Origin: Diphasiastrum complanatum
Taxonomy: Eukaryota > Streptophyta > Lycopodiopsida > Lycopodiales > Lycopodiaceae
DNA length: 64,000 nucleotides
Direction: 5' to 3'
Assembly (NCBI GenBank): GCA_029204225.1
Contig: CM055111.1
Span: forward strand, 1,808,421 to 1,872,420
In this document: positions 1-64,000 of the stretch, piece after piece
Layout of the letters: every line of letters begins with the position of its first letter
How positions within the stretch are numbered: the stretch's first letter is position 1
The notes under the pieces: model-generated
Told to the model about the DNA's origin: nothing
The model's input: only the letters and a program-made list of their open reading frames with translations
The model's database searches: none
Translations under genes and position numbers: made by a program

Positions 1-636
1 ACGTTATGATCCAGGAGAATAGTTTATATATCTCCACTGTGTGGAGTTTACAAGATAGCTAAACAGAGAATTACAAGACTAGTTAATACTAATCAACTAT
101 TTAGTTACTCTCCGTCGTTGCTACTCGTTTCAGCTGGGCGTAAAGTCTACGACTCCAAGCCTGTTGAGTTGGCAGCTGGCAGCGCAAAAGATTTTCCCTT
201 GTCTATTTCGTTTCTTTCGTGTCTTCTCGTTTTACATCCCTTTGCGATTTTTGCGGTTCAAGAGGTATGTTTATGATTCGCAAATAATTTGCGAATCGTT
301 CGTCTTGGAAGTATGCTGACTTTCGCAAATTGTTTTGCGAATCGTTTGACCTTCAAGTCAAGGCTCGTTGACTTGCGTGTTGTGGCAAAGTTGCAGGAGT
401 TCACCATTTTTGACACAATCTTGTGCAATCACAACACCTCAGTAAGATCCTGTAGGGTGTGTGGTGAAGTTCACACATGCTAAAACCTTCACAATGAGGA
501 GGAGCATCAAGTGTCTCAAGAATCCATAAAGTTCAAGAAGAGGACAAGGAAGGCCCTACATATCATCAAGATGATGAGAGAGAGAGAGATGAAATCTTAA
601 CAAATGGAGAGAGCTTGAGAAAGAGAGAGCTTAAAA

Positions 637-637
<1 letters not shown>
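1..637. other. No gene seen; possible gypsy LTR/flank
   Basis: I see no convincing coding region here. Short open frames lack family features. The stretch lies downstream, in minus-strand terms, of a gypsy integrase and its LTR start near 1520, so it may be LTR or flanking repeat. Short direct repeats of the type TTTGCGAATCGTT occur near 288-345. Confidence 0.4.

Positions 638-715
<78 letters not shown>
638..715. repeat. Compound microsatellite (GT)n(GA)n
   Basis: An uninterrupted GT run of about 31 bp (639-669) passes directly into a GA run of about 46 bp. The same GT-then-GA composite occurs on the minus strand at 46765-46863. Open frames crossing it translate only the repeat and are not genes. 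Confidence 0.97.
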
Positions 716-717
<2 letters not shown>

Positions 718-1016
718 TAATCACTAACACAATGAAAGCAATAACTGTAGTAGCCTTGGTTCACCTATCACGCATAGATTCGTTCCCAAGGGAATAGTGC
801 TTCCCTTGCGAAGTTAGCTTGCAAATCCTACTCTAACCACACCTAGATTAACCACATCTAACTATCCACCCTACTTTAACCACAAGCATGAGAAGGAAGA
901 ATAGATTACAATGGGGGAGGTGCTTACATCCTATCCTCTCTAGTCTCTTAGAAATCATTAACAACATGCAAGTAGAGAGAAGAAACAAATGGAAAGCAAA
1001 TACAAAATGCAAAAAC

Positions 1017-1021
1017 GAGAG

Positions 1022-1069
<48 letters not shown>
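1017..1069. repeat. (GA)n microsatellite
   Basis: About 53 bp of nearly pure GA dinucleotides with one C interruption at 1024. The surrounding 716-1100 shows no gene. Confidence 0.95.
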
Positions 1070-1073
<4 letters not shown>

Positions 1074-1099
1074 CAAGGATGTTCAAATCTCATTTGGGC

Positions 1100-1520
1100 A
1101 TAATCTCCTCTTCCTATTGAACATGGAAATATGGTACAAAGGATGCCTTTTCATGGATGGGGAAGGCCCTTGCCCCTTTCTGCTATTGGTTAATTACAAT
1201 GGCAAGGATCCTAATCCAAGCCTCCTAAATTAACACAAAATGAATCTAATGGTTCCTTAAGAAAGCACAAGGGCACTCACATGATTCATGTGAGTTCTTA
1301 TTTGGGCCATTTTAGCTTTTTTATTAACAACTTGACTTAGGGCCTCTAATGTCCTTTTAGAGTTTTAGGCCCCTAGTCACTTATTCCTAATTCTACAAGT
1401 TCTACAAAACCAAATTGTCTGCTCATTGGGTTGGGCTTATACACGTAGGAAGCCAGTGCCCTCGCACTTATTGCTCTACATGTACAGTGTACTGTGGTGG
1501 GGCCCACTAAGTGCCCAACA
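1100..1520 (-). repeat. Candidate start of gypsy 3' LTR
   Basis: Read on the minus strand, a purine-rich stretch AGGTGGGGATA is followed at 1520 by TGTTGGGCACTTAGTGGG, the usual order of polypurine tract then LTR with a TG start. This lies about 175 bp downstream of the gypsy integrase stop, where a 3' LTR belongs. The far end of the LTR was not located, so the lower boundary is arbitrary. Confidence 0.5.
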
Positions 1521-1694
1521 ATATCCCCACCTAAATAGGTGACGGTCCCACGACACCTGCCTGTGCTTGTTGTGGAAGAAGGCTGTCGACACATTTATTG
1601 CGGATGATGGAGTGTGTCAGAAAAAGCGTGGATAAAGATTGCTTACATAAAACATGAGGCTTTATTTGATGATGAGGAGCCTATCCTAAGCTCT

Positions 1695-2915
1695 TCAAGA
1701 AGTGTTTGGAAAGGCTGGTGGCGACCAATACTTGTGTAACCGGCTACCGTTGATGGGCGTAGCAAACGGTGTCCCATCCATTGTTCCTAAAGTCACTACC
1801 CCTTGCGATAAGATGTCGGTGATGCGATAAGGGCCTTCGCCAGTGAACTTCAGCTTTCCTTTGATCGCCTTTGTCTTGTACATGAGGACTAAATCTCCTT
1901 TTTGAAGATTTTTCTTGTGAAGACGACGATCATGCCAGGCCTTGCGATGTGCTTTCTCTGCAGCAAAAGCATGGACCGCTAACAAGCATGTTTCGCACAA
2001 CTTGTGTAGCGCTTCATGACAAAGGTGGAGCGATCTTGTATCATCTAATCGTTGCACTGTGGCAATGCGAAGAGATGGAACGAGAAATTCCACTGGCATG
2101 ACTGCATCTTGGCCATACACCAGTTGGAATGGAGTTTGCTCGGTGCTGCCTTTGTATGCAGTTTTGAAAGCCCACAGAGCAGCGTGTAGCTTGTGCTCCC
2201 AATCTGATCTGCTTGCTTCTATTGTCTTTGTCAAAATGCCGCACATAATCTTATTAGAAGATTCGGCTTGGCCATTGCCTCTTCGGTAGTAAGGCATGCT
2301 GAAACAATGGATCACAAAGAACTCTTTTAATAAGACCTTGATGGTCTCGTTGGCAAAGTGAGTTCCCTGATCGCTCACTATTTCCACTGGGCATTCGAAG
2401 CGTACAATGATATTTTCATAAAGGAACTTCACGGTGGACCTAGCATCTACTGCATGCACTACTTTGGCTTCAACCCACTTTGTGAGATAATCTGTAGCCA
2501 CGATAATATATCGGGCTTGGGTACTACGAGCGGCTGGGTGAATAGGGCCGATGTAATCAAGTCCCCACTTCTCAAATGGTGCTTGAGCCAATATAGGATG
2601 TAACGGCTCATAATTTGCCTTCGTTGGTCTACGCGCTCTCTGACATACAACACATTGCTTGATATATACCTCAGTATCCTTGTGCATTGTTGGCCACCAA
2701 CAACTATATTGTAGAATCTTGCGTATTGTTACATCTACTGCGAAGTGTCCGCCTCCCATTGCTTCATGCGAGAGAGACATGATCTGACTTGTCTCATGGG
2801 GCAGGATACAATGACGAATGATATTATCTGCCCCTCTTCGATATAGTTGGCCGGCAATCAACTGATATGGACGAGCTGTAAGTTCAAGTTTCTGTTGTTG
2901 CGCCTTGGATAGTGA
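1695..2915 (-). pseudogene. Ty3/gypsy integrase fragment
   Basis: This is the C-terminal part of a gypsy Pol polyprotein, encoding the integrase that inserts retroelement cDNA. The 388-codon frame from 2861 to 1695 shows an HHCC zinc-binding region ending CVVCQRAR and core residues in GLDYIGP, SDQGTHF and NGQAESS, giving a D,D,E triad, followed by the typical C-terminal stretch GDLVLMYKTKAI. Similarity continues upstream of the first Met to about 2915 (SKAQQQKLELTARPYQL), so the 5' end is truncated and no RT or RNase H is attached. The CACTA-like region begins immediately upstream. The frame is clean but the element is incomplete. Family assignment is firm; activity is not expected. Confidence 0.88.
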
Positions 2916-3413
2916 TCAAACACTATCTCCATTCACTTTTACACTTATCTATATAACACTACAATTAATACTATTTATTCAAACATTTAACACTTAGCAA
3001 CAGACCTTTACTTTACATAACTTTTGGCCAATATTCAAGACCTTGTGTAGTTTTATACCTGATGAATAACCTTCCTCTATTCAAACATTTATCTTTCCCC
3101 TCCTCCCTTATCTTTCTCCTCTTCACTTTTTATCACAAAAACAAACTTTAATTAAATAGGATGGAAGCTTATCAAAAAATCAAATCATGAAAAAGAGTGC
3201 AAATGATTGATCGAGTACTTAGTGGAGCATAGTGTCATCACACCTAGATTGTATCCAATCCACAACACCTTGTGAAAATCCTATCCCAAGCTCTATCCAT
3301 CTCATGATGTCACCACATACAGATATTGTGCATCCCATCACACCCAACGTAAATTGTACAGATTCTTCTATCTTAGCTATGCCATTAAAAAAAGAACATG
3401 ACTTGGACGCATT
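2916..3413. other. AT-rich flank, possible CACTA 5' end
   Basis: No gene recognised. At 2921 the plus strand reads CACTATCTCC, and the preceding GATAGTG makes a small hairpin with it. CACTATC could be the start of the CACTA element whose transposase lies at 4223-6670, but no matching right terminus was found, so this is tentative. Confidence 0.35.
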
Positions 3414-3785
3414 TTGACAAAATTTGAAACAGAACAAAGTTTTTTACGTACTATCGACTTGTCCAAAAATGTTTTAAATTCATTGACCAAATTTCTCCTT
3501 CCTCCTCATCTACATGCATTAGTTAAGTCGTTTGATAGAAAGAAATATTCATGTTGGCCTAATACGTTACCAATACCATTATGTGGGACATCATTTTCAT
3601 ATTGGGGTGATATGTACGTAATTAAGCCTAGTGAATGGTTTTCTAATGCCAGATTAGGTTTATTTTCTTTGACTAGCATTGATGTCCCTTTAAATAGTGT
3701 TGTCACATTAATGCCATATGCAAGACCTCAATACAATTGGGGTGATTGGCATGCTCATCCAAAGGAAACATCATATCTAAATTGA
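3414..3785 (+). pseudogene. SET-domain-like N-terminal half
   Basis: A 123-codon frame whose last third reads WFSNARLGLFSLTSIDVPLNSVV. This resembles the opening beta strands of SET lysine-methyltransferase domains, where a G-x-GLFA strand is followed by an I-x-x-G turn. The catalytic NHSC/GEEL half is missing here but appears on the opposite strand at 3808-4200, so the domain seems split and partly inverted. It lies just 5' of CACTA transposase sequence and may be a captured host fragment. The match is by eye only and the N-terminal two thirds are unrecognised. Confidence 0.45.
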
Positions 3786-3807
3786 AAGTCAAATAAGACA
3801 TCCAAAT

Positions 3808-4200
3808 TTAACTCGAATGAAAAGGATGTACTTTTGGTATATACAACGCACATGGTCGTGCTTGGCTCAAAACTTTTTGTACACATCTTGGTAGAGGATG
3901 ATTGCAGCTATAGTTGATGAATAGTTCTTCACCACATTTAATAGGTTTGATCACACAAACCATTACATATGTAGCTTTCACATATCTAGAAAAATGATCT
4001 TCTTTTCCATTGATGCATTTTTCAAAGTCACAATTAGTTAATGAAGGGTGACAAATGAAACTATTTATATATGTAGCGATGTTTTCATGTATTTTTGGAT
4101 GCCCATCGATGTACATACGATGTGCTTTTGAAACACTTTTTCCTTGCATGCGCCTCTCTTCCAAAGGACAAGCATTGGAATTTAAACCATATATTTGCAT
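3808..4200 (-). pseudogene. SET-domain-like C-terminal half, inverted
   Basis: A 130-codon minus-strand frame. ENIATYINSFICHPSLTNCDF resembles the SET motif in which a helix leads to F-I-N-H-S/C-x-P-N, and IKPIKCGEELFINYSC resembles the conserved I-x-x-GEEL-x-x-x-Y strand around the catalytic tyrosine. The first half of the domain lies tail-to-tail on the plus strand at 3414-3785, with only 22 bp between the two stops. An in-place inversion of the 3' half explains the arrangement. The host function of the parent gene cannot be inferred. Confidence 0.55.
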
Positions 4201-4222
4201 TCTTCATTGGTGGTGACATATA

Positions 4223-6670
4223 GTGGCATTTGTGTTTTTTTTAAATAATGTTCAATTTTCACATCTTGATTTAAGTTCCAATTTATATGTATTGTTCACT
4301 TTTGATGTCTTATTTGTTTTCCCATGTTTGAAGGAATATGAATCGTCATCTCGTTCTAGTAATGATCACATACATTCTGTATCCACCACAATATTGGGAT
4401 ACAATGGGCCACATATAGATCAACTATCTCGTCGTGAGCGGATGGGATTACGAGCCATGATGAGAATAGATGAACAACAATGTCACAAGACAAATCGGTC
4501 TTGACCTAACTCTTCTTATTCCTCAAAATCAAGTTCAAGTGATGAACATGATTGTTCTATGCAAGATGAAGTTGAAATTATGAGCGACTTGATAAATGAT
4601 GTCGATGAGCATCATGACAATATGAAAGAACCCACTGAATACAGTACCAAATCTTTTGAGACTGACAAGAAAAGAAAAGTGAGAAAAGAATCACATACAC
4701 CATTATACCCTGGAGCAAAGACATCTTGTTTGTCTGCTGCATTGCTTCTATTGAATCTCCAAGCAAAATATAAATGGAGTGATACAAGTGCTACATATGT
4801 AAAGAAGATTGAATTCTTTTTTATTTATCTAAGTGTGTACTAAGTTAAAAGTTTTAGTTGAATAAGCAATTGTGTTTCATGTTATGAAAATTCATTTGGT
4901 TATATGCAGGGTATTGCACAAACTACTCCTGAAAGGAAATAGCATGCTAGAGACAAGAGCCGAGGCACGCAAGATGTTGAATGCAATGGGAATGGACTAT
5001 ACACAACATCATGCTTGTCCAAAAGATTGCATCTTGTATCGTGGTGAGTATCAAGGACTAACAAATTGTCCTATTCGTGAGACTCCTTGATATCGAGATG
5101 ATTTGCAAGGGACCGCTATCCCAAGCAAGGTGTTGAGACAAATTCCAATAATTCCATGATTGCAACGATTGTTTTGTTGCAAATCTCTTGCAGAATTGAT
5201 GAATTGGCATGCTAGCCACCATTCTTCAGATGGGGTTATGAGAGTACCCTTAGATTCTCCTGCATGGAAACACATTGACAAAGAGTATCCATGTTTTGCA
5301 AGTGAATCTAGAAACATAAGATTCGGACTTGCAACAGATGGGGTGAATCCCTTTGGCAAGATGTCAAGCACGTGGTCTACTTGCCCAGTGGTATTGGTCA
5401 ACTACAACATTCCACCTTGGCTAACTGTAAAATAAGGACATCTCATGTTAGCACTTTTAATTCTTGGGAAACACAAAATAAAAAATATGGATGTCTACCT
5501 CGCATCGTTAGTTGAAGAATTGGAGCTATTATGGAAGGGTGTCCAAGTGTATGACATCTCACATCCAATACAAGATAACAACTTTTTGTTGCACGCAATT
5601 CTAACGTGGACAATGCATGACTATCTAGGATAGGGTGATTGTTCAGGTGACTAGAATATGAGATCATCTGTATTCTCTATATATTTAATTTTTATATATT
5701 CGTTATTTATGTTTAATTTTTTGATCTACAAGTAACACGAATTGCATTTGATTTCTTGAGGTTTTACAACTTCCGGATATCACGCATGTCTCGTTTGTGG
5801 ACCGAATATTGATGCTCGACACTCACGTCATCTAAGCAAAGTTGTATATGAAAATCATTGCAAATATTTGCATGAGGATCATTTGTTTCGGCATACACAA
5901 AGAAGAGGATTTGGAGGAAAGACAGAAACAAGGACGCCTCCAAAGAGAATGTCCATGGCAGATTGGCACAAGCTCTAGATTGAATCTGAGACCAAGCCAA
6001 TCAATGGTATGAAAAAAACTATCTATCTTTCCTTGTCTACCATATTGGAATAAACTTTTGATCAATCACTTGCTTGATCCTATGCATATATTCAAAAATG
6101 TCGGTGAATTAATATGGAAACACTTGGTGGGCGAAAAAGATAGTATTAATGCAAGACAAGACCTACAAGAATCAAAGACAAAAAAAGAGTACTGGCCAAA
6201 ATTGGGTATAGATGGAAATACTCATATCATTCAAAGAGCCCCTTGGATTCTTACCAAGGAAGAGTACAAGTACGTACGGTTAGTCATTTGCGAGATGAGA
6301 ACACCAACTAGTTTTGCTCATTCACTATGAACGAACATCATCCACAACAGAAGGAAAACTTCATGATCTTAAATTTCATGATTGGTTGAAGATGCTTGAG
6401 TACATATTTCCAATGTGTATTCGTGGTTGTCTAGCCGATCCACTTCGTGATACCATTTACAAATTAGCATCCATTGTCAGATACTTACATTTCTTTCACT
6501 CACGTTTTATGCTATTGCATATTTATTCTACCTACGAATTCGATAAAGTCATATGATGATCATATACTACAAATATGGTGTAGATGGATGTGTGACAAGG
6601 ATATTCGTGAGATAGATGTGGAGAAAAAACATGAAGATATAGGGGTCATGTTGCACATGTGAAGCAAGAT
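4223..6670 (+). pseudogene. CACTA (En/Spm) TNP2-like transposase, decayed
   Basis: A transposase of the Transposase_21 family in several frames with stops and frameshifts. The pieces are in order: LYPGAKTSCLSAALLLLNLQ (about 4700), DYTQHHACPKDCILYRGEYQ (about 4990), the core SPAWKHIDKEYPCFASESRN with LATDGVNPFGKMSS (5250-5370), HKIKNMDVYLASLVEEL (5470), LLDPMHIFKNVGELIWKHLV with APWILTKEEYKYV (6060-6290) and IRGCLADPLRDTIYKLA (6420). This is the standard CACTA order. The remaining C-terminal domain is at 13002-13641, displaced by a copia insertion at 6990. Broken frames make it inactive. An intron near 4840-4900 is possible. Confidence 0.85.
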
Positions 6671-6984
6671 CAAATGGACAAGTCATATTTGACATGGAAT
6701 GGGACTTTGCAAGAGGATGCGATTGGAAGGTTTGGTTATTGTTTATTGTTTTTTTATAAAATACAATGTGGCTTGTAAAATGATTGATTATTGTCTTAAT
6801 TACAATTGATATATGGCAATATCAAAAGTATAGTGCAATGTGGGCATATGGTCATCAACATCACGTTGAATGAGTTGATATGAAATGATGAACTTATGAT
6901 TGTGGTGTTATGGCATCTTTTAATCGAGAAAGTCAGAGTAGTGCACGAGACCAAAGTCCAATCTCTAGAGAGCCTGAGTATGTA
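6671..6984 (+). other. CACTA internal sequence, no intact ORF
   Basis: This is the continuation of the decayed CACTA transposase region up to the copia target duplication. Frames are short and broken and I recognise no domain. It precedes the GGAAC duplication at 6985-6989. Confidence 0.4.
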
Positions 6985-6989
6985 GGAAC

Positions 6990-7821
6990 TGTGGAAATCT
7001 GCAAAATAGGACCAAGAATGGATCCTTAAATGATCCACAAGAGGGATTGGATGTTAGATACAATTGATCTATCAATCTACACAAAATTTAGATCAATCTA
7101 GATCAATTCTAGGCATGAAAATCTAACAAGAATAATCATTAATGAAGATAAATGTACTTGCTAGTTTCACATGTGTGAAAACTTGTCAGAGTATGGACTC
7201 CAACCTGAAAACCAAGTACACTATGATAGAAACTCAAAACATTCAAAACAAATGAAGACAAATGGAGAGATTGACACAAAATTGCTTCCAAAATCAAGAT
7301 TGATGTTTCATGTTGATTATGGCCAAATATGCCTCTATATATACACTTCTTGGAGCTCGAGGTACTGATCATGCATCAGAGCTCACGCATGTGAGGCTGC
7401 TTTGTCATATGGTGAATCATCATGCAAAACTGACACTTGGATCAAACTTTCTATTTTGAGCACTTTTGGTCCATTTTCCTACTATATGGAGATCTACATG
7501 GAACCTTCTAGAAGTCAAAATTTGCCTACTTCAGCTTATTTCACACGTGTGAGCAGTCCTCTACACACGGGATATGACACCTAACCTAAGGATGTGGCTC
7601 ATGCAATCAATAGATTGATGCCATGTGTCATATGACTAGAAAACTAGTTTTTTGGTCTTTTTAGCCACTAGAACTTGAATTAAATCATATGTACAACCTA
7701 TATGATTAAGGTACATGACAAGTACACTAATTTCACATGTGGTAACATGCTCCACACATGTGTAATCATCCTATATACATGTATTTGGCCTTAACCAAGC
7801 ATAATTTTTGCATTTTTCACA
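6990..7821 (-). repeat. 3' LTR of copia at 6990-12996
   Basis: In element orientation it starts TGTGAAAAATGC and ends GCAGATTTCCACA, matching 12177-12996. It carries CACACGTGTG at 7542-7551 and close variants near 7177 and 7735. A T-rich and purine stretch ending TTTGGAG precedes it as a likely polypurine tract. Confidence 0.92.
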
Positions 7822-7833
7822 CTCCAAAAAAAT

Positions 7834-8739
7834 CTAGCTTGGTAAATCTAGTATAGATCTATCTATAACTCCAAGAGCCAATCTTAATTTTACAAATGGA
7901 TCTTTAGACAATGCCTTGGTGAGTATATCAGTAATGCAATCTGATGATGAAATATGAATAAGCTTGATCTCCTTTGCTTGTACTTTCTCCCTCACGAAAT
8001 GATGTGAAATCTCAATATGCTTTGTTCGAGCATGGAAGATTGGATTGTTTGCAAGTTGTTGAGCTGCTTGATTGTCACAATATATGCATGGAATATCTTC
8101 ATCCTTGATCACATGAAGCTCCTCCAAAAGCCTTTTAAGTCCAAGAACCTCCTTTGTTGTTGTTGTCATAGCTTTATACTCGGATTTTGTTGATGAAAGA
8201 GAGATGGTATCTTGCTTTTTGGAAAGCCAAGATATAGCTCCTCCACATAAGAATGTATCAAATGCACTTATGGATCTTCTATCCATCTTGTCACCTGCAA
8301 AACTTGAGTCCAAATATTCTCTTAAACAAACATTAGTCCTTTTATAAACTATGCCAAAGTCTTTTGTAGCCGAGATGTATCTTAACACCCTTTTGGCACT
8401 TTTCCAATGACATATTAATGGACTTTGCATGTATTGACTCAATTTGCCAGCACAAAAATTAAGATCTGGTCTAGTGATGGTTAAGTATATCAAGGAACCA
8501 ATAAGCATTATATAGGTAGTGATGTCCTCAAAGGATGCTTCATCACTTTCCTTAGATACTTTTACACTTAGTTCCATGGGAGTTTCAACTCCTTTAAATT
8601 CAATCATGCCAAATTTTTCTAAGATTGATCTAGCATACTTAGATTGACATATGAGAGTAAAATCATCACTTCTAGTGACATCTATTCCAAGTATAACTTT
8701 TAGAAGTCCAAGATCGACCATCCTAAATTCACTAGCCAT
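7834..8739 (-). pseudogene. Copia RT C-terminus and RNase H
   Basis: A 301-codon frame covering the end of reverse transcriptase and the RNase H domain, which degrades the RNA strand of RNA-DNA hybrids. It contains MVDLGLLKVILGIDV, the motif LIYLTITRPDLNF, the RNase H stretches YLDSSFAGDKMDRRS and LSSTKSEYKA and the catalytic-region motif YCDNQAA. It follows the 8822-9778 frame after a break near the YVDD motif, which can be read in about 8742-8800 in another frame. The product alone is non-functional. Confidence 0.88.
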
Positions 8740-8821
8740 CTAGATCATTTCCTGTGAGTATAATGTCATCAACATATAAAACTAAGATAATGATCTTCCC
8801 ATCATTACATTTGTAGTACAA

Positions 8822-9778
8822 TTATGGTTCATAAGAAATTACAACAAATTGAATGGAAATAAGATAGGAATGCAACCTAGAGTACCATGCTTTTGGTGCC
8901 TGCTTGAGTCCATAAAGACTCTTCTTCAAGAAACACACCTTGTCTTCTTCTCCATCTTTGATGAAGCCCTCGAGTTGGCACATGTAGATTTCCTCTTTCA
9001 AGAATCCATTCAAGAAAGCATTTGTCACATCAAGTTGGAAGAGCTCCCATTTGAAAGTAGTAGCAAGACATATGATTAATCTAATGGTCACAAGCTTTGC
9101 AACAGGTGCAAAGGTTTCATCATAATCTATGCCTTTGACTTGCAAAAAACCTTTTGCTACAAGTCTAGCTTTATATTTATGAATGGAACCATCTTGATTA
9201 TATTTCAATCTATATATCCATTTACAAGTAAGAGGCTTCTTTCCATAAGGTAGATCAACAAGCTTCCAAGTTTGATTTTCCATTAATGCATCAAACTCTA
9301 GTTGCATAGCTTTCCTCCAATGTTGAGACTTATTTGCTTCCTCAAAACTAGTTGGTCCTTCAAGCATAGTAGTCAAGAAACTATAAGAGTTGAGTAGTTG
9401 AGATTCTTCCCTTTGCTCCCCTTTGTCATTATAAGTGAGCCTTGATGGCTCAATCCTTGTCCTTGTTGATCTTCTTGGCACCCTTGGACTTTGAGTAAGT
9501 TCCACTTGGTCTTCATCTTCATGAAGCTCCTCCTCGGCCATAGCATGATCCTTGACAAGTTGAGTGTTGTTGGAAGTCACCTTTCCTTTGGCTTGGAGAG
9601 ATTCATCAAAAAGTACATCTCTACATACAACAACTTTCTTGGTAATAGGATCAAATATTCTATAAGCTTTACTCTTTTCACTATAACCAACAAAGATGCC
9701 TTTGAATGAAGTGGCGTCTTCCTTTTTTCTTGTTTCTAAAGGAATATGTACATAACAAGTACATCCAAAAACTTTCAA
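8822..9778 (-). pseudogene. Copia integrase C-terminus and RT N-terminus
   Basis: A 318-codon frame. It starts with the integrase C-terminal marker FKGIFVGYSEKSKAYRIFDP, then a variable linker with a basic RRSTRTRIEPSRLTY stretch, then reverse transcriptase motifs ALMENQTWKLVDLP, CKWIYRLKYNQDGS, DYDETFAPVAKLVTIR, QLDVTNAFLNGFLKEEIYM and SLYGLKQAPKAWY. The frame breaks before YVDD. It overlaps the upstream frame by a few bases in a different phase, indicating a frameshift. Confidence 0.9.
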
Positions 9779-10803
9779 ATCACTAAGATTTGGTTTTTGT
9801 CATACAATACTTCATAAGGTGTAAGTCCTTTAATGTCACTATTAGTCATTCTATTGCATAGAAAGTTTGCACATAAAATAGCTTCTCCCCAAAATGAAAT
9901 AGGAAGTGATGCATCTAATCTCAAAGCTTTAGCACACTCACATAGTGTCCTATTCTTTCTCTCAACTACTCCATTTTGTTGTGGAGTATATGTGCAAGTA
10001 AACTCTCTCGTAATGCCATTAGTTTCACAAAACTCATTCATCCTATTGGACATGTACTCCCCTCCATTTTCGCTTCTTAATACTTTCAAGCTAGTATTAA
10101 GTTGTTTTTCCACAAGAGTCTTGAACTTTACAAAGGACTCAAAAACTTCACTTTTCTTAGACAAGAGATAAACCCAAGAGTATCTTGATCTATCATCAAT
10201 AAAAGTGACATACATAAGAGCTCCACCATTAGATTCATGTGAAAATGAATGAACATCTGAGTGTATAAGGGCACGAGGAGAGTTAGATCTTCTCAAAGAT
10301 CTCTTAAAAGGTAGCTTATGAGATTTGGAGAGTCCACAAGCTTCACAAAGCTTGCCACACTTGGATATGGTTTTGGGAAGTCCACTTGCTAGCTCCTTTG
10401 TCACCATGGTCTCCATAGCTTTGTAGTTAGGATGGCCTAACCTTTTGTGCCATAATTCCATTTGAGTGAGCTCCTCCCTTGCCATGTTCACACTTCCAAC
10501 CATCACATTAGCGTCCAATTTGAATAATGTCCCTTGCTTGAAACCACTAGCAACACATTTTTCATCTTTCAAGGTAGAACATGCTCCATGCTTGAAATGT
10601 ACATCTAATCCATTATCCATAAGTTGTCCCACACTCAACAAGTTCTTTGTAATTGAAGGTACATAAAGAACATTGTCTAGATCTACTTTTTTAGATGATC
10701 CTAGACATAAAGGAATGGATCCAACACCTACAATCTCACATTCTTGATCACTTGCAGTGAAGATAAATCTCTTAGAACTATTGTAAGAAGCACTCAGATG
10801 CAA
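9775..10803 (-). pseudogene. Copia pre-integrase and integrase core
   Basis: A 342-codon frame with the HHCC zinc region (ELWHKRLGHPNYKAM ... CEACGLSKSHKL) and an integrase core of the D,D-35,E type (LIHSDVHSF, RSENGGEY, NGVVERKNRT). Upstream it joins gag directly: CFFCGKRDI is followed by LHLSAS. The rest of the zinc knuckle and the protease DSGASSHM segment, present in the related element at 22510, are therefore deleted, by about 50 codons. Without protease the element cannot process its own polyprotein. Confidence 0.9.
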
Positions 10804-10849
10804 AATGTCTCTTTTTCCACAAAAGAAACACCTTAGCTTCTTCTTGTCC

Positions 10850-11650
10850 TTATTGCCCTTGCCTTTGGAACTTGATGCTGCTCTCCATCTCCATGTCTCG
10901 AGTCTTCTTGGATGGAAACTTTTTCTTCTTGCCTTTCAAGGAAAAGCTAGCTTTTTCATCACCATCATTCAAAGATAAGAAACTCATCCTACTTTTGATA
11001 TGAAGCATTCTACTCTCCTCACTTACAAGCAGACTTTGAAGTTTTTCAATACTAGAAAGTGAATCTTGAATAGCAAAGGTTTGAACAAGATTAGAATAAT
11101 CATCTCCTAATCCATTCAAAATAATTTGAACTAACTCATCATCTTTGATCTTATTATCTAAAGAAGACAACTCCTTATTCAAAGATTTGATCCTAAAGAC
11201 ATAATTTTGGTGGGCACTTTCACTACTTCCTTTCATGCTTTGAAGAATTTGATTCCTAAGCATGAGTATCCTTGAAGTATTCTTGGATCCATAAATTGCT
11301 TTTAATAAATCCCATGCCTCTTTGGATGTGGTACAAGATGAGATTTCCTTCAAAAGTTCATTATTTACATTCATTTTTATGTAATGTAGTGCAACTCTAC
11401 ATCTCTTTTTGTACTTTACCAATTCCACACCTCCTTGAGGTTCTACTTCTACCTCAAATACTATGTCATAAAGATCATGAAGTACAAGTAAAGACTCCAT
11501 TCGAACTATCCAATTAGCATAATTAGTGGATGTGAGCCTTTCACTAGCTTCAAGCAAAAAACCACCCATTGATGCCATTTTTGAATGTGAAAAAGCACTA
11601 GAAACTCTTATGATTTCTCTAAGAGATCTGAACCTAAAGTCTTCTAGCAA
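10850..11650 (-). pseudogene. Copia Gag (UBN2-type)
   Basis: This is the Gag structural protein that packages element RNA. The probable start is the internal MASMGG at about 11577, because related Gag proteins begin MASNGG or MSFMGG. Recognisable stretches are LLEASERLTSTNYANWIVRM, KEAWDLLKAIYGSKNTSRIL, LRNQILQSMKGSSESA and VQIILNGLGDDYSNLVQTFA. A basic KGKKKKFPSKK tail precedes the truncated zinc knuckle near 10810. It is frameshifted relative to downstream pol. Confidence 0.87.
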
Positions 11651-12160
11651 TTTGAGAGCTTATAGACTCAATCATATCACTCATGAACCAATCTAGAATG
11701 ATGGAAATCTAGATTCTAGTCTCAATCTTGCAAAATCACTCAATCTATGATTTTTGACAATATCTCTCTCAACTTCAACATGCACTCAAAAAATCAGAGA
11801 ACTCATTTAATGCACCTGATTCAAGCTTCAAATTTTATTTTTTTGGCTGATCCAATCCAAGAACAAATCATAGAAATAGAATCTCTATAGAAAAAGCTTG
11901 ATTTTGCACTAAAAATCTCTCAATTTGGGTGTGTGAGTCAAATTATACAAATTTTTTAATTTTCTCAACGAAAATTGGACTTGTACGGCCTCACACGTGT
12001 GAAAAGTATTCCTACATCCCACAACAAGTTCTGGTCCAAAAATTTTGAGTATACCTATCAAATCTAACTCGCTACACAAAAAATTAGCTAGTTTCCAAAA
12101 ACTTGCTAATTTGGGCTTAGTTTTGGATCAATCCCATCAATATCAATAAATTCTCTTGTA

Positions 12161-12176
12161 CTTGGCTCTGATACCA
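12161..12176 (-). promoter_or_regulatory. tRNA primer-binding site of copia 6990-12996
   Basis: On the minus strand TGGTATCAGAGCCAAG lies immediately inside the 5' LTR. This is complementary to the 3' region of initiator methionine tRNA, the usual primer for plant copia elements, and it fixes the element's orientation. Confidence 0.9.
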
Positions 12177-12996
12177 TGTGGAAATCTGCAAAATAGGACC
12201 AAGAATGGATTCTTAAATGATCCACAAGAGAGATTGGATGCTAGATACAATTGATCTATCAATCTACACAAGATTTAGATCAATCTAGATCAATTCTAGG
12301 CATGAAAATCTAACAAGAGCAATCATTAATGAAGATAAATGTACTTGCTGGTTTCACACGTGTGAAAACATGTCATAGTACGGACTCCAACCTAAAAACC
12401 AAGTACACTATGATAGAAACTCAAAACAATCAAGACAAATGAAGACAAATGGAGAGATTGACACAAAATTGCTTCCAAAATCAAGATTGATTATGGCCAA
12501 ATATGCCTCTATATATACACTTCTTGGAGCTCGAGGTACTGATCATGCATCAGATCTCACACGTGTGAGGATGCTTTGTCATATGGTGAATTATCATGCA
12601 AAATTGACACTTGGATCAAACTTTCTATTTTGAGCACTTTTGGTCCATTTTCCTACTATATGGAGATCTACTTGGAAACCTTCTAGAAGTCAAAATTCAC
12701 GTACTTCAGCTTATTCCACACGTGTGAGCAATCCTGTACACATGGGATATGACACCTAACCTAAGGATGTGGCTTATGCAATCAATAGATTGATGCCATG
12801 TGTCATATGACTAGAAAACTAGTTTTTTGGCCTTTTTAGCCACTAGAACTTGAATTAAATCATATATACAACCTATATGATTAAGTTACATGACAAGTAC
12901 AGTAATTTCACACGTGAGAATAGGCTCCACACGTGTGTAATCATCCTATATACATGGATTTGGCCTTGACCAAGCATAATTTTTGCATTTTTCACA
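12177..12996 (-). repeat. 5' LTR of copia at 6990-12996
   Basis: This 820-bp repeat is the partner of 6990-7821. It contains CACACGTGTG at 12355, 12558, 12717 and 12928. The LTR should hold the promoter for the minus-strand element. Confidence 0.92.
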
Positions 12997-13001
12997 GGAA
13001 C

Positions 13002-13641
13002 TATTCAAGATATATATGAAGTGTGTTATGGTGAAAATGGAAAATACTTTTTGTTTGATGTGAAATGGTTCAAAATCAATTATCAAGGGTCATCGTAGTG
13101 GATTTTTTTGTTATCGATTCAACCAAGACATTGAGCATGGATTATTCAAACACATTGGTGTTGCCTCGTCATTGTGAACAGGTGTGTCACATGACATTCG
13201 TTTTTTCTCAATCATAATCAGTAACATACACTATTTCATTACAATTAACTATTGTGGACCTTAGTTCTATGTTGGAACAAATTTTTTAACTTAACATTGT
13301 TAAATGTACAGGTATTTTTTCAACCGGATCGACTAAACAACAAGTGGTGGTATGTTGTTCAAGTAAAGCCACGTGCTAGACATGTATTTGAAAATGCATA
13401 CATTGAGAATGAAATGGAGGACTTGAACATTGACAACACAAACATGGTTGATGCGGATATAAAAATATCTCCAAGTTTTCTAAATATTATAAAAAATACT
13501 ATAAATAAATCGAATGATTTTGACACAAACGACAATATTGAGAGAGGGTCTGGTTACTATAGTGATGATGAAAATTATCTAAGCAGAGATGAGTTGCAAG
13601 ATGTATTGGCTGATGAATTTGAATCTTGTGATGATGAGTAA
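13002..13641 (+). pseudogene. CACTA transposase C-terminal domain (DUF4216-like)
   Basis: The first part, GTIQDIYEVCYGENGKYFLF followed by DVKWF, matches the start of the domain that ends CACTA transposases. After stops and an intron-like gap the frame resumes at about 13313 with VFFQPDRLNNKWWYVVQVKP, then an acidic tail (YYSDDENYLSRDELQDVLAD). The stop is at 13641. It belongs with the transposase at 4223-6670 and was separated from it by the copia insertion. Confidence 0.75.
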
Positions 13642-13644
13642 ATT

Positions 13645-13645
13645 A

Positions 13646-13696
<51 letters not shown>
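13645..13696. repeat. (AT)n microsatellite
   Basis: About 50 bp of TA dinucleotides directly after the CACTA stop codon. The remaining stretch 13697-14155 is AT-rich with no gene seen. Confidence 0.95.
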
Positions 13697-13699
<3 letters not shown>

Positions 13700-14160
13700 A
13701 ATCATTGTTGTGATAAAATGATAGTTTACGTAATTATTGCATCTTTATAATACATTCTTTTATTTTTCAAATTTATCTTGAATTCAATCTAGCAATTACT
13801 TCTGATTCATTTTAAATCAAATGATTTCAATGCAATCTATATCTTATTAAAGATCTAATAAATATGATTTGTTTGTCTTACTATTTTGTGTAAATACATT
13901 TATACAATGAGTGTATGTTGTGCTTGTTTTGCCCATTTAACATAAATATACTTTCACTAGTCTGTTATAGTTTTATTATACATGATGCTTCCAACTTTGT
14001 TGATTCAAACAATATGTTTGAACAATTGATATCAAAATATATTGGATGCTCCTACCTGCTTCTGTAGAAGTCCAAATTGTTTTTTTTTTTAATGGACATG
14101 CTGCTATGTCTATACACTATATTTTAGAAAAGATAAAAATTGTGGTAAAAGACATGGTAT

Positions 14161-14809
14161 TGTGAAAGATTTCAGATCCTTAAGATCCAATCTACTTGAA
14201 TGATCTTTGGTTAGAAAGACAAATACACTACCAATCTCACCAATGTAGAAAAATCAGCATCTACACACAATTTGAGATGCAAACACTTATAGAACTTGAT
14301 CAAACTTGAATGAAATGATTATGTACTGTTGTTGTCCATACAAAATCAGCAAGCTATTGTATTTCACACGTGTGGATCCAAAAATAGCAAATATAGATCA
14401 TTCTACACATAGAATTGCAAGCAATCACCAAGATAGTGCACCAATGGATAGTAGAACCCAAGAGAACCATATATAAGCATGAAATGAAATAGAGAAGAGA
14501 TAAGATCACTCTCTCCATGAGTTACATCATTTATAACAGGTCCAGACCTTATTTGGCCACTTGGCTTTTCCACCAAAATGCTAACCCTACTAATATTGGG
14601 TGTAGATTCAATGTACCCAACTTATTCAGATTGAATCTACTCAAACTCGCATTCTATCTCTCCCACAATTTCAAAAAGTGTTTATTCAAATGAAATTTTG
14701 ACTAATGAACTTTGAAAAGTCAACCTCTAAGTATAAAACAAGTTCTGGCCTCAATATGCCAAATATGAAAATATTGAAAAATGTGATGAAACTAGTTGAA
14801 TCTTTCACA
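14161..14809 (-). repeat. 3' LTR of minus-strand copia remnant
   Basis: This LTR runs from TGTGAAAGATTTC (plus-strand view) to TCTTTCACA and is followed inward by the purine tract GTTGAAGAGGGAG on the minus strand. Similar LTRs lie at 24849-25500 and 59389-59830. The flanking GGTAT at 14156-14160 is the likely target duplication, but its partner and the 5' LTR are missing. It carries CACACGTGTG at 14365. Confidence 0.85.
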
Positions 14810-15480
14810 CTCCCTCTTCAACTAGTTTTAGCATAGACTTTGATAATACTCCAAGTGAAGTCCTATGCTTTATGAACAAGTCTTTTCCCAATGATTTGGT
14901 GAAGATATCAGCTACACATTCCCTTGAAGACACATGTTGAAGCTCCACCTCCTTTGCAATGACTCGCTCCCTCACAAAATGATATTGTATCTCAATATGC
15001 TTGCTCCTAGCATGAAAGATAGGATTGGATGCCATTCTTTGGGCTGATTGATTGTCACAAGAGATGATTGGTCTCTCTGAAATATCCAGCAAGTGAAGAC
15101 TTGATCCATACCATCTCCTTTGTGCAATGTGTAAGAGCTTTGTACTCGGCCTCACTAGATGACAATGAGATAGTGGCTTGTTTCTTTGACATCCATGATA
15201 TAGCTCCATCACCTATGAAAATACAATAAGCACTAATGGAATTCCTATCCATTACATCTCCAGCATAGTCCGAATCTGAAAATCCAAAAAGATTAGGTGA
15301 TGATCCCTCATACAATATGCCAAAATCCTGAGTTCCAATGATGTACCTCAAAACTCGCTTTCCTAGCTTCCAATGCTCCTCACTAGGATCTTGCATGAAT
15401 TGACTCAATCTTCCAACACAATAGCTTAGATTAGATCTAGTAATGGTTAGATAGATGAGTGAACCAACTAGCTCCTATAG
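14805..15480 (-). pseudogene. Copia RNase H domain, frameshifted
   Basis: Two overlapping minus-strand frames (15408-15055 and 15212-14805) together encode RNase H. The first has LSQFMQDPSEEHWKLGKRVL, GFSDSDYAGDVMDRNS and LSSSEAEYKAL; the second has SCDNQSAQRMASNPIFHARS, KHIEIQYHFVRE and the C-terminus LVEEGV. A frameshift near 15060-15200 separates them. The last codon and TGA stop lie in the LTR itself, as in the intact element at 31918. Confidence 0.88.
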
Positions 15481-15500
15481 AGAGTAATGTCCTCGAAGGA

Positions 15501-16506
15501 TCATTCATTACCTCTTATAGTTAGCTTTACATGAGACTCCATAGGTGTATCAATAGCTTTTGCATCTACCATATTAAATTTTTCTAGAATAGAATTAGCA
15601 TACTTCTCTTGACAAATGAAAGTAGATTGAGAAGATCTAATGACTTCTATTCCTAAAATGTAATGCAAATTACCAAGGTCATGCACCTCAAACTCCTTCT
15701 TAAGAGCATTCTTGATATCCTCCATATCTTGATTGTCTCCACCGCTCAAGATGATATCATCCACATAGATTAACAAGATGGTAACATCATTTCCAGCAAA
15801 CCTATAATAAAGTGAATGATCATACTCACTCATAACAAAGCCTTGAGAGAGTAAAAAAGTGTTAAGCTTAGCATACCAACTCCTTGGTGCTTGCTTAAGG
15901 CCATACAAACTCTTTTGTAGAAGACACACATGAGTTGGCTTTGTTGATGAAATGTAGCTCTCGGGTTGCTCCATGTACACTTCCTCCTCAAGATCACCAT
16001 TCAAGAATGCATTTGAAGTGTCCATTTGCCATAGATCCCATCCATAAAGTGTAGCAAGTGAAATGATGACTCGAATGCTTACCATCTTTGCCACGGGTGC
16101 AAAGGTCTCATCATAGTCAATTCCTTTTTGTTGAGCATATCCTTTTGTCACTAACCTTGTCTTGTTCTTGTTGATAGATCCATCTTGGTTTGTCTTCACC
16201 TTGAAGATCCATTTGCATCCAATAGCTTTCTTGTCCTTAGGAAACTCCACCAATCTCCATGTTCCATTCTTCATAAGAGCTTGATACTCGAGATCCATTG
16301 CTTGGATCCACTCCTCTTCTTTCCTTGCTTGATCTACACTTGTAGGCTCATCCAAAGAGGTTAGAAAAGCAACATAATCTCCAAATACTACTTGCTTTTT
16401 CTTTTGATCATATGTGAGCCTTCAAGTTACTTGTCTTTCTCTTGATGTTCTCCTTGGCTTTTGACTTGATGAAGGTCCATCATCACCACCATCCAAAGTA
16501 GGATCC
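15501..16506 (-). pseudogene. Copia reverse transcriptase
   Basis: A 284-codon frame (16355-15501) carries the complete RT core: AIGCKWIFKVKTNQDGS, DYDETFAPVAKMVSIRV, QMDTSNAFLNGDLEEEVYM, SLYGLKQAPRSWYAKLN and the active site IYVDDIILSGGD, ending CQEKYANSILEKFNMVD. The linker between integrase and RT continues to 16506 in another frame, where a solo LTR insertion begins. Decay is moderate. Confidence 0.9.
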
Positions 16507-17680
16507 TGTTGGCTGATTCTGACGAATCTCCAAGATACTCGGACAGAGCAACTCAAGAGCACCTCTCACCTTAGACCGAGGAGGTCTCTGAGAAGACGAG
16601 ACTAATGAAGACTGAGAGCCAAGTATGAGAGCCGAGAAATACTAGCTAGGAAAGACATGAAAGAACTGTGTAAGCCTCATGATGAATCCCAAAAGATGGA
16701 ATGACCATGTAGGAACTAGTATTTCTAGGGAAATGTAATAAATGCAAGTAGACCCCTCTTAAAGAAAGTAGAGTGAGCCACCTTTTAATGGTGAATTCTA
16801 GTGGAGAGCATTATTCCACTTGTAATTTGTGAAATGTGGAAATTCCACTAGGATGCCATCTAAGGAGCTCTCTTGCTTATTTAAGAAACTCCCTCTTTGT
16901 GGAGAGGAGCTTTTTGTGATTTGTATCAACTCCATGCTTAAATGAGAAGAGCCTTCACGAGTTTGGTGCAACCATTGAGCTCCTTGATTATGCTTGTTTC
17001 TTGAGTGAGGCAGTTATGATGTTGCCCTTCCCTCCTTTTGTGTGTGGTTGTGGACTGTAGAGTGGATTAGATTTTTTGCTTTTGTAGAGTGGATTAGATT
17101 TCATGTTTTTTTTGTGAATAAATGTAGGAGCCAGCATTCAAGTAAACTAAATAGGCTGGATCTGTGGTGTGATTCTTGCATATCTCTGTACAATCCAGTT
17201 CTTGATGTTCTTGGGATGTCCAAGAATCAATAGACTGGTTGGTTTCTTGATTCTTGTACTTCTAACATGCTGTAGTTTAGCATTGTTTCTTGTTTTTGTC
17301 AAGTTATGCAAGGTAGCTCGGTGTTAATGTAGTGTAGGCTCTGATTTCAGTTCGTTTTAAGTGTAGGTAGCTGTAGAAAACTACTGAACGTTCATTGGTT
17401 TGCATGCTAATCTGTGAATGAGAGGCTTGCATCCTATGTAGAATGTAAGTGCGTTCAAGAGTGACATCTCTGAGTAGTCCTCTGACAGACAGGACATAAA
17501 GAAAATACTACAACGAAACTTTTTTTCCCTTCTGCCTGGGTTGACATCGTAAAATCAAGAAACCATCTAACGACTACCGTGAAGCCTGATAACAGGCAGA
17601 AACGGTTTTGAAGAAGTGGCAAGAAAGAACCAGAGAAACGAGAAAACAACAGGTCCTCTGGAGCAGGGGATCTATCAACA
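16507..17680. mobile_element. Solo LTR inserted in copia pol
   Basis: This 1174-bp segment starts TGTTGGCTG and ends TCTATCAACA. It has TGTTG/CAACA inverted ends and is flanked on both sides by GATCC (16502-16506 and 17681-17685). Removing it together with one GATCC rejoins the minus-strand copia linker sequence. It has no coding frame of interest. A TATA-like TTATTTAAG at about 16878 fits an LTR promoter read on the plus strand. These are the features of a solo LTR left by LTR-LTR recombination. Confidence 0.85.
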
Positions 17681-18380
17681 GATCCTTCTCATCAACATCA
17701 AGAATGTTAGATCCATCCACTTTACCATCAATCATGCTTGAAGACACCTTTGGAATGTTCCCCTCATCAAAAATGACATCTCTACCAACAATCACTTTGT
17801 TAGTAGAAGGAATGTAAACCTTGTAGGCTTTACTCATCTCACTATATCCAACAAAAATACCTCTTCTTAAAGATGGATCCTCCTTGGTCCTATCATCAAG
17901 AGTAATGTTGACATAGCATGTGCATCCAAAGGTTCTTAGAAAGTTGACACTCGGCCTCCTCTTGAATAGCATCTCAAAAGGTGTCCTTCCATCCAAAATA
18001 GCACTCGGCCACCTATTGCACAAGAAATTGGCACACAACAAAGCTTGATCCCAAAACGGTTTGTCAAGATTAGCACTTAAACCTCATAGCTTTAGCACTT
18101 TCACATAAAGTCCTATTCTTCCTTTTAGCCACTCCATTTTGTTGTGGGGTCCTTGATGTTGTATACTCCCTCTTGATCCCGTGCTCATCACAGATATGTA
18201 CTCACCACCATTGTCACCTCTCAAGCAATTGGTTCTCCCTCGCATTCTTGAACTTGACAAAGACATCATACACTTCATCCTTGCTCTTTAGTAGATAGAT
18301 CCAACAAAATTTACTAAAATCATCAATGAATGTTACATACATCTTAGCTCCACTATTGCTAATTGTAGTAAATCCATGAA
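17681..18380 (-). pseudogene. Copia integrase, fragmented
   Basis: Minus-strand frames carry integrase core and C-terminal markers: CLRGDNGGEYIS (about 18220), a frameshifted PQQNGV region, ALLCANFLCNR-type sequence, then DGRTPFEMLFKRRPSVNFLR, FGCTCYVNITLDDRTKEDPS and RGIFVGYSEMSKAYKVYIP (18041-17700). Several frameshifts and stops are present. It continues into the solo LTR insertion at 17680. Confidence 0.85.
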
Positions 18381-18396
18381 TATCTGAATGTACAAG

Positions 18397-19262
18397 TTAA
18401 AAAGGCTTTGTAGATCTAGAAATAGATCTAGTATAAGGTAGTCTATGTGACTTAGACAAAGCACAAGACTCACAAACATGCTTGACATTACTTAAGGAAC
18501 TTGAAAGACCAATCACAACCTTCTTCTTTCCATTACCTCCAATGACTTGAAGTGGTGGTGTCCCATCCTTTTGTGCCAAACCTCTTGAATAGAAATTTGC
18601 TCCCTTGCAACACATCCAACTTGGTTAGCAATAACACAAGCATCAAGTTTGAACAACTTCCCTTGCCTTTTACCTTTTCCAATCCTTCTTTTTGATCAAA
18701 CAAGCATCTCCATCAAACTCCACCTTGAGGCCCATACTAAGCAAATTATTGGTAATAGATGGAATAAACAAGACATCCTCCAAATGAACATTCCTATTTG
18801 TAGAGAGAGAAATAGGAATTGTGCCAATCCCTTTGATTGCACACTCACCATCATTGGCCTTGTAGATCACCCTCTTGTCATCTCCATATGCCAACAAAGA
18901 AGTGAAGTACTAATTGTGAAAGGTCATGTGTGAACTGGCTCTACTATCAATCCACCAAGGATCTAGATCTCCATCATTAGCAAACATACATGAAGACATC
19001 ACAAAAGCATCATCATTTTCATCTTGAACATCCAAACCATCCTCATCAAGAGTAAGATTATCTTGCTTGTCTCCTTGATCTCTCTTCTTCTTGTAGCACT
19101 CACTTGCAAAGTGTCCTTTGATGCCACAATAGAAGCACTTGAGCTTTGAAGTATCCTTCTTTTTGCCACTTGAAGAAGCATCCACTTGATCTTGTCCTTT
19201 AGATCACTTGCTTTTGATTTTGCCCTTGAATTTGCCCTTTGTGAACATAGCATCCTCCTGTA
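18397..19262 (-). pseudogene. Copia Gag zinc knuckle, protease, pre-integrase
   Basis: The order on the minus strand is a basic KGKFKGKIK segment (19240), the knuckle CFYCGIKGHFASEC (19120-19080), a protease remnant WWIDSRASSHM (about 18940; the usual active-site DSGAS reads DSRAS, so it is mutated), VHLEDVLFIPSITNNLLSMG (18790) and the integrase zinc region CESCALSKSHRLPYTRS (18470-18420). The sequence stops abruptly at about 19262 inside Gag, where a plus-strand copia fragment starts. The Gag N-terminus and 5' LTR are missing. Confidence 0.85.
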
Positions 19263-20132
19263 GAACCGATCCACAATGACAATGCTAGAAGATAAGACGC
19301 CGTACGAAATGTGGACAGGTAGAAAGCCTGATCTATCATACGTATGTGTCTCCGGATGTGCAACATATAAGCACATTCCAAAAGAAAAAAAAAGCAAGCT
19401 CGATGATAAATCAGAACAAACCATCATGGTCGGATACTCGAACAGAACACGAGTGTACATAGTCTACGATCCAACAACGAAAAAGGATGTTTCAAACAGA
19501 GATGTGAAGTTCGATGAGTCCACATTCCCTGGACCAAAAGACAAAAGAGGCCATGATATCTTCACAATGTTTCCTATTCAAGAGAGAGATCGAGGACAAA
19601 CATCAATTCATAATGCAGAGCCACAAACTCCAGAGTAGTAGGAAGCAGAGGATCAAACCCACAAACAAAAAACATTCCAGCAACAACAAAATGAACTTAG
19701 AAGGTCAACAAGACAAAGAAGACCTTCAGACCGCTACTTTGACAATCTTCAGTGGAGCGAAGACACGTAGTTCGAGTACTACAGCTTCACTAAAGAGCCA
19801 ACTACATATCAAGAAGCTATCCAAAGTCTAGACGAAGAATTCTAGAAGCAGGCAATGTCAGAGGAGATCGAGTCCATGAGGCGAAATGAGGCATGGACAA
19901 TAAAGCCACTTCCAGAAAACTAAAAAATAGTCGACTACAAGTGGGTGTACAAGAAGAAGATGAAATCAGATGGCACCTTTGGCTGCTACAAAGCAAGACT
20001 TGTCGCGAAGGGCTACACGCAGAGATATGGTGTTGATTATTTTGACACATATTTGCCGATGGTCAAGATGACAAGCATATGACTACTCCTTGCATACGCC
20101 AGACAACACAATCTAGAAATTCACCAGATTGA
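19263..20132 (+). pseudogene. Plus-strand copia integrase-RT fragment
   Basis: The frame 19276-19638 encodes the integrase C-terminal segment (KTPYEMWTGRKPDLSYVCV, HIPKEKKSKLDDKSEQ, VYDPTTKKDVSNRDVKFDES). After frameshifts the RT start follows (EEIESMRRNEAWTIKPLP, YKWVYKKKMKSDGTFGCYKA, LVAKGYTQRYGVDYFDTYLP, IHQIDVEN). It differs in sequence from the neighbouring copia families. Its left end meets an oppositely oriented copia fragment head-to-head and its right end stops at the LTR at 20133. Confidence 0.85.
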
Positions 20133-20993
20133 TGTTGAAAATTGTCACGTCTCACTTGACATTGGTTCATGTAAATATTGATCAAACAATAGAAAATGTT
20201 GATGATCTGATTTCACACATGTGGAGCCTGTTCCCACGTGTGAAAGGATGTACTTTTCATGTTTGTATATATCTAAATTGATTTTGTATCATTCTAGTTA
20301 GTGTGAATATGAAATGACTAGTTTTTAGTCAAGTTGACTAGTCACCTACAAATTAGTTTTTCCTTGCATGTGCATGAGCAAATGCTCCAACATGGCAAGT
20401 GGATGTTCACACGTGTGTATAGAATACTAGAAGATAAGAGTTGACCATTTTTCTTAGATCTTATTTTGTAGGGAATATTCCTTTATTCTAGGAGACTAGC
20501 TTTTTGGATTTTAGCCATATTCTAGAAGGTCAACTTTGGATAAGGATCAAGGATGGATCAAATGGGTAGATCTGAGTAATGTGGCACTCTTCACACGTGT
20601 GAAGATCTGCTGGACTGTACTAGACTCATGGATGTACTTGATCCATAAAAGGATCATCATTTTGCTAAGAAGATTGATGAGACTTGTGCACTCTACACTT
20701 TTGTGAGGTTTCTAGTCATTTGTCTTGTGATTTTTATGTATGATTGCTATCTAGTATCATTGTACTTGTTGTTTTAGATGCAGGCCGTATTGTGGACAAT
20801 ACTCCAAACATGTGAAGCCTCCTTCACTAAAAAATGATGTGTTGATCCATTGCTCTTGCTTAAATCCAAGTGTAGTGAATCTAGATCAAGATCTAATGTG
20901 TGGAACTTGATAGATTCATTGATTAAGCAACCAATAAATCTCTATGATTGTAAAGTACAATCATTATTGTCCTAAAAACTATAAAATTTATCA
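20133..20993 (+). repeat. 5' LTR of plus-strand copia
   Basis: This 861-bp segment starts TGTTGAAAATTGTCACG, similar to the TGTGAAAATTGTCA start of the 31268 family, and ends AAATTTATCA directly before a primer-binding site. It contains CACACGTGTG at 20408 and 20592 plus variants. The start overlaps the host RT motif GATGTTGAAAAT, so the exact left boundary is uncertain by a few bases. No 3' LTR was found. Confidence 0.75.
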
Positions 20994-21009
20994 TGGTATC
21001 AGAGCTAAG
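20994..21009 (+). promoter_or_regulatory. tRNA primer-binding site
   Basis: TGGTATCAGAGCTAAG follows the LTR end immediately and matches the initiator methionine tRNA primer site of copia elements. It sets plus-strand orientation for 20133-24429. Confidence 0.9.
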
Positions 21010-21584
21010 TAAGAGAGTGATCATTGAATCATAAATCTTGTAAAGATCATTGGCAAAATTTGTTTTTGGCCAATACTAGTGAGGGCGAGTTCATCTAGAG
21101 TGATAGCTTGTAATCATTTGGATCAAAACAACTTGGAGGCTGTGTATGTACTTTTCACACGTGTGAAACAGTACAACAACTTTCATTTCAAGTACTTTAT
21201 GTTTGTTGGTCCCAAAATCACAATACTAGCTCATTTTTTGTGCTTTTGAGGCATAGTATTGATCTAGATTCATTCTAGCTAATGCCTATGACCAAATAGT
21301 GTTTTGGATCATTGAAGCATTTCTTTTTAGAGTCTAAGATCAGATCTTAGAGGCCGATTTGTTCAGATCCTTAGTTGAAGTGAAAACTCTAAGAAAAGTG
21401 TAAAGCAATTTTTTTTGTGAGAGTGAAAGCTAGGAATTTTTGGCAAGATCTTTGTGTATCATTCAAGCTTGTGTTCTAGTTTGATAGAGACAAGCCTATA
21501 GGCATTCTAGTAAGCTTTAGGCCTTTCATAGATCTTTTAAAATTCAAAAATCTTTGTGATTTTAAAAAAAGCATTCATTCTAAA

Positions 21585-22769
21585 ATGTCATTTATGGGTG
21601 GATATTTGATGGAATCAAGTGAGAGACTCACTTCCACAAATTATTCCATTTAGAAAGTGAGAATGGAATCACTCCTAGTGATCCATGATCTATATGACAT
21701 AGTTCAAGGAGTAGAGGAAGAGCCTCAAAATCCCCAAGAACAAGCCAAATACAAGAAGAGAGCAAGATTAGCTCTACATTGCATTAAGTTAAATGCATGC
21801 AATGACCTCTTGAAAGAGGTGTCTTCTTGTACCTCATCCAAAGAAGCTTGGGATTCATTAAAGATCATTTATGAATCCAACAATACCTCAAGAATCCTCA
21901 TGCTAAGAAATCAAGTTTTCCAAAGCATGAAAGGAAGTGGAGAGAGTGGACAAGAGTATGTCCTAAGGATCAAATCTCTTAACAAGGAGTTAAGTGCAAT
22001 AGGAGAGAAGATCCAAGATCAAGAGCTAGTACAAATCATCTTGAATGGTCTAGGTGATGAGTTCACCAACTTAGTCAAATTATTTTCCATTCAAAACACT
22101 CTTCCATCCATTGAAAAGTTACATAATGTTCTTGTGGCCGAGGAGAGTAGGCTTCTACACCTCAAGACAAGAATGGATAGCATGTCACTTAATGGAGGAG
22201 AGGAGAAAGCTAACTTTACATCTAAAGGCAAGAAGAAGCAACATCCATTCAAGAAAAATCAAGGCAAGGAGGCCGAGATGAAGAATGGAGGATCTACCTC
22301 CAAAGGCAAGGTGAAGAACAAGGCAAAACTCACGTGTTTCTTTTGTGGAAAGAAAGGACACTTTGCCTCAGAATGCTACTTGAAGAAAAATCAACAAGCC
22401 AAAGGAGATCAAGGGAGCATTGCTCAAGAGGAAGAAGAAGAGGATGGATTCAACACATCCTTAATGATTGCATCTACACCAACTTCAAGTCAAGACACAT
22501 GGTGGATAGATAGTGGGGCTAGTTCCCACATGTCTTTTAACAAGCATTGTTTTTCTACTCTTCTATCTTGTAATGACTCTAAGAAGTCAATATACATTCC
22601 TAGTGATCAAGCATGCAAGATAGATGGCATAGGATCTATACCTCTTTGCTTAGGCACATCTAAAAGGATAGATCTAGATAATGTTTTATATGTTCCTACC
22701 ATTTCAAGAAACTTGCTTAGTATAGGACAATTGATGGACAATGGACTAGATGTACATTTCAAGAATTGA
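21585..22769 (+). pseudogene. Copia Gag and protease
   Basis: The likely original start is ATG at 21585 (MSFMGG), because related Gags begin MASNGG or MASMGG. The conserved tryptophan of NYSTWKVRM is replaced by a TAG stop at about 21653, so the open frame now starts at 21657. Downstream are KEAWDSLKIIYESNNTSRIL, ELVQIILNGLGDEFTNLVK, the knuckle CFFCGKKGHFASEC and the protease active site WWIDSGASSHMSF. A TGA stop at 22767-22769 breaks the frame before the pre-integrase region. Role: structural Gag plus the aspartic protease that cuts the polyprotein. Confidence 0.92.
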
Positions 22770-22827
22770 GTTTGTTCCATCTTGAAAAATGATAAGTGCA
22801 TAGCTTAAGCAAGGTAGACTTTTCAGG

Positions 22828-23660
22828 TTGGATGCTAATGTTGCAAGTGAAAGTGTGAACTTGGCTAGGGAGGAGCTAACTCAAGTGGAGCTTTGGCATA
22901 AGAGATTAGGCAATCCTAATCTTCAATCTATGGAGTCAATGGCAAGCAAGGAACTAGCTCTCGGCCTACCAAGAGCTTTCAAGAAGTGTGGAAATATGTG
23001 TGAGGCATGTGGCCTTGCAAAGTCACACAAATCTTCTTACAAGAGATCTTCATCAAGATCTCTGTCTCCCTTGGATCTCATACATTCTGATGTACATAGT
23101 TTTTCACATGCAAGTAATGGAGGTGCCTTGATATATGTAACTTTTATAGATGATTGTACTAGATTCACATGGATTGAGTTACTATCAAAGAAAAGTCTTG
23201 TTTATGAAGCTTTCATTAAGTTCAAGTCTCTAGTACAGAAACAAATTAGTACTTCTATCAAAGCACTAAGATGTGATAATGGAGGAGAGTACACCTCCAA
23301 TAAAATGAAAGACTTTTGTGAGATCAATGGCATTAAGTTACAATACACTTGCTCCTACACCCCTCAACAAAATGGGGTGGTCGAGAGGAAAAATAGGAGT
23401 CTATGTGAGTGTGCAAAGTTTTTGAGACTTGATGCATCACTTCCCATCTCATTTTGGGGAGAAACTATAACATGTGCTAATTATTTGTGTAATAGACTTC
23501 CTAGTAGTGCTATAGATGGGATCTCACCTTATCAAGCCTTGTTTGATAAGAAACCCAATGTAAAAGATTTTAAGATCTTTGGATGTATTTGTTATGTACA
23601 CATTCCTTTGGAGACTAGAAGGAAAGAAGATGCTACCTCCTTCAAAGGAAGGATGTACTT
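22828..23660 (+). pseudogene. Copia integrase
   Basis: The frame contains the HHCC region (ELWHKRLGNPNLQSMES, CEACGLAKSHKSS) and the core LIHSDVHSFSHASNGG, RCDNGGEYTSNK and QNGVVERKNRSLCECA, a D,D,E arrangement. It then reads FGCICYVHIPLETRRKEDA, after which SFKGRMYFLMS shows that the FVGYSEKSKAYR segment seen in the sister element at 9700 has been deleted. After about 23660 the frame is out of phase with the linker. Confidence 0.9.
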
Positions 23661-23687
23661 TTTGATGAGTCACAATTTGCTAAGAGC

Positions 23688-24429
23688 TTGTCAAATGGAT
23701 CTAACCCATTGTGCATTGAAGATCTTGACAAATCCAAGGAAGATCTTGAAAAACCCGAGGAGGATCATGACAAACCCGAGGATGGAGATTTGGATCAGAG
23801 TCAAAAGGGGCCGAGAAGATCATCAAGGAGCAAGGCCGAGCCCTCAAAGCTCACCTATGTGGACATGGGAAAGCAAAAGAAAGACTCTACACCTTCTACC
23901 TCTTATTCCTTTTTAGCTACATCGCTTGAAGAACCATCATCTTTTGAGGAATCATATAAATCTAAAGTTTGGAGAGATGCAATGCAAGTAGAGTATGATG
24001 CATTAGAAGAGAATCGTACTTGGAATCTTGTAAATCTTCCAAGAGGGAAGAAACCACTTGCATGTAAGTGGATTTATAGAATTAAGTACAATAAAGATGG
24101 ATCTATTAGTAAGTACAAAGCTAGGCTTGTTGCTAAGGGATTTCTTCAAATAAAAGGATTGAATTATGAAAAAACATTTTCACCTATAGCTTGTAACTAT
24201 TAGATTAATCATTTGCATTGCTACTTTGTTCAAATGGGATCTCTACCAAATGGATGTGACAAATGCCTTTTTGAATGACTTCTTAGAAGAGGAAATCTAC
24301 ATGATGCAACCCAAGGGCTTCATCAAGGTTGGTGAGGAGCAAAAGGTGTGCTACTTAAGGAAGAGCCTATATGGCTTGAAGCAAGCACCTAGAGCTTGGT
24401 ACTCTAGGTTGCATGATTTTCTTTATTGA
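23688..24429 (+). pseudogene. Copia linker and reverse transcriptase N-half
   Basis: The linker has repeats of the type EDLEKPEEDHDKPEDGDLDQ, then RRSSRSKAEPSKLTYVDMGK. RT motifs follow: ALEENRTWNLVNLPRGKKPL, CKWIYRIKYNKDGSISKYKA, a stop near 24203 at the VAK position, then MDVTNAFLNDFLEEEIYMMQ and SLYGLKQAPRAWYSRLHDFL. At 24429 a stop marks the point where the sequence changes to a different copia RT. Confidence 0.9.
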
Positions 24430-24848
24430 AGTCTCTAGACTTCAATCCTACACAACTGGACTGCAATGTCTACATAAAAAGAGTAGAAAAGGATTTTATA
24501 ATACTGACTATATTCATGGATGATTCCCTAATGATAGGAAATTCCTTGATGCTGATCAAAGACACGAAGAGTCAAATTTTTGAAAGTTATGAAATCATAG
24601 ATCTGGGAGAAGCATCAAAATGCCTCGGGCTGGAGATCATAAGAGATTGAACAAAGGGCAAAATGCACTTGAGTCAGTTAGAATATGCTAGAAAGGTGCT
24701 CAAGCAGTATCACATGATGGACTACAAAGAAAAAGCCACACCAATGATAGCTGGAGCCAAGCTGACAAAGCAGGATTGTCCAAAAATGGAAGAGGAAGAA
24801 TAGAAGATGGTAGGTATACCCTAGAAAAACTTAATCGGTAGTCTGATG
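24430..24848 (+). pseudogene. Copia RT C-half of another family
   Basis: Sequence resumes at the homologous RT position with SLDFNPTQLDCNVYIKRVEK, a degraded active-site region IFMDDSLMIGNS (Y-x-D-D reads F-M-D-D), DLGEASKCLGLEIIRD, LSQLEYARKVLKQYHMMDYK and NLIGSLM. This differs from the 20133-24429 family and may be the other half of the 19263-20132 copia. It is cut at 24848 by the minus-strand LTR. Confidence 0.8.
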
Positions 24849-25500
24849 TGTGAAGGATTTCAGATCATTCAAGATCCAATCCATGTCCCTGATCTTTGGT
24901 TACAATAAGGAGCAAACCAACAATCTTGCCTCTGTAGAAAAATCAGCATCTACATACAAAATGAGATGCAAACTCTAAGAGATACTGATCAAACATGAAC
25001 CAAAACATAAAATATGGTTGATGTCCGTACAATTACAGTACCCTATTGTATTTCACATGTGTGGAACCAAAAATAGCAATAAATGATCATTCTACACAGA
25101 ATTGCAAGATAACATCAAGATAGTACACCAATGAGTAGTAGAACCCAAAGAGAACCATGTATAATGATGAAATAAGAGAGAGAAGAGAGAAGATGTGTCT
25201 CTCCACGATTTACATCCTTTTGTAGAGTTTTCAGACCCTATTTGGCCACTTGGCTTTCCCTTCAAAATGTAAACCCTACTATTTTTGGGTCTAGATTCAA
25301 TGTACCCAAAGTTCAAATTTGAATCTCTCTCAAAGTCGACTACCAACTTTCCTACACTTTCAAAAAGTATTTGTTGAATGTATTTTAAACTAATATAACT
25401 TCAAAAAGTTTATCTCTAAGTCTAAAATGAGTTTTGGCCTCTTATTGACAATTTACCAAAATGTGACTAAACTAGACTAAACTAGTTGAAATCTCTCACA
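24849..25500 (-). repeat. 3' LTR of non-autonomous copia derivative
   Basis: A 652-bp LTR (TGTGAAGGATTTC ... ATCTCTCACA in plus view), a relative of 14161-14809. It interrupts the plus-strand RT after ...GGTAGTCTGATG; TGATG at 24844-24848 is the probable target duplication, partner not found. On the minus strand it is preceded by the purine tract GTTGAAGAGGGAG. Confidence 0.85.
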
Positions 25501-26071
25501 CTCCCTCTTCAACTAGTTTTGGCATAGTTTTGACAATAGAACTTTGATCCAACTTTAGAATGATCTCCATCCTAAGTATAGATCTCCTTTCTAAAGCTCT
25601 AAAGTATCTCTCATAATTGATATAGAGAATAGTGTCTAAAATGGATGCTACACTATTTCTTACATCAATTTTACACATCAAGATATAACTAGAACATGAA
25701 GAACCAAATAGAATGTGAATGAAATGATTCCTCCATGCTTCAAACTTTGAACTCTCTGTAAAATTACAGCAACCAAACAATAAATGTGAGTGATGACCAT
25801 TTGCTTGCTTGTCTCCTCCAACTTTGTCGTTTCTTGATATGTCCACCATAAAACTCCATGAATGAGCCTCCATCTCCATCTTGCCACAAGATATTATCAA
25901 CACTTGATGACCTGACCATGAATGAGTGACATAATGAACCTCCAATAGCTTCATTTCCATCAGCAAAACCAGCCACTTACCAATTCTAGATCCTCTAGCA
26001 ATAACTTCATTTTCTCTTGAGATTATACACTTGAGTATCAAACAATCGTCCTACACTAATGAGATTTTTGG
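25496..26071 (-). other. Shared 3' module of non-autonomous LTR elements (copy 1)
   Basis: Where RNase H would be expected, this minus-strand stretch encodes no known domain. An open frame of 181 codons ends KTMPKLVEEGV, echoing the copia C-terminus, and its TGA stop is in the LTR. At DNA level it aligns with 27522-28050: shared words include CACTATTTCTTACATC (25651 and 27682), GATTCCTCCATG (about 25727 and 27757) and GATCTCCATC next to the purine tract, at nearly equal distances from the LTR. Frameshifts between copies suggest that the DNA or RNA is conserved, not the protein. Confidence 0.6.
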
Positions 26072-26925
26072 TTAGTCTAGGTACATAAAATACATCATGC
26101 AAGCAAAAAGATTTTGAGATGATGTATGCAGTGGAATACTACCTATTCCTTCAATTCTACACTTTACATCATTAGTAGTATAGATTGATCTTTTGGCACC
26201 TAGATATGGCATGAGACTAGTGAAAGAGTTTCTAGAACTAGACATATGGGAACTAGCCCCACTATCTATCCACCAAACTTCTTCATTCTTGAAAGGAAAA
26301 GATGAAAAAGTAGACATCATTAAAGAATCCTCTCTTTCACTCTCAACACCCTCACACTCATCCTCATTAGTAAGGTTAGCTTGCTTAGATTGGTTCTTCT
26401 TCTTGAAATAGCTTGATGCATAGTGTCTTTTTTTGCCACAAAAAAAACTCTTGATCTTTGACAACTTCTTTTTGCCACTGGATGTTGTAGCTCGTGAGGA
26501 CTGATCCTCACCACCTTCTTTGGCTTTGTCCTTCTTGAAGTGTTGTTGTCCTTTGCCCTTGCCTCTTGACTTGTCTCTGATGAAGAGTGTTTTGTCATCT
26601 CCACCATCTTTCAATGAAAGTCTGTTGATCCTCAGCATCTTGTTCTCTTGCCTGCTTTCTTCAGCAATGAGAACACCTTGCAGTGTCTCCAAGGATGGAA
26701 GATCATCTCTGACAACATAAGTCTGCACAATATTTTCATACTCATCTCTAAGTCCATTTAGGACTACTTGAACAAGTTCAGTGTTCTTAAGAGCATCACC
26801 AATACCAGCTAAATCTTGATGAAGATTTTTAACTCTCATTATATATGATGATGCACTCTCATCTACTTGTGAGAAAAGTGGATCTTGAATGGATCTAAAC
26901 TTCCAAAATACTTGGCTAAGATCTT
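26072..26925 (-). pseudogene. Copia Gag-protease, truncated at both ends
   Basis: The minus-strand frame holds Gag (DESASSYIMRVKNLHQDLAG, ELVQVVLNGLRDEYENIVQT), a basic region, a knuckle with altered residues (CGKKRHYASSYF: the first and last cysteines of CxxC...C are changed to F or Y) and an intact protease WWIDSGASSHMSS. It stops in IPLHTSSQNLFACM before the integrase and runs into the unknown module. Upstream it is cut at about 26925, where LTR sequence of the 31268 family begins. The first 60 or so codons of the open frame (from 27133) are LTR sequence, not Gag. Confidence 0.85.
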
Positions 26926-27521
26926 TGCACAACAAGCTACAAAAGCTAGAAATGGCAAAGCATCCTAATGCTACCTTTGATACACATGAACTTGACAAAG
27001 CATTCAAGAGACAAAAGAAACTAATAAAAGGTACTGATGGCATCCAAAAATAGCAACAAACAGGCCTTACTACAACAGCTACCACTTTTGGATAGCACCT
27101 AACATCATACACAATAGCTTGAAGACAATACACAAAGCAATGCTCTCATTGGAGGAAGAAACTGTGACAATCATCTATTGATCTCTCTCAACAATACAAT
27201 AAGTTTCTCCAACCTGTTCTCCACAAATTTCAGCCTAATATAGATGAGAGAGATGACTCTCTCTCCTCTCTCTAGAAATTAGGACCTAATTTTAGGGCAC
27301 CAGTAGCCTAAAATAGCCAATTTTGGCCTATATGTCCAAATAACATGATTTTGGTGTCATTTCGAAGGTCCTGAAGTTTGAGACTTCTTCAATATGAAAT
27401 ATATACTAGAATAAAAGTATCTAGGCCTCTTTTACATGTGTGAAAGGTTAGATCCAAAACTATGTACAAAAATTGCCAATTTAGGCCTCAACCTAGCTAG
27501 GAAATGTTGACAATTTTCACA
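26926..27521 (-). repeat. Truncated 3' LTR of the 31268 family
   Basis: From about 26930 (AAGCTACAAAAGCTAGAAATGG) to 27521 (GACAATTTTCACA) this is similar along its length to the LTRs at 31268 and 37044, for example CACAATAGCTTGAAGACAAT and TCTCCAACCTGTTCTCCAC, but is clearly diverged. The outer roughly 60 bp are missing and replaced by the Gag of the neighbouring element. The purine tract TTGAAGAGGGAG follows inward. Confidence 0.85.
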
Positions 27522-28747
27522 CTCCCTCTTCAACTTAACTTGCTAGTTTTACAACACTACTTTGCTCCAACCTAAGAATGATCTCCATCATGATAATAGA
27601 TCTCTTCTCAAGTTTTCTAGTATGTACAATATGAAGTACAACATAATTGGATATAGATAATAGTGTCCATATAGGATGCTTCACTATTTCTTACATCAAT
27701 CTTACATAGAATGGTGAACAAGATACATGTAAACGAACATAGAATCATAATGAAAGGATTCCTCCATGTATCCACCTTTGAATTCTCTGTAAAATAGTAG
27801 CAAACAAGTTGTAAATGAAAGTAACCAACAAGTGTTTGCATGCCTCCTCCACATTCCACTATGTCCATAGTGAATGCACCATGTATCTCCATGAATGAAC
27901 CTCCATCACCACCTTGCCTTTGTAGATCTCCAATCCATGAAAGCCCTTGAGCAAATGAATTCCAAAATGATGTGTTCTCTGCTCCATTTGAATGAGCAAA
28001 ACCTGAACTTGAAATACTTGAAGTATCTCCACAAGATTTGCATAAAATCCTTGATCCTACATTGTCAACAATTTGCCAATTTGCCGACACTAGGATGCTA
28101 GATCTTGAACTCTGCTCAAAAGTAAACATACTGGCCACTTCAATATCTTTCAATATTTGAATGAATGCATGTACTTGATCACAAAAACCATCAATCATAA
28201 CTATTCCATCTCCAAGATCCAAAGGATGCAAAACTATGGAACTAGTTTCATTGAATTTTGGCAATTCCAACACATTGACATGACAATGTTTATACATGAG
28301 ATTAAACAAGTAAGGTAGAGTAAAAGGACACTTCCTTGTTGCTCCAAGAACCTTACATGAACCCTCAAGAACCTGTAAAAACATATCCAAAATGATTTTC
28401 CCACGTGGCCCCCCTTTGATGCTTTTGACTAGCTTCCAATTGCTACTTGCCTCTTGGTGTTGATGAAGCAATTCAAGATCAACATCTTGATCTTCCAATA
28501 AAACATCAAGGACTTTGCATTTATAAACATCTTCAGATATGAACCTCTGAAGATAATACCTCTCAAACACATGACTAACATCCCACAATATCTCATCATT
28601 GCTTGATTTCAACCTTTCACTACAGTTAGTGAAAACAATGTCACCATCATAAACCAAAAGATAGACTTCTACAATTATATCCAACATGAAGTAGAGTAGA
28701 TGAAGTTGAGTATCAAACCTAATCAAATCAGCCCATTTGAGTTCAAA
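27522..28747 (-). other. Shared 3' module and unrecognised ORF (copy 2)
   Basis: A 369-codon minus-strand frame (28726-27617) lies inside the truncated LTR. I recognise no domain. Its 3' part (27522-28050) matches the module at 25501-25976: FTENSKVDTWRNPF here and FTESSKFEAWRNHF there, and KIDVRNSEASYMDTII against KIDVRNSVASILDTIL. It also contains VLHPLDLGDGIVMID, which echoes VLDPLDREDGLVLP in the upstream ORF, suggesting internal duplication. It could be a captured host sequence or non-coding filler of a non-autonomous retroelement. No Gag or Pol motif is visible. Confidence 0.5.
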
Positions 28748-29704
28748 CTAAACCTCAATGAGCTCATCAATGAGATCTTCCTTGCCTTGAAGAAATTGCC
28801 ACTTAAGTTGCTCCATGTACACTTCTTCATCCAACCTTTTGCCATCTTGATCATGCATGAACACTCCACCACAATCATAGAATCCTTTGAGTTGATGAAG
28901 AGATTTAAGATCCATGCCTTGGATCTTCTCAAGAGTCACTCTTCCTTTGCCCTTTCCTTCACAAGACTCCCTCTTAATGATCACACCACAAAAGTTAGCA
29001 ATCTCCCTCTTGATAGTTGCATCATAAGAAATGGAAGAATCACAAACATTAGAAGCCATGAAAAGAACACATAGTACCTTCAACATAAGAATGATTGAAG
29101 TACTTTTTCTTGTCAAACCTGGACTTCTAATCAATGATATAGGTAATGATAATGAACCCTCACTATCATTCATAAAAGCATCATTCAAGGTACATCCTAC
29201 TTTGAACACTTCACATTCATCTCTCTCTTTCTTGGACTCATCACATGAAGATGCAAAAGAACCATTTTCTTCAAACATGCTCAAAGCACCATCTTTTTCC
29301 AAATGAGTAAATAAGTCACTAGCAACAACCATTTCCAAAGATAAGTTTTCATCACCTTTATTGATGAAGTTAGCTCTCTTCTTACCTTTTCCATTTTTGC
29401 ACTTGCCATGTAGTTCCATTGAAGAGCCTCCAAGACTTGAAAGTCTATGAGTAGAAGAGTTCAAACATGATACTAATTTAGCACCACATGACTCCATTTG
29501 ACTAGTAGGTAGCACTAGTCCATCTTCACGATCCAATGGATCCAAAACATTGATCATAGATTTACCAAATGTTGCCAAGTTAGCACAACAATAACTATCT
29601 CCAAGAAGCTTTTTGCTTTTTACCACAACCCTAAATTGTAGCATTTTTTGCTTTTTGCAGAACCTTTGCGTTTTTCCCATTGTCACAACCCTAACTTGTA
29701 GCAT
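28748..29704 (-). other. Unrecognised 318-codon ORF in non-autonomous element
   Basis: This open minus-strand frame ends 22 bp before the next ORF on the same strand. It is low-complexity and serine- and lysine-rich, with GGSSMELHGKCKNGKGKKRA, a hydrophobic segment SIILMLKVLCVLFMASNVC and DEEVYMEQLKWQF near the end. The last recalls the copia RT phrase EEEVYMEQPE but has no RT context. The first roughly 25 codons are translated ACCCTAA-type repeat and unlikely to be real. Long frames in an otherwise decayed region are unusual, but I assign no function. Confidence 0.4.
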
Positions 29705-30240
29705 TTTTCGTGTTTTTCACAACCTTTGCGTTTTTCGCATTTTGAGAACCCTAAATCGTCGCATTTTTCGCTTTTTGTAACCACCTAAGACGACATTTTT
29801 TTGGGTTTTCACCAAAACCCACAACCGTCCCCAAAACCCATAACCCTAATTTGTCGCATTTTTCATTTTTCACTGTTACCCTAAAACTTCATATTTTTTG
29901 CCTTTTTCCACAGCCCTAAAAACTTCTGTTTGTCATTTTATACCGTTACCCTAAAACTTCACATTTTGCGCCTTTTTCCATAGCCCTAAAACCTTCGGTT
30001 TGTTATTTTTTACATTAGCCTCAAACTTCGCATCTTTTGTTTTTACCCTAATCCTACAATGTCGCACTTTTCGCTTTTGTACCGAAGCCCGAAATTGTCT
30101 CGTTTTTTGCATTTATAACCACCCTAAAACTTCGTATTTTTTGTTCTTCATCTACAACTTCAGGTTTTTCACTTTTTTGTGGACCTTCGATTTTTTCAGG
30201 ATTTAAAAAAAAAAAAAACCCGAAGTTACAAAAGAGTCCA
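29626..30240. repeat. Degenerate ACCCTAA-bearing tandem repeat
   Basis: ACCCTAA or GCCCTAA recurs near 29626, 29688, 29748, 29841, 29878, 29913, 29948, 29983, 30045 and 30121, each followed by a T-rich block such as GTCGCATTTTTCGCTTTTT. Spacing is about 35 bp in the middle and about 60 bp on the left. The hexamer resembles the plant telomere unit but is not contiguous. It ends in a 14-bp A run just before the gypsy Gag start, so it may be that element's leader. Confidence 0.7.
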
Positions 30241-30283
30241 AGAGGCCTATATACCCAATCCTAACTAAGGTACTCCAAATTTG

Positions 30284-31267
30284 CTATGGATCATCCTTAC
30301 GATCCGAATTCCACAAAGGACTATCCACCAGAGATGGTCTCTCCATCTACAGAACAGACTCGATACAATAGATATTTTCAGATGAAGTCCCAAATCCATG
30401 AGCCCTCAACCAACCCATTTGAAATATGGGAATCCATGCGAGCTGAAATTCCCTACGATCGCCCACACTTTCACGCTGCAGAATCGTCACACGCACGAGT
30501 TCACCTAAATGGAGTTTTTGCAAATAATGCCCCACGTACTGAAAAACATACTCCCAAGTTAGATCTACCTAAGTACGACGACAACACTGAACCCTCAAAG
30601 ATTTCTTCAAGTCTTTGAGAATGCATGCAATGTCTACGGTGAAACATCACCAGAGGCCATGGCCCAGCTCTTCTCGATGACTATGATCGATCGAGCATGA
30701 GAATGGTTTTTTAACCTTGATCGTGACAATAAACGAGACTGGTCACTCTTGAAGGAAGCCTTCATCAAATGATTCAAGCCATTTCGTTTGATTGAAAGTC
30801 CTTTTGTCAAGTTGAGTAATATCAAAATGAAAAGAGATGAAAAAGTACGCGACTACATAGAAAGATTTAAACGATTAAAAAGCCAAGTACAAGAGCAACC
30901 AACCGAATATATGCTCATCATTTGGTTCCTCCTTGGTCTCCACAATGGATAAGATGTGAACTTTGCTCCAATGATGAATACACATCATTGAAGCAAGCCA
31001 TGTCGGATGCCATCCAGGAAGAAGATGAGGGATCAGATGTTGATGAGCCATGGAGAGCACATCGTGCTATCCAGGAAACTCGACCAAATGAGAAAACAAG
31101 AGAACAATTATGAAAAACAGAAATGGAGTTGCTTAACCAGCAACACCAGCAACAAATGGAGAAGCTCATGAAAGAGTTTCAAAATACTCTCAAGTCTATC
31201 CAGAGCTTGATGCCGGGTCAGTTACCCATTGGCCAAATCCATCATAGATGAGAGAATACTTGGTGCC
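30284..31267 (+). pseudogene. Ty3/gypsy Gag N-terminal part
   Basis: The plus-strand Gag begins MDHPYDPNSTKDYPPE at 30286 and reads LDLPKYDDNTEPSK; a frameshift at about 30600 leads to FLQVFENACNVYGETSPEAM, DWSLLKEAFIK, MKRDEKVRDYIERFKRLKSQ and a decayed C-terminal coiled region. This is the retrotransposon Gag domain (PF03732-like). Several stops are present. It is interrupted at 31268 by the intact copia and continues at 37699 with zinc knuckles. Confidence 0.82.
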
Positions 31268-31922
31268 TGTGAAAAATACAGATCCTAAGTGGATCTAAAC
31301 TCCAAGATCATTGGCTTGAATGCTTGCACTCCAAACTACATAAGCTAGGAATTGGCAACACATTCTATGCTACCTAGAATGCAAAGAACTTGATCAAAAA
31401 GCATTTATCACAAATGGAAACTTCCATAAACATCAAGTGCGGCCCAAAATAGCATTATACAGTCCATAATACATCAGCCTATCACTTTTGGAAAGCACCT
31501 AAGATCATACACAATAGCTTGAAGACAATACACACAACAATGCTCTCAATGGAGGAAGAAACAATGACAATGATCTATTGATCTCAATGAAACATACAAA
31601 AGGTTTCTCCAACCTGTTCTCCACGACTTCCCTACTATTTATGGATGAGGAAGATGACTCTCTCTCCTCTCTCTAGAAGGTACTTGACCCTAGATATTCC
31701 CTATATAGGAAAAATAGCTAAAAATGGCTTATATGACCAAAATACATCAAAATGGTCTCATTTTGAAGGGTATGAAGTTTGACACTTCATCATACTGAAA
31801 AAATACAGTAAATAAAAACATTGTGGCCTGGTTCACACGTGCAAAACTCCAGAACCAAAACTATTTACAATTTTAGCCAATTTAGGCCTCAAACTAGCTA
31901 GGAAATGTTGACAATTTTCACA
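31268..31922 (-). repeat. 3' LTR of intact copia
   Basis: 655 bp, TG...CA. In element orientation it starts TGTGAAAATTGTCAACATTTCC. The polyprotein stop TGA (31920-31918) lies within it. Confidence 0.96.
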
Positions 31923-34900
31923 CTCCCTCTTCAACATTGGATGCTAGTTTCAACATAGTCTTTGAGCACATTCCAAGATTAGATCTATGCATTAAATATA
32001 GGTCCTTTCCCAATGGTTTGGTGAAGATATCAGCCACACACTCCTTTGAAGAGACATGTTGAAGCTCCACCTCTTTGGCAATGACTTGATCTCTCACAAA
32101 ATGGTGAGCAATCTCAATGTGCTTGCTCCTTGCATGAAAAACAGGATTGCTTGCCAAGCTTTGGGCTGAAAGGTTATCACAAAATATGATTGGAGTCTTC
32201 TCTGGTTCCAGCAAGTGAAGATCCAATAACATCCTCTTGATCCAAAGAATCTCCTTGGTGCATGTTGTTAATGCCTTGTACTCGGCTTCGGTGGAAGATA
32301 GAGAGATAGTTGGTTGCTTCTTTGATAGCCATGAGACCACTCCATCTCCAAGATAGATTGCAAAGGCACTTGTTGACTTCCTATCCATTTGATCACCTGC
32401 AAAATCTGAATCTGAAAATCCACAAAGGTTAGGTGTAGTACCTCCATACAAGATGCCAAAATCTCTAGATCCCGAGATGTATCTAAGTACTCTCTTTCCT
32501 AGCTTCCAATGAGCCTCACTAGGATCTTGCATAAATTGACTTAGTTTACCAACCACAAAGCTTAGATCAGGTCTTGTGATGGTTAACCATATAAGAGATC
32601 CTATTAGCTTTCTATAGAGAGTAATGTCCTTGAAGGATCTTTCATTACTTCTTGTAGTTAGCTTTACATTTGATTCCATAGGAGTAGAAACAACTTTACA
32701 ATCTTCCATATGAAACCTTTTTAGAATAGAGTTAACATACTTTTCTTGACATATGAATGTAGATTTAGAAGTTCTAATAATCTCTATTCCTAAGATATAA
32801 TGAAGTTTACCAAGATCTTGAATTTCAAACTCTCTTTTGAGTGCCATCTTGATTTCATCTATATCTAGATTGTTACCACCACTTAAGATAATGTCATCAA
32901 CATAGATCAAAAGTAAAGTGATATCATTTTCATTCAATCTAAAGTAGAGAGAATGATCATACTCACTCATAACAAAGTTTTGAGAAAGTAAGAAGGAATT
33001 GAGCTTAGCATACCAACTCCTTGGTGCTTGCTTTAGCCCATACAAACTCTTTTGGAGATAGCACACATGATTAGGCTCATCATGTGAAACATAGCCCTCG
33101 GGTTGCTCCATGTAAATATCTTCTTCAAGATCACCATTCAAGAAGGCATTAGTAACATCCATTTGCCACATATCCCAATCATAAAGAGTTGCAAGAGAGA
33201 TTAGGATTCGAATAGTTACCATCTTTGCCACGGGTGCAAAGGTCTCATCATAGTCAATACCATATTCTTGAGCATACCCCTTTGCCACCAACCTTGCCTT
33301 GTACTTGTTGATTGATCCATCTTGATTTGTCTTGATCTTGAAGATCCACTTACAACCAATTGCCTTCTTGTCCTTTGGAAGCTTTACCAACCTCCATGTG
33401 TTGCTTTTGATGAGTGCCTGATGCTCATGATCCATGGCTTGGATCCATTCCTTCTTTTGAATTGCTTCACCTACACAAGTTGGTTCATCAAAAGAGGTAA
33501 GAAAAGCAAAGTTAGAGTTGTCCACCACTTGCTTTCCTTTTTCATCATAGGTTAGCCTTGATGGCTTAGCCCTTTGCCTTTGAGTCTTCCTTGAAGTTTG
33601 CTTTGGAGTGGCATCTCCATCTTCATCCAAGACATCTTGCACATCATGATGATTAGTAGGCACATCAACATCAACATCAACAACATTGGAAACATTCTCT
33701 TCATGAAAGATGACATCCCTACTTATGACAACTTTCTTTGTAGAAGGAATGTACACTTTGTAAGCCTTGCTTACTTCACTATAGCCAACAAACACACCCT
33801 TCTTTGATGAAGGATCTTCTTTAGTTCTATCATCAAGTGTGATATTGACAAAACATGTACATCCAAAGATCCTACAATGCTTGACACTCGGCCTTCTACC
33901 ATAAAGAACCTCATGAGGAGTTTTACCATCCAAGGAAGCACTTGTCCATCTATTACATAGATAGTTAGCACATGCTAAAGCTTCCCCCCAAAAAGACTTA
34001 GCAAGATTAGCATGTAGTCTCATTGCCTTGGCACATTCACAAAGGGTTCTATTCTTCCTCTCGGCCACTCCATTCTGTTGTGGAGTCCTAGGACTAGACA
34101 TCTCCCTCTTAATCCCATGTGCTATACAAAAGTCTTTGAACCTATTTGAGGTGTATTCCCCTCCATTATCAGATCTTAAGCATTTGATCTTTGTATTGAA
34201 TTGGTTTTCCATTTCATTCTTGAACTTGACAAATGCAGCAAACACTTCATCCTTACTTTTAAGAAGATAGATCCAAGTATACCTACTAAAGTCATCAATG
34301 AAAGTTGCATACATCTTTTCCCCACCATTGCTAGTTGTACTAGAAGAATGAATATCAGAATGCACAAGTTGAAAAGCTTCTTTAGATCTAGAAGTAGATC
34401 TAGAATAAGCAAGTCTATGAGATTTGGACAAGGCACAATGTTCACAAACACTATTGTTTGCAACAAGACTTTTAGGGAGACCAAGAACAAGCTCTTTCTT
34501 TGCCATTACCTCCAAAGATTTGAAGTTGGGATGGCCCAACCTCTTGTGCCAAACTTCTTGGTTTGTCAATTGCTCCCTAGCCATACATCCTTCATGATTA
34601 GAGATCACACATGCATCAAGCTTGAAAAGTTTACCATGCCTCCTACCTTGAGCAATCAAGGATCCACATTTACTTATCAAACATGCATCTCCAATGAACT
34701 CCACATCAAGTCCTTTGTCAATCATTTGACTTACACTAAGCAAATTCTTAGTGATTGAAGGAATGTACAAAACATTTTCAAGATTTGCTTTCTTATTTGT
34801 TGAAAGGGAAATAGGAATAGTGCCTATGCCTTTGATGTCACATTGACCATCATTTGCAGTGTAGATGATGTTACCTTCTCCCTCATAAGACAATAAGGAT

Positions 34901-35871
34901 GTAAAGTATTCCTTATGTCTTGTCATGTGAGATGAGGCTCCACTATCAATCCACCAAGGATCATTATCATCTATGTTGGCTAACAAACTTGAAGTCATAA
35001 CAAGTGATTCACATGTGTTATGTTCTTCCTCATCTATTGTAAGATTTCCTTGCCTCTCTCCTTGCTCTCTTTTCTTCTTATAACATTCATTTGCAAAATG
35101 ACCTTTTATCCCACAATAAAAGCACTTGAACTTTGACTTATTGTTCTTAGTAGAAGAGGAAGAGGAAGAGTGATCATCATGATCAAAGTTACCACCTTTG
35201 GACCATTTCCCTTTGCCTTTACCTTTGCCCTTGAATTTGCCTTTTGGGAAGAAAGCCTCTTCACCTCCACCTTGCAAGGATGCACCATCAAGCTTTGATT
35301 GCAACCTATGTTCTTCAGCCAATAAGATTTCTTGCAAGTCAACCACACTTGGCAAGACTCTTTGAATGGCAAAACTTTGCACAAGGTTAGCATGTTCATT
35401 TAGCAAACCATTCAACATAACTTGGACTATTTCACCATCTTTTATGTTCTCATCAATGCATGCTAAATCATCACTTAGGGACTTAACTCTCAAGATAAAT
35501 GCATGAGCACTTTCACCCTCTCTTTGCCTACTAGAAAATATTTGTCTCCTTAGGGTCAATTCCCTAGATGTGGACTTTGATTCAAAGAGCTTCTTTAAGG
35601 CATTCCATGCCTCACTTGCACTTTGACACTTTCCAACTTCCTTGAGAAGTTCATTTGTAACATTCATTTTAATGATATGAAGAGCCCTTTTGGCCTTCTT
35701 ATCAAACCTTTGTTGCTCTTGAAGTGTGAGAGGTCTCTCTTCAATTTCTGCAACTATGTCCATGAGTTCATTCAACTGAAGTAAGGACTCCATCCTCACT
35801 TTCCAAGTAGAGTAGTTTGATGAACTCAACCTTTCACTAGACTCTAGCATGATCCCACCATTGGAAGCCAT
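31918..35871 (-). CDS. Copia Gag-Pol polyprotein, intact
   Basis: A 1317-residue polyprotein carrying everything needed for copia retrotransposition. Gag (UBN2-like) spans about 1-210; the CCHC knuckle is C250, C253, H258, C263; the aspartic protease has WWIDSGASSHM at about 306-316. Integrase has the zinc region H442, H447, C476, C479 and the catalytic triad D506, D568, E604 with 35 residues between D568 and E604, then GVFVGYSEVSKAYK at about 692. RT has the active site YVDD at 990-993. RNase H has GFSDSDFAGD at about 1151-1160 and TEAEYKA at about 1194. No stops or frameshifts. It ends ...SNVEEGV, with the stop codon supplied by the LTR. The start at MASNGG is the first Met after the leader and matches sister Gags. 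Confidence 0.97.
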   Translation of the reverse strand: MASNGGIMLESSERLSSSNYSTWKVRMESLLQLNELMDIVAEIEERPLTLQEQQRFDKKAKRALHIIKMNVTNELLKEVGKCQSASEAWNALKKLFESKSTSRELTLRRQIFSSRQREGESAHAFILRVKSLSDDLACIDENIKDGEIVQVMLNGLLNEHANLVQSFAIQRVLPSVVDLQEILLAEEHRLQSKLDGASLQGGGEEAFFPKGKFKGKGKGKGKWSKGGNFDHDDHSSSSSSTKNNKSKFKCFYCGIKGHFANECYKKKREQGERQGNLTIDEEEHNTCESLVMTSSLLANIDDNDPWWIDSGASSHMTRHKEYFTSLLSYEGEGNIIYTANDGQCDIKGIGTIPISLSTNKKANLENVLYIPSITKNLLSVSQMIDKGLDVEFIGDACLISKCGSLIAQGRRHGKLFKLDACVISNHEGCMAREQLTNQEVWHKRLGHPNFKSLEVMAKKELVLGLPKSLVANNSVCEHCALSKSHRLAYSRSTSRSKEAFQLVHSDIHSSSTTSNGGEKMYATFIDDFSRYTWIYLLKSKDEVFAAFVKFKNEMENQFNTKIKCLRSDNGGEYTSNRFKDFCIAHGIKREMSSPRTPQQNGVAERKNRTLCECAKAMRLHANLAKSFWGEALACANYLCNRWTSASLDGKTPHEVLYGRRPSVKHCRIFGCTCFVNITLDDRTKEDPSSKKGVFVGYSEVSKAYKVYIPSTKKVVISRDVIFHEENVSNVVDVDVDVPTNHHDVQDVLDEDGDATPKQTSRKTQRQRAKPSRLTYDEKGKQVVDNSNFAFLTSFDEPTCVGEAIQKKEWIQAMDHEHQALIKSNTWRLVKLPKDKKAIGCKWIFKIKTNQDGSINKYKARLVAKGYAQEYGIDYDETFAPVAKMVTIRILISLATLYDWDMWQMDVTNAFLNGDLEEDIYMEQPEGYVSHDEPNHVCYLQKSLYGLKQAPRSWYAKLNSFLLSQNFVMSEYDHSLYFRLNENDITLLLIYVDDIILSGGNNLDIDEIKMALKREFEIQDLGKLHYILGIEIIRTSKSTFICQEKYVNSILKRFHMEDCKVVSTPMESNVKLTTRSNERSFKDITLYRKLIGSLIWLTITRPDLSFVVGKLSQFMQDPSEAHWKLGKRVLRYISGSRDFGILYGGTTPNLCGFSDSDFAGDQMDRKSTSAFAIYLGDGVVSWLSKKQPTISLSSTEAEYKALTTCTKEILWIKRMLLDLHLLEPEKTPIIFCDNLSAQSLASNPVFHARSKHIEIAHHFVRDQVIAKEVELQHVSSKECVADIFTKPLGKDLYLMHRSNLGMCSKTMLKLASNVEEGV

Positions 35872-37023
35872 GATTCTAATGTTTCTTCAACTTTTAGGTT
35901 CTGTCCTAAAGCACTTAGCACTCACTTTTCTCTCAACAAATGATAGATAAAGAGATCTATGAAGATTTAGGACCCTAAAACACTTCTATCTTGAACCTAG
36001 ATGGTTTCCAAGCATAGAAAGGAAGATTGAAACACATGCAACACTTTGCACACACTAAGAATGGATTACAGAATCAAACCAACCTGAACACACTCTTGCT
36101 TAAGCTCTCAAACTTTCCAGCAAGTGACCAAATCAAGTTATGGTGTGAAGAGTTACTTGCATTCTTAGAAAATACCCAAAACTAGGATGCCAAGATTACC
36201 TAGTAATGAACAAACTTGATCAACATATGATCAACACACTAAGATATTGATTCAACCTGTAAAACCACATGTAAACCACACTTCTAAAAGTTTATAAACT
36301 CCAGCAAGTGATAAATACAAGATTTAGAGGTGAATGAATGAGCACACTTAGTGAATCACAAGACTAGCTTCACTATCTTGTCAAATCTTGGTGTTTAGAT
36401 GTAGATCTAAGATCACTTCACATGAGAATGTTCCTCAACCTGTTAAGAACCTGAAAACACACTTGCATAATGGTTAACACCTTCCAGCAAATGCTCCAAT
36501 CAAATTACATAAGGAGAGTTACTTACATGCTCAACAAAGTACACCAAAATTTATGCCAAAATTGATGACAATCTTTACAATATGCTCTTCACAATGGAGC
36601 TTACAATATGTTCACCCAAAAAAGGGGATCTTTCATCCAAATGGGAGCTTTGCTCAGCCTTTAGGAGAATTACAACTCACTCAAAAGAGCATTTGTCATC
36701 CACTTAAGGAGAAGTTTCATCCACTTAAGGAGAGTGTTCATCCAAGAATGGAGATTGTCAACAATAGGATTGAAAAGAACATTGTTAGTATTGAATATGC
36801 ACAAGCCTCACAATCACAAATGATTAGGTGTTATGATCTGATCCAAAATAGTTTCTTTTCAGCCTCTGATCTTCAATAGACCTGAAATATGCTTTTGATC
36901 CACAAGTTCAACTCACAAAACAAAGGTTAGTAAGATTTGATCAACAAAGCAATGCAAAATCATGCTAGAACTTGATCAAACATCCAAATATCACCAAAAA
37001 TGGAATACTTACTGTAAATAGAA
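35872..37023 (-). other. Leader of intact copia
   Basis: About 1.15 kb between the primer-binding site and the Gag start. No ORF of note on the element strand. It contains repeated short words (ATCCACTTAAGGAGA and relatives on the plus strand at 36700-36735). It presumably holds the packaging signal and untranslated leader. Confidence 0.6.
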
Positions 37024-37043
37024 GCCAACCAGCTCTGATACCA
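37024..37043 (-). promoter_or_regulatory. tRNA primer-binding site of intact copia
   Basis: Minus strand TGGTATCAGAGCTGGTTGGC, immediately inside the 5' LTR at 37044. It matches the initiator methionine tRNA primer site; the longer GAGCTGGTTGG match is specific to this family. Confidence 0.92.
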
Positions 37044-37698
37044 TGTGAAAAATATAGATCCTAAGTGGATCTAAACTCCAAGATCATTGGCTTGAATGCT
37101 TGCACTCCAAACTACATAAGCTAGGAATTGGCAACACATTCTATGCTACCTAGAATGCAAAGAACTTGATCAAAAAGCATTTATCACAAATGGAAACTTC
37201 CATAAACATCAAGTGCGGCCCAAAATAGCATTATACAGTCCATAATACATCAGCCTATCACTTTTGGAAAGCACCTAAGATCATACACAATAGCTTGAAG
37301 ACAATACACACAACAATGCTCTCAATGGAGGAAGAAACAATGACAATGATCTATTGATCTCAATGAAGCATACAAAAGGTTTCTCCAACCTGTTCTCCAC
37401 GACTTCCCTACTATTTATGGATGAGGAAGATGACTCTCTCTCCTCTCTCTAGAAGGTACTTGACCCTAGATATTCCCTATATAGGAAAAATAGCTAAAAA
37501 TGGCTTATATGACCAAAATACATCAAAATGGTCTCATTTTGAAGGGTATGAAGTTTGACACTTCATCATACTGAAAAAATACAGTAAATAAAAACATTGT
37601 GGCCTGGTTCACACGTGCAAAACTCCAGAACCAAAACTATTTACAATTTTAGCCAATTTAGGCCTCAAACTAGCTAGGAAATGTTGACAATTTTCACA
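37044..37698 (-). repeat. 5' LTR of intact copia
   Basis: 655 bp, differing from 31268-31922 at only two positions. It should contain the promoter for the minus-strand element. Confidence 0.96.
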
Positions 37699-39020
37699 GT
37701 GCCCTCATTGTCGAGGTGCATACACTGGCACTGAGTGCCCATCATACCAACCGGTCCCAGATACTTCCTTGATCAAATGTGACATCTGCGACTTTATGGG
37801 CCATACCTCAGTCTATTGCTATTATAACCCGAGGAACCAGCCTCACAACCAGTCAGGTGGCCATTATCAACCTCCTTGACAACAGTTTGTTTCAAAAACC
37901 AAAATCAGCACTATCCACCACGAAACAACCAAATCCATATACAAGAATTGACCAGACAATCTAGACATGAACCTCAACCATAGTTGGCACTCTTAGGTCC
38001 ACCTCCAAGGGGATAACTTGATGTAGGAGCACAAAAACATAGACACCCTTAAGAATCTGCACAAACACATCTTGTGGATAACTCCTATGATCACACATAC
38101 AATCATGATACAACACTCCCATCTGCTAGTTCTCAACTATATCAAAGCGACAACTCATGCTCGTGCAAACGAGATGAGTATTCCATGAACCCAGAAAATC
38201 CAACACAGCTAGCCATCCAAGATGGTTATGCTATTGCCACGGGACCAATGAGCAACTACTGTTTTATTTGTGGCGAAATTGGCCACTTCATGGTTAATTG
38301 TAAAGTTAAGAACCAATACCATGCGGAGTGTCCAGACTGTGTTTGCAAACATAGTTTCAAAGACTGTCCCAAACAACCTAACAGGATCCTTCCAGCACGT
38401 CATATATCATCAGAACCTGTTAGAGTTCTTACTAGAGCCCAGTGCCAACACCAAGAACAATAGCAACACATTGACAAATCAGCTGATCATCAGAGAAGAC
38501 CATTGATAGCTTCCACTTTACCCAAAGATTACCCAGACCCACGTGTGGAACAAAGGCAGTACAATAAATTTAGAGATGAGTTTTTGCAAGAGGAAAAAAA
38601 TATGGATGGTCTGTTATCTACTCCAATCCTCGAAAAAGAGCAATCCCTACAGGGACTCCAGGTATTCTCTGAACTCCTGCAAGCTCAAATCACCATGCCA
38701 TTCTATAGTGCCATAAAATCTTTCATAGGGCTTCAACGCTACATCCATCGTAGTTTTCAACTGCCTATCATTCAAGACGAACAAAAAAAACCATAGGAGA
38801 TTCTTGAAATTTATCACATTCCTATGAATTTGATGAATATAGGTGTTGCTAAGGGGACTAGCATTACCTTGCCTATGACTTATAAAGATTATCCAACAAT
38901 ATCCCCTATCCTTGATAGTGGATTAGGCGTAAACATAATGGCTTTGTTGCTAGCAAAGTCATGGGGGTTCCATACCTTAGATCAGCCATGTTACAAACTT
39001 TGTATGGCGGATCAATGAGT
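37699..39020 (+). pseudogene. Gypsy Gag zinc fingers and protease
   Basis: Gag continues after the copia insertion with an unusual series of cysteine clusters: CPHCRGAYTGTEC (37702), CDICDFMGHTSVYC (about 37775), CFICGEIGHFMVNC (about 38262) and CPDCVCKHSFKDC (about 38330). The middle two are standard CX2CX4HX4C knuckles and the outer two are variants. The protease follows at about 38910 with SPILDSGLGVNIMAL (active site DSG). Frames are interrupted by stops. Confidence 0.8.
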
Positions 39021-40197
39021 CACAGACCCTGCAGGTCATTTATCAAATATACCAGTACATATTGCAGGTGTCAAATTTACCACTAATTGCATCATTCTTG
39101 ATTTACCAGATGATGCAAATACATATAAACTCCTTCTTGGTACACCCTTCTATTTCGGGTCCAATCCCTTATCTCCACATGGCCCTTGTCAGGTGGATGA
39201 CGGTGCATTCAAGATTGGAAGCGTAGCAAAATCACCTTTGGCAATAACGACAAAAGAGTCACTGTCGACTCAACTGGCCATGTAAAGCCCGCTAAAGTTT
39301 ATGATAATTGGTCATCAACAACTTATGACGAATCAGATAGTGTCCCGATCCAACTGAATGGCCACTATATAAGATCAACAGACATAATAAATTGGGGTCA
39401 AGCACTGGCCACTGTGGACCTTGCTGATTCCAACACATGTCATATCAAAACTGCTACAGAGGATGTGTATATTCTACTATCTTCTACAAACATTCATACA
39501 CCCATCTTTCCGCTTATGATGATGACCCTATTCCTATCAGTTGGTGCCCAAGAGAACCTAGTGTCTCTATCGCCCATTTTTTGAAAGAAGGTGTTCTTTT
39601 CATGAATGATGTTGAAATGACAGATGAACATGTACTCCTTTATGTAAATGCCCCACGTTATCCGCCGAAATCGATTCCACAAGAGATCAAGTCACCAGGG
39701 CCTTTGTCTCATATGCAAATGATCTCCAAAGTACCCAACACACAAACCTATCAGTCCAAGCCCAAAGTATATACATGGGACGTGTATCCGGATGAAGTCT
39801 GGGATACAATAGATGATGACATGATAAGAGAGGCAACATCATCACCCCCTCAATAACCTTGAAAACCTCAGTTACAAAAAACTAAAATTATTGATACTAA
39901 ATTAATCGAGCATAAAAAACACATGCGTGAGAAGCTTAAGCAACCGATTAGGCCCTTGTCTAAACAGACAGAAATCAAATAGTCAGACCAAGCTTCCATG
40001 TCTGGTAGTGCCTCAACGCAGATGATTCCAAAAGTTTTCGAACACCTTTCGATCTCCCACAAAAGTTTAAAGACTTCACACTGGATGACGTTGTTATCCA
40101 GTTACCATAGCCACACCGGGAACCCACACAAAGTTCCCACTCCTTTGAAGGACCCGCTAAAACAATCCCGGTAGACCTAAAAGATCCTGATGAGGAT
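39021..40197 (+). pseudogene. Gypsy protease-RT spacer
   Basis: The end of the protease region is followed by a long poorly conserved spacer. The 139-codon frame 39437-39856 belongs to it (YDDDPIPISWCPREPSVSIA) but has no recognised domain. Stops are frequent. Such spacers are common between protease and RT in plant gypsy elements. Confidence 0.55.
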
Positions 40198-41700
40198 ATG
40201 GATCACATTGTTCAAGTCGGAGCCCATCTAACACAAGGTCAACTTATTAATCTAGAAACCTTACTCCATAAATACAGATATGTATTTGTGTGGAATTATA
40301 CTGAGATGAAAGGGGTCCCGTTTGAAATAGCGGTCCATATGATTCCTTTAGAGGAGAACGCTAAGCCTATTCGGGCTAAGCCGTATTGAAGTAACCCTGT
40401 TTATCGTGAGCAGATCGATGAGGATATTAAGAAATTGCTGAATGCTAGATTCATCTATGAAGTCCAACATACTGATTGGGTATCACCCATTGTGATTGTA
40501 CCCAAGAAAAACGGCAAGCTTTGTATCTATATTGATCTAAAGAATCTTAATGCGGTTACGAAAAAAGACCATTTTCCCTTACCCTTTACACAAATCCTTG
40601 AAAAAATGGCAAGAGCTGAAGCTTTCAGCTTCCTAGACGGTTTAAGTGGCTATTTCCTAATCCAAATAGCCCTTGAAGATAGACACAAGACAACCTTTGC
40701 AACAGAGAATGGGGTCTACGCTTACAACGTAATGCCTTTTGGCTTATGTAACGCCCCTTCAATGTTTCAGAGGGTCATGCAAATGGCATTTCAAGACTTG
40801 TTACACCGGATTGTCGAGATTTATCTCGATGATTTGGTTGTACATTCTTCAGCCAACAAGCACCTCGAAGCATAAGAAAAAATCTTCATTCGTTGTCGTA
40901 GGTTTGGAATTTCACTCAACCTTGATAAGTGTCAAATCTGGGTCACCCATGGGGTAGTACTCGAACATATCATTTCGAAGGATGGTATTTCTACCGATCC
41001 TTCAAAGATCAAGGTAATAGTTGAAATTCCCTTACCTGCAACATTAAAAGAAGTTTACGTCTTCCTCGGTCACACTAATTATTATCGCATCTTTATAATC
41101 GATTATGCCGAAAAGGCACGACTCATTTATTTAGTTGTCGTAGACCCTAGATGGACCGAGGAGTGTATCAAAGCCTTTGAGGAGTTAAAAACAACCCTTA
41201 CCATGGCACCCATACTCCATTCGCCAAACTACACCAAAGACTTCCATGTGCATACCGACGCCAATAAGTATGCCATAGGAGGACTCCTAGCACAACCAGA
41301 CGAGTATGGCAAGGATTTCCGAATACGTTTCTTGAGTAGGCAATTGGTGTTTGCTGAAGTATACTATACCACAACCGAGAGAGAAGCATTGGCAATGGTC
41401 TACGATGTACAACAACTTTGCCATTATTTACTAGGCCAACCCTTTGTATTTTACACAGACCATCAGGCCCTGTTATATATTGTTAATAAATCTTGTAAAA
41501 CAGGATGTATAGCTCAATGGTTATTAATACTCGAGGAATTTAATTTCTACGTAGTCGTTCAGAAAGGAACCCAACATTTCATGGCAGATCACGTTTGCCA
41601 ACTTCCTAATGCTGAAAAGGCAACTGCACCAGTCAACAACGATCTTCTTGATGCATGTCTTTTTGAGCTTGATGCTACACCTTTATGGGCTGAGTAGATC
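40198..41700 (+). pseudogene. Gypsy reverse transcriptase and RNase H
   Basis: RT starts VFVWNYTEMKGVPFEIAVHM, then TDWVSPIVIVPKKNGKLCIY, FSFLDGLSGYFLIQIALED, TTFATENGVYAYNVMPFGLC, APSMFQRVMQMAF and the active site IYLDDLVVHS (YLDD). After a stop at 40875 the thumb and connection region is in broken frames. RNase H (41203-41697) reads HVHTDANKYAIGGLLAQPDE, TERE, YTDHQALLYIVN and ends GTQHFMADHVCQLPNA. Many stops make it inactive. Integrase should follow but appears inverted at 41718-41906. Confidence 0.88.
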
Positions 41701-41717
41701 ACTCAGATTTAAACTCT

Positions 41718-41906
41718 TTATGCCTGGCCATTACATCTAGGATAGTACGGAGTACTTTTACGGTGAACAACAAGATAATGGCGGAGGAGATTATTGATCA
41801 CTTCATTTAGGAAGTGAGTGTCTCGATCACTAACAAGCTCTATTGGACAGCCAAAGCATGTAATAATAGAACTACTTCCCACTCGACCCTGATCTGAAGC
41901 TGTCAA
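41718..41906 (-). pseudogene. Gypsy integrase core, inverted fragment
   Basis: The minus-strand frame reads IITCFGCPIELVSDRDTHFL then NEVINNLLRHYLVVHRKSTP and YYPRCNGQA, the middle of a gypsy integrase core (second catalytic D in SDRDTHF, glutamate-side motif NGQA truncated before the E). It is in the opposite orientation to the RT and RNase H that end 20 bp away, so an inversion or a separate fragment joined here. Confidence 0.82.
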
Positions 41907-41939
41907 AGGAGTAGTGTCCTTAATCTTGTAGCAATATTC

Positions 41940-42540
41940 ATTTCACTCCATCATCGGGTCACTCATGTATGTTTTGCTCTGCACTTGACCTAACTTTGTA
42001 TACTCCATCAGCTCTCTTAGTCAATTCCTATCAAATCCAGGGCCAACTCATCTTGAAGGATATATAGATGCAGATTGGGCAAGAGATATTGACACCAGAA
42101 GATCAACTTTTGAATCTGTATTCATATTGAATCAAGGCCCAATCTCATGGAACAGCCAAAAGCATACCTTAGTAGCATTATCTTCAACCGAATCATTATA
42201 CATAGTTGCCACAAATGCTACCAAGGAGGCAATTTGGCTAAGAAACCTGCTTGCAGATATCAACCTTGCTCAAGAACATCCAATAATTTATTGTGATAAT
42301 CAAAGCACAATAGCACTCTCTCTAAATCCGAGATTTCACTCTTGGAAAAACACATTCAAATCAAGTATCACTACCTCAGAGAAAAAGTGCAAAGCAAGAA
42401 AGTATCATTATTTTACTGTAGGACAAAATTAATGGCAGCAAATTACTTCACAACAGCTCTGTCAAAGGAGCACCATCTCAGATTTAACGACATGTTAAAT
42501 ATGAAGATCAAAATTTTTTTGGATCCACATTAAGGGAGAG
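41940..42540 (+). pseudogene. Copia RNase H fragment and purine tract
   Basis: It begins about GSLMYVLLCT, then SQFLSNPGPTHLE is joined directly to GYIDADWARDIDTRRSTFES (an internal deletion of the intervening 30 or so residues), then WNSQKHTLVALSSTESLYIV, IYCDNQSTIALSLNPRFHSW. A frameshift follows, then EKHIQIKYHYLREKVQ. The purine tract TTAAGGGAGAG ends at 42540, directly before an LTR start. This is the 3' end of a plus-strand copia whose 5' part is absent. Confidence 0.85.
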
Positions 42541-43303
42541 TGTTGGATTTCGATGCTCAAATTCACTAAGTAATGAGCATCCTGAAAAACCTCAGCCATA
42601 GTCCAACTTTGCATTTTTGGACCTTTGCAATATTCACAATTCTTGCAGTTCTCGCACCTTCGGGATTTTTGCACTTCGGGGTTTGTCAAAATTCAACTCC
42701 ATCGACTTTGAAGTCATCAATGCCCGAAGTGCCCAACACATCGAAGTGCCCCAAGTGCCCGACACATCAAAGTGCCCGACTTCATCATCAACCGACTTAT
42801 CGACTTCCTCATCAGGAGAATAATCGATCCATGAACTGTCAGGTGACTTCAAGTACATCTCTGACAGTCCACCTGACTTTTACATACACTTATAGTTAAG
42901 AGATTATGGCCATCTACTGCAATATAACGGCTTCAATAAATTAAGCAGTTATATTCTATGTTCCCGATGCATTGATGAGCACTGACTTGCAATCATCAAT
43001 GTATAGCGTCAACATATCTAACATGCTTAGTAGGCTGTATTCTAGTTAAAAATTAACTAAGTTGCTATCAGTTGATTAAGTTTTTGTAAATAGCGATCAT
43101 CAAACAAGAGTATTTTTGCGCCATCAGTTTCACGCTACTCCACGCCCTTGTACTCATTTTCTCCTTCAATTAGAGTGCAAGTTTTTGGTCACCACTATTG
43201 TATTGTTCTATTGTGCATTGTTACTGTTGAATCATCTTGATTATTGCTAGTAATTGTTGCACTTTCGATCCATCTAGCATCTGCTCCACTTTCGTTCGTT
43301 ACA
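42541..43303 (+). repeat. 3' LTR of truncated plus-strand copia
   Basis: It starts TGTTGGATTTCGATGC right after the purine tract and probably ends at GTTACA (43303), 763 bp. An internal block at 42720-42800 repeats GTGCCCGACACATC / GTGCCCGACTTCATC-like words. No partner LTR or target duplication was identified, so the right boundary is inferred. Confidence 0.65.
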
Positions 43304-44249
43304 GGAGTTCCCGAGTACAAAAGGGCCCTATAAGAAATGCCACATAGGATGGACGAATTTGTCAAAATAAAAAATTATAATAAGAAGTGTCTGCCCACAG
43401 TTGTTCAAATACAAAACCGCTCTGGTTACAGTCATGGTTAACTAAGGTTTCTCTTGGAAAAAATCATGCCTCGGGAGAAATAAACTCTTGGGAGAAGAGA
43501 GAGTGGGGGCAAGAATTGAAAAAAAGAGCACCAACTACATTACACTATAGATTGAACGAACTAGAGGAAAATAGATGGATGTCGTTACAACATTTGCATC
43601 AATTAGCAGTCACCATCTTTGAATGCTACATAAAATGCCTACATCTCTCGAGAGAAAAGAGAGATGACAAGATTTGAAAAAAGAAGAGCGGCAACCAAAA
43701 TACACGGGTTGAGAAAACTCAAAACTCAAAAATACAAAAATGAGCGGCATGACAACATTTGAATCAAAGATCAATCTCATTCTTCAAGTGCTATGTGAAA
43801 TGATAAACTGGTATGTGAAATGTATAAAGGCGCTGAGTATGTTTCATTTATTTATTTTTTTGTTGAACTGATATTGGATCGTAATCTACTTTTTCTTCTT
43901 AAAATGAAAAAAAAATCATCTCCATATAGATCTTCCTGAAGAATATGCTCCTTTGATTAAAAGAGGTGTCAAACTATCTTGCTTATCAGTTGAAGATTGT
44001 TTGCACTATAGGGCTAACGGGAAAGCAAATCTGGACCTCTGGGTAGACGAGACATTATATCCTAAAAATTCATATTCCATGCAGCATCCCAAATTTTCTT
44101 TTGCTATTCAACTGATATATTTTGTCTATCATGGAAAGAATGGTTTGCTAGGTTATTGTAAAAGATTAGAAGAATATGGTAACACATTTTCAATGCCATT
44201 GATGATGATTGGAGAGAGGCTTCTGATTTGCAGCACTGTCTCGTTTGCC
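43304..44249. other. No recognised gene
   Basis: This region contains a plus-strand open stretch at 43925-44342 (LPEEYAPLIKRGVKLSCLSV, then YRANGKANLDLWVDETLYPK) preceded by an acceptor-like CCATATAG. It reads like protein but matches no family I know. Its 3' end overlaps the opposite-strand ORF ending at 44250, so at most one of the two is coding there. The rest is AT-rich. Confidence 0.3.
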
Positions 44250-46760
44250 TCACTGGTTTCTGGAGATGAGCAAGGAGAGTGCTCTTTCTTCTTCTTCGTT
44301 TATTGGTTGCTCCTCCTCAACATCGTTCATTTCATAGCATAGAGAGGATTCCTGTGAGTCAACAGGCATTGGAACAGCTGTATGTTCAGAAAGCAAGAAT
44401 ACAAAAACCATCTCATCTGAAATGATCTTTGAACCTATGTTCAACAAATTGTCCCTATGCTGCTCCTCAACAGTCAAAATTCTATAGTGATTTCTAGATA
44501 GATTATTCAAAAATCTTTTGAGTCTAGCTACAAATGGTCTATCACCCTTCCATATGTATGTTAGTAAGTATGGAATCCATGCAATATCTAAATCAGAAAC
44601 TCTTATACTATATGGAAAAAGTGTTGTATTCATATAATCCATGGCAAATGACACACTTTCTGCATTAGCTCTGGCCGTAGCTAGTGTATCTATTGTGGCA
44701 CAGAAGATGGGAAAGATCCTATCTATCTGAATCCTCAATCCTAGCGTTCTCCATGACGGTGTGGAATTGTAAACCTAGTAAAACGGTGGTCTAGAACTGG
44801 TAAGAAAAACAACCAAATCACATAAAGCGACTAATGTAGAAAAATTACTGAACATAAAAAGACAAAACTAGAGTTGTAAAAATGAGGAAGGTGTCTCATA
44901 TTTATAGTTTTTTTTTTAACAATAATTTTTTTGAACTATATTTCGGAACAATGGTTTACATAAATACATACTCATATCGGTTGAGTGCGCATTTTGGCAC
45001 AATGAGAGGCATGAATTTAAAGGGTATATTCGGACATGTGGCATGTGCCTATTAGTTGACAGTTCACTCAGTTCCTAACACATGTCATAATCCTAATGAT
45101 GATGGTCACTAATGTGTTAGAGGTCAAGGAATAATATGATGCCACTTGTCCATGCATTTACTTTTACCAATAAAAATTCAACACGTGGATTTCAAGTTTG
45201 ACTCCACACGTGTGGGATAACATGTTTTGTATATAAATTTCAATCGTGACATTTTTTTTTTTAGTTTTCACATATATGATTAGTGCGCACCTGTAGACGC
45301 CCATAAGGTACCTATTTATTGATTGCGCGTAAGTCTAATATTCATTTCATACACTTTAAATTTTTTAGCTTCATTATCATCTTTTTGAGCCTTTGTCAGA
45401 TCCTTGTTATGGCTAGAGTGAAGCATACAACCAGGACTGATCATCATCCCAATCCAGTTCAAGGTGAAGTTTTGAGCCTCAGGCCACCCAATACTGGTAG
45501 GAGAACATCGATGAGAAGAAGCCATTGGATGAGAGAGATAAAAAAGTATCAAAGGTCAACGAAGCTTATGATTCCAAAGGCTCCATTCTATCGTTTGGTA
45601 CGTGAAATCACCAGAGAGAATCTGGGTAGGTATAGTCATTTTACATTTCAGCTATTATGGTCCTTCAAGAAGCCTATGAAAATTTTCAAGCTCAATTTTT
45701 TGAGGATTCCTTCCTGCTTGCCATCCATGCAAAGTGTGTCACCATTATGCCCAAAGATTTTCAGCTTTTATTTAGATTAAGATATAGAAGTTCTGGTCTT
45801 CACAGGGGTGAGGCCTCTAAGACTCGTCCACCTCCAATGGATAGAACAAACCTTGCCACACGGATGACTCGCAAGCAAGTAAAACCAAAGAGATCCCAAG
45901 ACCCCGAAGAATTCACGAGGAAGGGAATACAATTGATGGACTCAATGGTTACTTTTCTCTAACTATTCCAGAGATTGATTATATATTACGATTTCATGAT
46001 TTAAGAAAAAAAAGAGAATATGTAACAGACATTATAATTGATAGTGGGCTGGTGATACTGCAATACGCCATTAGTCAAGATTCAAGAAAAGAGGTTTTCA
46101 TCTTCACTGGTCTTTACGTGGAACAAAATCTAATGCAGAACAATGAAGCATTGGAACTTTTGAAGATGATTTTTATACAATGCAGTCCAACTACAAAACT
46201 ATTTGTGGTTCCTTATGCATCCAAGTAAGTATAGTATTGAGAATGTATGACATCCAATATACCTGCAAGTGATTGTGTGGGCTCCCATTCCTTTATATTT
46301 GATGGAAATAAACCTGCATGATAGAATAGATATGAGTTTCCAAGTAGATATCCAAATTCAATATGCTAAATAAAAGTAACTGCATAAAAGAATAGAGTTG
46401 AATTTAGTTGCATAAAAATAAAACTGCAATGATTCAGATACTTACAATTGCATTTTTTTTATGATCATTTGGATTGACAGATTGAATACTCAACTCAGAA
46501 TGCATATAAACATGTTGAACTAACACCTCTGAAATGGATTGTCCACTTGGCGATGCTCTAAAGTCAAGAATCCTAGCTTTCCAGTAGGACCTAAAACATA
46601 ACTTGGATCGTTTTCTCTTTCTAAACAATCCTTTTGATGATGGATGCATTAATACCCATGTGTTTTTGACGTATTTTTTTGGTATCCAATTTCCTACTTC
46701 GTCTTTCTCATTGTGAAGAATGACGAAATCTATTGTGGATCTCAGTCTCCTGGATGCCAT
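44250..46760 (-). CDS. Hypothetical two-exon protein
   Basis: Candidate gene model on the minus strand: exon 1 is 46760-46446 (105 codons from ATG) ending at a consensus donor GTAAGT; exon 2 is 44774-44250, starting after the acceptor TTTTACTAG. Both junctions are phase 0, so the joined frame stays open for 279 residues. The N-terminal half is basic ([20 protein letters not shown]); the C-terminal tail is acidic ([20 protein letters not shown]). No domain, signal peptide or membrane segment recognised. The intron (44775-46445) holds a plus-strand histone-H3-like copy. A GA/GT microsatellite lies directly upstream of the ATG. It could instead be transposon-derived; extra exons are possible. 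Confidence 0.4.
45205..45214. repeat. CACACGTGTG, likely LTR remnant
   Basis: An isolated copy of the palindrome that otherwise occurs in copia LTRs of this window. The region 45100-45250 may be a worn LTR piece. Confidence 0.35.
45409..45790 (+). pseudogene. Histone H3-like (CENH3-like) pseudogene
   Basis: An intronless, frameshifted histone H3 copy. It starts [10 protein letters not shown], with histidine where canonical H3 has glutamine at position 5 (as in plant CENH3, MARTKH...), and has a divergent tail lacking the ARKS and KAPRK motifs. The fold then reads [20 protein letters not shown] and [10 protein letters not shown] (alpha-N and alpha-1). After a one-base frameshift at about 45656 it continues [20 protein letters not shown], then [20 protein letters not shown] (alpha-2, alpha-3). 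Position 5 and the altered tail suggest a CENH3 parent; loop 1 is close to canonical length, which weakens that. The lack of introns suggests a retrocopy. Not functional as read. Confidence 0.75.
45843..46229 (+). other. Open stretch flanked by splice-like sites
   Basis: An ATG-poor open frame ([20 protein letters not shown] ... [20 protein letters not shown]) runs to a TAA at 46227-46229. Within it TTTTCTCTAACTATTCCAG (acceptor-like, ends about 45972) and AAGTAAGTA (donor-like, about 46225) would bound an 85-codon internal exon. It follows the H3-like pseudogene on the same strand and lies in the intron of the opposite-strand model. Family unknown. Confidence 0.3.
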
Positions 46761-46761
46761 G

Positions 46762-46864
<103 letters not shown>

Positions 46865-47030
46865 GCCAATGAGCTACGTTATGTTAATTTCATTTTTGGG
46901 TCTTTTGATTGGTCCAAGTAGAAGCAAAAATTAGAGAAAAAAAATAAAAGTATCTTTTGAGAAGGCCCTTTTGTACTCAAGAACTCATGTAATGGCTATC
47001 CTATTCGATCTGCCCATAGATTTTACGACA

Positions 47031-47186
47031 TGGTATCAGAGCATCTATTTTCAGAGCTCTTCTAATCCAATATCAGTCGATATTCTCTGATCTCACCATT
47101 TTCCTACATGGTATCAGAGCATCTGTTTTCAGAGCTCCTTTGATCTGATATCAGTCAATATTCTCTGATCTCACCATTTTCCTACA
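47031..47186 (+). repeat. Tandem duplication of a primer-site leader
   Basis: TGGTATCAGAGCATCT occurs at 47031 and 47109, heading two 78-bp tandem copies (differences at about nine positions) that end TCTCACCATTTTCCTACA. The head is the copia primer-binding site, so this is a duplicated leader of a retroelement. The preceding 46864-47030 may be a piece of its LTR; no coding region follows. Confidence 0.8.
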
Positions 47187-48018
47187 GTGGCTTGGGCTAG
47201 TTAGGCTTGCTACAAGTGTCCTAATTAGATTTGATGAGTGACCAATTCCCAAGTGTTGGCATGAGGTCAATAGACCAATCAAAAGAGAGATTTTCATTAA
47301 GATGGTCCAATCAAATTAGAGGAGTCTTAAGTCACTCATCCAATCACATCTAGAGGATCAGGAGAAAAAGGGGTCCAATAAGATTTGAGGATCCTCTACT
47401 ACCACGAGTTCCTATTAGAATGATGGATAGGTTCATTATGTACTTGAGTTTTTCGGAGAGTTAATGAGATTTCTACATTTTTCGTATTGGATTCTCTCTC
47501 TACCCAAGGCTTGATAGTTGGATTCTATCTCTACTCGAGAACAAGGACTTTTCATACTTAGTTTTTTCAAGTACAAGTATCCACACGTGTGTATGTACTT
47601 GTTTGATTGATATATGCATGTAATCAAGTGCTCTTGCCTTAATTTTTAAGATAGATCTTGATTATCAATTTATGCTTGATCTTTGTGAAATCACCAAGCC
47701 TTAGGAGATCATTGTCACACTTTAGAGTACTCCCTCATGTGTGAAATTCAACAATTCTGCCCCTTTTCTAAGCATCTCAAAAAGCAAAAATTTCATGTGC
47801 TTTTCTTCACATGCCTGTGTTGTGCTTTCCACCCATCGCGTCAGAGGCATCAGGCATACGGTTGCCACATGCACTTCCAAACTAATTAGTCAAAGTCAAA
47901 GTGCTCATTACGTTTCATAAAATTCATGTAAAAAAAGTCAAGGTACCCATTATGCAATGGAAGGTGTTGGCGGGCAGAGGACATTTTGCTCAGTAAGGAT
48001 TTCCAAAATTCCTTAAGC
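47187..48018. other. Retroelement-derived non-coding sequence
   Basis: No gene. CACACGTGTG at 47582 and CATGTGTGAAATTCAACA near 47736 resemble LTR sequence. The remainder is unremarkable. Confidence 0.4.
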
Positions 48019-48300
48019 TTAGTCCTTGCCTAAAAAATCTTTATCGGGCATAATATCCTTTGCCCGACACCTTCCATAATAAGTTTTGTAGAGTTTAATG
48101 AAGAATGGCTTGTGGGAAGCAAGGACCTCCCTCGAGGGCGTTCCGCCTTGGGAGGGCCCAATGCCCGAGGGCGGGAGCCTGAGGGCTTGTGCCCGAGCAG
48201 GACGAAACGGCCGAGAGGAAAAGGGCCTTCCCCTGCATAATGCCAATGTGCAAAGGTGTTTTTTTTTGTTTTTTTTGGAACGGCCATACGGCCGCACACA
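48019..48300. other. GC-rich patch, no gene
   Basis: A local GC-rich block around 48120-48240 with repeated GCCCGAG words contrasts with AT-rich surroundings. Several frames stay open on both strands only because stop codons are rare in GC-rich sequence. No domain is visible. Confidence 0.4.
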
Positions 48301-48360
48301 TGGACGCCTTTTTCATTAATTAAATAAAATCTATATTGCAACTTTTTTTACGTCTTTGGT

Positions 48361-48492
48361 TTTTGGTGGAATGTGCATGTGGACTGCCGATGACAGGCTG
48401 CCACATAATAGCACACACATATTTCACCATATTGTGCAGGTGCTATGTGGCAACCCGTTATTGGCTGTCCACATGCACATTCCACCGAAAAG
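48361..48492. repeat. Fold-back inverted repeat
   Basis: Arms of about 50 bp (48361-48414 and 48440-48492) are inverted copies. Left arm: GGTGGAATGTGCATGTGGAC and GCCACATAATAGCAC; right arm reverse complement: GGTGGAATGTGCATGTGGAC and GCCACATAGCAC. The loop is about 25 bp. It would form a strong hairpin and may be a MITE core or small-RNA hairpin. Confidence 0.8.
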
Positions 48493-49800
48493 CTCATGTG
48501 CTATGTGTTAACATTTCATTGGATGATTATGATAATAATGATCACCTAAATTTTGGTTGAAAAATTCACATGAACATTGTGTTGGGGGAGGTGCCTCCAA
48601 AATACAAAGGAAACCTGAGCACTTGGCATTACGTTTTATGAAAAATGTATTAGATAATGGGCCTCGTAGGAGGCCGTTATCTGACGTTATTATCACCTTT
48701 TTTTTTATATACCTCATTTAATACGGTAGAAATACGTAGTTTTGTACCATATGAATACATCATACATCGCGAGCCCGTAGGTTTCTCCGTCTCTCTCTTT
48801 TTCTTATCATGCTGGCATGTGTTAGCTGACAGCAGAAACTCACAAAGGCAGAGACTACTATGCGAGATACTGTTTTTGCACAGATAATTCTATTCATGTC
48901 GTTTTAAGCTCGTATCTCCATAACAATCTGCATCCATGAGAAGAACTGAAAGTGGCCAACAAGGAGAGCAGTTGAGTGTGTGGATCATCATGCTTGGCAA
49001 CAAGGATTAAACAGCTGAGCAAATTTATCTGTAGTGCTACACAAAGATGCAGATAAATAAGCAGATCCAAATTACAGAATAATGACAACGTTATCAAGGA
49101 TCCTTGTCAGACTTCAGATGATAAGATAATGTGAGACGACAAGCGGCAGCAAGGATTTGAAATCAGAAATGATTGCAAAATGTGTGAAGTAAATCGAAAA
49201 ATGGTGGGCAAAAGATTCCACAATCCATTAACGAAACTAAATAATGCAAATGCAAACAATTGCCTCCCCAAAACCAATCAGCCATCTGATCCATCTGAAA
49301 CAGAACCATCAAAAATGCGTGCCAAGAGCAATGAGGTCCGCAACTAAAAACATACGGTCCGCAACTATATACGACAAAGACCCAAACAAATATGCGGTCA
49401 AACAGATACGCCCGATTACGGCATTTTATCCGCCACTTTTGCCTTCGTTAAAAACTCAAAGTGATAATAATGCATTGTCTCCATTTACACCCAAAAATTG
49501 ACAATCACCTAGAGAGATTATGGGAGAAGCCACTTTGATTGTGGATTCAATTTGACGTGTACTCATGTTCGTTGGCCGTTGAGGGAGCGGGGCAGATGCC
49601 GCTTCCTCCTAACTCAACCGTCCCACTCTCTCTCCTTCACGAATCACTACCCACATACACGAATCCCGTCCCTCTCTCCTGAGTACCCTCCTTGTACCTC
49701 ACTACGGCATGAAAAAAAGCCGGCCACCGTCGGATTTTCTCATAGATGTTCAGATTTTGCCACGTTTACACGATCGACCATTGACAATACTTCATGTGGC
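48493..49800. other. Intergenic region upstream of CesA
   Basis: No supported gene. Short frames on both strands lack family features. It probably contains distal promoter sequence for the CesA gene. Confidence 0.5.
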
Positions 49801-49806
49801 AATGAT

Positions 49807-49816
49807 GCCACGTGGC
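49807..49816. promoter_or_regulatory. G-box GCCACGTGGC upstream of CesA
   Basis: A perfect palindrome with CACGTG core about 110 bp upstream of the TATA-like box. It is a typical site for bZIP or bHLH factors; use here is inferred. Confidence 0.5.
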
Positions 49817-49921
49817 AAACATCCAACTGATCTAGTGAAGAATACGTCGATGCCCACGTTCACGCCCCACTAGGGCTGTCTTCCCTGCTCTAGTCATATT
49901 CTTCTCTTCGGGGAGCTCTCG

Positions 49922-49930
49922 TTTAAATAA
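49922..49930 (+). promoter_or_regulatory. TATA-like box of CesA
   Basis: TTTAAATAA in a GC-richer context, followed by a CT-rich stretch (CATTCTTTCTCCTG) suitable for a transcription start about 30 bp downstream. This implies a 5' leader of about 540 bp to the ATG at 50502. TTTCTGATCAG (to 50483) is a possible acceptor for a leader intron. Confidence 0.5.
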
Positions 49931-50501
49931 GAAAAAAGCTCCTCGCATTCTTTCTCCTGAAACCATTGCTTGCGCTGGTGTCTGTGGCGTAGCTCTCTTT
50001 ATCTTGCTCTTCTTTGCACCGATTTCGTGTTTTTCCTAGCACTTTTTCGAACTAACATATAGGAATGCGTTGAGATCTGTCCTAAGATCCATAGATTTGT
50101 CAGAAGATCCATACATGCACATTAAGCTATAGAGCATTTTGAAGCTCATGCTTGGAATAAATGGAAATTATTCGATAACAGGTCCATGGTTCTTCTATTT
50201 TCAGCTACATGTACGTAATATTCTTTGCCTGTGGCTGCTGAAGTTAAGTAAGTTTGGTTCCGCCGACTTGATCCCTATTGCATTGAATGCTGAGGTAGTT
50301 TCCAGAGATAGTTCAATTCAATATTAAGTTAAGAAGCCTCCCTAGCTGCATAGCGCTGTGATGGGATGGGGGTCATACGAGAAAAAGAATGAGAGAACAC
50401 TTCTGCACTGTGCAGCCGCGTTAGTGGTGATTCGCGCAGGATTTCACTTTGCATCAATTTGCTATTCTGTAACTTTCTGATCAGATCCTGGTTTCTTTAA
50501 G

Positions 50502-53500
50502 ATGGAGGCAAATGCTGGACTTGTTGCTGGATCTCATATCAGGAATGAGCTGGTCATCATTCGAGGAGAAGGGGTAAGATTATTCGTCTATTGATCATTC
50601 ATCCTTAATAAATCTGCAAGAGAAATCAAAGCAATATTTACTGTCTGTTTCAAGATATTTTGTCCGAATGGCCCTTTAAAACCTATTCGGTCTATCAAAT
50701 TAAATGTGGAATACATTCTTTATTACAATCGGGTCCTTTCGAAGCAGGCCATTCACTTTTCTGTGTTATAGCAATAATTTTCCTAAAGATGATCCAAATG
50801 ACATATCAGTGTCATGAATCAACAGAATTCTTCATCATAACCTTCGAACTCCTGGGATAATTATTCATGGACAAAATACAGGTAAAGCCTCTCCATCATG
50901 CGGATGGTCAGATTTGTCAAATGTGCGGTGATGATGTCGGCTTGAGCGCCGTGGATGGAGAGTTGTTTGTTGCGTGCGTTGAATGCGCCTTTCCTGTGTG
51001 CCGTCCTTGTTATGAGTACGAACGCAAAGATGGAAACCAATCTTGCCCTCAATGTAAAAGCAAATACAAGCGACAGAAAGGCAAGTTTATGGTACTAGCA
51101 TCGAGGGTATAATGAATATCAGATTGATCGGTAGATGATGGTTGCTAGTTTCGTCCTTGGCACTATTAATCTACATTTGAAAAAACAAGAGGACGTTTAA
51201 GCTAGCAATAAACTCCATCTGATAGAATTTGAATTTCAATTGAATTGATTATGACAGGGAGTCCCAGAGTTGAAGGGGATGAAGAGGAAGATGAGGTTGA
51301 TGATTTAGAATACGAGTTTAATATGGATGACGTGTGCAAGGTAGGCGGACAGCATGTTGCCCTTGCAATGCTTCACGGCCGCATGAGCTATGGTAGGGTG
51401 GCGGATGACGAGCATGAACTGCACATGATGTCTACCAGGCAAACACCATTGGGACTTCTTACAAACGCTCAGGTGGTATGTGCAGAGACTTAGTCAGATA
51501 TACCTTTCGTATGTTTAAATAGACGAAATATCTAGTACTCAATCAAGAGTATTCAAGTTTTGTGACGGAAATGTATCTTCAGTATATATAGACTAACAAG
51601 CAAAATCTTCTTCAGTGACGAACTGAGCACCAGAAAACCCTGCTGCAATGTTGGGGATCGAATAATGCTCTAACTTCAGCTCAGTGTCTTGAGCTTATAG
51701 CTACTTTATGTTTCCTTGAGGCCGCTCTTCGTGATTTATATAAGTGGCTAATTAAGAAAAGTGCTCAAGGAAACATAAAAGGCTAGCTACATGCATGGCT
51801 GAATCATATTTATGAAGTGAAAATCAGATGGAGGATGAATGTTTGTTGGTATGTGCAGGCTGCAGAAGAATTATCTCTTACACCTCCAGATCAACAGGCT
51901 CTAGTCTCATCTTCAGACTCAGGGGTCACTGGAAACGGCACTCAGCCTCTTCCTTATGTAGACTCCCCGCCAGCTCCAGGTTAGTCATGTCAAATAATTG
52001 TCGGATATCCAGAGATCTGTTCAGTTCGGTCTTTTGCCACTTTGTTGAACTTCACATCCAGTCAAAGAAAATGAAGAAGCAAGCTTAAGAGAATTCAGAC
52101 GCCAGTCGTTGTATCTTACATCAATTTCTATAGCATGCTGATGTTCAGCTAAAGCTCTGACCTCTTTAACTGGCTCTTTCAGTACCAGTAAGATCACTCG
52201 ATCCATCCAGGGATCCTTCTTCCTACGGCTATGGAACTGTTGCCTGGAAAGAGAGAGTGGAAACTTGGAAGTATAAACAGGACAAAATGCAACTGGCCGT
52301 GGCCGATGGCGTAGGCAAAGGTGGTGATGTATACGTACCGGTAGATTCTGAGGGTGCAGAAGAACCATTGTCAGTATTTGTACATGGACCGGCCTTGATA
52401 TCTTATATCTAGTGTACAATTCATAGTATATGTTAAGCGATGTAGACCTTAATTAGTATTTTTTATTGAGTCAATACGTGAGCATGTTCCTGGATTTCCG
52501 TCCGATCAGCTCATTGAGATGTTATTGATTCTGGCAGAATGGACGAATCAAGGCAGCCTTTGTCAAGGAAAGTTTCCGTTCCATCGAGCAGAATCAATCC
52601 CTACAGAATGTTAATCATCATTCGGCTTGTGGTGCTCGGTTTATTCTTTCGTTACCGTATCTTAAACCCTGTAAAAAATGCATACGCATTGTGGTTGACG
52701 TCAGTTATCTGCGAGATTTGGTTTGCTCTATCTTGGATTTTGGATCAATTTCCCAAGTGGTTTCCTATCAACCGCGAGACTTATCTGGACAGACTGTCCT
52801 TGAGGCAATGTTCTCCATCTATAATCATGATATCAGCTCACCTCTTGTTTGCGTTCTGCGCATGCACAGAGCTTCTTGATTAGAAAACGGTTGCTACTCT
52901 GATTGTCTTTTCATCTCATCAATAGTTTGAGAATAAATAATTCCACCTTTCAAAGATCTTATTGCTCGACAAGTTATATGAGAATGAGCTAAATGGTTTG
53001 AAAAAATTTCTACTGTAGGTATGAAAAGGAAGGCCAACCTTCTCAACTTGCTGCCATTGACGTATTTGTCAGTACTGTGGATCCTTCAAAGGAACCTCCT
53101 CTGGTCACATCAAATACTGTACTTTCAATCCTATCTGTTGATTACCCTGTGGAGAAAGTTTCATGTTTCGTTTCTGATGATGGTGCAGCTATGCTGACGT
53201 TCGAAGCACTTTCAGAAACATCCGAGTTTGCCCGCAAGTGGGTTCCGTTTTGCAAGAAGTTCTGTATTGAACCACGCGCGCCAGAAATGTACTTTGAGCA
53301 AAAGATCGATTACCTGAAAGACAAGGTTCAGCCATCATTTGTTAAAGAACGAAGAGCCATGAAGGTACATACTACAATCATATCATGTTTTCTTTGTTTG
53401 ATAGGCCCTATGTTGTGACCAAATTTATATATGTCGAACGAGGTGACTAGCTTTGGAAAGCTGGGAGTTTATCCAAGTAGCTGTTCTGAAACTCAGATTT

Positions 53501-56349
53501 CGAATAACGCAGAGAGAATATGAAGAATTTAAAGTTCGCATCAATGCATTGGCTGCAAAGTCTCAGAAGGTCCCTGAGGAGGGATGGACCATGCAAGATG
53601 GAACACCGTGGCCTGGAAATAATGCACGTGATCACCCAGGAATGATTCAGGCAAGCTACATCATGAAGTTCCTTTCATTTGACGTCATTGGACAATGTAT
53701 ATACGGAAGTGGTTCTTTGCATTCAAAATTCTGATTGGGACGTCTCTCTAACTTTCACGCTAATTCAGGTCTTTCTAGGACACAGTGGTGCTCATGATAC
53801 AGATGGGAATGCACTTCCTCGCCTTGTTTATGTGTCACGTGAGAAGCGACCCGGGTTCAATCACCATAAGAAAGCTGGTGCCATGAATGCCCTGGTGTGT
53901 ACTGTGTCATAGAAATTCTAATTTAAACAGTGTCTAGATAAATAGGTACATCAAGCAGATTGCAACTTGATTGTTTGCTTATTTTTTTGTAGCTACAATG
54001 GAAAACGGGCACAGTGATTGTTTGCCTGCCTCAGTGGGAGAATGACATGCTCATTGCTTACGTACAATGGTCACTACCTTTTGAGTTAAGCTAACTTCCT
54101 TCATCAATTATTTCGCTATGAACATTGCAGGTCAGAGTGTCCGCAGTTCTTACAAATGCCCCCTTTTTTCTCAATCTCGACTGTGATCACTATGTTAACA
54201 ACAGCAAAGCTCTTCGTGAAGCAATGTGTTTCATGATGGATCCTACTGTGGGGAAGCGAGTCTGTTTTGTACAATTTCCTCAGAGATTTGATGGCATTGA
54301 TTTAAACGATCGATACGCTAATCACAATACTGTCTTCTTTGACGTAATGTACAAAATCCTTTTCTTTGTCTTCCTTGAAGTTTGAGTTCTAATATCAGTC
54401 TTCATTCACGAAGAATGCTTGATCACCACTAATGTTCTTCATACGTTTGTCTCTTTTGGCTCACTAACTGCAGATCAACATGAAAGGACTGGACGGTATT
54501 CAAGGCCCTTTTTATGTGGGGACAGGATGTGTCTTTAGAAGACAGGCTCTCTATGGATATGAACCGCCTCCCAGAAAGAATTCCACAAAGAATGGTTGTG
54601 GTTGCTGTCCATCATGGTGTTGTCGTCCTCGCAAGATTAAAAAGAAACCAAGGTCAAAGCACTCAAGCAAAAAGAGAATTAAGAAAGTTGATACAACAAC
54701 TGTGCCACTTTTCAAAATTGATGATGACGTAGAAGAAGGTAATGCATGGCTCTAATTACTGATCAAGCAACGTATGAATATCACTTGGGCAATTCTGTAG
54801 GAGTGCATAGATAGAGATATACAAGAAAAGTGGCGTTCTACTGGCTCTTTCAATTGCTTCTCGTAATATAACCTCTTGCTAATTTGAAAGCATGCATTGA
54901 TTTCCAGGAATCACAGGTCTGCATGATGAAGAGACTTCTCTTCTCTCTCACAAAAATTACGAGAAGAGGTTTGGCCAATCCCCAGTGTTCGTAGCTTCAA
55001 TTTTTCTTGAAGATGGAGGTGTTCCTCTGTCTGCAAGCCCCGCCTCTCGGTTGAAGGAAGCGATTCATGTGATCAGCTGTGGCTATGAAAACAAGACAGA
55101 ATGGGGAAAGGAGGTAAGATCGTTTTTTGTAAAAAATTAAGGGCTTTTCTTTCGTCTGATCTCCCAGACTTCAATAATTACGTTAGGAATGGATAGCTCT
55201 TAACTTTAAACGTGGAGTTTCTGAATCATAAAAATATAGTGATGCCTTGCTGATGACCGACACTTATCATGAAATAAACTTCTGGTGCAGATTGGATGGA
55301 TCTATGGGTCGGTAACTGAAGATATCTTGACAGGTTTTAGAATGCATACAAGGGGCTGGCGATCTATTTACTGTATATCATCTCCATCTGCATTTAAGGG
55401 CTCTGCCCCAATAAATTTGTCGGATCGTCTGCAGCAGGTGCTGCGTTGGGCATTAGGATCAGTAGAGATTCTTCTTAGCAGGCATTGCCCGCTTTGGTAT
55501 GGATACACTGGTAATTTAAAGTTCTTAGAGAGGTTTGCTTACATCAACACTACAGTTTATCCTCTCACATCTATACCGCTGGTTGCCTACTGTACGCTAC
55601 CAGCCATATGTCTACTTACCAACAGATTCATTATCCCCACGGTATGTTCCAATTCTCAACAGAGTTTTGTTGCTTATTGCTTACTTGAAGTGAGACCTCT
55701 TGTGAACATTGCTATAATATACCTGCAAAACAAGCTGTAAATCACTCTGATTGTAAATTGGTTACAGATTAGCAACTTTGCCAGCCTTTGGTTCATTTCA
55801 TTGTTCATATCCATATTTGCCACTGGAATTCTGGAGATGCGCTGGAGTGGGGTTGGCGTAGAGGAATGGTGGAGAAATGAACAGTTTTGGGTCATTGGGG
55901 GCGTCTCCTCCCACTTATTTGCTGTCTTCCAGGGATTGCTGAAGGTCTTAGCTGGGATAGACACAAATTTTACAGTAACTTCGAAGTCTGGAGATGGTAA
56001 CAATTTCGGGGAGCTGTATGTCTTCAAATGGACGGCTCTTCTTGTTCCTCCCACCACGTTGCTTCTTATAAACCTTATTGGTGTAGTTGCTGGCATTGCA
56101 GATGCAGTAAACAATGGCTATCAAGCATGGGGTCCACTATTTGGTAGAGTTTTCTTTGCATTTTGGGTGATCGTTCATTTATACCCTTTTCTGAAGGGCT
56201 TGTTGGGCCGGCAGAACCGCACTCCCACAATTGTTGTCGTATGGTCGATACTTCTGGCTTCCATCTTCTCTCTACTTTGGGTACGCATAGACCCCTTCCT
56301 ACGCAATGTTCAAGGTCCTGATTTGCAGCACTGTGGCATCAACTGCTGA
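50502..56349 (+). CDS. CesA: Cellulose synthase catalytic subunit (CesA)
   Basis: Membrane glucosyltransferase that polymerises UDP-glucose to cellulose in plasma-membrane rosettes. Exons: 50502-50573, 50882-51080, 51258-51472 (or 51475), 51859-51979, 52183-52369, 52538-52804, 53019-53364, 53513-53650, 53769-53894, 54131-54343, 54474-54738, 54908-55113, 55291-55641, 55768-56349; 1095 residues, usual length. [12 protein letters not shown] fixes the start. RING cysteines are 36, 39, 56, 59, 64, 67, 79, 82; catalytic motifs are DDG at 407-409, DCD at 574-576, TED at 794-796 and QVLRW at 834-838. Membrane segments lie after residue about 280 and through the C-terminus, which ends QHCGINC. Introns 2, 6 and 8 begin with GC instead of GT. 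No stops or frameshifts. The N- and C-termini resemble primary-wall CESA3-type proteins; the isoform is uncertain. Confidence 0.97.
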
Positions 56350-57420
56350 TCCCAGTGACTTTCTGGAAGAGGCAATGACAAACGTGTGTGGTAGGAGCTA
56401 ATAAATTTTTCGTATGGTGGATAATCAGTCACAGAGCTAGCCGTTTGGCTTTTGTACATAAAACCGACATTGAACCATTTTAAGAATCTGAGATTTCTTG
56501 CACAAACAAACTGAAGGACCTTCAGCAGCTAGTTTTGCTTGTCATCTGCTACACATCGCCTCTGGCGGAGGCAAATAGCTGCAAGGGATATTTCTTTACT
56601 GCCTGTACATTCTGACAATGGTGGAGAAAGGATAGGAGATAAGAGATGGGTGCTGAAAAGGAGCGGACAGCTCGTATATATATGTAGCAGTAACTAAATC
56701 TTATGAAATTTATTCTTCTTCCAGTGACACGCCCATTGATGATCTTGCATTCGCTTTTCTGATGGGGCAAGTCTCGCGTCTGTGGAGATTGTATGATAGT
56801 GGTGAATTATTGAAATGTTAAGTTAAGGCTTGTTTCCCTCTTGCTTTTCCTTCTCACGATGGGCGAGACAAGGCTGAGCAAAAAGTTTCAAATGATAGTG
56901 TCAAACTTTTTTGGGTTTATGCTGGAAATAGAGGAAAATTTGTAAATCGGAGGGCAAAACTTGGCCCAGATTGAGAATGTCTAGCTTCAAGTTAATCTGT
57001 TACAACACGAGCGCTAGAAGCACACCATAGATGATTCAATAGAAAAACTTCCGTGTCTAAAAGCCGAACATAAAAGTGATCCTTGTTGACCATACGTGTA
57101 ATTAACTTGTGGCATTTCTATAAAGGGACAACGATGCACTTGCTCCAAATTTCTTAGCTTCTAACATCCATAAGAACTCTCAAGTGCATGTCAAAGGCTC
57201 CAAAGGCTCGTAAAGAAGTTTCAAGCCAACCTTGTAAGAAACCCATGAAGTAGCCTAAAAGGTTAGAAAAAATCTTAAAACTTGAAATTTAGAACTAAAA
57301 CTAACTATGATTAAAACCTTGAAAAACCAACATTTAAAATGATGGATTTCAACAATACTTCAATCTCTACTCAGTTTGCCTATCGAGACTTGAACTGCTG
57401 AAATATATGAAGAATCTACT
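56350..57420 (+). other. CesA 3' UTR and intergenic sequence
   Basis: TAATAAATTTTT near 56400 is the first AATAAA-like polyadenylation signal after the CesA stop. No further gene is visible to 57420. Confidence 0.45.
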
Positions 57421-57640
57421 TAGAAACAACTAAAGGTCGAAATACATATGTAATAGGTTCATCAAGGTCGAACTGCTATCTTGACCCTACAAGGTCGATA
57501 CAATTATTTCGCACCTCTTCGACCCATCAACCCAGGTCAATTCGAAATACATTTCAACCTCGAACTTTTTCGACCCCATATAGCAGTTTCAACCTTCATC
57601 TAGTTTCGACCCTACATCTGATTTTGACCCAACATGCAAA
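57421..57640. repeat. Clustered TTCGACC / GGTCGAA motif
   Basis: TCGACC, GGTCGA or near copies recur about ten times in 220 bp at irregular spacing (for example near 57437, 57468, 57491, 57519, 57569, 57606). They occur in both orientations. No coding frame. Confidence 0.5.
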
Positions 57641-57781
57641 ATTCTTCACAATTAGGCAGGAACTACAATGAAATTAAATCCAATGTGATATCCACTCATA
57701 CAACGACATGTAGTGCCTTAATCCATCTTGTAAATGCATTAGTTAATAGTTCTTTTAATCAAGAAACTAATTGCATAGTTA

Positions 57782-57783
<2 letters not shown>

Positions 57784-57825
<42 letters not shown>

Positions 57826-58125
57826 TATACTACTTGCTTGTGTCGTCGATGACGGGCAGTGGCGAACGTGCATCGATGCCAGATGAGCGCGTGCGTGCGT
57901 GTGTGCGTGCGTTCTTGTGTGCATGCATGCGTGTGCGTGTGTGTGTGTGTGTGTGTGCGCGCGCGCGCGTGCATGCATGCATGTGGGTGTAAGAGAGCAT
58001 GTGCATCTGCATGGCGAGCTGTTGAAGCTCAAAGGTTGTAGGGACAATGTTCATTGTGTGCCCGCCGATGGTGGACTGCGCGCATGCGTGTGTGCGTGTG
58101 CGTGTGCGTGTGTGTGTGTGCATGC
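57784..58125. repeat. (CA)n and (GT/GC)n complex, Z-DNA-prone
   Basis: A CA tract (57784-57822) is followed by GT-rich tracts (57887-57985 and 58080-58122). The CA and GT runs are mutually complementary. Positions 57917-57985 alternate purine and pyrimidine without a break, including (GC)n and repeated GCAT. Open frames here translate only the repeat. Confidence 0.93.
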
Positions 58126-59388
58126 GTGCCCTAATGGCTTAGGGTAAAGGATTAAAAAAGAATGCAAATCTTTGCATGATTTGTTGTGCCTAGAGAAAAT
58201 ACAACAAAAGCCAAACAAAGTCTTTATAAGTAATAAATGAAGTTATGTAATAGAAATTTGCCACAAAACAATCATTATCACTCATTATGGTTACGTTCAA
58301 GGGAATGATCAAGCAATTAGCTAAACATGACATGATAGGTATACAATTCGGTCAAAAGCAGAGTAGCCTATGCCATTGTTCCATATATGTGGGACACAAT
58401 AGAGATCAATGCATCATCAGATAATTGATGACAGACAAATCAATGGACAATAACCAAACTGGAAAATATACTCTAACAAAAGGAGTAAAAGAAGCCCCAA
58501 ATATGTAGAAGAGGTTTAAAGTAGTCCAATATTTTGTTTGGTGAACAACAAAAGAAAACACAATAAATGAAAGACATGCCCAAGATATATGGATAAAAGC
58601 TTTTGATTAAGAGTAACAACAATAATGATTCAAGAAAAAGTGTACTTTTTTTTTCGTCAATCCATCCTCCTTTCACGGTAGAGTGAATAGTTTATCTAAA
58701 TAAAACAAAAATTTGCTCTGAAGCTAACTTCCTAACTGCACATAGATCCATGTTAGCTAGTGGCTAGAGCAATGAGAGTGTCCAAGGCATAATTTTATGG
58801 TACTAAGTCAACTTGTATTAGCATCTTTATGGTTGTTGTTTGGCTACCAGATACTTTACATGGCAAGCTGAACTGCTCAAAGGCTGCTATTCATAGCCTG
58901 CGTTTGGCTCGAGACCATGCAATTGGTAGATGATGGCTGGATATATTATGATATCGGGAATAGCAAAACAGGTGATGCAGAAAGCAGATAAATTAAAGAA
59001 CTGTGCTATGGCTTGATGAATATGTATAATCAAAAGGAAGCTTATCTGAATCACTCAGCTGTAGATATAGTATCATCAGCCGTGGTTCCTTGTCAAGTAA
59101 TGCCTCAACTTGGTTGAGAGAGCGTGAAGTATAACCTCAATAGATTGGCTCTTGTCAGACTTGAGTGTGTGAGCAGAGGACTGGTTGCCTTATGCATCGC
59201 TATGGCTGAAAGATATGAACACGGTCCAATGCCAGGGTCCCCTTTCTTGGAAAGAAATGTTGTTTCAAGCTTCACCTCTGTGTCATTTACAAAAGTCTAT
59301 GCTCCGACTATTGGAAAAGCAGCCATATTGAATGCTAGCAGCCTACATGAATTGCTCGACTGCTCTGTCTGCATCAGTTTCATGTATA
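58126..59388. other. No recognised gene
   Basis: AT-rich sequence. A plus-strand frame at 59124-59393 (YNLNRLALVRLECVSRGLVA, then GKAAILNASSLHELLDCSVC) looks protein-like but matches nothing I recognise and is cut by the LTR remnant at 59389. It may be the broken end of an older gene or element. Confidence 0.35.
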
Positions 59389-59830
<442 letters not shown>

Positions 59831-60052
59831 CTCATTAATATGAACACAACAACAAAATGTGCGATTTCCGACACAAGGTTCCGACGGATTCAAAAAAATT
59901 TCATAATCCGTCGGAATCCGACATAATAATACGTCGAAATCCAACACAAAAAAAATGCTGGAAAAAAAAAATTTGTGGGATTTGTTTTTTTTTTTTTTTG
60001 CAGACGTCGGATTCTGACGGCCAATAAAAATGTGGGAATCCGACATCCCATG
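59831..60052. repeat. CACTA-like subterminal repeat piece
   Basis: It contains several GTCGGAATCCGAC, CCGTCGGAATCCGAC and TCGGATTCTGACGG words with A and T homopolymers, related to the palindrome arrays at 60845-61130 and 63730-64000. It abuts a copia fragment at 60053. Confidence 0.6.
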
Positions 60053-60300
60053 GCGTCTTTGTGGGATATCCCAGTAATGCACAGGGATACAAGGTCTATG
60101 ATCCCAAAAGTGGAAGGTGATGTCTTTGACGAGAATAGGGGATGGACATAGGATAGGAGCAACTGAAGAAGGGTCATCCGCAAGTGGTAATCATGGATGT
60201 TGGATGGGATGACCTGATCAGAGAAAGGGAGGAGGAGAATGGCAGGAAACGAGAGAACAGAACAAGAAGAAGAGGACCATTTCGGAGACTGTCACTTTTA
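60053..60300 (+). pseudogene. Copia integrase C-terminal fragment
   Basis: The plus strand reads GVFVGYPSNAQGYKVYDPKS then DVFDENRGW with stops, the integrase C-terminal marker of copia Pol. Its last part, 60158-60276, is a direct repeat of 63400-63518. Too short for function. Confidence 0.75.
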
Positions 60301-60840
60301 AATAGTGTGAGACTGAGAGCTCTTGAGGTTTGAATGAAGATCATAACCAGCTCCACCATCAAAGATGTAGAGCTACCACTTTTTCTCACTGATTGATCCA
60401 GTATGGCTATCTTGTTGCTACTCCCTATCGATCCATGAAGGGTAATCCATCGTTGCCTGATACATGTAAAATGAGATATCAGCTAGAGAAAGCTAGTCAA
60501 GCGTGCTCGATATGATGGCATTTCTGTTGAAAATCAGATTTCAAAATGAACTTTGAAGAGTGCCATTGACTCACTATCTCCGTTGGAAGCTTGAGATGTC
60601 TTGGCTATGGGGTGCTTAATTATCTCTGCTCTATGAGTTAGAACCCAGTTTTCCTTGCAAGATATTTGGAGAGCTAGCCTACCATCGTTGCTAGATGAGT
60701 GAGCCATCATATGCACTCAAAAATAGGTATGGCTTTATCTATTTTCAGTTCGTTCATCAATGTTATTTTTTGTAATCATTTATTTTTTGTATGCACTTCA
60801 AATTCTTATCGATTGGAGTATGTTTGGTTTTTGCCACGAT
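60301..60840. other. No gene seen
   Basis: Unassigned sequence between a copia fragment and a palindrome array. No ORF with family features. Confidence 0.4.
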
Positions 60841-60844
60841 TTTC

Positions 60845-61311
60845 CTTTTGCCACGTGGACATCAGATTCGAATGGTCCGGCCACGTGGATGTCGGAATCC
60901 GACGTCCACGTGGTAGAAAAAAAAAAGTGACGTCCATGTGGCAGGAAAAAAAAAAATTCATTTTTTTTTTCACGTGGACGTCGGATTACGACGGCCCCGC
61001 CACATGGATGTTGGAATCCGACGTCCACGTGGCAAGATAAAAAAAAAAGAGAAATTTAATTTTGTTTTTTTCATTTTTTTTTTCCACGTGGACGTTGAAA
61101 TCCGACGTCCACGTGGCATGTTCTCCGGTTCATTTTTACCAACTGGTTGCCGGTTTTGGGCTTGGCGTCGGATTCTAATGGATTTTAAATGCGACAAATT
61201 CTGACGACCTTATAGCGACACATTTTTTGACGCCCGCATCAATTCAAAAAAAAATTAAAATGCGATTTCATGTCGGAAATCCCGTCGAAAATCGCGGCAA
61301 TTCTTGTAGTG
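60845..61311. mobile_element. CACTA-like terminus with palindrome array
   Basis: Near-palindromes of about 33 bp, such as CCACGTGGATGTCGGAATCC + GACGTCCACGTGG (60881-60913), recur with GGAATCC-type centres and ACGT cores, separated by runs of A or T. The segment ends at 61311; its reverse complement starts CACTACAAGAATTGCC, matching the CACTACAAGAA-type inverted terminus of plant CACTA elements. Subterminal repeats of this kind bind transposase in that family. The other terminus was not found. Confidence 0.6.
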
Positions 61312-61849
61312 GAAGCATCGGAGCTTATAAGAGAAACTCCCTCAAGATCCTGCTTACAAGACAAAACACAATAGAAAACACACTATGGAGCAACCGCCCA
61401 ACCAAATAGAAGCAACCAATCAACTCTAGAAGGTCCACCCCCAAGCCAAGGAATAGGAGACATGAATATAGAGTGAAATCCTGGCAATAAACCATCCACA
61501 TATATGAGGAGTAGGGTGAGTTTGGTCTCTTCTTATAAAGCCATGAACCACCTATGCACACAGACTGCAAGGTCCTAACTCTCCTATACTTAGAGTCCTC
61601 CAGAATAGATTCTCTATGCATAGATCCTCTATTCATAGAATTGCTATTGATACTCTACACATGCCTTGACTGTCCCAAACCTTGTACTAACTTCATTTAG
61701 TGTGTTCTGGGCCTCACAAGGATATTAGTTACTTTCAGGTCACGTCCAGTATGACGTGGCATAACTAACAGCTTGATTTACTGGAGTACCGTGTATCCAA
61801 GACTAGGAGTATACTGAATCCTACTTACTGGCCATGGACATAACATTCT
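61312..61849 (-). repeat. LTR of a minus-strand retroelement
   Basis: On the minus strand the purine tract GTTTAAGGAGGGAAGAA is followed at about 61849 by TGTTATGTCCATGGCC, a typical polypurine-LTR junction of plant LTR elements. CTTTATAAG on the minus strand near 61540 is a likely LTR TATA box. The inner end is uncertain because a CACTA-like terminus abuts at 61311. Confidence 0.55.
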
Positions 61850-63399
61850 TCCCTCCTTAAACTGCTTCTATCCTTAGAAGCTCTTTAAACAGGAAAGAAT
61901 AACAAGAACAGTTCTTTTAACTCTCAATATCAACCTAGAAAATCATTATCCTTAGTCTAACTTTTACATCAAACAAGTACTCAGAGATAATCCTATTTTC
62001 CAAGTGATAATCTCTGCACTGGAGTACAACTCAGGTTTAAAAAGTACACTAAGCGATAAATTTTTCCATCTGGGTTATATTCACCTCAAGTTAGTAACAT
62101 CACCTTCATGCAAAGCACTTACATGAAACACTGGGTGAAATAACCGAACTTAAGATATTAAAGTTAAAGAAATAATAAAATAATTATAATTACAGTTTGA
62201 AATTATTCACAACTCTGATAGATAATTCATAAGCTTTCAAGTACAAATATCCTTAGATTCCAAATTCTAGGATATGATAATTCATTCAATTAGAATCTCT
62301 AGGAGAATCATTAAGATATAGAATGATTAAAACTCAACTCTGAGTATCCCAGATTCTTTTTTGAGTTAAATGCTCCTGTTTTTAGCACCAAATGCAAGAA
62401 AATAGCATTCATTCATCCTAATAGACTTGTCTGTCTCCTATGATAACTGGAGATCCAATCAAATGAAAAATTATACTCAAGCATCTGCAAACCATAAACT
62501 GTAGTAGAATAGAACCCACTAGACTAATTAAATTCTCCACAAATAAGATAACTTATCTTGTGAGAATATATGTGAGATCCATAGGCTCTCAATAAGATAC
62601 TGGAGTAGAGAAATTCAAAATAATGATTTAAATGCTTACTCAAATAATAGATCAAATATCAATCATCACACTTAAGAATCGTCAAGATTCCTTATAATCC
62701 TCTGATAACAATTAAGTATCTATTTATGATCCGTCAACCATAAATATTTAGACTCGTATGATTCGTCAATCATAACTTTCTGGAATCCAAAATCATACTT
62801 AATCATCTACAAAATATTGGAGTATATGTCCAACATAACTCAGGAAAAGTAAGAGTCATTCCAAAATCTTTCCATTAAGAAAATACTGGATTTAGGAATA
62901 CTTTTAAAATATGATTCTTTAACTGAAGTGCAAGATTCAAGTTCTATAAACAATTGGTAATTAAAGATTGAACGCATACCAAAATGACAATCATCTTCAG
63001 TTACAAAAACTTTAGATTACCGTCTAGAATCAACTCTAGATGTCCAAAGTCCCGCTGAATATCAATTCAAATATTATTCTTGGATTCATTATGATTCATT
63101 ATCCAATTGAGCACTCTGGGATACAATCACTAATGAGCTAAGTTCATTCCTTAACTAAGGAATACTCTATCCCAAGAATACTGTATATCCAATGCACATA
63201 ATTTTAACTGATGAACCTAATGATTCACTAATCATATTGTGTCTGACAAGCAATATAAATAAAAAACTATCAGTTTCTGGTGAATCCTTATCACACTGAT
63301 CCTTTTTTAATTAACTTCATCCTGGAGTAATCAACTACTCAAGTTAATTGCCAATGATTCAGAAATCCCAAATGTATAGATGAAGAATTCAATTATACT
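61850..63399. other. AT-rich, no gene
   Basis: About 1.5 kb of AT-rich sequence without frames above 60 codons of interest. From its position inside the LTR at 61849 it may be the 3' internal part of that element, now non-coding. Short words such as GATTCATTAT and AATCATTA recur. Confidence 0.4.
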
Positions 63400-63735
63400 A
63401 GCAACTGAAGAAGGGTCATCCGCAAGTGGTAATCATGGATGTTGGATGGGATGACCTGGTCAGAGAAAGAGAGGAGGAGAATGGCAGGTAACGAGACAAC
63501 GGAACAAGAAGAAGAGGATGGAGGGACGACAATACAAGAGATGCTACAAGAACGCAGGAGGTCGACCAGGGAAAGGAGCCCATCGAAGATATATGTAGAC
63601 ATGGGGCTCATAGGGCAGAAATAGGAGATTGGAGATACAATCATAGAACTTGACCTGGTCAAACGCCAAGGAGAGCACTGAGTGGAATCATTGGAAAGGA
63701 GCCATGAAAGAAGAACTGAAATCGATCCATGCGAC
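63400..63735 (+). pseudogene. Copia integrase-RT linker fragment
   Basis: The plus strand reads QERRRSTRERSPSKIYVDMG, the basic linker before copia RT, and after a stop and frameshift WNHWKGAMKEELKSIHA, the start of RT. The first 119 bp duplicate 60158-60276. It is interrupted at 63735 by a palindrome array. Confidence 0.75.
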
Positions 63736-64000
63736 GTTGGATTCCGACGGCCCGACCACGTGGACGTCGGATTTCGATGTCCACGTGAAAAAAAAAACGA
63801 AAAAAAAACTCCTTTTTTTTCCCCTGCCACATGGATGTCGGATTCCGACGTCCACGTGAGAAAAAAAAATGAAATTTTTTTTCCTGCCACATGGACGTCA
63901 CTTTTTTTTTTTCTGCCACATGGACGTCGGATTCCGACATCCATGTGGTTCCGACATCCACGTGACCGGACCGTCGGAATCCGATGTCCACGTGGCAAAA
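63736..64000. repeat. Second palindrome array
   Basis: The same CCACGTGGACGTCGGATTCC-type palindromes as 60845-61130, with A or T runs between them, continuing past the window end. It is inserted in copia RT sequence right after codons for SIHATLD. Confidence 0.75.

Follow-up and report, generated by a model that had tools for sequence, protein, structure and literature searches.

The analysed window is a 64-kb stretch of DNA in which a gene on the plus strand, with its ATG at position 50502 and its stop codon ending at 56349, is, judging by its sequence, a complete plant-type CesA. Its 14 coding exons are separated by 13 introns, counted within the coding part of the gene, and translation of the joined exons yields a protein of 1095 aa with a terminal stop only. 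The protein matches the Pfam families Cellulose_synt (PF03552), with 1335.8 bits and 719 of the 722 profile positions covered, and zf-UDP (PF14569), an N-terminal zinc finger, with 136 bits. Among PDB sequences, 16 distinct ones were matched by phmmer at E up to 0.001, the best of which is 8vhz_A (1775 bits), presumably a plant CesA chain, whose residues 1-1084 align with residues 1-1095 of the query, i.e., over its whole length. The CesA motifs DDG, DCD, TED and QVLRW are all found in the translation, and the gene is presumably moss-like. All 13 introns end with AG, and 10 of them (all except introns 2, 6 and 8) are of the GT-AG type, including intron 5 at 52370-52537. Intron 3 has tandem donors 3 nt apart (CAG|GTG|GTATGT at 51473-51478), by which one valine would be omitted or added.

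Other features of the window include a copia-type retrotransposon on the minus strand at 31921-35886, with gag, integrase and RVT_2 domains (Pfam) in a single open frame of 1322 aa; because one open frame runs across these domains, it is perhaps a young insertion. Also on the minus strand, a 131-aa ORF at 3811-4203 shows a partial match to the SET domain (27 bits against a Pfam cut-off of 22.4), and two adjoining frames of 376 and 322 aa at 27620-28747 and 28751-29716 match no Pfam family at E up to 0.001. Comparison within 57500-64000, the only part covered for repeats of this kind, revealed a 124-nt duplication (60153-60276 and 63395-63518, 94% identity, 3242 nt apart) and, at 60867-61119 and 63742-63998, seven copies of a palindrome roughly 50 nt long, one of which contains CCACGTGGATGTCGGAATCCGACGTCCACGTGG. 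Six of the seven copies are 64-80% like the reference copy and several lie beside poly-T or poly-A runs; these units are perhaps a short inverted-repeat element.

The preliminary description of this DNA had placed GC donors at 51081, 52805 and 53651, and both these positions and their exon contexts are confirmed. Intron 2 (51081-51257, plus strand, 177 nt, phase 1) has the donor AAAG|GCAAGT, intron 6 (52805-53018, plus strand, 214 nt, phase 2) TGAG|GCAATG and intron 8 (53651-53768, plus strand, 118 nt, phase 0) TCAG|GCAAGC. Each starts with GC and ends with AG, as GC-AG introns of the U2 type do, and their A-T content of 61-66% compares with 61-67% in the ten GT introns of the same gene. The description had also held that the GC reading keeps the conserved protein, which agrees with the alignments to three PDB chains (8vhz, 8vht and 8vi0), the three of the 16 matched sequences whose alignments were printed: all three junctions are crossed without a gap. 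At intron 2, where the CesA protein reads KGSPRVEG, 8vhz, 8vht and 8vi0 have RGSPRVEG, KGSPAILG and KGSPRVEG, respectively; at intron 6, where it reads LSLRYEKEG, they have LALRYDREG, LALRYDREG and LSLRYEKEG; and at intron 8 GMIQVFLG is found in the CesA protein and in all three chains. Sequence and protein continuity together support the GC-AG reading of introns 2, 6 and 8, in a CesA gene that is intact. An alternative is that this copy of CesA is in decay, or that base errors are present in the assembly, so that the C at +2 is damage. In its favor, some residues near conserved motifs differ from those of the three aligned chains, much of the 64-kb window is retroelement sequence, and the moss P. 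patens has three CESA pseudogenes in addition to seven genes (PMC3400098). A frame that is open over its full length, the presence of DDG, DCD, TED and QVLRW and a Pfam match spanning 719 of 722 profile positions speak against it, and three errors would be unlikely each to give a C at the same donor position; we regard it as improbable.

A strong remaining match to the 5' end of U1 is typical of GC-AG introns of the U2 type. The donors of the CesA gene are given here by their predicted pairing with U1, calculated as the energy of a bare RNA duplex with the U1 sequence and with register slip permitted (as at introns 3 and 10); such energies take no account of proteins, U6 or base modifications. 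The GC donors of introns 2, 6 and 8 are predicted to pair at -5.9, -3.1 and -6.3 kcal/mol, respectively, and the ten GT donors at -3.0 to -9.7 kcal/mol. Donors 2 and 8 thus fall near the median of these ten, while donor 6 lies at the weak end alongside the GT introns 5 (-3.2 kcal/mol) and 10 (-3.0 kcal/mol), so that the remaining match in the predicted duplex is fair at introns 2 and 8 and weak at intron 6. In a ranking, irrespective of frame, of every GT or GC within each intron and the exon before it, donor 2 came second of 47, donor 6 fifth of 43 and donor 8 first of 19, compared with first to twelfth for the ten GT donors in their own sets, six of which came first. The site that outranks donor 2 is a GT at 50882, right where exon 2 begins. 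With T instead of C at +2, the computed energies would be -10.6, -6.9 and -11.0 kcal/mol for introns 2, 6 and 8, i.e., the C costs each donor about 4 to 5 kcal/mol. Donor 6 (GCAATG), the weakest of the three, is without G at +5; since introns 10 and 11, which have GT donors, carry AATG as well (GTAATG), this pattern is not peculiar to a GC site. A register with a bulge at +5 is not favored as a rescue of donor 6 (-2.2 kcal/mol versus -3.1 kcal/mol for AG|G alone).

The preliminary description had further stated that GT alternatives fail by shifting the frame or, at intron 2, by needing a weak donor and a different acceptor; the argument from frame is wrong in general. The enumeration took in every GT or GC donor between 150 nt before each site and nearly the end of the intron, combined with every AG as far as 150 nt beyond the intron, and retained the pairs that keep the frame and introduce no stop; 76, 28 and 29 such GT-AG pairs were found for introns 2, 6 and 8, respectively. 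At least one junction might be spliced from a GT donor, leaving fewer than three GC-AG introns, and the chief case is intron 2 read as 51085-51261 on the plus strand (CAA|GTTTAT...GGGAG|T), whose product KGNPRVEG preserves length and frame with a single change of S to N. Its donor is predicted to pair with U1 at -1.4 kcal/mol only, its acceptor is GGGAG, and the serine is retained in all three aligned PDB chains. At intron 6, the pair 52796/53018 loses three residues and its donor pairs at +0.7 kcal/mol; a GT at 52721 that keeps the frame exceeds the GC by a small margin (-3.4 versus -3.1 kcal/mol), and GT sites at 52629 and 52632 are also stronger (-3.8 kcal/mol) when frame is disregarded, but use of 52721 would delete 28 residues. 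At intron 8, the in-frame reading 53684-53768 on the plus strand (GAC|GTCATT, -0.9 kcal/mol) inserts 11 aa that interrupt GMIQVFLG, a stretch continuous in the three aligned chains, and the pair 53628/53778 (-1.8 kcal/mol) loses eleven residues. For the strongest GT sites that keep the frame, the energies are -5.1, -3.4 and -4.1 kcal/mol at introns 2, 6 and 8, so that the GC donor pairs better than any of them at introns 2 and 8. Splicing from a GT donor at one or more of the junctions is, on this evidence, highly improbable.

How unusual three GC donors in one gene are depends on the rate assumed. GC-AG introns average about 1.2% of plant introns (PMC6310983), and annotated rates in five plants range from 0.52 to 4.03% (PMC10668435); the upper value is that of Medicago truncatula and may be too high because of the low RNA support for such sites there (PMC6310983). 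For one named gene, the probability of at least three in 13 introns is 3.9e-5 at 0.52%, 4.5e-4 at 1.2% and 0.014 at 4.03%, and 0.0018 to 0.0084 under an assumed over-dispersion between genes. A model that treats introns as independent and assumes 30,000 genes, with intron numbers geometrically distributed around a mean of 4 or 5, predicts 1.7 to 5.4 genes carrying at least three GC donors at rates of 1.0-1.2% and 12.2 to 22.5 at 2%, but only 0.09 to 0.21 genes with exactly 13 introns and at least three GC donors at 1.0-1.2%. The cluster had been called striking, which holds for a single gene named in advance (P about 5e-4) but not genome-wide, where 1.7 to 5.4 such genes are expected per 30,000; overall, the cluster is mildly unusual. 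Genes of this kind should be met occasionally when many stretches of DNA are read. In the 64-kb window, a comparison of nine ORFs and the CesA protein with Pfam, the nine being chosen from among the listed ORFs of at least 70 aa, and of at least 90 aa between 30000 and 45000, revealed no further host gene with introns from which a local GC-AG rate could be taken.

The suggestion that the three donors may mean regulated splicing finds no backing in these results, given that the pairing of donors 2 and 8 is close to the GT median and that retention leads to a premature stop. In a scheme of this kind, the GC donors would be conserved as weak sites, and intron retention with premature stops would tune the CesA output. 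If intron 2, 6 or 8 is retained, translation does end early, at residue 101, 380 or 543, respectively, by which output would be lowered and no long variant made, yet a stop upon retention is expected of most introns. Donor 6 is weak, ranking fifth of 43, but GT introns 5 and 10 are about as weak (-3.2 and -3.0 versus -3.1 kcal/mol), so weakness is not specific to GC donors, and donors 2 and 8 are near the middle of the GT donors of the gene. A review associates bulge registers with U1 with more alternative donor choice (PMC9311317), although such a bulge is unfavored at donor 6. The counterparts of A. thaliana GC-AG sites are GC-AG in 9830 aligned sequences and GT-AG in 13,045, so that conservation of GC donors is common in plants (PMC7072748); on the other side, the GC donor of SYMRK intron 12 is 99.9% spliced in Parasponia (PMC10668435). 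Taken together, regulation through these donors is unlikely. Less likely still would be an old set of GC donors conserved in the CesA genes of the lineage, with output dependent on splicing and intron 6 as the switch. A query with exon 13 (117 of the 1095 aa) against viral and prokaryote contigs, collections in which few relatives would be expected, gave 15 and 64 pattern matches, respectively, and no confirmed relatives. Among the literature matches listed, with titles and starts of abstracts, none was on CesA GC-AG introns or moss GC-AG rates.

We consider it likely that the three are ordinary U2-type GC-AG introns of a working CesA gene that arose by T-to-C drift at +2 and are mainly constitutively spliced. 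At each of the three introns, a GT donor would have been turned into a GC donor by a T-to-C change at +2, the rest of the donor (AG|G.AAG at introns 2 and 8) would still be recognised, with mainly constitutive splicing as the outcome, and the presence of three in one gene would reflect chance accumulation, possibly aided by a GC-AG rate that is slightly higher in this lineage. That the junctions yield an intact coding sequence of 1095 aa in agreement with the aligned PDB chains argues for ordinary introns. Against them stand the value of P = 4.5e-4 for a named gene, the few 13-intron genes of this kind expected, the weakening of each donor by the C at +2 and the lack of G at +5 in donor 6. By its modeled pairing, intron 6 is the fairest candidate for leaky splicing among the three.

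Three GC donors in one gene are mainly an issue of annotation, as gene finders that accept GT only would break the CesA model at three points. Should conservation of the donors be demonstrated, this CesA gene would offer a convenient case for asking if GC donors are maintained for regulation or just tolerated.

Like plant GC-AG introns of the U2 type, introns 2, 6 and 8 have GC and AG termini, share AG|GCAAG in two of the three cases (introns 2 and 8) and are AT-rich. They are unlike the typical members of this class in that three of them occur in a single CesA gene and in that intron 6 has GCAATG without G at +5. A further parallel is the SYMRK gene of dicots, whose intron 12 also has a GC donor within a working plant gene. 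Unlike CesA, SYMRK has one GC intron, which is common across dicots with GT exceptions (PMC10668435).
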